Shown in pieces: positions 1 to 34,700 of a stretch of DNA of 34,700 bases. Below the pieces are notes generated by a model. That model saw only the letters and a program-made list of their open reading frames with translations, did not search any database and was not told where the DNA came from. The stretch spans positions 1 to 34,700 of the forward strand of contig NZ_JAQSEA010000163.1 of NCBI RefSeq assembly GCF_029946185.1. The letters are read 5' to 3'. This DNA comes from Prosthecobacter sp. (GTDB taxonomy: Bacteria; Verrucomicrobiota; Verrucomicrobiia; Verrucomicrobiales; Verrucomicrobiaceae). How positions within the stretch are numbered: the first letter of the stretch is position 1; every line of letters begins with the position of its first letter. A program made the translations under genes and the position numbers.

Positions 1-187
1 AGTTGATGCCACGCCACACGTAGTTGGAGTCGTAACCGATGGAGGCGGTGATGCCCAGATCATCGTTCACCGGAGCGGGAGCGATGTAAGGGTTTTTTGG
101 GTTTTTTGGAGCGGATGGTCCGGCCACAACGGGAGTGGCGGCCAGTGCCAAGAACCCCAGCGTTTTCAGCAATGCGTTCAATTTCAT
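1..187 (-). CDS. N-terminus of an outer-membrane porin-like protein (partial)
   Basis: Only the first 62 codons lie in the window; the gene runs off the left edge. The start is the ATG at 187-185. The product opens with a classic signal peptide (Lys near the N-terminus, a Leu/Ala-rich core, an Ala-x-Ala-like cleavage region around residues 20-24), then a Pro/Asn/Lys linker, then a segment reading ITASIGYDSNYVWRGI. That last motif, with the YVWRG core, is typical of the first beta strand of TorF-type putative porins (family knowledge). The protein is therefore probably an outer-membrane beta barrel that lets small solutes through. A sigma-54-like promoter and an inverted repeat sit 47-80 bases upstream and may couple it to nitrogen supply. 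The substrate cannot be told from this fragment. Confidence 0.7.
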   Translation of the reverse strand, partial: MKLNALLKTLGFLALAATPVVAGPSAPKNPKNPYIAPAPVNDDLGITASIGYDSNYVWRGIN

Positions 188-233
188 AGTCTGATGGTTG
201 GTATTAGGTTGGTTGGGTTGAGGTCGGACACTC

Positions 234-247
234 GCATGGATTGCACC
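234..247 (-). promoter_or_regulatory. sigma-54-like -24/-12 promoter for the porin gene
   Basis: On the minus strand the sequence TGGTGCAATCCATGC has GG (247-246) and GC (235-234) separated by exactly 10 bases, the spacing required by sigma-54. It differs from TGGCAC-N5-TTGC at three positions. It would start transcription near 222, leaving a leader of about 35 bases before the ATG at 187. The upstream half is shared with the inverted repeat at 241-268. Confidence 0.35.
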
Positions 248-268
248 AAAACATGTGTTTTGGTGCAA
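241..268. promoter_or_regulatory. 12-bp inverted repeat with NtrC-like half-sites
   Basis: The arm TTGCACCAAAAC (241-252) is perfectly complementary to GTTTTGGTGCAA (257-268) around a four-base centre. TGCACCA and TGGTGCA are the half-sites of the known NtrC operator, but here the TGCACC and GGTGCA cores are 14 bases apart instead of about 5, which is close to one extra helical turn. It lies in the gap between the divergent porin and peptidase genes. It could also act as a hairpin, but there is no T-run on either side. Confidence 0.45.
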
Positions 269-461
269 AGTACGTGAGCCGTTCAGTTCCTAAACTAGCA
301 GGGGCCGTAACCACTGGAAAGGCCTTTTTTTATTTTCGGAGCATTTTTTTGCGTCCATCGTATCATCTCATATCGTGGCCTGCCCAGCGGATCCTTTTCG
401 TGCTGAGGAGGTGCACAAACTTTGATGATTGAATGCTTTAACGAAAGTGCCCGTCCATTTT

Positions 462-1073
462 ATGATTCGTTTGCAGATATCTGTTTTATTCTTGATGTGG
501 TCGCTGCCCTTGCAATCACACGAGCCGTTTTCCCCCCTCATCTTGAGGGCTCGTATTCATCTGATGCAGTCCATTACGAATCCAAGGCTGCAAACCACAC
601 TTACGGAAAAAGAAGCGCGTGCTATTTTTGATGAAGTGAACGTCATCTGGTCCCAAGCGGGCATTCGGTTCGAAGTGGAGGCGATAAGCAGCCTGCAAGC
701 TCTCGATAGCACCCCTAAAAGGTGGTACATCAAGGATCGCGACTGGGTCAAAGCGGCGATTCCGACGAATCAATTCAGTCCCACAGCGATTGATGTGTGT
801 TTTGTGAAGGATATGGGACCCAACGGTTTTTTCTATGGGGAGCCGGTGGTTGTCTGCGAAACGCCCGAATTTCACAAGGTCACAGGCGGAGCCGAGAACA
901 TCGTGGCCCGAGTGACAGCGCATGAGCTCGGTCACGTTTTGTTCCTGCAGCATCGTCAGGAACGCACGAATCTGATGGCCTCAGGCAAGAACGGCGTTTC
1001 TTTGAGCCCGCAGGAGATCAAGGACGCGAGAAAGCGGGCGTTGGAGATTTTGGGCCAGTCGCCTCAGCCTTGA
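462..1073 (+). CDS. Secreted zinc metallopeptidase with HExxHxxxxxH motif
   Basis: Product of 203 residues. I chose the ATG at 462 because it starts a good signal peptide (MIR followed by a hydrophobic run, then LPLQS). An in-frame TTG at 429 would add 11 polar residues. The motif HELGHVLFLQH has zinc ligands His154, His158 and His164 and the catalytic base Glu155. A Met follows in NLMASG and could form the Met-turn of metzincin peptidases. The usual metzincin glycine inside the motif is Phe here. The protein is likely an exported zinc endopeptidase of unknown substrate. Its 3' end overlaps the end of bioF on the other strand by 10 bases. The AGGAGG at 406-411 is better placed for other frames, so the translation start is uncertain. 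Confidence 0.75.
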   Translation: MIRLQISVLFLMWSLPLQSHEPFSPLILRARIHLMQSITNPRLQTTLTEKEARAIFDEVNVIWSQAGIRFEVEAISSLQALDSTPKRWYIKDRDWVKAAIPTNQFSPTAIDVCFVKDMGPNGFFYGEPVVVCETPEFHKVTGGAENIVARVTAHELGHVLFLQHRQERTNLMASGKNGVSLSPQEIKDARKRALEILGQSPQP

Positions 1074-2242
1074 GGCTCAAGCGTTTCCCGCAGGGCGTTG
1101 CCGAGAGTTTGGATCTGCGCGGCAGTGTGCAATGCGCTGACGGTGATGCGCAGTCTGGCGCTGCCGCGTGCGACGGTGGGATAGCGTATGCAGGGAATGA
1201 GGAATCCGGTGTCACGCAGGCGGGTGCTAATCTCCATGGCATGCGAGGCATCCCCCAGGATCACCGGCAGAATGGCTGCCATGCAATGCGGGGATGCCAA
1301 ACCTGTTTCGGCCAGCAGACTTTGGGTTTGCAGGGTATGGCTGAGCACGCGCTGCCTAAGGGCATCGCCTCGCTCGTCGCGAATCAATTCCAAAGTGAGG
1401 CTCAGTGCATGGGCCAGATGGGGGGGGGGAGCCGTGGAGTAAATGAAACTGCGTGAGCGGTTGATCAGCAGATCAATGACCTGCCGTGATGCCGCAAGAT
1501 ACCCCCCACTGAGGCCGAGGGCCTTGCTGAAGGTGCCCAGATGCAAATCCACCTGCTGATCCACGCCGAGTGCAGCAGCGAGTCCACGCCCCTGCGGGCC
1601 AAGAATCCCCACGGCATGCGCTTCGTCCACCAGCAGCCAGGCACCGTATTTGGTCTTGAGTTCTACAATCTCCCGCAGTGGCGCGGCATCGCCATCCATG
1701 CTGAAAATTGACTCGGTGACTACCAGCACGCGCCCGTGGGCTGTTTGCAGCAGACGCTCGAGTTTTTCGAGGTGATTATGGGGAAATACGCGGATCGTCG
1801 CTCCGCTCAAGCGCGCTGCATCCACGAGGCTGGCATGGCAGAGCTTGTCGAGGATGATCGTGTCGCCTGCTCCTACCAGTGCCGGAATCGTGCCCAGTGC
1901 CACGGCAAATCCGCTGCTGAATGTCAGCGCGGCCGCTGTCCCCTTGAAATCTGCCAAGGCTTCCTCCAGTGCGGCATGTGCGCGGTGCGTGCCGCATACT
2001 AAACGTGACGCCCCGGAGCCGCCGCCGTATTTGGCAACGCCTTCGGCAAGCGCATTTGTCATCTCGGGGGAATGTGCCAGACCGAGGTAGTCGTTGGAGG
2101 AAAAATTGATCCACTCACGGCCTTCGGCACGCACAGTGACTCCGTCCACTGCATCGAGCGGCCGCAGCTCGCGCCAGAGCCCTTGCGTACGCAGATCATC
2201 CAGCTGCGCGGTGATGTCCCATGGTTCAGTGTGTTCCAGCAT
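1064..2242 (-). CDS. bioF: 8-amino-7-oxononanoate synthase (biotin synthesis)
   Basis: This 392-residue cytoplasmic enzyme of the alpha-oxoamine synthase family joins pimeloyl-thioester and L-alanine, with loss of CO2, in the first committed step of the biotin rings (family knowledge). Visible marks are FSSNDYLGL near residue 47, GGGSGASRLVCGTH at 73-86, the PLP-stacking His136, DEAHAVG at 206-212, and the Schiff-base Lys240 in GTFSKALG. Length matches the family (about 385-400). It starts three bases after the stop codon of the TPR gene upstream, so the two are probably co-transcribed. No other bio gene is nearby. A related enzyme such as 2-amino-3-ketobutyrate ligase is possible but the N-terminal region fits BioF better. 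Confidence 0.87.
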   Translation of the reverse strand: MLEHTEPWDITAQLDDLRTQGLWRELRPLDAVDGVTVRAEGREWINFSSNDYLGLAHSPEMTNALAEGVAKYGGGSGASRLVCGTHRAHAALEEALADFKGTAAALTFSSGFAVALGTIPALVGAGDTIILDKLCHASLVDAARLSGATIRVFPHNHLEKLERLLQTAHGRVLVVTESIFSMDGDAAPLREIVELKTKYGAWLLVDEAHAVGILGPQGRGLAAALGVDQQVDLHLGTFSKALGLSGGYLAASRQVIDLLINRSRSFIYSTAPPPHLAHALSLTLELIRDERGDALRQRVLSHTLQTQSLLAETGLASPHCMAAILPVILGDASHAMEISTRLRDTGFLIPCIRYPTVARGSARLRITVSALHTAAQIQTLGNALRETLEPQG

Positions 2243-2245
2243 GGG

Positions 2246-2917
2246 TCACTCCTTCAGGCGGCGCTCCACCACATCATCCTTCGCCACGCCGAGTGTCAGC
2301 GCCTTCTCGTAGTGTCGGCGTGCGAGTTCGGGGGCAGGCGGACGGCGCTCCAGGAGCATGAGTGCCATGTTGAAATGAGCGATGCCGTAATCCGGCTTCA
2401 GTTCGATGGCCCGCTGCAGTTCCGCCTCAGCCGCATCCGTCCAGCCCAGCCCTTTGGCGGCGATGGCCAGGTAGTTGTGAGCGCGTGCGTCTTCCGGTTC
2501 TTCGTGAATGGCCCGTGTGAAGCAGGAAATCGCCCGGTAGGTATCGCCCTGTTTTTGCAGCATCAGTCCGAGGGCCGTCCATGTCTGCGCGAGCTTCGGA
2601 TTGATCTGCACTGATTTCTCAAAGCACTCGAGGGCTTGCTTGTTTTCTCCCGCCTGCTGCTCCACCGCGCCCAGATTGGCCCAGATGAGCGCATTGCCAT
2701 CGTCGAGTTCAAGCATCTCCTGGTAGGCCTTGCGGGCCTTCGGCCAGTCCTGCTTGCCGAAGGCCGCAGCAGCGCGTTCACCCAAGACTTTGGTATGGGG
2801 CGGCAGCATGCCAGTTTTATCCATCTTGGCAGGGTTGATCGGCGCTGCCTCCTGCGCATGGCAGATCGTGGCCAGCAGCAGAAGCGCGGAGATTGTCAGG
2901 TGATTCGAACTCAACAT
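2246..2917 (-). CDS. Exported TPR-repeat protein
   Basis: Product of 223 residues from the ATG at 2917, chosen because it begins a signal peptide (MLSSNHLTISALLLLATICHA). Upstream ATG codons would put a charged stretch before it and run into the lexA operator. After the signal comes a linker and then about five tetratricopeptide repeats covering most of the rest, with the usual W/Y-x-x-LG/A and A/P-x-x-A pattern, for example ALIWANLGAVEQQAG and AQTWTALGLMLQKQG. TPR proteins serve as protein-binding scaffolds; the partner is unknown. It lies directly upstream of bioF on the same strand and is divergent from lexA. Its promoter must share the 90-base gap that holds the LexA box, so LexA might also affect it. 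Confidence 0.8.
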   Translation of the reverse strand: MLSSNHLTISALLLLATICHAQEAAPINPAKMDKTGMLPPHTKVLGERAAAAFGKQDWPKARKAYQEMLELDDGNALIWANLGAVEQQAGENKQALECFEKSVQINPKLAQTWTALGLMLQKQGDTYRAISCFTRAIHEEPEDARAHNYLAIAAKGLGWTDAAEAELQRAIELKPDYGIAHFNMALMLLERRPPAPELARRHYEKALTLGVAKDDVVERRLKE

Positions 2918-2980
2918 GACTGCGACTATGCGCTGAAATGGCCGCAGGAAAACATCTTGCGTACCGAGCCTGAGCGGGAA

Positions 2981-2994
2981 TGTTCGCACGAACA
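2981..2994. promoter_or_regulatory. LexA box (SOS operator) in front of lexA
   Basis: TGTTCGCACGAACA is a perfect TGTTC-N4-GAACA dyad, the motif reported for LexA of Verrucomicrobia. It ends 13 bases before the lexA ATG and 63 bases from the TPR gene start. The placement is as expected for autoregulation of lexA. Confidence 0.8.
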
Positions 2995-3007
2995 GCCCTT
3001 TTTAATC

Positions 3008-3646
3008 ATGTTCACCGACACTGACTCCCGCCTCACAGCCCGCCAGCAGGAACTCCTCGAGTACCTGCGCAGCTACCAGCGCACCAACGGCGTCATGCCT
3101 TCCACGCGTGACATCCAGCGTCACTTCGGCTTCTCCAGCCAGACCGCCGCCATGAGCCATCTGCGTGCGCTGGAAAAAAAAGGCGTCATTCAGCGCCATG
3201 CGCACAAAGCCCGCGCCGTCGTCTTCCCTGAAGACCTTGACCGTGCTGAAATCATCGACATTCCGGTCTTCGGCCAGATTCCCGCCGGCATGGCCGCCGC
3301 TGACATGGTGCAGCATGCTGACAGATGCATCTCGGTGGACGTGAACACCCTCGGCATCCCACGCTCCGCAAAGAGCTTTGCCCTCAAAGTGCGTGGCGAA
3401 TCCATGATCGGAGCCCTCATCGGTGACGGCGACCTCGTCATTCTCGAAATCCGCGAGCCGCGCCCACGGGACATCGTCGCCGCGCTCATCGACGGCGAGA
3501 GCACCTTGAAGCGCTATGTCGTCAAAGATTCTCAGCCATTCCTGCAGGCAGAAAATTCCGAATTTCCCGATCTTCTGCCAGCGCGCGAGCTACTGATCCA
3601 AGGCGTCATGATTGGGCTCATCCGGCATGTGCGCCGGGAAAACTGA
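3008..3646 (+). CDS. lexA: LexA repressor, SOS regulator
   Basis: Product of 212 residues from the ATG at 3008, which gives the standard LexA N-terminus and a usual length. Residues 8-70 form the winged helix DNA-binding domain (LTARQQELLEYL, PSTRDIQRHFGFSS as recognition region). Residues 82-210 are the S24 autoprotease domain. The self-cleavage bond is Ala93-Gly94 in GQIPAGMAAAD, the nucleophile is Ser132 in RGESMIG, and the general base is Lys168 in STLKRYV. On DNA damage, RecA filaments would trigger cleavage and derepress SOS genes. The perfect operator just upstream points to autoregulation. No other TGTTC-N4-GAACA site was found by eye in the window, including in front of the dinG-like gene. 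Confidence 0.95.
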   Translation: MFTDTDSRLTARQQELLEYLRSYQRTNGVMPSTRDIQRHFGFSSQTAAMSHLRALEKKGVIQRHAHKARAVVFPEDLDRAEIIDIPVFGQIPAGMAAADMVQHADRCISVDVNTLGIPRSAKSFALKVRGESMIGALIGDGDLVILEIREPRPRDIVAALIDGESTLKRYVVKDSQPFLQAENSEFPDLLPARELLIQGVMIGLIRHVRREN

Positions 3647-3651
3647 CGTTG

Positions 3652-3672
3652 AAAAAAAGAGGGTCTTTTTTT
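3652..3672 (+). terminator. A/T hairpin after lexA
   Basis: Five bases after the lexA stop, AAAAAAAGA (3652-3660) and TCTTTTTTT (3664-3672) form a perfect 9-bp inverted repeat around GGG. The run of T on the plus strand fits a weak intrinsic terminator for lexA. The stem is nearly all A-T, so it may be leaky. Confidence 0.5.
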
Positions 3673-3752
3673 GAGGGATTCGACATGAGGCGGGGTGAAA
3701 CCAGTTGAGCAGCGATTTCAAAGCCGCTCACCAACCCTAACCCCGACCAACC

Positions 3753-3992
3753 ATGAAACCCGTCATTCTGATTCTTCTCGCTGCCGCCACACTTTCCTCA
3801 ATGTCCTGTTCAGGACGCCCCGTGCCGAGCCTTACGCAGACTTACAACGGCAAGCCGGTGCTCACACGTGCCAGCCATCCCCAGGGTGGATCCATGCGAC
3901 CAGTTGAAGGGGTGTATCTCGGCCGCCGCTATTTTCAACCCCAGGGCGTGAAGTCCGGCCTCGCTTGGGTGGATGTTTATGGCCAGAGGTAA
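3753..3992 (+). CDS. Small exported protein, probable lipoprotein
   Basis: Product of 79 residues. It has a strongly hydrophobic N-terminus (MKPVILILLAAATLSS) followed by Cys19 in a weak lipobox (SMSC). The rest is short, polar and contains GVYLGRRYFQPQGVKSGLAWVDVYG. I recognise no family. It sits 41 bases upstream of the anti-sigma-like gene on the same strand and could belong to that operon or be a target of the sigma factor. The start follows a pyrimidine-rich leader without a Shine-Dalgarno sequence, as is common in this window. Confidence 0.6.
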   Translation: MKPVILILLAAATLSSMSCSGRPVPSLTQTYNGKPVLTRASHPQGGSMRPVEGVYLGRRYFQPQGVKSGLAWVDVYGQR

Positions 3993-4033
3993 CACCATCA
4001 GATTGCCCCCCCCAGAACCACACCTGCGCCGCC

Positions 4034-4345
4034 ATGCACAACGACAATCCGGATCCACTAGACGATCTCCTTGCTGAATGGCAGCCTCAGGTGGAAACAC
4101 CGCCAGACTTCCGTCGTGAAGTCTGGCGGCGCATTGCGGTCGAGACGATCAATCCTGGATTGATCGAGCGCTTTTCCTGGTGGCTGCTACAGCCCAAGCG
4201 GGAGATTGCCGTCATGACGGCAGCCGTGTTTCTTGCCGTTGTTTGGGGCATAACGCACCCGCCCCAGGCCTTGAATCCTCATGACGCCTATCTTACCTCC
4301 ATCAGTCCGTTCGATTCAAATCACTTCAGCCTGGGGAGGCCATGA
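4034..4345 (+). CDS. Single-span membrane protein, putative anti-sigma factor (CnrY-like position)
   Basis: Product of 103 residues from the ATG at 4034; an upstream in-frame ATG at 3965 would overlap the lipoprotein gene. Residues 1-55 are cytoplasmic and contain acidic segments and PPDFRREVWRRIA, a type of helix common at the start of small anti-sigma factors. One transmembrane helix follows at about residues 57-76, then about 27 residues outside. The stop overlaps the next start (ATGA). Size, topology and gene order resemble CnrY of the CnrYXH system, in which CnrY holds the ECF sigma factor at the membrane. The assignment rests on layout, not on clear sequence identity. Confidence 0.6.
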   Translation: MHNDNPDPLDDLLAEWQPQVETPPDFRREVWRRIAVETINPGLIERFSWWLLQPKREIAVMTAAVFLAVVWGITHPPQALNPHDAYLTSISPFDSNHFSLGRP

Positions 4346-4818
4346 CGCCAGTCCGTAGAATCATAGGCTTCACGCTCCTCACTGCTTTGCTGGCGGCTGT
4401 TGCCTTGTGGATCACCCGCGAAAGCCTCCGCCCGCGGGTCTCTCCCCGCGAGCTGGGCTTGAGCTGGCTGAAGGAAGAGTACAACCTCGATGACCCAACC
4501 TTCGAGAGCGTCAGCGCCCTGCACAGCGACTACTTCAAGCACTGCGACAAGATGTGCAGCCAGATCAATGAAGCTGATCGTCCTCTCCTCCGGCGTACCC
4601 GTCAACGTGGCCGTCCTGGGGGAGAACACAATGCCCTGCTCAGCCGGGATCAGGCCATCTGCGACGACTGCGAAAAGGCAGCCGCTGAGCATCTTCGGCA
4701 TGTGGCCAGGCTGATGCCCCAAGAGGAGGGGAAACGCTTTCTGAACGATTTCCTGCCCATTCTCGACCAGCAGCGCCGCGAGCATGATCGGCGTCTCTCC
4801 TCCAGTCTTCGCCGATGA
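4342..4818 (+). CDS. Membrane-anchored periplasmic sensor, CnrX/Spy-like
   Basis: Product of 158 residues. An N-terminal anchor (about residues 7-24) is followed by a helical periplasmic domain. The domain is rich in possible metal or thiol ligands: His61, His67, Cys68, Cys72, then Cys107, Cys110, His117 and His120. The paired cysteines C-x3-C and C-x2-C lie in two predicted helices that could face each other, as in the four-helix periplasmic metal-resistance fold to which CnrX belongs. CnrX is about 148 residues, close to this. It overlaps the genes on both sides by four bases, so translation is coupled. Inferred role: it senses a metal or thiol-oxidising stress in the periplasm and releases the sigma factor through the membrane protein upstream. 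Confidence 0.65.
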   Translation: MTPVRRIIGFTLLTALLAAVALWITRESLRPRVSPRELGLSWLKEEYNLDDPTFESVSALHSDYFKHCDKMCSQINEADRPLLRRTRQRGRPGGEHNALLSRDQAICDDCEKAAAEHLRHVARLMPQEEGKRFLNDFLPILDQQRREHDRRLSSSLRR

Positions 4819-5387
4819 CACTCGCCCGGGACGACCTCGACATCGAATGGATGCGTAGTCTCGCGGAAGGCGAAGAGCTGGCATTGAACCGTCTCATGGA
4901 CGTCTGGAGCAAGCCATTGATCGTCTATCTCACACGACTCACGAGCAATGCTGCGACGGCGGCTGATCTCGCTCAGGAAACCTTCGTGCGCGTTTACCAG
5001 CACCGGTACAGGTTTAGCAGGTCACATAAATTTTCCACCTGGCTATTCGCCATCGCCACGAATCTCGCCCGTAATCATGCTCGCTGGCGCGGTCGGCATC
5101 CGGAAACCCTCATGGAGCATGAGAACCTTTCAAACATGCCCCTCGCGGCGGCCCACGCCTCTCCGGATGAGCAGGCCATCGCCAACGAGCACCTGATTGC
5201 CGTGCAAACTGCCGTCGCAAAACTCGCGCAGGAGCTGCGTGAGGTGCTCCTTCTCGCCACTTGGCATGGAATGAGCCACCGCGAGATTGCCCAGGTGCAG
5301 GATACCAGCGAAAAAGCAGTCGAACTCCGGCTTTACCGTGCCCGTAAGCAGCTCCGTGAACTGCTTGCCGAGCACCTCGGCTCCTAG
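4815..5387 (+). CDS. ECF-type RNA polymerase sigma factor
   Basis: Product of 190 residues, the usual ECF length. Region 2 covers about residues 20-95 (DLAQETFVRVYQHRYRF, FSTWLFAIATNLARNHAR) and binds the -10 element. Region 4 covers about 130-185 and holds the helix-turn-helix (LLLATWHGMSHREIAQ, EKAVELRLYRARKQL) that binds the -35 element. It is the last gene of an overlapping set with a putative anti-sigma and a periplasmic sensor, the same order as CnrY-CnrX-CnrH (CnrH is about 191 residues). It probably directs a small envelope-stress or metal regulon and its own operon. No efflux pump lies within the window. Its stop codon shares the bases CTAG with the stop of the convergent carboxypeptidase gene. 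Confidence 0.9.
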   Translation: MTLARDDLDIEWMRSLAEGEELALNRLMDVWSKPLIVYLTRLTSNAATAADLAQETFVRVYQHRYRFSRSHKFSTWLFAIATNLARNHARWRGRHPETLMEHENLSNMPLAAAHASPDEQAIANEHLIAVQTAVAKLAQELREVLLLATWHGMSHREIAQVQDTSEKAVELRLYRARKQLRELLAEHLGS

Positions 5388-6859
5388 CCCACGTAGCGCT
5401 CGCGCAGGTGCTTGATGTGCCATTTCGCATCCGTCGGTTTGCCCGTCGCCTGCGTAATGATCTCTTGGGGCAGCAGCGCGGCTCCCTTGCTGTGAACGTT
5501 TTCACGCAGCCACAGCAGCAGCGGTGCGTAGTCGCATTTCTCCAGCGCCGTCGCGATCTTCCGCTGCTTTTTCGCCGTCGCGAAAAGCTGCGCGGCATTC
5601 AGGTTTCCCAGCGTGTAGGTCGCGAAATAACCCAGTCCACCCATGCTCCAGTGGATGTCCTGCAGGCAGCCATGGCGATCATCCGGCGGAGTCATGCCAA
5701 ACAGCTCGCGATACTCCTCGTTCCACACCCGTGGCACGTCGTGGACGCCCAGTTCACCCTTCACAAGACGGCGCTCAATTCCAAAGCGCAGGAGAATGTG
5801 CAGATCGTAGGTGGCCTCATCAGCCTCCACGCGGATGAAGCTGAATTCGCTGCGCAGCATCTCTTTCATGAACGCGTCCAGCTTCACCTTGCGCAGGTGC
5901 GGGAAGAGCTCCTGCGCGCGGGGCAGCCACTTTTCCCAGAACGTGCGGCTGCGGCCCACGTGATTTTCCCACAAGCGGCTCTGTGACTCATGGATGCCTA
6001 ATGAAGCAGCGCTGCCACTCGGCAGTCCGTAGTCTAGCCCTGGCAGCCCCTGCTCATACAAGCCGTGGCCCGCCTCGTGCATCACCCCGAAGAGCGACGA
6101 CAGGAAATCTTTCTCATCGTAGCGAGTCGTGAGGCGCACATCGCCTGGTCCCAGAGTGGTGCAGAACGGATGCGCCGTGGTGTCAATGCGGCCCGCTTCA
6201 AAATCAAACCCCAGGTTCTCGGCGATTTCGCGATTCAAAATCTGCTGCTTCTCGATGGGATAACGGCCCTTGAGCGCACCCGGTTTGACCTTGTCTGATT
6301 TGGCCACCGCTTCGAGGGCGATCTCCGCCAGTTGCGGACGCAGCTTCTCAAACAGCGCCGCAACTTCACGCGTCTTGGCACCGCGCTCGTAGAGGTCCAG
6401 CAGCGCATCATACGGCTCGTCGTCGTAACCAAACAAATCCGCCTTCTTGCGTGCAATGGTCAGCACCTTTTCCAAATGCGGGGCAAACATGACGAAATCT
6501 GATTTCTCCCGAGCCTCCACCCAGGCCGCCTTCGCATGCGCGCACACATTGGTTTCCTCCTCCACCAGCTTTTGCGGCAGCTTCGTCGCCCGGTTGATGT
6601 CACGCCTCAGACCGTGCACGTTCGCCGCCTGCGTCGCGTCTTCCGGCATTTCTGCTTCAGCGCGCTCCAGCAGCTTCAGAGTTTTCTTCGAAGTGAGCAG
6701 CCCATGAGCTTTTCCCATGATGTAGGAAAGCTGCCGCGCCCGGTGATCCAGCGCATGCGCCGGCATGTACGTCTCCTGGTCCCAGCCCAGCACCGCTTCG
6801 GTGGAGGAGAGGAGGGCGATTTCAGAAACAACTTCGCAGAGAGATTGGTAGGCGGTCAT
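5384..6859 (-). CDS. M32-family metallocarboxypeptidase (carboxypeptidase Taq type)
   Basis: Product of 491 residues, the normal length for family M32. It is a cytoplasmic enzyme that removes C-terminal amino acids one by one, with wide specificity but stopping at proline (family knowledge). The zinc-binding HEAGH has His261, Glu262 and His265. The second family marker, HESQSRLWEN, follows about 35 residues later and supplies the third ligand region. The N-terminal half is helical and also shows the family's LGWDQETYMP. No signal peptide is visible. It is convergent with the sigma factor gene, and the two stop codons overlap. It is probably a single-gene unit involved in peptide recycling. 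Confidence 0.92.
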   Translation of the reverse strand: MTAYQSLCEVVSEIALLSSTEAVLGWDQETYMPAHALDHRARQLSYIMGKAHGLLTSKKTLKLLERAEAEMPEDATQAANVHGLRRDINRATKLPQKLVEEETNVCAHAKAAWVEAREKSDFVMFAPHLEKVLTIARKKADLFGYDDEPYDALLDLYERGAKTREVAALFEKLRPQLAEIALEAVAKSDKVKPGALKGRYPIEKQQILNREIAENLGFDFEAGRIDTTAHPFCTTLGPGDVRLTTRYDEKDFLSSLFGVMHEAGHGLYEQGLPGLDYGLPSGSAASLGIHESQSRLWENHVGRSRTFWEKWLPRAQELFPHLRKVKLDAFMKEMLRSEFSFIRVEADEATYDLHILLRFGIERRLVKGELGVHDVPRVWNEEYRELFGMTPPDDRHGCLQDIHWSMGGLGYFATYTLGNLNAAQLFATAKKQRKIATALEKCDYAPLLLWLRENVHSKGAALLPQEIITQATGKPTDAKWHIKHLRERYVG

Positions 6860-6898
6860 GGAACCTCTATTTTGACGCGCAAGAACAGGAGAGCAACT

Positions 6899-7768
6899 TC
6901 AAGCACCCACCGGATGCCACGTGGTCTTGAACTCGATCAGCGCACGAATCTCCTCCACGCCCTGCATCTTGTCGGCGAACCAGTCGATGGGTTCCTCAGC
7001 CTTCAGCAGGTGCACACGTTTCACACTTTCTGCCGCACCAAGTTTCAGCGTTTTGCGGTCTGCCTCCTTCACCGCCCCGCTCAGTGCGCGGAGATGCTCA
7101 TGTGTTGCAAACGTCGGCACCATCTCACTGCGCAGGCCGGTGAGTAGATTGACCACGCCGCCGGGGAGATCACACGTGGCCAGCATTTCACCCAGCAGGA
7201 TGCTGGGGTACGGCTGGGTGTTGCTTGCCAGTGCGACGACGCAGTTGCCACTGGTGATGGCGGGCAGGATCAATGAAATCAGCGCGAGCAATGGTGAGTC
7301 ATCCGGAGCGATGACGCCGATGATGCCCATCGGTTCGGTCACGGTGAAATTGAAATGAGCGGACGCCACAGGGTTCACGCTACCGAGGATCTGCTCGTAC
7401 TTGTCCGTCCACCCGGCGTAATGCACCACACGCTCAATGCTGGCTGCGACAGCGCGCGCTGCCTCTGCTTTTGAAGCGCCACTCAAAGCCACCGCTTCGG
7501 TCAGTTCGACTGCACGCGCCTCCATCATCTCCGCGAGCCGGTATAAAATTTGCCCACGATTGAAGGCCGAGCGCTTCGCCCAGCCCGGCCCCGCCTTCGC
7601 CGCTGCCTCCACGGCGTTGCGCAGATCTTTGCGTGTGCATTGCGGGATGTTCGCAAAGAACGCGCCAGAGGCGTCGTGCAGTGCCGTCACGCGCCCGCTT
7701 TCGCTGCGGATGAAGGCACCGCCGACATAGCATTTGGGGGTTTTGGTGATGTGGAGGCGAGGAGGCAT
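6899..7768 (-). CDS. Pseudo-aldehyde dehydrogenase domain, ALDH16 C-terminal-like
   Basis: Product of 289 residues from the ATG at 7768, where homology begins (MPPRLHITKTPKCYVGGAF). It matches the NAD-binding half of the aldehyde dehydrogenase fold but ends before the catalytic domain: there is no GQxCxAG cysteine segment, so it cannot be a normal dehydrogenase. Segments such as YVGGAF, DASGAFFANIP, NAVEAAAKAGPGWA and the closing FKTTWHPVG resemble, in order, the second half of ALDH16 proteins, including their end at a TxxLWxPxG-type tail. It follows a complete aldehyde dehydrogenase and deoC on the same strand. I infer that it is the structural partner domain of that enzyme, encoded separately. 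Both halves together (494 + 289) match the roughly 780-800 residues of fused ALDH16. Confidence 0.75.
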   Translation of the reverse strand: MPPRLHITKTPKCYVGGAFIRSESGRVTALHDASGAFFANIPQCTRKDLRNAVEAAAKAGPGWAKRSAFNRGQILYRLAEMMEARAVELTEAVALSGASKAEAARAVAASIERVVHYAGWTDKYEQILGSVNPVASAHFNFTVTEPMGIIGVIAPDDSPLLALISLILPAITSGNCVVALASNTQPYPSILLGEMLATCDLPGGVVNLLTGLRSEMVPTFATHEHLRALSGAVKEADRKTLKLGAAESVKRVHLLKAEEPIDWFADKMQGVEEIRALIEFKTTWHPVGA

Positions 7769-7783
7769 ACGCAGGAGAATTGG

Positions 7784-7875
7784 GACAGGATTGGCTGTGG
7801 GTGATTTGAAAGGATTGAGGTGAAGTGTTGCTGTCCGGAGCAATCCTGAAATTCTGCAATCTTGTAAATCCTGTC
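7784..7875. repeat. Nested inverted repeat between the two aldehyde dehydrogenase genes
   Basis: GACAGGATT (7784-7792) pairs with AATCCTGTC (7867-7875), and AGGATTG (7811-7817) pairs with CAATCCT (7841-7847) inside it. The related words AGGATT, AATCTTGTAAATCCTG and AATCCTG recur through the 120-base gap, giving a cruciform-like element. Similar AATCCTGT-type repeats are known between genes of many environmental bacteria. It separates the two halves of the ALDH16-like pair. Confidence 0.55.
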
Positions 7876-7888
7876 AAAAGGCATCGAA

Positions 7889-9373
7889 TCAAACAACGCG
7901 TAGATAATCCAGCAGCCCCTGCTTCCCACCTTCACGACCAAAGCCGCTTTCCTTAAATCCGCCGAAGGGGCTCGTCGGATCGAACTTGTTGTAGGTGTTG
8001 GCCCAGACGACACCGGCTTTGAGTTGGGTGCTCATCTTGAGGATGCGACTGCCTTTGTCAGTCCACACCCCGGCACTGAGACCGTAGGGGGTGTTGTTGG
8101 CTTTTTCGACGGCTTCTTCAGGCGTGCGGAAGGTGAGGATGCTCAGCACGGGGCCGAAGATCTCTTCGCGGGCGATGCGATGGCTCATGCTGACGTTGGT
8201 GAAAATCGTCGGGCGGAAGAAGAAGCCTTTGGCGGGGAGCTTGCAGCCTGTGTCGTACTTCTCCGCGCCGTCTTCGACACCGCTTTGGACGAGGTCGGTG
8301 ATCTTCGTGAGCTGCTCGCGGCTGTTGATCGCGCCGAGGTCGGTGTTCTTGTCCATGGGATCGCCCACGCGTAGCACGGCGATGCGGCGCTTCAGTTTGG
8401 CCAGCACGGTGTCGGCGATGCTTTCCTGCACGAGCAGGCGTGAGCCAGCGCAGCAGACGTGGCCTTGATTGAAAAAGATGCCGTTCACGATGCCCTCCAC
8501 GGCTTGATCCAGAGGCGCGTCATCGAAGACGATGTTGGCGGCCTTGCCACCAAGCTCCATGCTCATCTTTTTGTCCGTGCCTGCGAGGCTGCGCATGATG
8601 CTCTTGCCGACTTCGGTGCTGCCGGTGAAGGCGACCTTCGTCGTCAGCGGATGCTGCATCACTGCCGCGCCTGTTTCAGCTGCGCCGCTGACGATGTTCA
8701 CGACGCCATTGGGCAGGCCGGCCTCCTGGCAGATCTCACCAAACTTCAGCGCGGTGATGCTGGTGGTCTCGGCTGGTTTCAACACCACGCAATTTCCTGC
8801 TGCGAGTGCCGGGGCGATTTTCCACGCGAGCATGAGCAGGGGGAAATTCCACGGAATGACCTGCCCCACCACGCCATGCGGCGCGACTTGCCTGCCGGGC
8901 GCGAGATGCTCCAGTTTGTCCGCCCAGCCTGCGTGATAAAAGAAATGTGCTGCCGCCATCGGTACATCGAAGTCGCGCGATTCCTTGATCGGCTTGCCGC
9001 CATCCAGCGTCTCCGCGATGGCAAATTCGCGTGCGCGATCCTGAAGGAGTCGTGCGATGCGATAAAGATACTTGCCGCGTTCCTTCCCCGGCATCTTGCC
9101 CCAGACACTCACAAATGCCTTCTGTGCCGCTATACACGCCGAGTTCACATCCGCGGCATCCGCCAGTGCGATGTCGGCGATCTTCGTTTCATGCGCTGGA
9201 TTGATCGTCGGGAAATATTTCCCCTTCTTCGGTGCCACGAAGGAACCGTTGATGAATAAATCGTAGCGCTTCTTCAGCTTCGGGTCCGCCGTCTCCGGTG
9301 CCGGATCAAACTCCCACAGTTCGCCAAAGACGAGTTCGCGGGCGGGATTGGGTTTGGGAAGTGTCTTGGGCAT
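7889..9373 (-). CDS. Aldehyde dehydrogenase, NAD(P)-dependent (ALDH16 N-terminal-like)
   Basis: Complete aldehyde dehydrogenase of 494 residues that oxidises an aldehyde to the acid. Visible parts are the cofactor segment IPWNFPLLMLAWKIAPALAAGN at about 173-194 (cited in part), FTGSTEVGK at 249-257, the general base Glu273 in MELGGKAAN, and the nucleophile Cys307 in NQGHVCCAGSR. The N-terminal extension (about residues 17-45, with EFDPAPET) resembles the EYGPxPES leader of ALDH16 enzymes. It starts six bases after deoC and is followed by a pseudo-ALDH gene. Because deoC releases acetaldehyde, acetaldehyde (or glyceraldehyde 3-phosphate) is a reasonable substrate, but this is inferred only from the neighbours. 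Confidence 0.88.
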   Translation of the reverse strand: MPKTLPKPNPARELVFGELWEFDPAPETADPKLKKRYDLFINGSFVAPKKGKYFPTINPAHETKIADIALADAADVNSACIAAQKAFVSVWGKMPGKERGKYLYRIARLLQDRAREFAIAETLDGGKPIKESRDFDVPMAAAHFFYHAGWADKLEHLAPGRQVAPHGVVGQVIPWNFPLLMLAWKIAPALAAGNCVVLKPAETTSITALKFGEICQEAGLPNGVVNIVSGAAETGAAVMQHPLTTKVAFTGSTEVGKSIMRSLAGTDKKMSMELGGKAANIVFDDAPLDQAVEGIVNGIFFNQGHVCCAGSRLLVQESIADTVLAKLKRRIAVLRVGDPMDKNTDLGAINSREQLTKITDLVQSGVEDGAEKYDTGCKLPAKGFFFRPTIFTNVSMSHRIAREEIFGPVLSILTFRTPEEAVEKANNTPYGLSAGVWTDKGSRILKMSTQLKAGVVWANTYNKFDPTSPFGGFKESGFGREGGKQGLLDYLRVV

Positions 9374-9379
9374 ATCAGA

Positions 9380-10318
9380 TTAATATCCTTCAGTGGCTTC
9401 GCTGAAATTCCATGGCGCTTGGTAAGCGCCGGTGCGCTCTTTTTCTAGCTGACGCACGAGGTCGTTCAGCAGCGCGGAAGCACCGAAGCGGTAGCGGCGG
9501 TTGTTGAGCCATTCGTCGCCGAGGGTTTCTTTGACGGCGATGAGGAAATGCAGGGCCTGCTTGGCGGTGCGGATGCCGCCGGCGGGTTTCATGGCGATGG
9601 GGATGCCGGTGGCGAGGAAGTGGTCGCGGATGGCTTCCAGCATGACTTGATTGTTGCCGAGGGTGGCGTTCGATGAGGTCTTGCCGGTGCTGGTTTTGAT
9701 GAAGTCCCCGGGGCGGATCACGCGCATGGCGAGGAAACTGGCGGCGCGGATGTTGTCGTAGGTTTCGAGTTCGCTGACTTCGAGAATGACCTTGAGCGTG
9801 GCTGTGCCGCAGGCTTCGACCACGGAAGCGATTTCGTCCTGCATGCGACCGTATTCACCACTGAGAAAAGCGCCGCGATTGATCACCATGTCGATCTCAT
9901 CGGCACCGTCGTTCACAGCAGCGTGGACTTCGGCGAGGCGGGTTTTGAGGGGAGACTGGCCACTCGGAAAGGCTGTGGCGACTGAGGCGATTTTGACCTG
10001 GGTGCCGCCGACGTGCTTCCGGGCGTGTCTTACCATGGAAGGATAAACGCAGACGGCGGCGGTGGAAGGGATATCGCCTATGTCATGTGGGCGTAGCGCC
10101 TTCTGGCACAGCGATGCGACTTTACCGGGCGTGTCTTTGCCTTCGAGCGTGGTCAGATCGACCATCGACACGGCGAGGCGCAGGCCGAAGACCTTCGATT
10201 TCTTTTTGAGACTGCGTGTCGTGTACTTGGCCACACGTTCCTCAATGCCGACTTGATCGACGGTGCCGATCTCATCAAAGAGGCGGCGGAGACTGGTGGG
10301 CGCTTTGGCGGTGGGCAT
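9380..10318 (-). CDS. deoC: Deoxyribose-phosphate aldolase, long type
   Basis: Product of 312 residues. It splits 2-deoxyribose 5-phosphate into glyceraldehyde 3-phosphate and acetaldehyde in deoxynucleoside breakdown. The Schiff-base lysine is Lys208 in FIKTSTGK. The proton-relay lysine lies in AMKPAGGIRT near residue 250, and the catalytic Asp143 in EIDMVIN. The length is that of the long class found in actinobacteria and animals (about 310-320), not the short enterobacterial class (about 259). It is the first gene of a minus-strand operon with the two aldehyde dehydrogenase genes, so the pathway to acetate or acetyl groups may be encoded together. It is divergent from glutamate dehydrogenase across 86 bases. 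Confidence 0.93.
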   Translation of the reverse strand: MPTAKAPTSLRRLFDEIGTVDQVGIEERVAKYTTRSLKKKSKVFGLRLAVSMVDLTTLEGKDTPGKVASLCQKALRPHDIGDIPSTAAVCVYPSMVRHARKHVGGTQVKIASVATAFPSGQSPLKTRLAEVHAAVNDGADEIDMVINRGAFLSGEYGRMQDEIASVVEACGTATLKVILEVSELETYDNIRAASFLAMRVIRPGDFIKTSTGKTSSNATLGNNQVMLEAIRDHFLATGIPIAMKPAGGIRTAKQALHFLIAVKETLGDEWLNNRRYRFGASALLNDLVRQLEKERTGAYQAPWNFSEATEGY

Positions 10319-10404
10319 GGAGATTCTCTACATGAGAGACAGCATCGCTGACAATGACAGAATCAGTACTCGCAGATTCTTCGGCCCGCGTATGCTTCTG
10401 CACC

Positions 10405-11676
<1,272 letters not shown>

Positions 11677-11827
11677 TAGTGTAGAATGGGTGTGGCTACA
11701 GCCCGCCCGTTTGCGAGCGCTTGACAGACGCGCCATCGTCCGACACCCCAAGTCGGGCGGTTTGGCGAAGTGATCCCTCGGTGTTGAACAATCACTGCGC
11801 ACCAAACATATCCAACCTACGAAACGA

Positions 11828-13843
11828 CTACTGCATAATCTCAGTCGGGCACTCCGGCAAAGACGCAAGAAACGCCCGCCCATACGGCTTGGTAAGGATG
11901 CGGTTGTCCAGGATCGCGCAGATGCCTTTGTCCGTGGCCGTGCGGATGAGGCGGCCGACACCTTGGCGGAGTTTGAGGATGGCCTCGGGCACACTGTATT
12001 CAGTGAAGGGATTGAGGCCCTGTGCTTCGAGGTGCTCGATGCGTGATGCCGTCAGCGGATGGTCAGGCACCGCAAACGGCAAGCGTGTGATGATGACATT
12101 GCTCAAGGCTTCGCCGGGCACATCGACGCCCGTCCAGAAGCTGTCCGTGCCGCAGAGGACGCTGTGCGTGTCGTTCTTGAATTCAGCGAGCATTTGATGG
12201 CGTGGCATGCCTCGGCCTTGCACGAGCAAGCGCCATCCGCGCTTCTCGCAATGGGCTTCGAGATTGTCCGCCAGCGAGGACATCTGGCTGTAGCTGGTGA
12301 AAAGGATGAAGGCGCGGCCGCTGCTGAGGTCGATGAAATGAGTGATCCAATGCTCCAGCCTGTCGAGGTAGCCGGGCTCCGAGGGCTGCGGCATCTTCTT
12401 CAGCAGATAAAGCTTCATCTGCTTCTTGAAATCAAAGGGGCTTTCGATGCATGCCGCGCGCGCATCTTCCGCGCCGACACGATTGCGAAAGTAGTTCAGC
12501 TCCGTGTCATCGCCGATGCCGAGCGTGGCGCTGGTGAAAACGCAGGCCTTATGGCTGGCAAAAAAGATCTGCCGCAAACGTTGCGAGACATCGACGGGCG
12601 CCGTGTGAAAGGAGACGATGCGGTTGTCGGTGTTGGTTCGCTCCACCCAGTGAACGTGATCTTCGTTTTCTTGATCCAGGAAGGCTTTGATGCCGACACG
12701 AACGGCGGTGAGACGTTTGGCGAGATCGAGGAGTTCCAGCTTGGTGCCCTCCCTGTCCACCGCGTCGCCTGCTTTTTGGGCACGCAGCGCGAGACGTTGC
12801 AGCGGCAGGCTGAGCGTGTCTTCAATGAACCCAGCTTCACGCACGCGGAATTCGCGCCCCATGGCGTTGAATTTACACGCGGCCTCGGCAGCGCGGAAAA
12901 AAGTGTCCACGCTGTCCAGCGTTTGCAAAACTTCGCGCACGCCGTCTTTGTCGCCCACGAGCTGGAAGAAACCCTTGCGGCTCTTCGGATTGTGCAGGCG
13001 GCCGAGCTCGAATTTGATGTTCGATTCGCTGATGTGCAGGCCGAAGGCACGCGCGGCCACGTTCTCGATGGTGTGGGCCTCGTCGAGGATGACGAAGTCA
13101 CGCGGGAAGAGGAAATTGCAATCCTCGGTGCTCGTTTCGTCGGCAGAGGCCAGCAGCGTGAAAAAGAGCGTATGATTCAGCACCACGACGTCCGCCTGCT
13201 CCATGCGACGGCGCACGTCCTGATACCAGCAGCGGCTGCCGGGTGGGCAGCGGCGTGGGGTGCAGGCATGCGGCTCGCTGCACACCAGCGACCACACGCG
13301 GGCGCTGGGGGTGAAGTCGAGATCGCTCAGGGTGCCGTCCTCGGTTTCGGCCACCCAGTCGAGCAGCATTTTTAATTCGCCAGCTTCAGAGGTCGAGAAG
13401 AGATCACCGGCCTCATTGAGCGCACGTTTGAGGCGCGTGGGGCAGATGTAGTTGCCACGGCCTTTGAGAATCTCCGCGTGAAAGTCGCCCACGAGCTGTT
13501 TGACGATGGGAATGTCCTTCGTGATGAGCTGTTCCTGCAGGTTGATCGTGTGAGTGCAGATGATCGCCTTGCGCTTCTGCTCCAGAGCAAAGGTGACGGC
13601 GGGAACGAGGTAGGCCAGCGACTTGCCGACGCCCGTCGCGGCTTCGCAGACAAAGGCGTGATTGCCATCCAGTGCCGCACCGACCAGCTCCGCCATGCGC
13701 TGCTGCTGCGGGCGGTATTCGAACTGCGGGGACTCGGACATCTTGCCCTCGTTCGAGAAGGCGTAATGCATGCGCGGCGCCAGTGGCGGACGCGAGATGC
13801 GGCCTGTCATTCCTTCTTCGTGATCTTCGGCAACGTGAAACAT
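11828..13843 (-). CDS. dinG: DinG/XPD-family ATP-dependent DNA helicase
   Basis: Product of up to 671 residues. It is an iron-sulfur superfamily 2 helicase that unwinds DNA 5' to 3' (family knowledge). Walker A is ATGVGKS at 69-75 and the DEAH box is 254-257. Four cysteines (188, 194, 199, 205) in CSEPHAC...RCPPGSRC form the Fe-S site between them. The C-terminal motifs LFTSYSQM, GTDSFWTGVDVPGE and RQGVGRLIR complete the second RecA-like domain. Start codons at 13843, 13810, 13771 and 13741 are all in frame. The family's FSxxG...FEYRPQQ leader begins near residue 29, so 13771 or further upstream is likely. No exonuclease domain is fused. I see no LexA box in front of it, although dinG is an SOS gene in E. 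coli. Confidence 0.88.
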   Translation of the reverse strand: MFHVAEDHEEGMTGRISRPPLAPRMHYAFSNEGKMSESPQFEYRPQQQRMAELVGAALDGNHAFVCEAATGVGKSLAYLVPAVTFALEQKRKAIICTHTINLQEQLITKDIPIVKQLVGDFHAEILKGRGNYICPTRLKRALNEAGDLFSTSEAGELKMLLDWVAETEDGTLSDLDFTPSARVWSLVCSEPHACTPRRCPPGSRCWYQDVRRRMEQADVVVLNHTLFFTLLASADETSTEDCNFLFPRDFVILDEAHTIENVAARAFGLHISESNIKFELGRLHNPKSRKGFFQLVGDKDGVREVLQTLDSVDTFFRAAEAACKFNAMGREFRVREAGFIEDTLSLPLQRLALRAQKAGDAVDREGTKLELLDLAKRLTAVRVGIKAFLDQENEDHVHWVERTNTDNRIVSFHTAPVDVSQRLRQIFFASHKACVFTSATLGIGDDTELNYFRNRVGAEDARAACIESPFDFKKQMKLYLLKKMPQPSEPGYLDRLEHWITHFIDLSSGRAFILFTSYSQMSSLADNLEAHCEKRGWRLLVQGRGMPRHQMLAEFKNDTHSVLCGTDSFWTGVDVPGEALSNVIITRLPFAVPDHPLTASRIEHLEAQGLNPFTEYSVPEAILKLRQGVGRLIRTATDKGICAILDNRILTKPYGRAFLASLPECPTEIMQ

Positions 13844-13902
13844 GCGGGTTGGTGATAGCAGAGAGCGCAGCCCTCAGGGCAATGTGGTTTTTGAGCAAGG
13901 AG

Positions 13903-14820
13903 TCATTTTTCGCGTTCAAACCACACCACCTGCAGGCCGAGTCTCTCCGCCAGTTGCCTGCCTGCATCCGGCCCCATCACCAGCAAGGCGGTGGCGAAGC
14001 CGTCGGCCTGGGCCGCGCTGGAGTGAATGACGCTGACGGAGGCGAGACGGTGCTCCACAGGACGACCCGTTCGCGGATCAAGGAGGTGAGCATAGTCTCT
14101 TCCGGCCGCAGCGAAGTGCTGGCGGTAGGTGCCGCTGGTGGCGATGGATTGATTTTTGAGAAGCAGCGTCTGTGCGGCTTCTCCGGGTGGGGCGGCGGGT
14201 GTCTGGATGCCCACGCGCCACTCGCCATGGGCGTGCACTTCACCGCCGATTTCGAGGAGAAAGCGGGTGGCACCGGCTGCTTTCAGACGCTGCGCGAGGT
14301 GATCCAAAGCCCAGCCTTCCGCGACGGCACTGACGTTGATGTGCAGCCCGGAAATGTCTTTGCGCAGGGCAGGGGGATCGCTGCGTGTGTGCAGGTGCTG
14401 CCAGCCGCATTCGGCTTTGGCACTGACGATTTCGGCATCCGTGGGTGGCGAATCACGCCTGCCAGAAGCGCCGAAGCCCCACAGCTCAATGAGCGGACCT
14501 AGGGTGATGTCGAGCGCATGGTCGGTGTCGCCGCCGATCTGCTGCGCGAGTTCGACAACTTCGACGAGCTCTGCCGGGACCGCAATCCAGTCCGTGCTGG
14601 TGGAGGCATTGAAACGTGAAATGGCTGAGTCCGGCCGCCAGTGGCTGATGAGGGTCTCCCACGCATCAAGTGGCTGCTGAATCTCTTTTTGAGAGATGGC
14701 GTTAGCCTCACCATCCACTCGCAGACTCCAGGTGGTGCCCATGGTATGGCCACCGAGAATGACGGGCTGGTCATCACGAGAGCAGCCGCTGAGGAGCAGA
14801 AGCAAAAAAGCAAAACGCAT
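13903..14820 (-). CDS. apbE: FAD:protein FMN transferase (ApbE lipoprotein)
   Basis: Product of 305 residues, the usual ApbE length. A lipobox ends the signal peptide (LLLLLSGC, lipidated Cys13), so it is anchored in the envelope. It attaches FMN from FAD to threonines of proteins such as NqrB/C or RnfG (family knowledge). Marks are GTTWSL near 29, FNAST, DITLGPLIELWGFG, VSAVAEGWALD, LLEIGGEVHAHG, SGTYRQ, HLLDPRTGRP, and the C-terminal DGFATALLVMG with the magnesium-binding Asp and Thr. It is divergent from the metallophosphoesterase gene with only 42 bases between the starts. It lies 59 bases downstream of the helicase start on the same strand. No flavoprotein target is encoded in the window. 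Confidence 0.93.
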   Translation of the reverse strand: MRFAFLLLLLSGCSRDDQPVILGGHTMGTTWSLRVDGEANAISQKEIQQPLDAWETLISHWRPDSAISRFNASTSTDWIAVPAELVEVVELAQQIGGDTDHALDITLGPLIELWGFGASGRRDSPPTDAEIVSAKAECGWQHLHTRSDPPALRKDISGLHINVSAVAEGWALDHLAQRLKAAGATRFLLEIGGEVHAHGEWRVGIQTPAAPPGEAAQTLLLKNQSIATSGTYRQHFAAAGRDYAHLLDPRTGRPVEHRLASVSVIHSSAAQADGFATALLVMGPDAGRQLAERLGLQVVWFEREK

Positions 14821-14862
14821 GGGTGAGAGAAAATGGCGAGGCCTGCCGTTTCAGCCAGCACG

Positions 14863-15870
14863 ATGAATCCAGCCCCCCTCTCCCGCCGCCGCGCCCTTCA
14901 AACGTTGTTCTGTTCTTCCGCCGCACTGGCGTTGAACATTCGGCCGGATCGCGCAGCCGCTGAGGTGGCCAAGGAAGCGCTGCATGTACTCATGCTGGGT
15001 GATTTTGGCACGGGCGCGGCAGAGCAGATCAAGGTGGCGGGGGCGATGCAGAAGTTCGTGACCGACAGGGGCGTGAAGCCGACCGGGCTGCTGATGCTTG
15101 GAGATAACTTTTATGGTCGCGTGAAAGAGGGGTTCAGCGTGGACTCTCCGCGCTGGCATAAGGACATTGAGACCATGTATCCGGCAAACGTCTTTCCTGG
15201 GCCGATGTGGGGAATCCTGGGAAATCACGACTACCATGACAATCCAGGCGGTGAAAAGGTGCAGATGGCCTATGCGGCGCAGCCAGCGGTGCGCTGGAAG
15301 ATGCCGTCAAAGTGGCACCGTTTTGATGTGGGTCCTGCGGGCAAGCCCCTGGTGACGTTCATCTGCCTGGATACCAATTTGCCTGCCATTTCTGGCGGCG
15401 TGGACAAGAAGACAAAGAAGCCCCGCAATTCAATGACAGCAGCGGAGGAGAAGGAGCAGTTCGCCTGGCTCACGGCTGAACTGGCGAAGCCACGTGCGCC
15501 GTTTACCGTCGTGGCAGGCCACCACCCGCTTTACTCAAACGGTGATCATGGCGACTCGAAGGCACTGATCGCGCAGTGGGAGCCGCTGTTTCAGAAGCAC
15601 CAGGTACACGCGTATCTGTGCGGGCATGACCATGACATGCAGCACCTGGAGATGAAGGGCCGCTTCACCACCCACCTTCTGTCAGGTGGCGGCGGAGCCA
15701 GGACGCGCAAACTCGAAGGCAAGCACAAGGTTCCGTTTGGCAAGGACGTGCATGGCTTCACGCATCTGCAGATCATGCCGGAGGCGCTGACCTTCACCCA
15801 TCATTCGGCGGAGGGCGGGGTCTTGCACACCGTGACGAAGCTGCCGGACGGCAGCTTCAAAATCGGCTGA
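14863..15870 (+). CDS. Tat-exported calcineurin-like metallophosphoesterase
   Basis: Product of 335 residues from the ATG at 14863; an in-frame ATG at 14833 would crowd the divergent apbE promoter. The N-terminus has a twin-arginine signal (SRRRALQTLF, then an Ala/Leu stretch to about residue 33). The two-metal active site is complete: Asp47 in GDFG, Asp81 in GDNFYG, Asn121 and His122 in GNHDYHDN, His220 in GHHPLYSNG, His255 and His257 in CGHDHD. It belongs to the purple-acid-phosphatase-like branch (acid phosphatase 5 type), which hydrolyses phosphate monoesters outside the cytoplasm (family knowledge). It ends exactly where the next, convergent gene ends. Confidence 0.87.
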   Translation: MNPAPLSRRRALQTLFCSSAALALNIRPDRAAAEVAKEALHVLMLGDFGTGAAEQIKVAGAMQKFVTDRGVKPTGLLMLGDNFYGRVKEGFSVDSPRWHKDIETMYPANVFPGPMWGILGNHDYHDNPGGEKVQMAYAAQPAVRWKMPSKWHRFDVGPAGKPLVTFICLDTNLPAISGGVDKKTKKPRNSMTAAEEKEQFAWLTAELAKPRAPFTVVAGHHPLYSNGDHGDSKALIAQWEPLFQKHQVHAYLCGHDHDMQHLEMKGRFTTHLLSGGGGARTRKLEGKHKVPFGKDVHGFTHLQIMPEALTFTHHSAEGGVLHTVTKLPDGSFKIG

Positions 15871-16335
15871 TCATTTATACCCAGTGACCATCGCGCAGGG
15901 CACTTCCTTGCGCTTGCCCTGATCCGTCTGGTGAATGGCGATCATGTACATGCCCGTTTTCTTGGGCTTGTAGAACAGCACAAAACCCCAGCCGTCGAGC
16001 ACCGGCAGGATATCGCCGGAGGGTTTGCCTTCGAGATCAAGCACCGCACCGGTGATGTGTACCCCGGACTTTTTCGGTGTCGCGATGCAAAAACAGTACT
16101 CGTTGCCCTTGAAAAGCTGCATGCGGGTGGCTTTGCCCAGCTTCGGTTCCAGCATGTAAGTCCTGACTTCGGCGCGGATGTTGTAGCCTTCCGCCTCCTG
16201 ATCATAGGCCAGAGCACCGGCGGCTTTTTCGGCGTCTTCATTGTCATCCGCATGCAGCCACGCTGCAGGGGTCAGCACCATCAAGGTGCAAAGGGCAAGG
16301 AAAACGAGGGGGGATGGGGCTGCTGGGGTGCGCAT
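15871..16335 (-). CDS. Small exported protein of unknown function
   Basis: Product of 154 residues from the ATG at 16335, chosen because it opens a signal peptide (MRTPAAPSPLVFLALCTLMVL, cleavage after about WLHA). After a Glu/Asp/Ala-rich linker comes a compact beta-rich region (YMLEPKLGKATRMQLFKGNEYCFCIATPKKSG, quoted only in its key parts: two cysteines in YCFC, then GVHITGAVLDLEGK and GWGFVLFYKPKKTGMYMIAI). This looks like a single beta-sandwich domain, similar in style to pre-peptidase C-terminal domains, but I do not recognise the family. It abuts the metallophosphoesterase gene end to end and is divergent from the FHA gene. Confidence 0.65.
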   Translation of the reverse strand: MRTPAAPSPLVFLALCTLMVLTPAAWLHADDNEDAEKAAGALAYDQEAEGYNIRAEVRTYMLEPKLGKATRMQLFKGNEYCFCIATPKKSGVHITGAVLDLEGKPSGDILPVLDGWGFVLFYKPKKTGMYMIAIHQTDQGKRKEVPCAMVTGYK

Positions 16336-16445
16336 GACACGAAAGGCGGGAGAAATTTTACTCTCACACGCGAATATAGCCGTTGCATCAGGAAAATCCC
16401 AAGTTTCTGTTCCCCCGTTCGTGCCTTTTCTGGTTTTACGAATAT

Positions 16446-16458
16446 TCACCCCCTTAAT
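16446..16458 (+). promoter_or_regulatory. CACCCC(C)TTAAT leader motif before the FHA membrane protein
   Basis: TCACCCCCTTAAT ends 11 bases before the ATG at 16470. An almost identical word, TTTCACCCCTTAAT, ends 11 bases before the GTG start at 26117. A weaker form, GACCCTTAAG, precedes the giant FHA gene. It could be a promoter or initiating-region element or a leader signal; its role is unknown. Confidence 0.25.
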
Positions 16459-16469
16459 TCCCCTCATAC

Positions 16470-17114
16470 ATGGCCTCGGTAGTCTTTTACATGGAGGACG
16501 GCACTACGCTCGTTCACAAGTTGGAAAGTGATGTTGCCACCATAGGCAGACATCCTGATAATGATGTCGTGCTTACCTGCCCCTCCTCCTCAGGACGGCA
16601 TGCAATCATCAAGGCCTCAAACGAGGGCGTTTTTGTGCAGGATCTTGGTTCCAGCAATGGCACCCGCGTCAACGGCGCGGAGATCGAGGAGGCGCTGCTC
16701 AAGGATGGTGACCGCGTGGGCTTTGGCGATGTGCAGTCCGTCTTCTATGCGGGCGATGCCCCCTCCGTGCTGGAGGAGAAGCCGCTGATCACGCCACGCT
16801 TCTCCAATTCGCTGCCAACCTCGGCTCCCGTCAGGACGGAGCCGTCTCCCCCGGCGGCCAAGCCGGGGCCTCCTGGGCGTGCCCTCAGCCCGGTGCGCCG
16901 TGCTTATGGCAAGCCAGCTCCTGGCAGCTATCCGAACAGCTCCGAAGGCGGCTGCATGACCGGGATCATTGTCACGGGCTTGTTTGTCATCGCCTTTTTC
17001 GTGGGCTTGGCCTTGCGCCATTCGAAGGAAATGGACGGCAACCTGTTCAAAGACCTGAGCGATAAGGTAACCGGCTCCATGCCCAAAATCAAAATCGAGC
17101 GCAAAGAGGAATAG
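16470..17114 (+). CDS. FHA-domain protein with one membrane segment
   Basis: Product of 214 residues. Residues 1-95 form a forkhead-associated domain that binds phospho-threonine peptides; the key residues are Gly26-Arg27, Ser41, His44, and Asn68-Gly69 after SSNGTR. A Pro/Ser/Arg-rich flexible linker follows at about 105-158. One transmembrane helix (about 163-183, TGIIVTGLFVIAFFVGLAL) and a short basic tail complete it. The FHA domain should lie in the cytoplasm. The FHA core resembles the one at the start of the giant coiled-coil protein 1 kb downstream, so the two may read related phospho-signals. No Ser/Thr kinase gene is in the window. The 134-base upstream gap is AT-rich and shared with the divergent exported-protein gene. 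Confidence 0.85.
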   Translation: MASVVFYMEDGTTLVHKLESDVATIGRHPDNDVVLTCPSSSGRHAIIKASNEGVFVQDLGSSNGTRVNGAEIEEALLKDGDRVGFGDVQSVFYAGDAPSVLEEKPLITPRFSNSLPTSAPVRTEPSPPAAKPGPPGRALSPVRRAYGKPAPGSYPNSSEGGCMTGIIVTGLFVIAFFVGLALRHSKEMDGNLFKDLSDKVTGSMPKIKIERKEE

Positions 17115-17120
17115 GCGGCT

Positions 17121-17936
17121 TCACAGGGACCGCTTGTAGCTGTCACACCGGCTGTGCCAGCCAGCCAGCCAGCGTTGTTCGCCACGCTCCGCCGGAGCGT
17201 TCGCCACCCGGCGGCTGAGCACGCGTTTGGCGGCTGCGGCGAACTGCACATTCCATGAAGTGGAGCTGTTCGGCGATTCCCTGATGGCCTGCAGTACCTG
17301 GAGCAGCCCCCAGCCCTGGCGATTGTACCGTTCTTTGGCGCTGGTGCCTTCGCCTTTGAAATTCACATAGTCGATCAGGCAAAACGTGCCTTCCGGAGTT
17401 GTCTTCAGGGATTCAAAGACCCGTTTGATCCCGGCCCGCTCCTTGGCTGGCACTTCCGCCAGCATCTTCGGCAGCGCAGCCTCCATGCGGGCCATGATGA
17501 ATTCCGTCTGCTGTCTGACCGTGCGGCTGAGTAGCGCCCGCAGCTCCTTCTGCCGCTCGCCGTTTTTGTCTGCCTCAAAGGCCGCTTTGCTCGGCCATGG
17601 GCAGGCTCCCCGTGCCCAACGTGGCGAGGCAATGCCTTGCGCCGCCAGAAAAGCCAGCAGCGGCGGGAAGCTTTCTGCAAACGGTCCGCTGCGCCCCTGT
17701 GGGTACCAGATGAAATGTCCGATGCCCAGAGAAGCGAAATCCTCCCCCCCATTCCAGCTGGTCAGTCCCGCCACGGTACCGCCGCATTCGTTTTGCCAGA
17801 TCCGCTTCCCGACACGGTCCATTTGAGCCGGGGACAAACGCGTTTCGGTTCCACTGCGGGGCGCTGGAACATCAGCACAACCCTCCAAACTGCTCAAAAC
17901 CAGCGTCAGAAAGACAAAAAATTTGATGAATCGCAT
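17121..17936 (-). CDS. Lipoprotein with lysozyme-like (GH24-type) active-site pattern
   Basis: Product of 271 residues. The signal peptide ends in a lipobox (LSSLEGC, Cys20). The mature part begins with RIWQNECGG (Glu50), then GGEDFASLGIGHFIW with Asp66 and Gly71-Ile-Gly-His74. A glutamate followed about 20 residues later by D...GIGH is the arrangement of phage T4-type lysozymes (Glu11, Asp20, GIGH 28-31), where it cleaves peptidoglycan between sugars. The rest (WPSKAAFEADK, LIDYVNFKGEGTSAKERYNRQGWGLLQVL in parts) matches no domain I can name. A murein-active lipoprotein is therefore likely but inferred from a short motif. It lies convergent to the FHA membrane protein (6 bases between) and divergent from the giant FHA gene. 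Confidence 0.65.
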   Translation of the reverse strand: MRFIKFFVFLTLVLSSLEGCADVPAPRSGTETRLSPAQMDRVGKRIWQNECGGTVAGLTSWNGGEDFASLGIGHFIWYPQGRSGPFAESFPPLLAFLAAQGIASPRWARGACPWPSKAAFEADKNGERQKELRALLSRTVRQQTEFIMARMEAALPKMLAEVPAKERAGIKRVFESLKTTPEGTFCLIDYVNFKGEGTSAKERYNRQGWGLLQVLQAIRESPNSSTSWNVQFAAAAKRVLSRRVANAPAERGEQRWLAGWHSRCDSYKRSL

Positions 17937-18038
17937 GGCTTTTATATTTTAGAAATCTTAAATGATGCTGGGCAATGAAGTGGTTTTTGTAACAATAGCT
18001 TCCTCACCCATCTTCCCTATCGACTCATTTCATTAAGT

Positions 18039-18067
18039 TTGATTCACTGATTTTCCACCCCTATTCT
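18039..18067 (+). promoter_or_regulatory. Candidate sigma-70-type promoter for the giant FHA gene
   Basis: TTGATT (18039-18044) and TATTCT (18062-18067) are 17 bases apart, inside an AT-rich stretch in an otherwise GC-rich region. This would start transcription about 25 bases before the ATG at 18100. Confidence 0.4.
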
Positions 18068-18099
18068 ATCGACCCTTAAGTCCTTTCTGCGCGTCCGGC

Positions 18100-21000
18100 A
18101 TGCCATATCTGGCCTTCAATCTTAATGATGGAAATGAGTTCGTCTTCGACATACTCGAAGAGCGCCTGTCCATCGGGCGAGAAGCCAGCAATGACATTGT
18201 CATCGACAACACCTTCATTTCAACCTTTCACGCGGAGTTCCTGCGTCAGCCGGATGGAGGCTACGAAATCGTCGATTTAAAATCCTCCAACGGCACCTTC
18301 GTCAACGGCAGGCGGGTGGAGCGCTTTCGCGTCAAAGGCGGAGACCGCATCATGTTCGGCCAGTTGGAAAGCCGCTTTCGAGAGCGGGCACCGAAGGGCA
18401 TGGCCTCGGATGGAGGTTCCAAAGCCGTTTCCGTCCCCAAGGGCCAGCCAAGCCGCGAAGATGGCAAAAAAGGCGACACCGAAAGCATCCCCGCACGGAA
18501 TAAGGGTGACCTGCCACAATCCAACCCTGAAACCGGCAAAATCGAGGTCACCAAGCCGGTTGTACATCGAATCTCTGCCGATTCTCTGCGGCCGCCCGGC
18601 GGCAGCGCACCACCTGCTTCGCTGATTCCCAAGCCTTCCGCCTTCGTTTCCCCTGCATCTGCATCCGATCCCGTGGTTTCCAAACAAACTGCTGTGGTGC
18701 GTGACGAAATTGAAAAACTTCGCCAGCAGCGCGATTCCCTGCGGGCTGAAAATGACGTGGAGCAGAAGCGGCGTGACGAGATTCGCTCGCTGGATGCCAC
18801 CCTGGATGTCCGCCGCAAAGAACTCGGCCAGACGCAGACCGAAGTCACCGGATTCAAGAGTGAACTCGAAAAACTGCGCGTTCAGGTGCAAAACGCCCGG
18901 ACCGAAATGGAGAACGCGAAGGCGGAAGCCGGCAAGCACGATGTCAAACGCCGCGATCTAAGCAACACCGAGAGCAAGCTCGAATCCACTCGCACCCTCG
19001 TCGCCAAGGCCGAGGAGGACCTCAGCACCGCGCAGAAAAGCCTGCAGGCCCTGCACGCAGAGGCCGAAAAGCAGCACAAAACGCGTGAAGCTGCCACCGC
19101 CAAACTCATGGCCGGGGAAGCGGCGGCAAAGGAGAAGTTGGCGTCCATCAACCAGCTTCTTGCCACGGCGCAAAAGTCTGAAGCAGATCTGAAGTCTCAG
19201 CGCACCGGTGAACTGCAGGCGCTCGACACCCAGCTTGCGGCAAAAACAACCGAACTGGCAACGTCACAGGCTGCGCTGGCGAAAGTGCTGGGCGATCTCG
19301 CAGCACAGCAGGCCTCATTTGACAAAATCACCGCAGAGGCAAAATCTTGCGAAAGCACACGGGTCAAACTGGCCGCCGAAGAAGCAGCCACAGCGAAGAA
19401 ACTTGCCGACCTTCAGCAGCAGGTCAGCAGCGCCGAGGCAGGGGTGCAGCGCCTAGCCTCATTGCAGGCCGAAACGCAGAAGTCCGAAACCGAGCAGCTT
19501 TCCAAGCGCAGCGCGGAATTGCAGGTGCTTGATCAACAGTTCGAGAAGAGGAGTGCCGAACTGAAGAAGGCGCAGGCTGATCTGGCGAAAACGCAAAGTG
19601 ATTTCACCGCGCAGCAGAATGCGCTCATGCATTCCACGGAGGCTGCAAAAACACGGGAGGCCGCAGTCGCCAAGCTCACTGCGGAAGAAACGATCGCCGC
19701 GCAGAAACTGGCCGGGTTGCAAAATCAGATCAGCGATTCCGATGCAGAGGTCAAACGTCTCACCGCGCTGCAGTCTGATGCGCAGAAGTCCGAAGCCGAA
19801 CAGCACACGAAACGCAGCACGGATTTGCAAAACCTCGACCAGCAGCTCGAAGTTCGCCGTGCCGATCTGGCGAAACTCGAAGCGCAGCGGGAAGCCAAGC
19901 AGAACGAAATCGAAGCCGTCAATGCCTCACTGACGAAAGCCCAGGAGCAGGTGCAGCACGCACAGACTCAGATCGCACAATTGGGAGGTGAGGAAAAAGC
20001 CATCACCGTGCGCGTTGACGAACTGCGCGGTAACGAAGACCGCCTCAATACCCTGACCCTGACCATGGGACAGATGGAAAATCAGCGAGGCGTGCTCGAT
20101 GCCGCCATTCGCGCACTGCTTGGCAGGCAGCAGTCCCATGAGGCCGATGCGAGCACCGCCGAGCAGCGCATGAAGGAAATGCGTGTCCAGTTATCCGAAC
20201 TGGAGCAGCAGCATCACGCCGCAGAGCAGCAGCTTGCGACGCTGAACATCCAGAAGTCAGAGGCCGAAGCCGCTTTCGCCACTCAGGAGAAGGAAGCGCT
20301 GGCCAAACTCGCAGACATTGACCAGCAGGCCAAGGACACACGGAAGCTGGACGAATCGGAGCGGATCGTGGCCGAGAAACGCCAGGCGGACCTCGACGCG
20401 CTGATTGCTGCAAGCGGCACACGTCTGGCTGAGGTGCAGGCGCAGGTGAAAGAACTCGAAGACAAGGCCGCAGATCTCACCAACAAGCTCGACGACCTTG
20501 CTTCGACCGATTCAAAGCTCAAAGACAACACGGACGCACTGAAGGCCGTCGAATCGCACAAAGCCGAGGTCTCGGCTGCCGTGGCCGCCTTGGTCAAAGA
20601 CCGTGATGAACGCACGCGCGAGCTCCTCGCCGCCACTGAGCATGGCCGTGCGCAAACACTGCTCACACAAACCCTCACCCAGCGCCGCGCGACCTTGGAA
20701 AAAGAGGTTCAACACATCGAGGAGCAGCAGACCGAACTTTCCCAGACCATGGGCAAACTGCGCGAGCAGTTGCGGGTGGCCGAAACCGAGATCAAGGAGC
20801 GCGAGTCCACACTCGCTGCTGCCGAGCAGCGCAGCAAAAACCTCGAAGAAATCACTGCCGCTTCGGACCAGAAGTTCAAAATTCTGCAGGCCGAGTACAA
20901 GAAGGTCACCGAACAGTTGGCGCTGGCTAAAACGGATCTGGAGCAGACGGCTGCCGCTGTGATCGAAAAGAAAAAGGAGGCGGACGCCACTGCCGCCACC

Positions 21001-23397
21001 GCTGAGAAAAACTCGCAGCAGCAGCTCTTGCTGGTGGAAAAAATCAGTGGTCTGGAAGCTGTCATCGCCACGCTCACCACGACACACGCCAGCACGCAGC
21101 AAGATCTCTCCGCAGCGGAATCAGATTTCCGAAATCTCCAAGATCGCATGGCCGAGCGGCAGAAGGAAATCGCCGGCGCCGAAGCCCGTGTGGCCGAACT
21201 CACCCAGCAGGCTGCAGGTCTTGACGACCGTTTGCAGGAACTGGCTGCCGCGAACAAGCAGAACGCCGAACTGAATGGCGCCATCACGACTGCCACGCAG
21301 GAGCGTGACAAGCTGCAGGCCGAAATACAACGTCTGGCCAAAGAACGTTCTGAGCTTGAATCGGTGCTGCCTGATCTGCGTGGCAACGTGACGCAAACCC
21401 GCGCCGAGGCAGACAATTTGAAGGCCGAGCTTGCTGGGTTGATCAAGGACCGTGACGCTGCTGCCGCAACGCTGAAGGAATCGCTGGCGCAGCGCATGTC
21501 TTCCGAAGCCGCCATCGAAGCTTTGCGACTTGAGTCCGTCAGTCTGGATAAAACCCTGAGTGACAAGCGCGCCAACCTCGAAGCCGAGACGACAGCAAAA
21601 CTCGCGGAGGCGAACGCCGCCGAAACCCGGCTCAAGGGCGTGCAGGAGCGCATTGCAGTCGCTGAAAAGCGGCTGGCTGAACTAGGGGAGGTGGATGCCC
21701 GCATCGCCACGGCCACCAAGACTCTCAAAGACACCGAAACGCAGCGGCAGACGGAAGACAAGGCACTGGCAGAACTGGCCCGCAACCAGGACAGGTTGAA
21801 GAAGGATTGCGCCGCGCTTGAGGCTTCATTGAAGACCGAGAATGCGAGGCTTGTGGAACTCAACAAGGCCGTCAAAACTAACGAAGCCAAAGCAGCGGAT
21901 GCTGAAAAACGCACGGATAAAGCCGTTGCCGCGCAGCAGGTGGCCGAACATAAGCGTATCGAGGCCGATGCCGCTGCTGAGAGGGCGCGTGCGGAGGAGA
22001 AGAACCTGCGGAAACAGATTCCCACCCTGACCACTGAGCTGGCGGGCATTCAGGCGCTGCTGGTCAGCGTGACGAAACAACGCGAGGAGGCTTCGCAGTT
22101 CGTCACGCGCCTGAACGTCAGCACCGACGGCCAGAACAAGAAGCTGGCCGAACTCCAGCAGCAGATTTCCCAGCTGGAAGAGGCGCACAAAGTGAGGGAA
22201 GATCGCATGATGAAAGCACAGGCAGATGTGGACAAAGAGGTCGCGCGTCTCAAGACGGCGCAGGAGCAGTCCCGTGCAGCCGAGACACAGCTTGTTGAAC
22301 TGGAAAAAGAGGTCAAGGACGCCAAGCTGAAGGCGGATGCTGCGAAGAAAGATTCCGCTGCGATCGAGGGCGAACTGCGCCAGCGGCTTGACCGCGTGCA
22401 GAATCTCAAAGCTGACGAGGAGCGGCTGCTCAAGGTCATCGAGAACCAGAAGTCGGAACTGGCTGAGGTGGACATGACCCACAAGGAACTCCACACCAAG
22501 ATCGAGGCGCGAAAGACCGAGCTGGGCGAATTCATCACCGTTGGTGGCAAAATTCTCGGCCTCGGCCAGGCGCTGTCAGGGCTGGAATCACGCCAGACGG
22601 AGATCAACAAATCTCTGCGCAAGGCCTCCGAGGAAGATCTGGCGATTCAGGTGAAACTGAACGCTGCGCAGGAGGCGCTGAATCGCGAAGCTGCACGTGC
22701 CGAACAGTCCCGCAAGGATCGCGAGGCCGCTGATGCCGAATTCAAGAAATTCAGCGCCGATATCCAGAAGCAGGCGTCTGTGTTGCAAAACTACGAACTG
22801 GAACAGAAGAAGCGCATCGCCGAACTGGAAAAGCGCATCGCCGACCTGGGCACCACGCAGCAGCGCGCTGTGGGTCAGATCGACGAAACCAAGGCCGAAC
22901 TTGTCCGGCTGGAAGGCAAAAAGCAGGAGTTTGCTCAGGCTGAGGCCCAGCTCAAGCATTGGCAGGACATCGAAAAACGTCTGCGCGGCCAGCTCGTTGA
23001 GCTGGAGGAGAAGCACGAGGTCATGCGCCGCGGTCTGCCCACCGAGGAGGGCACGGTCGTCATGTTTGCCAATGACATCATCAAGCGTATCGACCTCATT
23101 GATGCCTTGGTGGCCCGCTATGCCGGATCAAAAGGCAGCGACGTTCCGCAGCAACTCGTCACGCTGCGCGCCTCATTTGAGGATATTTTGCACCAACATG
23201 GGATCACCGAATTTGATGTGACCTCTGGCACCGAAGTCGATATTGACCTGCGCAAGCGCATTGCCGTCGTGGATTCCCTGCCCGGCAAGGCAAAGCCGCG
23301 CGTCACTGAAAGCTGCCGCTCTGGCTTTATCTTCTCGCGTGGCGAGGGACACGAGATTATCCTGCGGAAAGTGGAGGTCCGAACCTCCAGCCAGTAG
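18100..23397 (+). CDS. Giant FHA - coiled coil - GrpE-like protein (1765 residues)
   Basis: Three parts can be seen. Residues 1-95 are an FHA domain with all key residues (Gly26-Arg27, Ser41, His44, Asn69-Gly70), which should bind phospho-threonine. Residues 96-200 are a Pro/Ser/Lys-rich linker. About 205-1645 is almost unbroken coiled coil rich in Glu, Lys, Ala, Gln and Leu, with repeated TREAAxAKL...LDQQ units. Residues about 1650-1762 are globular and follow the layout of GrpE: a helical stretch (IIKRIDLIDALVARY, ASFEDILHQHGITEFDV), then VDIDLRKRIAVV at the place of FDPxxHEAV, then SGFIFSRGEGHEIILRKVEV at the place of GYxxxxRxLRPAxVxV (quoted in its order only). The next gene is an Hsp70. 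I infer a nucleotide-exchange factor fused to a very long rod. There is no signal peptide or membrane segment, so it is cytoplasmic. A structural or SMC-like rod is the alternative. Confidence 0.82.
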   Translation: MPYLAFNLNDGNEFVFDILEERLSIGREASNDIVIDNTFISTFHAEFLRQPDGGYEIVDLKSSNGTFVNGRRVERFRVKGGDRIMFGQLESRFRERAPKGMASDGGSKAVSVPKGQPSREDGKKGDTESIPARNKGDLPQSNPETGKIEVTKPVVHRISADSLRPPGGSAPPASLIPKPSAFVSPASASDPVVSKQTAVVRDEIEKLRQQRDSLRAENDVEQKRRDEIRSLDATLDVRRKELGQTQTEVTGFKSELEKLRVQVQNARTEMENAKAEAGKHDVKRRDLSNTESKLESTRTLVAKAEEDLSTAQKSLQALHAEAEKQHKTREAATAKLMAGEAAAKEKLASINQLLATAQKSEADLKSQRTGELQALDTQLAAKTTELATSQAALAKVLGDLAAQQASFDKITAEAKSCESTRVKLAAEEAATAKKLADLQQQVSSAEAGVQRLASLQAETQKSETEQLSKRSAELQVLDQQFEKRSAELKKAQADLAKTQSDFTAQQNALMHSTEAAKTREAAVAKLTAEETIAAQKLAGLQNQISDSDAEVKRLTALQSDAQKSEAEQHTKRSTDLQNLDQQLEVRRADLAKLEAQREAKQNEIEAVNASLTKAQEQVQHAQTQIAQLGGEEKAITVRVDELRGNEDRLNTLTLTMGQMENQRGVLDAAIRALLGRQQSHEADASTAEQRMKEMRVQLSELEQQHHAAEQQLATLNIQKSEAEAAFATQEKEALAKLADIDQQAKDTRKLDESERIVAEKRQADLDALIAASGTRLAEVQAQVKELEDKAADLTNKLDDLASTDSKLKDNTDALKAVESHKAEVSAAVAALVKDRDERTRELLAATEHGRAQTLLTQTLTQRRATLEKEVQHIEEQQTELSQTMGKLREQLRVAETEIKERESTLAAAEQRSKNLEEITAASDQKFKILQAEYKKVTEQLALAKTDLEQTAAAVIEKKKEADATAATAEKNSQQQLLLVEKISGLEAVIATLTTTHASTQQDLSAAESDFRNLQDRMAERQKEIAGAEARVAELTQQAAGLDDRLQELAAANKQNAELNGAITTATQERDKLQAEIQRLAKERSELESVLPDLRGNVTQTRAEADNLKAELAGLIKDRDAAAATLKESLAQRMSSEAAIEALRLESVSLDKTLSDKRANLEAETTAKLAEANAAETRLKGVQERIAVAEKRLAELGEVDARIATATKTLKDTETQRQTEDKALAELARNQDRLKKDCAALEASLKTENARLVELNKAVKTNEAKAADAEKRTDKAVAAQQVAEHKRIEADAAAERARAEEKNLRKQIPTLTTELAGIQALLVSVTKQREEASQFVTRLNVSTDGQNKKLAELQQQISQLEEAHKVREDRMMKAQADVDKEVARLKTAQEQSRAAETQLVELEKEVKDAKLKADAAKKDSAAIEGELRQRLDRVQNLKADEERLLKVIENQKSELAEVDMTHKELHTKIEARKTELGEFITVGGKILGLGQALSGLESRQTEINKSLRKASEEDLAIQVKLNAAQEALNREAARAEQSRKDREAADAEFKKFSADIQKQASVLQNYELEQKKRIAELEKRIADLGTTQQRAVGQIDETKAELVRLEGKKQEFAQAEAQLKHWQDIEKRLRGQLVELEEKHEVMRRGLPTEEGTVVMFANDIIKRIDLIDALVARYAGSKGSDVPQQLVTLRASFEDILHQHGITEFDVTSGTEVDIDLRKRIAVVDSLPGKAKPRVTESCRSGFIFSRGEGHEIILRKVEVRTSSQ
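19081..19940 (+). repeat. Three diverged internal repeats in the coiled coil
   Basis: Units starting near 19081 (TREAATAKL), 19351 (ESTRVKLAAEEAA) and 19651 (TREAAVAKL) each run about 90-100 codons. They share the order AKL..EEAA..KL, then QKSEAxxxxxR, then a copy of LDxQ. The second and third are the most alike (QKSETEQLSKRSAELQVLDQQ against QKSEAEQHTKRSTDLQNLDQQ in parts). This suggests that the rod grew by unit duplication. Confidence 0.55.
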
Positions 23398-23433
23398 CCC
23401 CGCCTCTGGAACCTTTTTCACACACACATTGTT

Positions 23434-24924
23434 ATGGCTGAATACGTTGGAATCGACCTTGGAACCACCCTTTCGGGGCTGGCTTACCTAAAACCTGATG
23501 GAAACCCCGAAATCGTGCCCAACGCCGACGGTGAGCGCCTGACTCATTCCGTGGTCTTCTTCGATTCGCATGAGGATGTGAAGCTCGTCGGCAGCGCCGC
23601 CCGCGACGGTGGCGAACCCGACCGCACCATTTTTCAGATCAAGCGGTTCATGGACGACCCGGAGCATCTCGTTGAGATCGACGGCAAGAAATGGACACCG
23701 GCGGAAATCTCCGCGCTGATCTTGTCCAAGCTGAAGCGCGACTGTTCCAAAATCTGCGGCGACATCAATGAGGTCGTCATCACCGTTCCCGCAAACTTCA
23801 ACGAACTGGCCCGCAAGAGCACCATCGCCGCCGCTGAAATGGCCGGCATGAAGGTGAAGCGTCTGGTGAACGAGCCGACGGCGGCAGCTGTTTACTACGC
23901 CCACTCACAGGGCGTGAAGGGCCGCATTCTGGTGTTCGACCTCGGCGGCGGTACGCTGGACACGACGATCCTTGAAGTCGAAGGCGACAACATCAAAATT
24001 CTCACCTCCGAAGGCGCACGGCATCTCGGTGGCAGCAACTTTGACGACATCCTGCTCGACGCCTATGCGGAGCAGTACAAGAAGCAGACCGGCGCGGCGT
24101 TGTACAGCGACGAACGCCACCGCCGCCGTGTGCTGCAGGCCACAGAAGACGCGAAAAAGATGCTCTCAAAGCTCCAGCGCGTGAATGACACCGTGGCCAA
24201 CGACCAGAACAGCGGCATCGCCCGCATTGATTTGAGCCGCGAGCATTTTGAGAAGCTGATCCGCCACATGCTCACCCGCACGGTGTTCCTCGTTGAGCAG
24301 GCGTTGGATTCCGCCAAGCTGAAAACCTCCGACATCGACCACATCGTGCTCGTGGGCGGCTCGACGCGCATTCCGAAGGTGAAGTCCATGCTGGAAAAGA
24401 TGTTCGGCAAGACACCCAAATCCTGCGGCAACGTGGACGAGTGCGTGGCCCTTGGAGCCGCCTTGTTCGCGAAAAAATCAGCGCGCATCCAGGAAGTCTG
24501 CAATGCGAGCTACGGCACGCTGGCGATGGTTTACAACGCTAAGACGAAGCAGGAAAAGCTGATGAACTCCATCGTGATTCCCAAGAACTCGCCGATTCCC
24601 TGTTCACGCACGCAGGTCTATCAGACCTCGGAGGACAATGAGCGCGTCATCGAGGTGGACATCACCCAGGGCGAGGATGAAGACGCCAAGTTCGTCGATG
24701 TCATCGGCCGCCTGACCTTGGACGTGCCGCCCAACCGCGCCAAGGGCTGTGAAGTGGCCGTGACCTTCAGCTACGATGAAAATCAGCGCGTGCGCGCCCT
24801 CGTGGTGGACAAGCAGTCAGGCCGCAGCAAGGAAGTCGCTGTGACCTACAAGGGCGCGGGAGTGCTCTCAGACGAAGAACTGAAGCGCCGCAGCCATCAT
24901 CTTCGCACCATGCGCATTGAGTAA
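23434..24924 (+). CDS. Short Hsp70 (DnaK-like) without a lid
   Basis: Product of 496 residues against about 610-640 for DnaK. Residues 1-375 form a complete ATPase domain: phosphate-1 loop GIDLGTTLSG, VPANFNELARKST, connect region VNEPTAAAVYYAH, phosphate-2 DLGGGTLDTT, and adenosine loop VLVGGSTRIPK. About 376-490 is a beta substrate-binding domain (VIPKNSPIP, DNERVIEVDITQGE). The helical lid and the disordered tail of DnaK are absent. The usual VLLLDVTPLSLG linker region is replaced by SYGTLAMVYNAK. It lies 36 bases after the giant FHA-coiled coil-GrpE-like gene and 29 bases before a small gene. The canonical dnaK-dnaJ-grpE neighbours are missing, so this is a specialised Hsp70, probably working with the neighbouring exchange-factor-like protein. 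No Shine-Dalgarno is seen. Confidence 0.92.
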   Translation: MAEYVGIDLGTTLSGLAYLKPDGNPEIVPNADGERLTHSVVFFDSHEDVKLVGSAARDGGEPDRTIFQIKRFMDDPEHLVEIDGKKWTPAEISALILSKLKRDCSKICGDINEVVITVPANFNELARKSTIAAAEMAGMKVKRLVNEPTAAAVYYAHSQGVKGRILVFDLGGGTLDTTILEVEGDNIKILTSEGARHLGGSNFDDILLDAYAEQYKKQTGAALYSDERHRRRVLQATEDAKKMLSKLQRVNDTVANDQNSGIARIDLSREHFEKLIRHMLTRTVFLVEQALDSAKLKTSDIDHIVLVGGSTRIPKVKSMLEKMFGKTPKSCGNVDECVALGAALFAKKSARIQEVCNASYGTLAMVYNAKTKQEKLMNSIVIPKNSPIPCSRTQVYQTSEDNERVIEVDITQGEDEDAKFVDVIGRLTLDVPPNRAKGCEVAVTFSYDENQRVRALVVDKQSGRSKEVAVTYKGAGVLSDEELKRRSHHLRTMRIE

Positions 24925-24938
24925 ATCACCACTCACTG

Positions 24939-24944
24939 AAGGAG
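24939..24944 (+). promoter_or_regulatory. Strong Shine-Dalgarno of the 110-residue gene
   Basis: AAGGAG ends 9 bases before the ATG at 24954. Most genes in this window, including the Hsp70 gene just upstream, lack such a site. It supports 24954 as a real start and suggests high translation. Confidence 0.65.
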
Positions 24945-24953
24945 ACCAACATC

Positions 24954-25286
24954 ATGTTCAAGATCCTCAAATCACTTTCCAGATCACTCGGTGGCTCTCA
25001 CAAGCCTGCCGCCGAAGCCAAGCCGACCGCCAAAGAGGGCAGTCTTCTCGCCAAGGTTAACAAGGCTGCCCCTGTGGTTGCGAAAGCACCGCCTGCCAGC
25101 AGTCCGGAAGACCTCTGTGGCATCACCCCCAAGATGTCCAAGGACGAGATCATGGCCCAGCTGAAGATGCTGTTTCGCCGCTACAACCGCAGCGCTTCCA
25201 GCCTGGACGCCAAACTGCGCGGCGAGGCGGACCAGATGCTCGATGCCATCGTGGCGATGCGAGAAAAGCACTTCGGCGAGATTTGA
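24954..25286 (+). CDS. Small basic protein of unknown function, Hsp70 operon
   Basis: Product of 110 residues. Residues 1-57 are rich in Lys, Ala, Ser and Pro and probably flexible (MFKILKSLSRSLGG at the start could form an amphipathic helix). Residues 58-110 look like a helical bundle: MSKDEIMAQLKMLFRRY, then SSLDAKLRGEADQMLDAIVAMREKHFG. There is no HPD motif, so it is not a recognisable J-domain, though a three-helix module that binds the Hsp70 is possible (inference). I know no family for it. It follows the Hsp70 gene by 29 bases with a strong ribosome-binding site and ends 34 bases before the pseudouridine synthase gene, so it belongs to the same run of genes. Confidence 0.75.
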   Translation: MFKILKSLSRSLGGSHKPAAEAKPTAKEGSLLAKVNKAAPVVAKAPPASSPEDLCGITPKMSKDEIMAQLKMLFRRYNRSASSLDAKLRGEADQMLDAIVAMREKHFGEI

Positions 25287-25320
25287 TCCTGTCGTTCGCG
25301 GTCTGGATGGAAGTGACGGC

Positions 25321-26025
25321 ATGAAACTGGACCGACTCATCGCCAGTCACCAGTCCATGGGGCGTCAGGCAGCTCATCATGCCATCGCTGCACGACGGGT
25401 CCGTGTTGATGGAGTGTGGGTAACCGACGGCCACCAGCCAGTGGATCGTTTCAACTTGGTGCAGCTCGATGACGCGGTGATCCAGCCGGCGGAACGCGCG
25501 CTCTATCTCATGCTGCACAAGCCGGTGGGCATTCTCAGCGCCACCAAGGACGATCAGCACCCCACCGTGGTCGATTTGATCGACGATCCCGACAAGCACA
25601 CGCTGCACATCGCCGGGCGGCTGGATCGCAGCACCTCGGGCCTCGTCCTGCTGACAAACGATGGCCGCTGGTCCAAGCGACTGATGGCAGCCGAGGAAAA
25701 GGTGCCCAAGGTTTATCTCGTCGAAACCCTCGATCCCATCGCCCCGGATGCGGTGGCGGCCTTTGCTCACGGCTTTTACTTCCATACCGAGGACATCACG
25801 ACGCTGCCCGCAGAACTGGTCATCTTGGACGAGCGCCATGCGCGGCTCACGCTGCATGAAGGGCGCTATCACCAAGTGAAGCGCATGTTCCACCGGGTCA
25901 GCAATCGCGTCATCAACCTGCATCGCGAAAGCATCGGCCCGCTGGCACTGCCAGCCGATCTGCCGCCAGGGGCATGGCGTGCCCTGACTCCTCAGGAGGT
26001 CGTGGCCGCCAGCGGAAATGGCTGA
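25321..26025 (+). CDS. rsuA: RsuA-type rRNA pseudouridine synthase
   Basis: Product of 234 residues from the ATG at 25321, which starts the S4 RNA-binding domain (MKLDRLIASHQSMGRQAAHHAI, residues about 1-50, cited in part). The catalytic domain follows, with LHKPVGILSATKD at about 65-77 and the catalytic Asp102 in GRLDRSTSGLVLLTNDG. RLTLHEGRYHQVKRMF near the C-terminus is the family motif III region. Members of the RsuA/RluB/E/F group change one uridine of 16S or 23S rRNA to pseudouridine. The length and S4 domain fit RsuA (position 516 of 16S rRNA) best, but RluE/RluF-type specificity cannot be ruled out. It may be read with the chaperone genes upstream. Confidence 0.88.
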   Translation: MKLDRLIASHQSMGRQAAHHAIAARRVRVDGVWVTDGHQPVDRFNLVQLDDAVIQPAERALYLMLHKPVGILSATKDDQHPTVVDLIDDPDKHTLHIAGRLDRSTSGLVLLTNDGRWSKRLMAAEEKVPKVYLVETLDPIAPDAVAAFAHGFYFHTEDITTLPAELVILDERHARLTLHEGRYHQVKRMFHRVSNRVINLHRESIGPLALPADLPPGAWRALTPQEVVAASGNG

Positions 26026-26091
26026 ACAACGTTGACGATCAGATTTCTAGCAGTTGTTTGTTTTTCAGAAAATCCAGCTTTCGCAGATGAA

Positions 26092-26105
26092 TTTCACCCC
26101 TTAAT
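26092..26105 (+). promoter_or_regulatory. CACCCCTTAAT leader motif before the deacetylase gene
   Basis: TTTCACCCCTTAAT ends 11 bases before the GTG at 26117, the same spacing as the matching motif in front of the FHA gene at 16470. The equal distance supports the GTG as the start if the motif positions the ribosome or the transcript start. Confidence 0.25.
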
Positions 26106-26116
26106 CTCTTCCTCTT

Positions 26117-27016
26117 GTGATCCCCCCACGCATGTATCTTAGCATTTGGTTTGGCATCATGTTGGCAGGCCAGTCAGGCTGTACAACTCAAAAGGCTGCA
26201 AAGCCGGACAAACTCGCCATCGGTGAGGCGCGCAAGGCGCTGCCTTTTGAAGAGAAAGAAAACCCGCTCGTGAAGCGGCTGAACAACCCTTCCTCCATGC
26301 CTGTCGTGCCACCTGCGGGTGCACGCACCTCGTATTCCTCCGTCAAGATCGAGCAGAAGGCGCTCGCCATGACCTTTGACGACGGCCCGCATCCGAGCCT
26401 GACTCCCAAATTGCTCGACATCCTCAAGGAGCGGAACATCAAGTGCACGTTCTTCCTCATCGGTGAGCAGGTGAAGATGTATCCCGCCATCGTGCGCCGT
26501 ATCATCGCAGAAGGCCATGAAATTGGCAATCACACCTGGACTCACTGCAGCCTCACCAGCCGCTCGGATGAGCAGATCCGCAATGAACTCAAAAAGTCCG
26601 AGGACGCCGTCTTTGAAGTAGCCGGAGTGCGTCCGCATCTGGTGCGTCCTCCTTACGGAGCCATCAACACTCGGATCAAAGACCTGATGTTCACCGAGTT
26701 CGGCTACTCCACCATCATGTGGTCCGTGGATCCGCAGGACTGGCGTCGTCCGGGTGTGTCCGTCGTGACCAGCCGCCTTGTCAATGGCGCGCATCCGGGT
26801 GCCATCATGCTCGCGCATGACATCCATCCGCCCACCATCGCCGCCGTGCCGGCGATGTTCGATCAGTTGCTGGCCAAAGGGTATCAATTCGTCACCGTGA
26901 GCCAGCTCATGAACATGGAAAAAGCCTCGATGCCCGTCGGCGTGATCATCCGTCCCGCCGAAAAGATCAACGACAAAGATCCCAAGCCGATGCCGGAGAA
27001 AAAGCCAGGCGTTTGA
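26117..27016 (+). CDS. Polysaccharide deacetylase lipoprotein (NodB domain)
   Basis: Product of 299 residues from a GTG start at 26117. That start keeps an Arg in front of the hydrophobic signal (MIPPRMYLSIWFGIMLAGQSGC, in parts) and places the lipid-carrying cysteine at 22. The ATG at 26132 is the alternative. The NodB domain spans about 82-270 with all five motifs: TFDDGPH (Asp88, Asp89), HTWTH (His139, His143), RPPYG, the DPQDW region, and MLAHDIH. Carbohydrate esterase family 4 enzymes remove N- or O-acetyl groups from peptidoglycan or other sugars with a metal held by Asp-His-His (family knowledge). The protein is anchored in the envelope. A hairpin repeat follows five bases after the stop. 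Confidence 0.9.
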   Translation: MIPPRMYLSIWFGIMLAGQSGCTTQKAAKPDKLAIGEARKALPFEEKENPLVKRLNNPSSMPVVPPAGARTSYSSVKIEQKALAMTFDDGPHPSLTPKLLDILKERNIKCTFFLIGEQVKMYPAIVRRIIAEGHEIGNHTWTHCSLTSRSDEQIRNELKKSEDAVFEVAGVRPHLVRPPYGAINTRIKDLMFTEFGYSTIMWSVDPQDWRRPGVSVVTSRLVNGAHPGAIMLAHDIHPPTIAAVPAMFDQLLAKGYQFVTVSQLMNMEKASMPVGVIIRPAEKINDKDPKPMPEKKPGV

Positions 27017-27021
27017 CTAAA

Positions 27022-27058
27022 GTAGCCTTGTTGCTGTGCAACAAGTGAGCGCTCCCGC
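27022..27058 (+). repeat. GTAGCC-triloop hairpin repeat, copy A
   Basis: GTAGCC is followed by TTGTTGC, loop TGT, and GCAACAA (27028-27044), and then by TGAGCGCTCCCGC. It has the same layout as 28701-28740 and 32003-32043 but a different stem sequence, so the pairing is kept while the bases differ. It lies directly after the deacetylase stop. Confidence 0.6.
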
Positions 27059-27107
27059 AATCGCCAAAGTCGCTCATAGCACTCCAGGCGTTGATGGGGA
27101 AAGATTG

Positions 27108-27146
27108 AAAAAAAGAAAGCGCCCCGGGCGGAGCCGAGACGCTTTC
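27108..27146 (-). terminator. Strong minus-strand intrinsic terminator
   Basis: Read on the minus strand, GAAAGCG (27146-27140) pairs with CGCTTTC (27121-27115). The inner bases CTCGG and CCGGG also pair, giving about 13 pairs with a six-base loop. A run of seven T follows directly (27114-27108). On the plus strand there is no T-run. No minus-strand protein gene lies upstream, so it must end a non-coding transcript. Confidence 0.8.
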
Positions 27147-27364
27147 AAACCCACATGTGCCGTCCGAATACAAAGGGCTCACGTATCCCATGAGACCAAG
27201 TGGGAACCCGCGTGATGAAGCTCTGTCTTCCAGTGAAGGCATGACATGTCACTTCAGCGCGTAGCCCCCGCAGTTGATGAATCGGGCCGGGCCACAAAGC
27301 TCGAAAACGAACACCGCAGGAAATTTTTCAAAGAGCAGGCCGCAGCAAAACGCCGGACCAAGAT
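27108..27364 (-). ncRNA. Candidate small RNA, unclassified
   Basis: The terminator at 27108-27146 has no minus-strand gene in front of it, yet the 557-base region between the two plus-strand genes is otherwise empty. On the minus strand the sequence can fold well. ACATG plus TGCC (near 27250-27239) pair with GGCA and CATGT (near 27162-27154), leaving a three-base bulge. Inside, TCACG...CGTGA encloses TCCCA...TGGGA (27215-27179). A promoter-like TTGATC-N17-TAGCAT (27399-27371) would start it near 27364 and give about 255 bases. The length suits 6S-type RNAs, but I could not match the conserved features of 6S, SRP, RNase P or tmRNA. The ends are estimates. Confidence 0.4.
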
Positions 27365-27370
27365 GTCCAA

Positions 27371-27399
27371 ATGCTATCCTGAAATGCCCGCATGATCAA
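27371..27399 (-). promoter_or_regulatory. Candidate promoter of the small RNA
   Basis: On the minus strand, TTGATC (27399-27394) and TAGCAT (27376-27371) are 17 bases apart, each matching four of six bases of the sigma-70 consensus. It is the best-placed promoter-like pair for the transcript that ends at 27108. Confidence 0.28.
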
Positions 27400-27427
27400 G
27401 AGCCGAGTCGCCTGGAAAAAGTACTCT

Positions 27428-27483
27428 CGAGCTTTAGCTCGTTCTGGAAGGCATCGGCATCTCCCAAAACGGGCTAAAGCTCG
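27428..27483. repeat. 11-bp inverted repeat upstream of the phosphatase-like gene
   Basis: CGAGCTTTAGC (27428-27438) is perfectly complementary to GCTAAAGCTCG (27473-27483), with 34 bases between. There is no T-run. The rest of the gap 27147-27573 holds the candidate small RNA and no convincing open reading frame. Confidence 0.6.
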
Positions 27484-27573
27484 CGACGACTCAGGCACGC
27501 CACGCCCCTCGCATAGATACAATCTTGAGTGTTCAATGTTCAGCGTTCCCTCCGTTTGTTTCAGCTGACACTC

Positions 27574-28689
27574 ATGACCCGTTTCCTTCTCTTCCTCCTG
27601 CTATGCTCCACCACCCAGGCCGCCACCATCCAGCGCATCTGGCTGAGCTTTCAGCGCGTCGAGCCGACACACATCACCGTGAACTGGGAGACCGCCCTGC
27701 CGGCAGACTCAGAGGTGTCCTTTGGGACCAGTTCAGCACTCGGCGGCAAGGCTGCCAAAGCAGAGCAGACCACGCTGCATCACGTCGAGATCCCCATTCC
27801 CGAGAAGGACGTGATGTATCATTACCAAGTGCGCTCAGGCACTGAAACTTCCGCCATCCATCACTTCAAAGCCATGCCCTCCAAAGAACTCCGCATTGCC
27901 GTGGTGGGAGACTGGGGCTTTGCCCAGCCTGATCTCGCTGCCTTGATCAAAGACGACGTGCATGTGCTCATGACAGCCGGGGACAATGTCGGCAGCCTGC
28001 ACCAGCCGGGCAGGGAAGGCACTAAGGCCTTCAGTGCCCTGATCGGTTCACAGCCCGAGTTGTTTCGCAGCACTCCCTTCATGCCCGTGCTGGGCAATCA
28101 CGATCGCGAAATCCGTTCGCGTGGTCCCAAGCCACCACCCGAAGCGGTGTATGACGTGGAAGCCACCGCCTATCGCGAATTCTTCGCTCTCCCCGGCAAC
28201 GAATGGAACTGGACGTTCGCGTTTCCTGAGTTCGCTGCGCGCTTCATCGCGCTCGATCTCGAACACATCAGTGACATGGGCACCACCTGGCAGACGGGTC
28301 ACCCCTTCGATGCCGCATCGCCACAGCTCGCCTGGTATCGCCAGCATATCGAAGCTCCTCAGCCCGGCCACACCATCTCCATCCAAAACGAGCGCAACGC
28401 CACCATGCGCGGCCAGTTAAAAGGCGAATGGGGCCGGCTGTTTCAGCAGGGCACCGCAGTCATCACCGGCTTCGGCTATTTCGCCGAACGCGCCATGGTG
28501 GACGGCTTCCCCTATTACAACACCGCGCTCAAAGGCGATGGCGCCCGCTACCCTGACCCCAAGTCCGCCTTCTTCGCCAGCGAGAACACGTACATGCTGC
28601 TCACCTTCAAACCCAAGTCGCCCATGCAGATCGAAATCAAGAGCCTCACAGGCAAGGTGCTCGACACTCAGAGCGTGCCAGGAAAGTAG
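27574..28689 (+). CDS. Purple-acid-phosphatase-like exported protein with lost metal ligands
   Basis: Product of 371 residues from the ATG at 27574, which begins a signal peptide (MTRFLLFLLLCSTTQA). Residues about 18-100 form a fibronectin-like domain as in purple acid phosphatases (WLSFQRVEPTHITVNWET, in part). The phosphoesterase domain follows with Asp113 (GDWGF), Asp137-Asn138 (GDN) and Asn175-His176 (GNHDRE) intact. In the second half the expected GHxxxY histidine is not seen, and the GHxH motif is replaced by Gly299-Phe-Gly-Tyr302 in ITGFGYFAERA, which aligns with AGHxHxYER. Three expected histidine ligands are thus missing and catalysis is doubtful. It may be a binding protein or use another chemistry. 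It is followed by two exported-protein genes on the same strand. Confidence 0.8.
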   Translation: MTRFLLFLLLCSTTQAATIQRIWLSFQRVEPTHITVNWETALPADSEVSFGTSSALGGKAAKAEQTTLHHVEIPIPEKDVMYHYQVRSGTETSAIHHFKAMPSKELRIAVVGDWGFAQPDLAALIKDDVHVLMTAGDNVGSLHQPGREGTKAFSALIGSQPELFRSTPFMPVLGNHDREIRSRGPKPPPEAVYDVEATAYREFFALPGNEWNWTFAFPEFAARFIALDLEHISDMGTTWQTGHPFDAASPQLAWYRQHIEAPQPGHTISIQNERNATMRGQLKGEWGRLFQQGTAVITGFGYFAERAMVDGFPYYNTALKGDGARYPDPKSAFFASENTYMLLTFKPKSPMQIEIKSLTGKVLDTQSVPGK

Positions 28690-28700
28690 CACACCGGAAA

Positions 28701-28740
28701 GTAGCCCTCTCGCTCCGCGAGAGGAGCACAGCGCTCCCAC
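28701..28740 (+). repeat. GTAGCC-triloop hairpin repeat, copy B
   Basis: GTAGCC is followed by CTCTCGC, loop TCC, and GCGAGAG (28707-28723), and then by GAGCACAGCGCTCCCAC. With the outer C-G the stem is 8 bp. It lies 11 bases after the stop of the phosphatase-like gene. The words GGAAAGTAGC are duplicated at 28681 and 28697, once across the stop codon and once at the repeat edge. Confidence 0.65.
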
Positions 28741-28839
28741 ACGCGCACAGCACCACCGCATCACCCCCACGTCGTCTACACGGGACGGCTGCTTTCCAGA
28801 GCAACATTCCCCGCATCCGCTCGTTTCCCTGCCACGACC

Positions 28840-29517
28840 ATGAAATGCCTCGCCTTCCTCTGCCTCGCCACTTTCTCCATCGCCGCCGACATTCCCTCCG
28901 AGCCCATCGCGCAAAAGGACGAGCCCATCCTCGCGGATGATTTCGAGCGCGCCGACCTAGGCAACTGGAAATCACTGATCCCCACTTTCACCGTCGAAGC
29001 CGGCGCACTCAAAGGCGTGCAGACACGCGCTGACCACGGTGCCGTGGGCCGCGTTTACCGGCCCATGAAAGACGTCGTGGTCGAATTCAAATTCCAGCTC
29101 GTCGGCTCCACCGGCTTCAATGCCGTTTTCGATGATCAAAAGTTCAAAGGCTCGCACGCTGGCCACATCTGCCGCATCGCCTTTGCACCCACGCAGATTC
29201 GTCTCGGCGATGACAAGGAAGGCGTGATGCGCAACGACATCTATGAGATGCGCAAAGACCCCGCGCACAAAAAGGAAGCGGACAAGCTGCTCGAAGGCCG
29301 TGGTTCCGCCGCCGCCATCCCGAAGCTGGAACAGCAGAAGTGGTATCAGGTGATCATCGAACTCAAAGGTGATGAACTGCGCGTGAGTCTGGACGGTAAA
29401 CCAGTCGCCTTTCTCAAATCCCCCGGCATCGCGCACGAAACCAAGAGCAGCTTTCATTTCACCGTGAACGGCACAGGTGTACTGTTCGACGACGCGAGCA
29501 TCTGGCAGGCGAAGTGA
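28840..29517 (+). CDS. Exported lectin-like (concanavalin-fold) protein
   Basis: Product of 225 residues with a short signal peptide (MKCLAFLCLATFSIAA). The mature part begins ILADDFERADLGNWK, followed by alternating beta segments (VVVEFKFQLVGSTGFNAVFDD, WYQVIIELKGDELRVSLDGKPVAFL, in parts) and ends FHFTVNGTGVLFDDASIWQAK. This pattern is that of laminin-G/concanavalin-like domains, including the DUF1080 group common in Verrucomicrobia and Planctomycetes, where members bind or act on sugars. I cannot tell binding from catalysis. It is between a phosphatase-like and a sialidase-like gene on the same strand, all exported, so they may work on the same extracellular material. Confidence 0.72.
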   Translation: MKCLAFLCLATFSIAADIPSEPIAQKDEPILADDFERADLGNWKSLIPTFTVEAGALKGVQTRADHGAVGRVYRPMKDVVVEFKFQLVGSTGFNAVFDDQKFKGSHAGHICRIAFAPTQIRLGDDKEGVMRNDIYEMRKDPAHKKEADKLLEGRGSAAAIPKLEQQKWYQVIIELKGDELRVSLDGKPVAFLKSPGIAHETKSSFHFTVNGTGVLFDDASIWQAK

Positions 29518-29585
29518 GGGCGACAGCGCTGCCTCGGTCTCGATTCCCGCGTTACAATCAGCGTATGGGTCAAAGCATCCCCCTC

Positions 29586-29595
29586 ATGTTAACAT
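29586..29595. promoter_or_regulatory. Palindrome upstream of the sialidase gene
   Basis: ATGTTAACAT is a perfect 10-bp palindrome in an AT-rich patch 68 bases before the ATG at 29664. It could be an operator, but at this length chance is possible. Confidence 0.2.
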
Positions 29596-29663
29596 AACAC
29601 CCGGTTTTATCCCTCTGCGCCATGAACGCGGCATCCAGCAGCGTTTTCCTTCCACAACCAATC

Positions 29664-32006
29664 ATGAAACACACGCTCCTGCTTCTCTCTCTTTTCGCTG
29701 TGCAAGCCCTCGCCCAGGACAAGGCCCTGCTCGATCTCACGCTCGAACCGCCCTTGGTCAATACGCAGCCCGGACCCGAGTATGACGCCGAGAAACGGCC
29801 AGGAAACATGATCATCGGCATCGATCGCACGCCAAAGGGCCGCCTCTGGGCCGCATGGGTCGGCAACGGTGATTCGCCCAATGGCTTCTTCATGCTCGCA
29901 TCAAGTGACGACGATGGCAAAACATGGTCAAAGCCACGCGTCGTCATCGATCCCCAAGACGGTGAACTCAACGGCGTGAAGTACGAACGCCGCGCCCTAG
30001 TTGGCAATCTCTGGACTGATCCAATCGGCCGCCTGTGGTGCTTCTTCGATCAAAGCCTCGGCTACTTCGACGGCCGCTGCGGCGACTGGTACATCCGCTG
30101 CGATGATCCCGATGCCGCAGAGCCGACTTGGACCGCCCCCGTCCGCTTCGCCGACGGCTGCACCCTCAACAAGCCCACCGTGCTCGCCAATGGCGACTGG
30201 CTGCTGCCCGTCTCGCTCTGGACCCGCGACCGCATGCATGGCCCCGGAGTGGACAAGGAAGCTCACAAAGATCTCGATGTCATCCGCATGGCCAATGTCT
30301 TCGCCAGCACCGATCATGGCAAGACCTGGACCCGCCGTGGTGGCGTCGCCTTTCCACGCACAGACTTCGATGAGCACATGATCGTCGAGCGCAAGGACAG
30401 CAGCCTGTGGATGCTCGCCCGTACCAAGGACGGCATCAGCGAAAGCACCTCCGCCGACAAAGGCGCGACCTGGAGCGAGCCACAGCCCTCCGCTATTCAG
30501 AACCCCAGCGCTCGTTTCTTCATCCGCCGCCTCGCATCAGGCAAGCTCATCCTCGTGAAGAACGGCCCCATCAACGTGCGCCTGCCTCGCCGCTCCAACC
30601 TGAAAGCCTTCTTGTCCGACGACGATGGCAAGACCTGGGGCAAAGGCTTTCTCATTGATGATCGCGCCGAGGTTTCCTATCCCGATGGCTTCCAGGCACC
30701 CAATGGCGACATCCACATCCTCTATGACTGGAACCGCCACACCGATGCAGAAATCTTGCACGTGAAGTTCACCGAGGCAGACATCGAAAAGCAGGCGGAG
30801 ATCGGCAAACTGACGATGGACCCTGAGGAGATCAAACGCCGCGCCAGAGTCGGCAAGACCATCGTCAATAAAGCACTGGCACCCAAGCTGCCGAAATCCA
30901 TTACGCCAGATCCCGCCTGGGCCGCGCAGGCCCTTGAAGACGCGAAGCAGGATTTCAAGAGCATCCCGTATGACGGCGTCACGCCCAACAAGATGGTCTG
31001 CGACACCACGCTGCGCGAGCTGCCCGATGGCTCATGGATCCTCTTCATCCTCGCCGGTGGCGACACCGAACCCAGCCCGCTGAACTACACCGGCGTCACC
31101 CGCAGCCATGACCTAGGCAAGACATGGACACCGCTGGAGGCATTTGACGTCGGCTTCCCCCGTGAAGGCAAAACCATCGGCCAGGGACCGACGGAACTCA
31201 TGATCCTCGGCCAGCGCAGCACGCTGTTCTTCTCCACCCATTCCAAGCATTGGGCGAATGACTGGCGCTCATGGTATCTCACCAGCGACGACTCCTTCAA
31301 AACCTGGAGCAAGCCCATCGAAGTCCCCGGCCGCCTCAAGGAGCGCACCTTCATCCGCAAGCACATCGTCTGCAAAGACGGACGCATAATGATCCCTTTC
31401 CAGCACTACATCGGCCCCGATGACGAAAAGAAAAAAGCCCCGCTTGATCGTGCCTTCACCAATCCGCGCAACGGCGTCCTCATCAGCAGCGACGGCGGCA
31501 AAACCTGGAGCGAGCACGGCAACATCCGCCTCACCCCCAACAGCCGCTACTTCGGCTGGGCCGAGAACGATCTCTTTGAGCATCCTGATGGCCGCATCAC
31601 CATGGTCATCCGCGCTGACGGCCTCGGCGGCATGCTCTACAAAGCCGAGAGCAAAGACGGCGCCAAGACCTGGCCCGAGTTCGCCTCCCTCACCCAGATC
31701 CCCAATCCCGGCAGCAAAACCACACTCTACAATCTCGGCGGAGATCGCGTCGCCATCCTGCATAATCCCAACAGCAAGCACCGCAGCCCCATGTCCCTGT
31801 GGATCAGCTTTGACGGCATGAAGACCTGGCCCTACCAGCGCGTCCTACAGCAGGAGTCTGTCGATGGCCCCAAAGGCCGCATGAACTACCCCGACGGCTT
31901 CGTCAGCAAAGACGGCCAATGGCTCCACTTCGCCTTCGACGACAACCGCCACCGCGCCGTCCATTACAGCGCCAAATTGCCTCCCGAGAAGCCCTCCGTA
32001 CAGTAG
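29664..32006 (+). CDS. Sialidase-family protein with two sets of BNR/Asp-box repeats
   Basis: Product of 780 residues from the ATG at 29664, which opens a signal peptide (MKHTLLLLSLFAVQALAQ); an upstream ATG at 29622 would bury it. Asp boxes (SxDxGxTW) start at residues 81, 215, 263 and 318 and again, some degenerate, at 481, 541, 609 and 663. The two sets fall in two halves separated by a charged helical stretch (about 370-440, TEADIEKQAEIGKLTMDPEEIKRR in part). This suggests two beta-propellers in one chain, whereas typical bacterial sialidases have one. The family cleaves terminal sialic acids, but similar proteins in this phylum often have unknown sugar targets, so substrate is open. The stop codon lies inside hairpin repeat copy C. 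Confidence 0.85.
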   Translation: MKHTLLLLSLFAVQALAQDKALLDLTLEPPLVNTQPGPEYDAEKRPGNMIIGIDRTPKGRLWAAWVGNGDSPNGFFMLASSDDDGKTWSKPRVVIDPQDGELNGVKYERRALVGNLWTDPIGRLWCFFDQSLGYFDGRCGDWYIRCDDPDAAEPTWTAPVRFADGCTLNKPTVLANGDWLLPVSLWTRDRMHGPGVDKEAHKDLDVIRMANVFASTDHGKTWTRRGGVAFPRTDFDEHMIVERKDSSLWMLARTKDGISESTSADKGATWSEPQPSAIQNPSARFFIRRLASGKLILVKNGPINVRLPRRSNLKAFLSDDDGKTWGKGFLIDDRAEVSYPDGFQAPNGDIHILYDWNRHTDAEILHVKFTEADIEKQAEIGKLTMDPEEIKRRARVGKTIVNKALAPKLPKSITPDPAWAAQALEDAKQDFKSIPYDGVTPNKMVCDTTLRELPDGSWILFILAGGDTEPSPLNYTGVTRSHDLGKTWTPLEAFDVGFPREGKTIGQGPTELMILGQRSTLFFSTHSKHWANDWRSWYLTSDDSFKTWSKPIEVPGRLKERTFIRKHIVCKDGRIMIPFQHYIGPDDEKKKAPLDRAFTNPRNGVLISSDGGKTWSEHGNIRLTPNSRYFGWAENDLFEHPDGRITMVIRADGLGGMLYKAESKDGAKTWPEFASLTQIPNPGSKTTLYNLGGDRVAILHNPNSKHRSPMSLWISFDGMKTWPYQRVLQQESVDGPKGRMNYPDGFVSKDGQWLHFAFDDNRHRAVHYSAKLPPEKPSVQ

Positions 32007-32043
32007 CCCTCTCGCTCCGCCGAGACGAGCCCAGCGCTTCCAC
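32003..32043 (+). repeat. GTAGCC-triloop hairpin repeat, copy C
   Basis: It begins on the last bases of the sialidase stop codon. GTAGCC, CTCTCGC and TCC are identical to copy B; the right arm is imperfect (GCCGAGAC) and the tail reads GAGCCCAGCGCTTCCAC. A fragment of the tail, GAGCACAGCGCTCCC, recurs alone at 32303-32317. The 372 bases from 32007 to 32378 hold only these repeats and the hairpin at 32348. Confidence 0.6.
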
Positions 32044-32347
32044 CAGCAATGCAAGCGCTCAAAAGTTCCACAGCGTTTCAAGCCTGCGCCAGCCATTCTG
32101 CTCCGCAAGATGACGGCTGTCGCCCTCCCTCCATTCGCCAAAATACCGGATGCTGCAAGGCTTGTCTCGCACACCCCGCTTAACCTCTGGTTCAGCAGGG
32201 ATTCATCCCCCGCCGAAGGCTGCATCTACCACAACACCATCACCGGCGGTGAAGACCCAGCGGTTGTGTTCTCCTAGTTCAATGCCCAGCGTGACTTTAG
32301 ATGAGCACAGCGCTCCCGTCACATCCACGCCTGCGAACACCCTCAGC

Positions 32348-32366
32348 CATCTTGCAGAGCAAGATG
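32348..32366. repeat. Triloop hairpin between convergent genes
   Basis: CATCTTGC (32348-32355) and GCAAGATG (32359-32366) form an 8-bp stem with loop AGA, ending 12 bases from the phosphofructokinase stop. Stem tips of the form GC-NNN-GC match repeat copies A and B. There is no T-run, so any terminator role would be weak. Confidence 0.5.
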
Positions 32367-32378
32367 CCACGGTACTTC

Positions 32379-33683
32379 TCACTTCATCACCATCGGCTGC
32401 CCCGTGCATTCCAGCACGCTGTGCCACAGCTCCTGCGTAGGATCGACCTTGCGACGACCATGGATGACGAGTTCCAGCGGCAGATGCACATACGAATTGT
32501 GCCATCGGCCCACCAGCATGTTCGTCTTGCCCGCCATCGCCGCATGCACTGCGTTTTGCGCAAGGCGTGAGCAGTACACATTGTCCTGCGCGTTGGCTGG
32601 CACGCTGCGTACGATGTAGCTCGGGTCGATGTACTTGAGGTTTACCTCGGTCTTCCGTTCCTTGAAGAAGGCATTGATGCGGTCCTTCAAAAACGGGCCG
32701 ATGTCGCCGTAGCGCTTGTTGCCGCTGGCATCGGTCTCATTGCTGGTTTCCATGAGGTGCTGCCCCGCACCTTCCGCCACCACGATCACGGCGCTGCCAC
32801 GTTTGGTCAGCCGTTGCCGCAGAAATTCCAGAAAGCCAGCTTCGCCTTCGAGTTCAAAATGCACCTCCGGAATCAGTACAAAATCCACGTTGCTGCCTGC
32901 CAGCGCCGCATAGCACGCGATGAATCCTGAATCACGTCCCATGAGCTTCACCAAGCCCACGCCGTTCACCGCGCCCGTCGCCTCGACATACGCACATTTC
33001 ACCGCCTGCACGGCGGCATCGAAGGCCGTTTCAAATCCAAAGCTCTTGTCGAGATGGCGGATGTCGTTGTCGATGGTCTTTGGAATTCCGACCACCGCTT
33101 TCTTCAATCCGCGCCGTTCAATTTCCTTCACGATCTCCGCCGCGCCGCGCAGCGTGCCGTCCCCACCGATGACGAAGAGAATATCGACCTTCATGTCCTC
33201 CAGCGTGTCCACCATCTCACCGATGTCCTGCTTGCCTCGCGAGCTTCCCAGCAGCGTCCCGCCAAAGTGGTGCGCCTGTTCAACCGACGTAGGTTTAAGC
33301 AGCAGCGGCGTGTGGCCAAAGCGCTGCACCAGCCCCTCGTAGCCGTAGCGAAAGCCATACACACGCGCGACTCCGTATTGTTGATGGCAGCGGTTCACGA
33401 TGCCACGGATGATGTCGTTCAAGCCTGGGCAGAGACCGCCGCACGTCACGATGCCGACCGTGGTCTTGGCCGTGTCAAAATAGATCATCTCCCGCGGCCC
33501 CGCCTCTTCGTAGCTCGGCGTTGACACATCACGCCCGTCTTCGAGGAGGTGGCTGTGATAGAGAATGCGGTCTGTCGCGTCCTTTTTATAGGGTGCCTCC
33601 ACCCCGCCAATGCGGTGCAGAGGCGAGTGAATCGTACAGGGGCCGAGCGTGGGGATGCTCGTGTCGGAGGGGGCTGGGGTCAT
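32379..33683 (-). CDS. pfkA: 6-phosphofructokinase, probably ATP-dependent (long group)
   Basis: Product of 434 residues, longer than E. coli PfkA (320) and like the long bacterial, plant and trypanosome group. It phosphorylates fructose 6-phosphate in glycolysis. GIVTCGGLCPGLNDIIRG (77-94) begins the fold. GGDGT (173-177) has Gly at the position that is Asp in pyrophosphate-dependent enzymes, which favours ATP. PKTIDND (201-207) carries the catalytic Asp and has the Lys seen in pyrophosphate enzymes and also in long ATP enzymes. MGRDSGF and PEVHFELEG bind sugar phosphate. It is divergent from the KDPG aldolase gene across 132 bases, placing glycolytic and Entner-Doudoroff entry steps side by side. 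Confidence 0.92.
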   Translation of the reverse strand: MTPAPSDTSIPTLGPCTIHSPLHRIGGVEAPYKKDATDRILYHSHLLEDGRDVSTPSYEEAGPREMIYFDTAKTTVGIVTCGGLCPGLNDIIRGIVNRCHQQYGVARVYGFRYGYEGLVQRFGHTPLLLKPTSVEQAHHFGGTLLGSSRGKQDIGEMVDTLEDMKVDILFVIGGDGTLRGAAEIVKEIERRGLKKAVVGIPKTIDNDIRHLDKSFGFETAFDAAVQAVKCAYVEATGAVNGVGLVKLMGRDSGFIACYAALAGSNVDFVLIPEVHFELEGEAGFLEFLRQRLTKRGSAVIVVAEGAGQHLMETSNETDASGNKRYGDIGPFLKDRINAFFKERKTEVNLKYIDPSYIVRSVPANAQDNVYCSRLAQNAVHAAMAGKTNMLVGRWHNSYVHLPLELVIHGRRKVDPTQELWHSVLECTGQPMVMK

Positions 33684-33815
33684 GGCTGGCTGGCGGTACG
33701 TAGAGCAGGAGAAGTGCCATTCTACCTTTCCTCACCACACTTGTCTGACACAAAAGGCAATCCTCCAAGCGTACATGCAGGTTGCAAATCCACGCATCCA
33801 CTCCTGCTTCCAGCC

Positions 33816-34475
33816 ATGATCACCGCCTTTCCAGACAACCTTCGCCTGCAACTCCACCAGACCGGCGTGATCGCCGTTTTGATGATCGACCGTGTCGAAG
33901 ATGCCGTGCCGCTGGCTCGGGCGCTGCTTGCCGGTGGGGTTAATACCATCGAACTCACCTTGCGCACCTCCGCCGCGCTCCAGTGCCTCCGCCGCATTCG
34001 TGAAGAGGTGCCCGAGATGACCATCGGCGTGGGCACCATCCTCACTCCCCAGCAGGTGAACGATGCCAAAGACAATGGCGCAAGCTTCGGCGTGGCTCCC
34101 GGCATGAATCCCCGTGTCGTCGCCGAGGCCGTGCGCATTGGGCTGCCATTCGCGCCCGGTGTTTGCACCCCGACAGACATCGAACTTGCCATCGAAGCAG
34201 GGTGCCGCGTGCTTAAACTCTTTCCCTCAGAGCCCTGTGGTGGACTTGCGTATCTACGTGCCATCTCAGCCCCCTTCGCTCATCTTGGCGTTGAGTTCGT
34301 ACCGCTCGGCGGCGTGGGCGCGGGCAATGCTGCAGAATACCTGCGTGAACCGTCGGTGCTCGCGCTCGGTGGCTCATGGATCGCGCCGAAGGAGATCATT
34401 GCCAAAGGAGGTTGGGATCTCATCACCGCACGGGCGCGTGAGGCCACGGACATCGTCAAGCAAGTCCGCCCATGA
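33816..34475 (+). CDS. eda: 2-keto-3-deoxy-6-phosphogluconate (KDPG) aldolase
   Basis: Product of 219 residues from the ATG at 33816, the usual family length; upstream in-frame codons overlap the divergent kinase gene. It splits KDPG into pyruvate and glyceraldehyde 3-phosphate. The catalytic Glu46 is in NTIELTLR and the Schiff-base Lys134 in RVLKLFPSE. GVGTILTPQQ, GVAPGMNP, FAPGVCTPTDIE and PLGGVGAGN complete the TIM-barrel motifs. The stop overlaps the start of the next gene, a sugar kinase that fits KDG kinase (ATGA), so KDG can be phosphorylated and cleaved by products of one transcript. The input sugar acid (for example from uronates) is not shown by the window. The enzyme may also act on KDPGal or 4-hydroxy-2-oxoglutarate. 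Confidence 0.92.
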   Translation: MITAFPDNLRLQLHQTGVIAVLMIDRVEDAVPLARALLAGGVNTIELTLRTSAALQCLRRIREEVPEMTIGVGTILTPQQVNDAKDNGASFGVAPGMNPRVVAEAVRIGLPFAPGVCTPTDIELAIEAGCRVLKLFPSEPCGGLAYLRAISAPFAHLGVEFVPLGGVGAGNAAEYLREPSVLALGGSWIAPKEIIAKGGWDLITARAREATDIVKQVRP

Positions 34476-34700
34476 GTCGTGTCGTCACTTTGGGCGAAGT
34501 CATGCTGCGCCTCGCCACACCAGCCTTCGCACGTTTTCAGCAGGCCATGCCAGGCTGCCTGAATGCCAGCTTTGCCGGAGCCGAGGCCAGCATCGCAGCT
34601 TCGCTGGCCTATCTCGGTATCGACGCGGCCTTTGTCACCGCTTTGCCAAACCATGCCATTGCCGATGCCTGCATCGCCGATCTGCGCAGCCTCGGCGTCG
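34472..34700 (+). CDS. kdgK: 2-dehydro-3-deoxygluconokinase, PfkB family (partial)
   Basis: The first 76 codons lie in the window; the gene runs off the right edge. The start MSRVVTLGEVMLRLATPAFARF is that of PfkB-type KDG kinases (GEVMLRL, then a substrate loop), and FAGAEASIAASLAYLGIDAAFVTALP (in part) holds the family's GGAEANVA-like motif with Gly-Ala-Glu-Ala. It phosphorylates 2-keto-3-deoxygluconate to KDPG, the substrate of the aldolase encoded just before it. The reading frames overlap by four bases, so translation is probably coupled. In this motif the first Gly of GGAEA is Ala. The ATP-binding end is not visible, so the assignment depends on the N-terminus and neighbour. Confidence 0.82.
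   Translation, partial: MSRVVTLGEVMLRLATPAFARFQQAMPGCLNASFAGAEASIAASLAYLGIDAAFVTALPNHAIADACIADLRSLGV

Follow-up and report, generated by a model that had tools for sequence, protein, structure and literature searches.

6S RNA (Rfam RF00013, gene ssrS) and the boxA element of rRNA operons are the described systems closest to the locus reported here. In the rRNA operons of Escherichia coli, NusB binds boxA, and boxA suffices to recruit the antitermination factors, as set out in the sections of PMC10250234 on which we draw. The same sections describe a model in which boxA keeps the leader tethered close to the RNA exit channel, for pairing with the trailer once that has emerged (PMC10250234). 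For boxA outside rRNA, the sections of PMC5725501 used here name suhB as a tested target and rpsJ, prsA, and others as predicted ones; by its own statement there, that survey left non-coding RNAs out of consideration. Within the open-licence literature, where a null result is weak evidence, we found no paper linking boxA to 6S RNA, and co-mentions of the two terms appear to be incidental. Verrucomicrobial 6S RNAs may already be listed in the 6S surveys of Barrick 2005 and Wehner 2014.

The locus lies in a 34,700-nt stretch of Prosthecobacter sp. DNA (hereafter, the window). Its RNA resembles known 6S RNA in giving a full-length match of 182 nt with a long terminal stem and an internal bubble, in carrying a template-like CCGAU, and in having its own gene between protein genes. 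It differs from E. coli ssrS in that its leader contains a hairpin and a boxA-like element; the corresponding motif, GNTCTTT, was sought in the 140 nt upstream of E. coli ssrS and none was found. The neighbors also differ, being deacetylase and phosphoesterase genes in the window and zapA and fau at E. coli ssrS. With the boxA of rRNA operons the element shares its core sequence and its predicted place in an untranslated leader downstream of a promoter, and the order of hairpin and boxA resembles the boxB-boxA order of E. coli rRNA operons as far as the cited sections of PMC10250234 describe it. Unlike an rRNA operon, however, the predicted transcript is a regulatory RNA of about 255 nt. Finally, the locus is like suhB, rpsJ, and prsA in that its boxA would lie in a non-rRNA transcript but unlike them in that those targets, in the sections cited, are protein genes (PMC5725501).

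Results

The initial annotation of the window had proposed an unannotated small RNA on the minus strand and suggested an Rfam search, with 6S among the candidates that it named. Scanning the whole window at gathering cut-offs yielded a sole match, to RF00013 (27325-27144, minus strand), which covers positions 1-187 of the 187-position model and scores 47.1 bits against a cut-off of 46.4. Two other candidates, Ms_IGR-7 (17.1 bits; cut-off, 45) and ncS54 (16.4 bits; cut-off, 43), were rejected as weak matches. As the margin of the 6S match is thin (0.7 bits), we sought independent support.

The 6.19-Mb genome contains this single 6S match. At E <= 0.001, one match each was recovered from 41 of 56 relatives, from 112 of 191 members of the order, and from 144 of a phylum-wide sample of 288 genomes, these being overlapping genome sets searched with stricter filters that miss weak matches. 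In the phylum sample, 101 of the 288 genomes were over the cut-off. Such scores bear on whether the RNA might be a 6S relative that binds the RNA polymerase core, like Ms1 of Actinobacteria, and not the holoenzyme. The marginal Rfam score in the window's genus would fit an RNA of that type, but the match to the 6S model is full-length, the template-like stretch aligns with that of E. coli, and scores elsewhere in the phylum reach 100.7 bits, all of which makes this reading very improbable.

For a 6S RNA, the pRNA template is predicted at 27281-27292 (minus strand) from the Rfam alignment and from a side-by-side reading with E. coli ssrS. By both, the U at 27281 lines up with position 44 of E. 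coli ssrS, which we take to be the start of the pRNA in that species. The pRNA at our locus would begin opposite 27281 and run along the plus strand (ATCGGGCCGGGC...).

A single-sequence fold of the 262 nt from 27369 to 27108 is not unusually stable (z of -0.64, equalled or bettered by 52 of 200 shuffles). Folding alone therefore provides no evidence, and we compared relatives instead, using 67 aligned loci (65 distinct rows) from families f1, f3, f4, and f6 and the 39 standard pairs of the window sequence. Over the distinct rows, 89.2% of cells were paired, compared to 34.5-48.9% with the partner slid by 1-3 positions, a measure on which the tested structure is favored because it derives from the Rfam alignment of the window sequence itself. 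Changes on both sides were seen in 19 of the 39 pairs, compared to 9-15 when slid. The pairing contrast is strong, and the contrast in both-sided changes is modest. The folding that had been suggested for the bases before the terminator is thus unremarkable as a single-sequence fold, whereas the 6S structure, with its terminal stem, central bubble, and apical arm, is conserved among relatives. The primary sequence is conserved as well, with 175 of 182 columns within 6S invariant in the window and eight close relatives, so that the conservation on which the small RNA had been said to depend extends to both sequence and structure. Judged by homology and pairing, the RNA is an ordinary, previously unannotated 6S RNA with a stand-alone gene.

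We aligned the window with eight closely related genomes from 140 nt upstream to 60 nt downstream of the gene. The promoter candidate put forward earlier, TTGATC-N17-TAGCAT, is located at 27399-27371 (minus strand) and is conserved in this nine-genome alignment. Invariant columns make up 5/6 of the -35 hexamer, 3/6 of the -10 hexamer, 6/17 of the spacer, 4/11 of the "-45 to -35" segment, and 10/66 of the flank further upstream. A plain consensus promoter scan does not have TTGATC-N17-TAGCAT among its listed sites. Transcription is expected to start near 27364, and the predicted precursor, from about 27364 to 27108, has the length of approximately 255 nt that had been estimated.

At the 3′ end, the terminator scan identifies an intrinsic terminator at 27146-27108 (minus strand). 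Its hairpin (27146-27115) has 13 pairs, 8 of them G-C, and a loop of 6, and is followed by seven T (27114-27108). The site had been called the clearest terminator in the window, and it does surpass the other candidates in pairs and in G-C pairs. Two scans covering the window returned 21 and 18 terminator-like sites compared to shuffle means of 15.7 and 20.3; as these totals resemble the shuffle means, the other sites are mostly attributable to chance. Invariant columns number 30/32 in the hairpin, 6/7 in the T-run, and 2/22 beyond it. A terminator-like site also follows 39 of the 42 6S genes of the window's family (control, 0/42) and 74 of 171 6S genes overall (control, 15). As read from the alignment, the parts first proposed are conserved, as is the boxA-like word described below, and conservation ends where the gene should end. 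The minus-strand small RNA has in this way become a 6S RNA by Rfam, with a conserved promoter, a conserved RNA, and a strong terminator.

It had also been stated that no minus-strand protein gene precedes the terminator for 5 kb, which agrees with the Pfam matches: the first matching minus-strand frame upstream is a phosphofructokinase (32379-33683, minus strand), approximately 5.2 kb away, and ten minus-strand frames of 100-170 aa between it and the small RNA have no Pfam match. We rejected a 91-aa minus-strand frame (26967-27242) as a gene; it has no Pfam match and overlaps the 3′ half of 6S and the terminator. The deacetylase and phosphoesterase genes that flank 6S in the window recur to a limited extent. 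A deacetylase gene adjoins 6S in 17 of 90 loci longer than 2 kb, counting the window, all of them in family f1 (35 such loci), and a phosphoesterase gene is near 6S in 10 of the 90. Both counts are limited by the fact that most of the 90 loci carry just about 1.5 kb per side. Inverted copies of a GAGCTTTAGCTCG / GGGCTAAAGCTCG word are located at 27427-27485, just upstream of the 6S promoter.

The leader contains a hairpin (GGTCCGGC-GTTTT-GCTGCGGCC; 27359-27338, minus strand) directly followed by the word TGCTCTTTGAAA (27337-27326, minus strand), which abuts the 5′ end of 6S. In the nine genomes, 15 of 22 hairpin columns and 11 of 12 columns of the word are invariant; one hairpin pair varies among U-G, C-G, and U-A, and one genome cannot form the outermost pair. 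Situated between the promoter and 6S, TGCTCTTTGAAA matches rRNA-operon boxA and is an addition to the earlier account of this locus. Because the predicted promoter sits upstream of it, boxA should be within the RNA. The full word occurs exactly once in the 6.19-Mb genome, and the shorter GYTCTTTGA, expected 0.75 times in the window, was found there once. The window alone is compatible with a chance origin of the word, which we nonetheless rejected, as the comparison across loci speaks against it. The same genome encodes a NusB domain in a 175-aa frame (113 bits) and a Rho RNA-binding domain. A 16S match was sought in its assembly and none was found; the rRNA boxA comparison rests on related genomes.

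To place the element in the phylum, we assembled 171 6S loci from 171 genomes in 45 families, a set that does not include about 61 further loci with a match. GNTCTTT is present within 120 nt upstream of 6S in 86 of the 171 loci, representing 21 of the 45 families. As loci inside one family are related, the family count is the safer figure. The controls yielded 4 loci (4 families) on the reverse strand, 3 loci (3 families) in the next 120 nt upstream, 12 of 171 within the first 120 nt of the 6S RNA, and a mean of 10.2 with a maximum of 15 over 20 rounds of shuffling. Requiring in addition an A after two or three more bases left 84 loci compared to 1, 1, 1, and 3.35 in the controls. We also built a matrix from 35 rRNA boxA sites. 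At 11 bits or more it recognizes 65 of the 171 6S loci (18 families) and none of the controls (0/171, 0/170, and 0/171); at 8 bits or more it recognizes 78, compared to 5, 4, and 0 in controls.

The motif is distributed unevenly among families. GNTCTTT occurs in 41 of 42 loci of f1, 10 of 19 of f3, 4 of 5 of f4, 4 of 4 of f23, 3 of 3 of f24, 5 of 5 of f29, and 3 of 3 of f34, and is absent from f2 (0/22), f9 (0/12), f7 (0/4), f26 (0/4), and 20 smaller families. With 85 of the 171 loci lacking GNTCTTT, 6S genes of the phylum can do without the element. Two records, CAMAZK010000026.1 (titled Akkermansia muciniphila) and JAIXYM010000105.1 (titled Oxalobacteraceae), here L283 and L285, match the boxA-6S pattern of the window's order and may be mislabelled or mixed.

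Predicted promoters were placed relative to the motif at the same loci. Of the 78 loci that reach 8 bits, 58 have their best-scoring promoter upstream of boxA and 8 have it ending within 15 nt of 6S, the latter being the case in 43 of the 93 matrix-negative loci. The motif thus accompanies a leader, which favors its being a boxA. In f2 and f9, the largest motif-free families, the best promoter lies within 15 nt of 6S in 14 of 22 and 12 of 12 loci, respectively (e.g., L035 and L107). Some motif-free loci, forming part of f3, seem to have a leader. The distance from boxA to 6S varies from 11 to 96 nt, as expected for an RNA element and unlike a promoter element. At least 20 nt separate the two in 56 of the 78 positive loci; against mononucleotide shuffles these 56 stretches have a mean folding z of -2.45, with 38 below -1.5, compared to a mean of -0.70, with 11 of 56 below -1.5, for equal lengths upstream of boxA. 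A hairpin thus tends to follow boxA in those 56 loci; in the window it precedes boxA.

Among 23 phylum genomes in which the 16S flanks were read, 20 have GNTCTTT within 350 nt before 16S, and in many genomes the 16S-23S spacer carries it as well (e.g., GTTCTTTGACAACTGCAT). In the window's genus, the rRNA-leader boxA is GATCTTTCAG or near it, and the 6S motif, GCTCTTTGAAA, is closer to the rRNA-spacer copy, GTTCTTTGACA. Two small-genome members of f2, G042 and G054, have an rRNA leader without GNTCTTT; two other f2 genomes, G119 and G136, have GNTCTTT there.

One genome, G044 (L038 and L044), carries GTTCATTG in both the leader and the spacer of its rRNA as well as in the leader of 6S, where the usual word is GNTCTTTG / GTTCTTTG. 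This T-to-A change, common to the rRNA and 6S copies, favors the identification of the 6S motif as boxA, on the sequences of this one genome. A further word in its rRNA spacer, GTTCTTTACGG, keeps the usual T. The specificity of NusB or S10 may have shifted in G044. The same T-to-A word (GNTCATTGA) is found in two other 6S leaders (L068 and L173). A 6S match was found in 6 of 13 genomes of the G044 family and in none of three other members of its genus.

These comparisons bear on a reading in which the RNA is 6S and the motif is an endonuclease processing site that trims the leader, or a DNA element, with a convergent likeness to boxA. Leadered 6S precursors would need 5′ trimming, loci with a predicted leader are those that most often carry the motif, and the copy in the window directly adjoins the 5′ end given by Rfam. 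However, a spacing of 11-96 nt, often with a hairpin in between, fits neither cleavage at the RNA end nor a promoter element at a fixed position. Convergence also sits poorly with a matrix that was trained on rRNA boxA and recognizes the 6S motif, and with rRNA and 6S copies altered alike in G044. We consider this reading unlikely.

To ask how the element is shared among stable RNAs, we turned to 30 genomes, many of them chosen for their 6S motif, which inflates the 6S count (29/30) in this set. GNTCTTT lies upstream of RNase P RNA (rnpB) in 3 of 30 (L219, L231, and L232; reverse strand, 0) and upstream of tmRNA in 7 of 27 (L241, L242, L243, L245, L247, L255, and L258; reverse strand, 1), and seven of these ten words sit 14-17 nt from the RNA. 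We rejected a general habit of stable RNAs as the explanation on these counts for rnpB and tmRNA against those for 6S. A boxA may thus precede stable RNAs other than 6S, with 6S the most consistent case.

Discussion

We think it probable that the locus is a stand-alone 6S gene with a boxA in its leader, transcribed with a NusB/S10 complex of the rRNA type. The gene and its conservation, the promoter, the boxA-like motif, and the terminator are visible at the level of sequence. The course of transcription, Nus-factor binding, processing, and regulation that we infer would begin at a sigma-70-type promoter, with a precursor of about 255 nt made up of a first part of approximately 38 nt with the hairpin and boxA, then the 182-nt 6S RNA, and then the intrinsic terminator. 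In the nascent leader, boxA would recruit NusB-S10 and other Nus factors, as in rRNA operons.

A transcript of 255 nt has little need for antitermination of the rRNA-operon kind. 6S RNA must pair both of its ends across about 180 nt; we therefore suggest that boxA serves to protect the transcript from Rho and to help the terminal stem close. The Nus complex would shield the untranslated transcript from Rho, and boxA may keep the 5′ strand anchored at the RNA exit channel; once the 3′ strand has emerged, the long terminal stem would close. The leader would be removed afterwards. The 6S RNA would imitate an open promoter and so bind the housekeeping RNA polymerase holoenzyme; transcription of a short pRNA from the 6S template would then free the RNA.

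By analogy with E. coli suhB, as treated in the cited sections of PMC5725501, a repressive boxA is a real alternative. Nus factors on the leader would then promote Rho-dependent termination or otherwise lower 6S, as a feedback from free S10 or NusB, and the genome does encode a Rho domain of its own. However, those sections describe the suhB effect as acting via repression of translation and ascribe it to a loop between boxA and the polymerase, not to simple occlusion (PMC5725501), whereas 6S is untranslated, short, and ended by an intrinsic terminator. Repression is thus improbable as the role of this element, and transcription with the rRNA-type complex is the reading that we carry forward.

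More tentatively, and as something possible rather than expected, the rRNA antitermination machinery of Verrucomicrobiota may be a general stable-RNA machinery, with boxA at the head of 6S in many families and of RNase P RNA and tmRNA in some lineages. S10 belongs to the ribosome and, as a Nus factor, also binds boxA, so that the amount of free S10 would couple the output of 6S, an inhibitor of RNA polymerase, to ribosome synthesis. The tethered boxA would also aid 6S folding by drawing its two distant ends together.

For the phylum, this work provides 6S annotations, the standard model having matched half of the sampled genomes. The tether proposal, as given in the cited sections of PMC10250234, becomes testable in an RNA approximately eight times shorter than 16S rRNA. 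6S RNA governs the use of RNA polymerase, and boxA is a hallmark of rRNA transcription; a conserved boxA on 6S genes would join both control circuits and give boxA a stable non-ribosomal RNA target.
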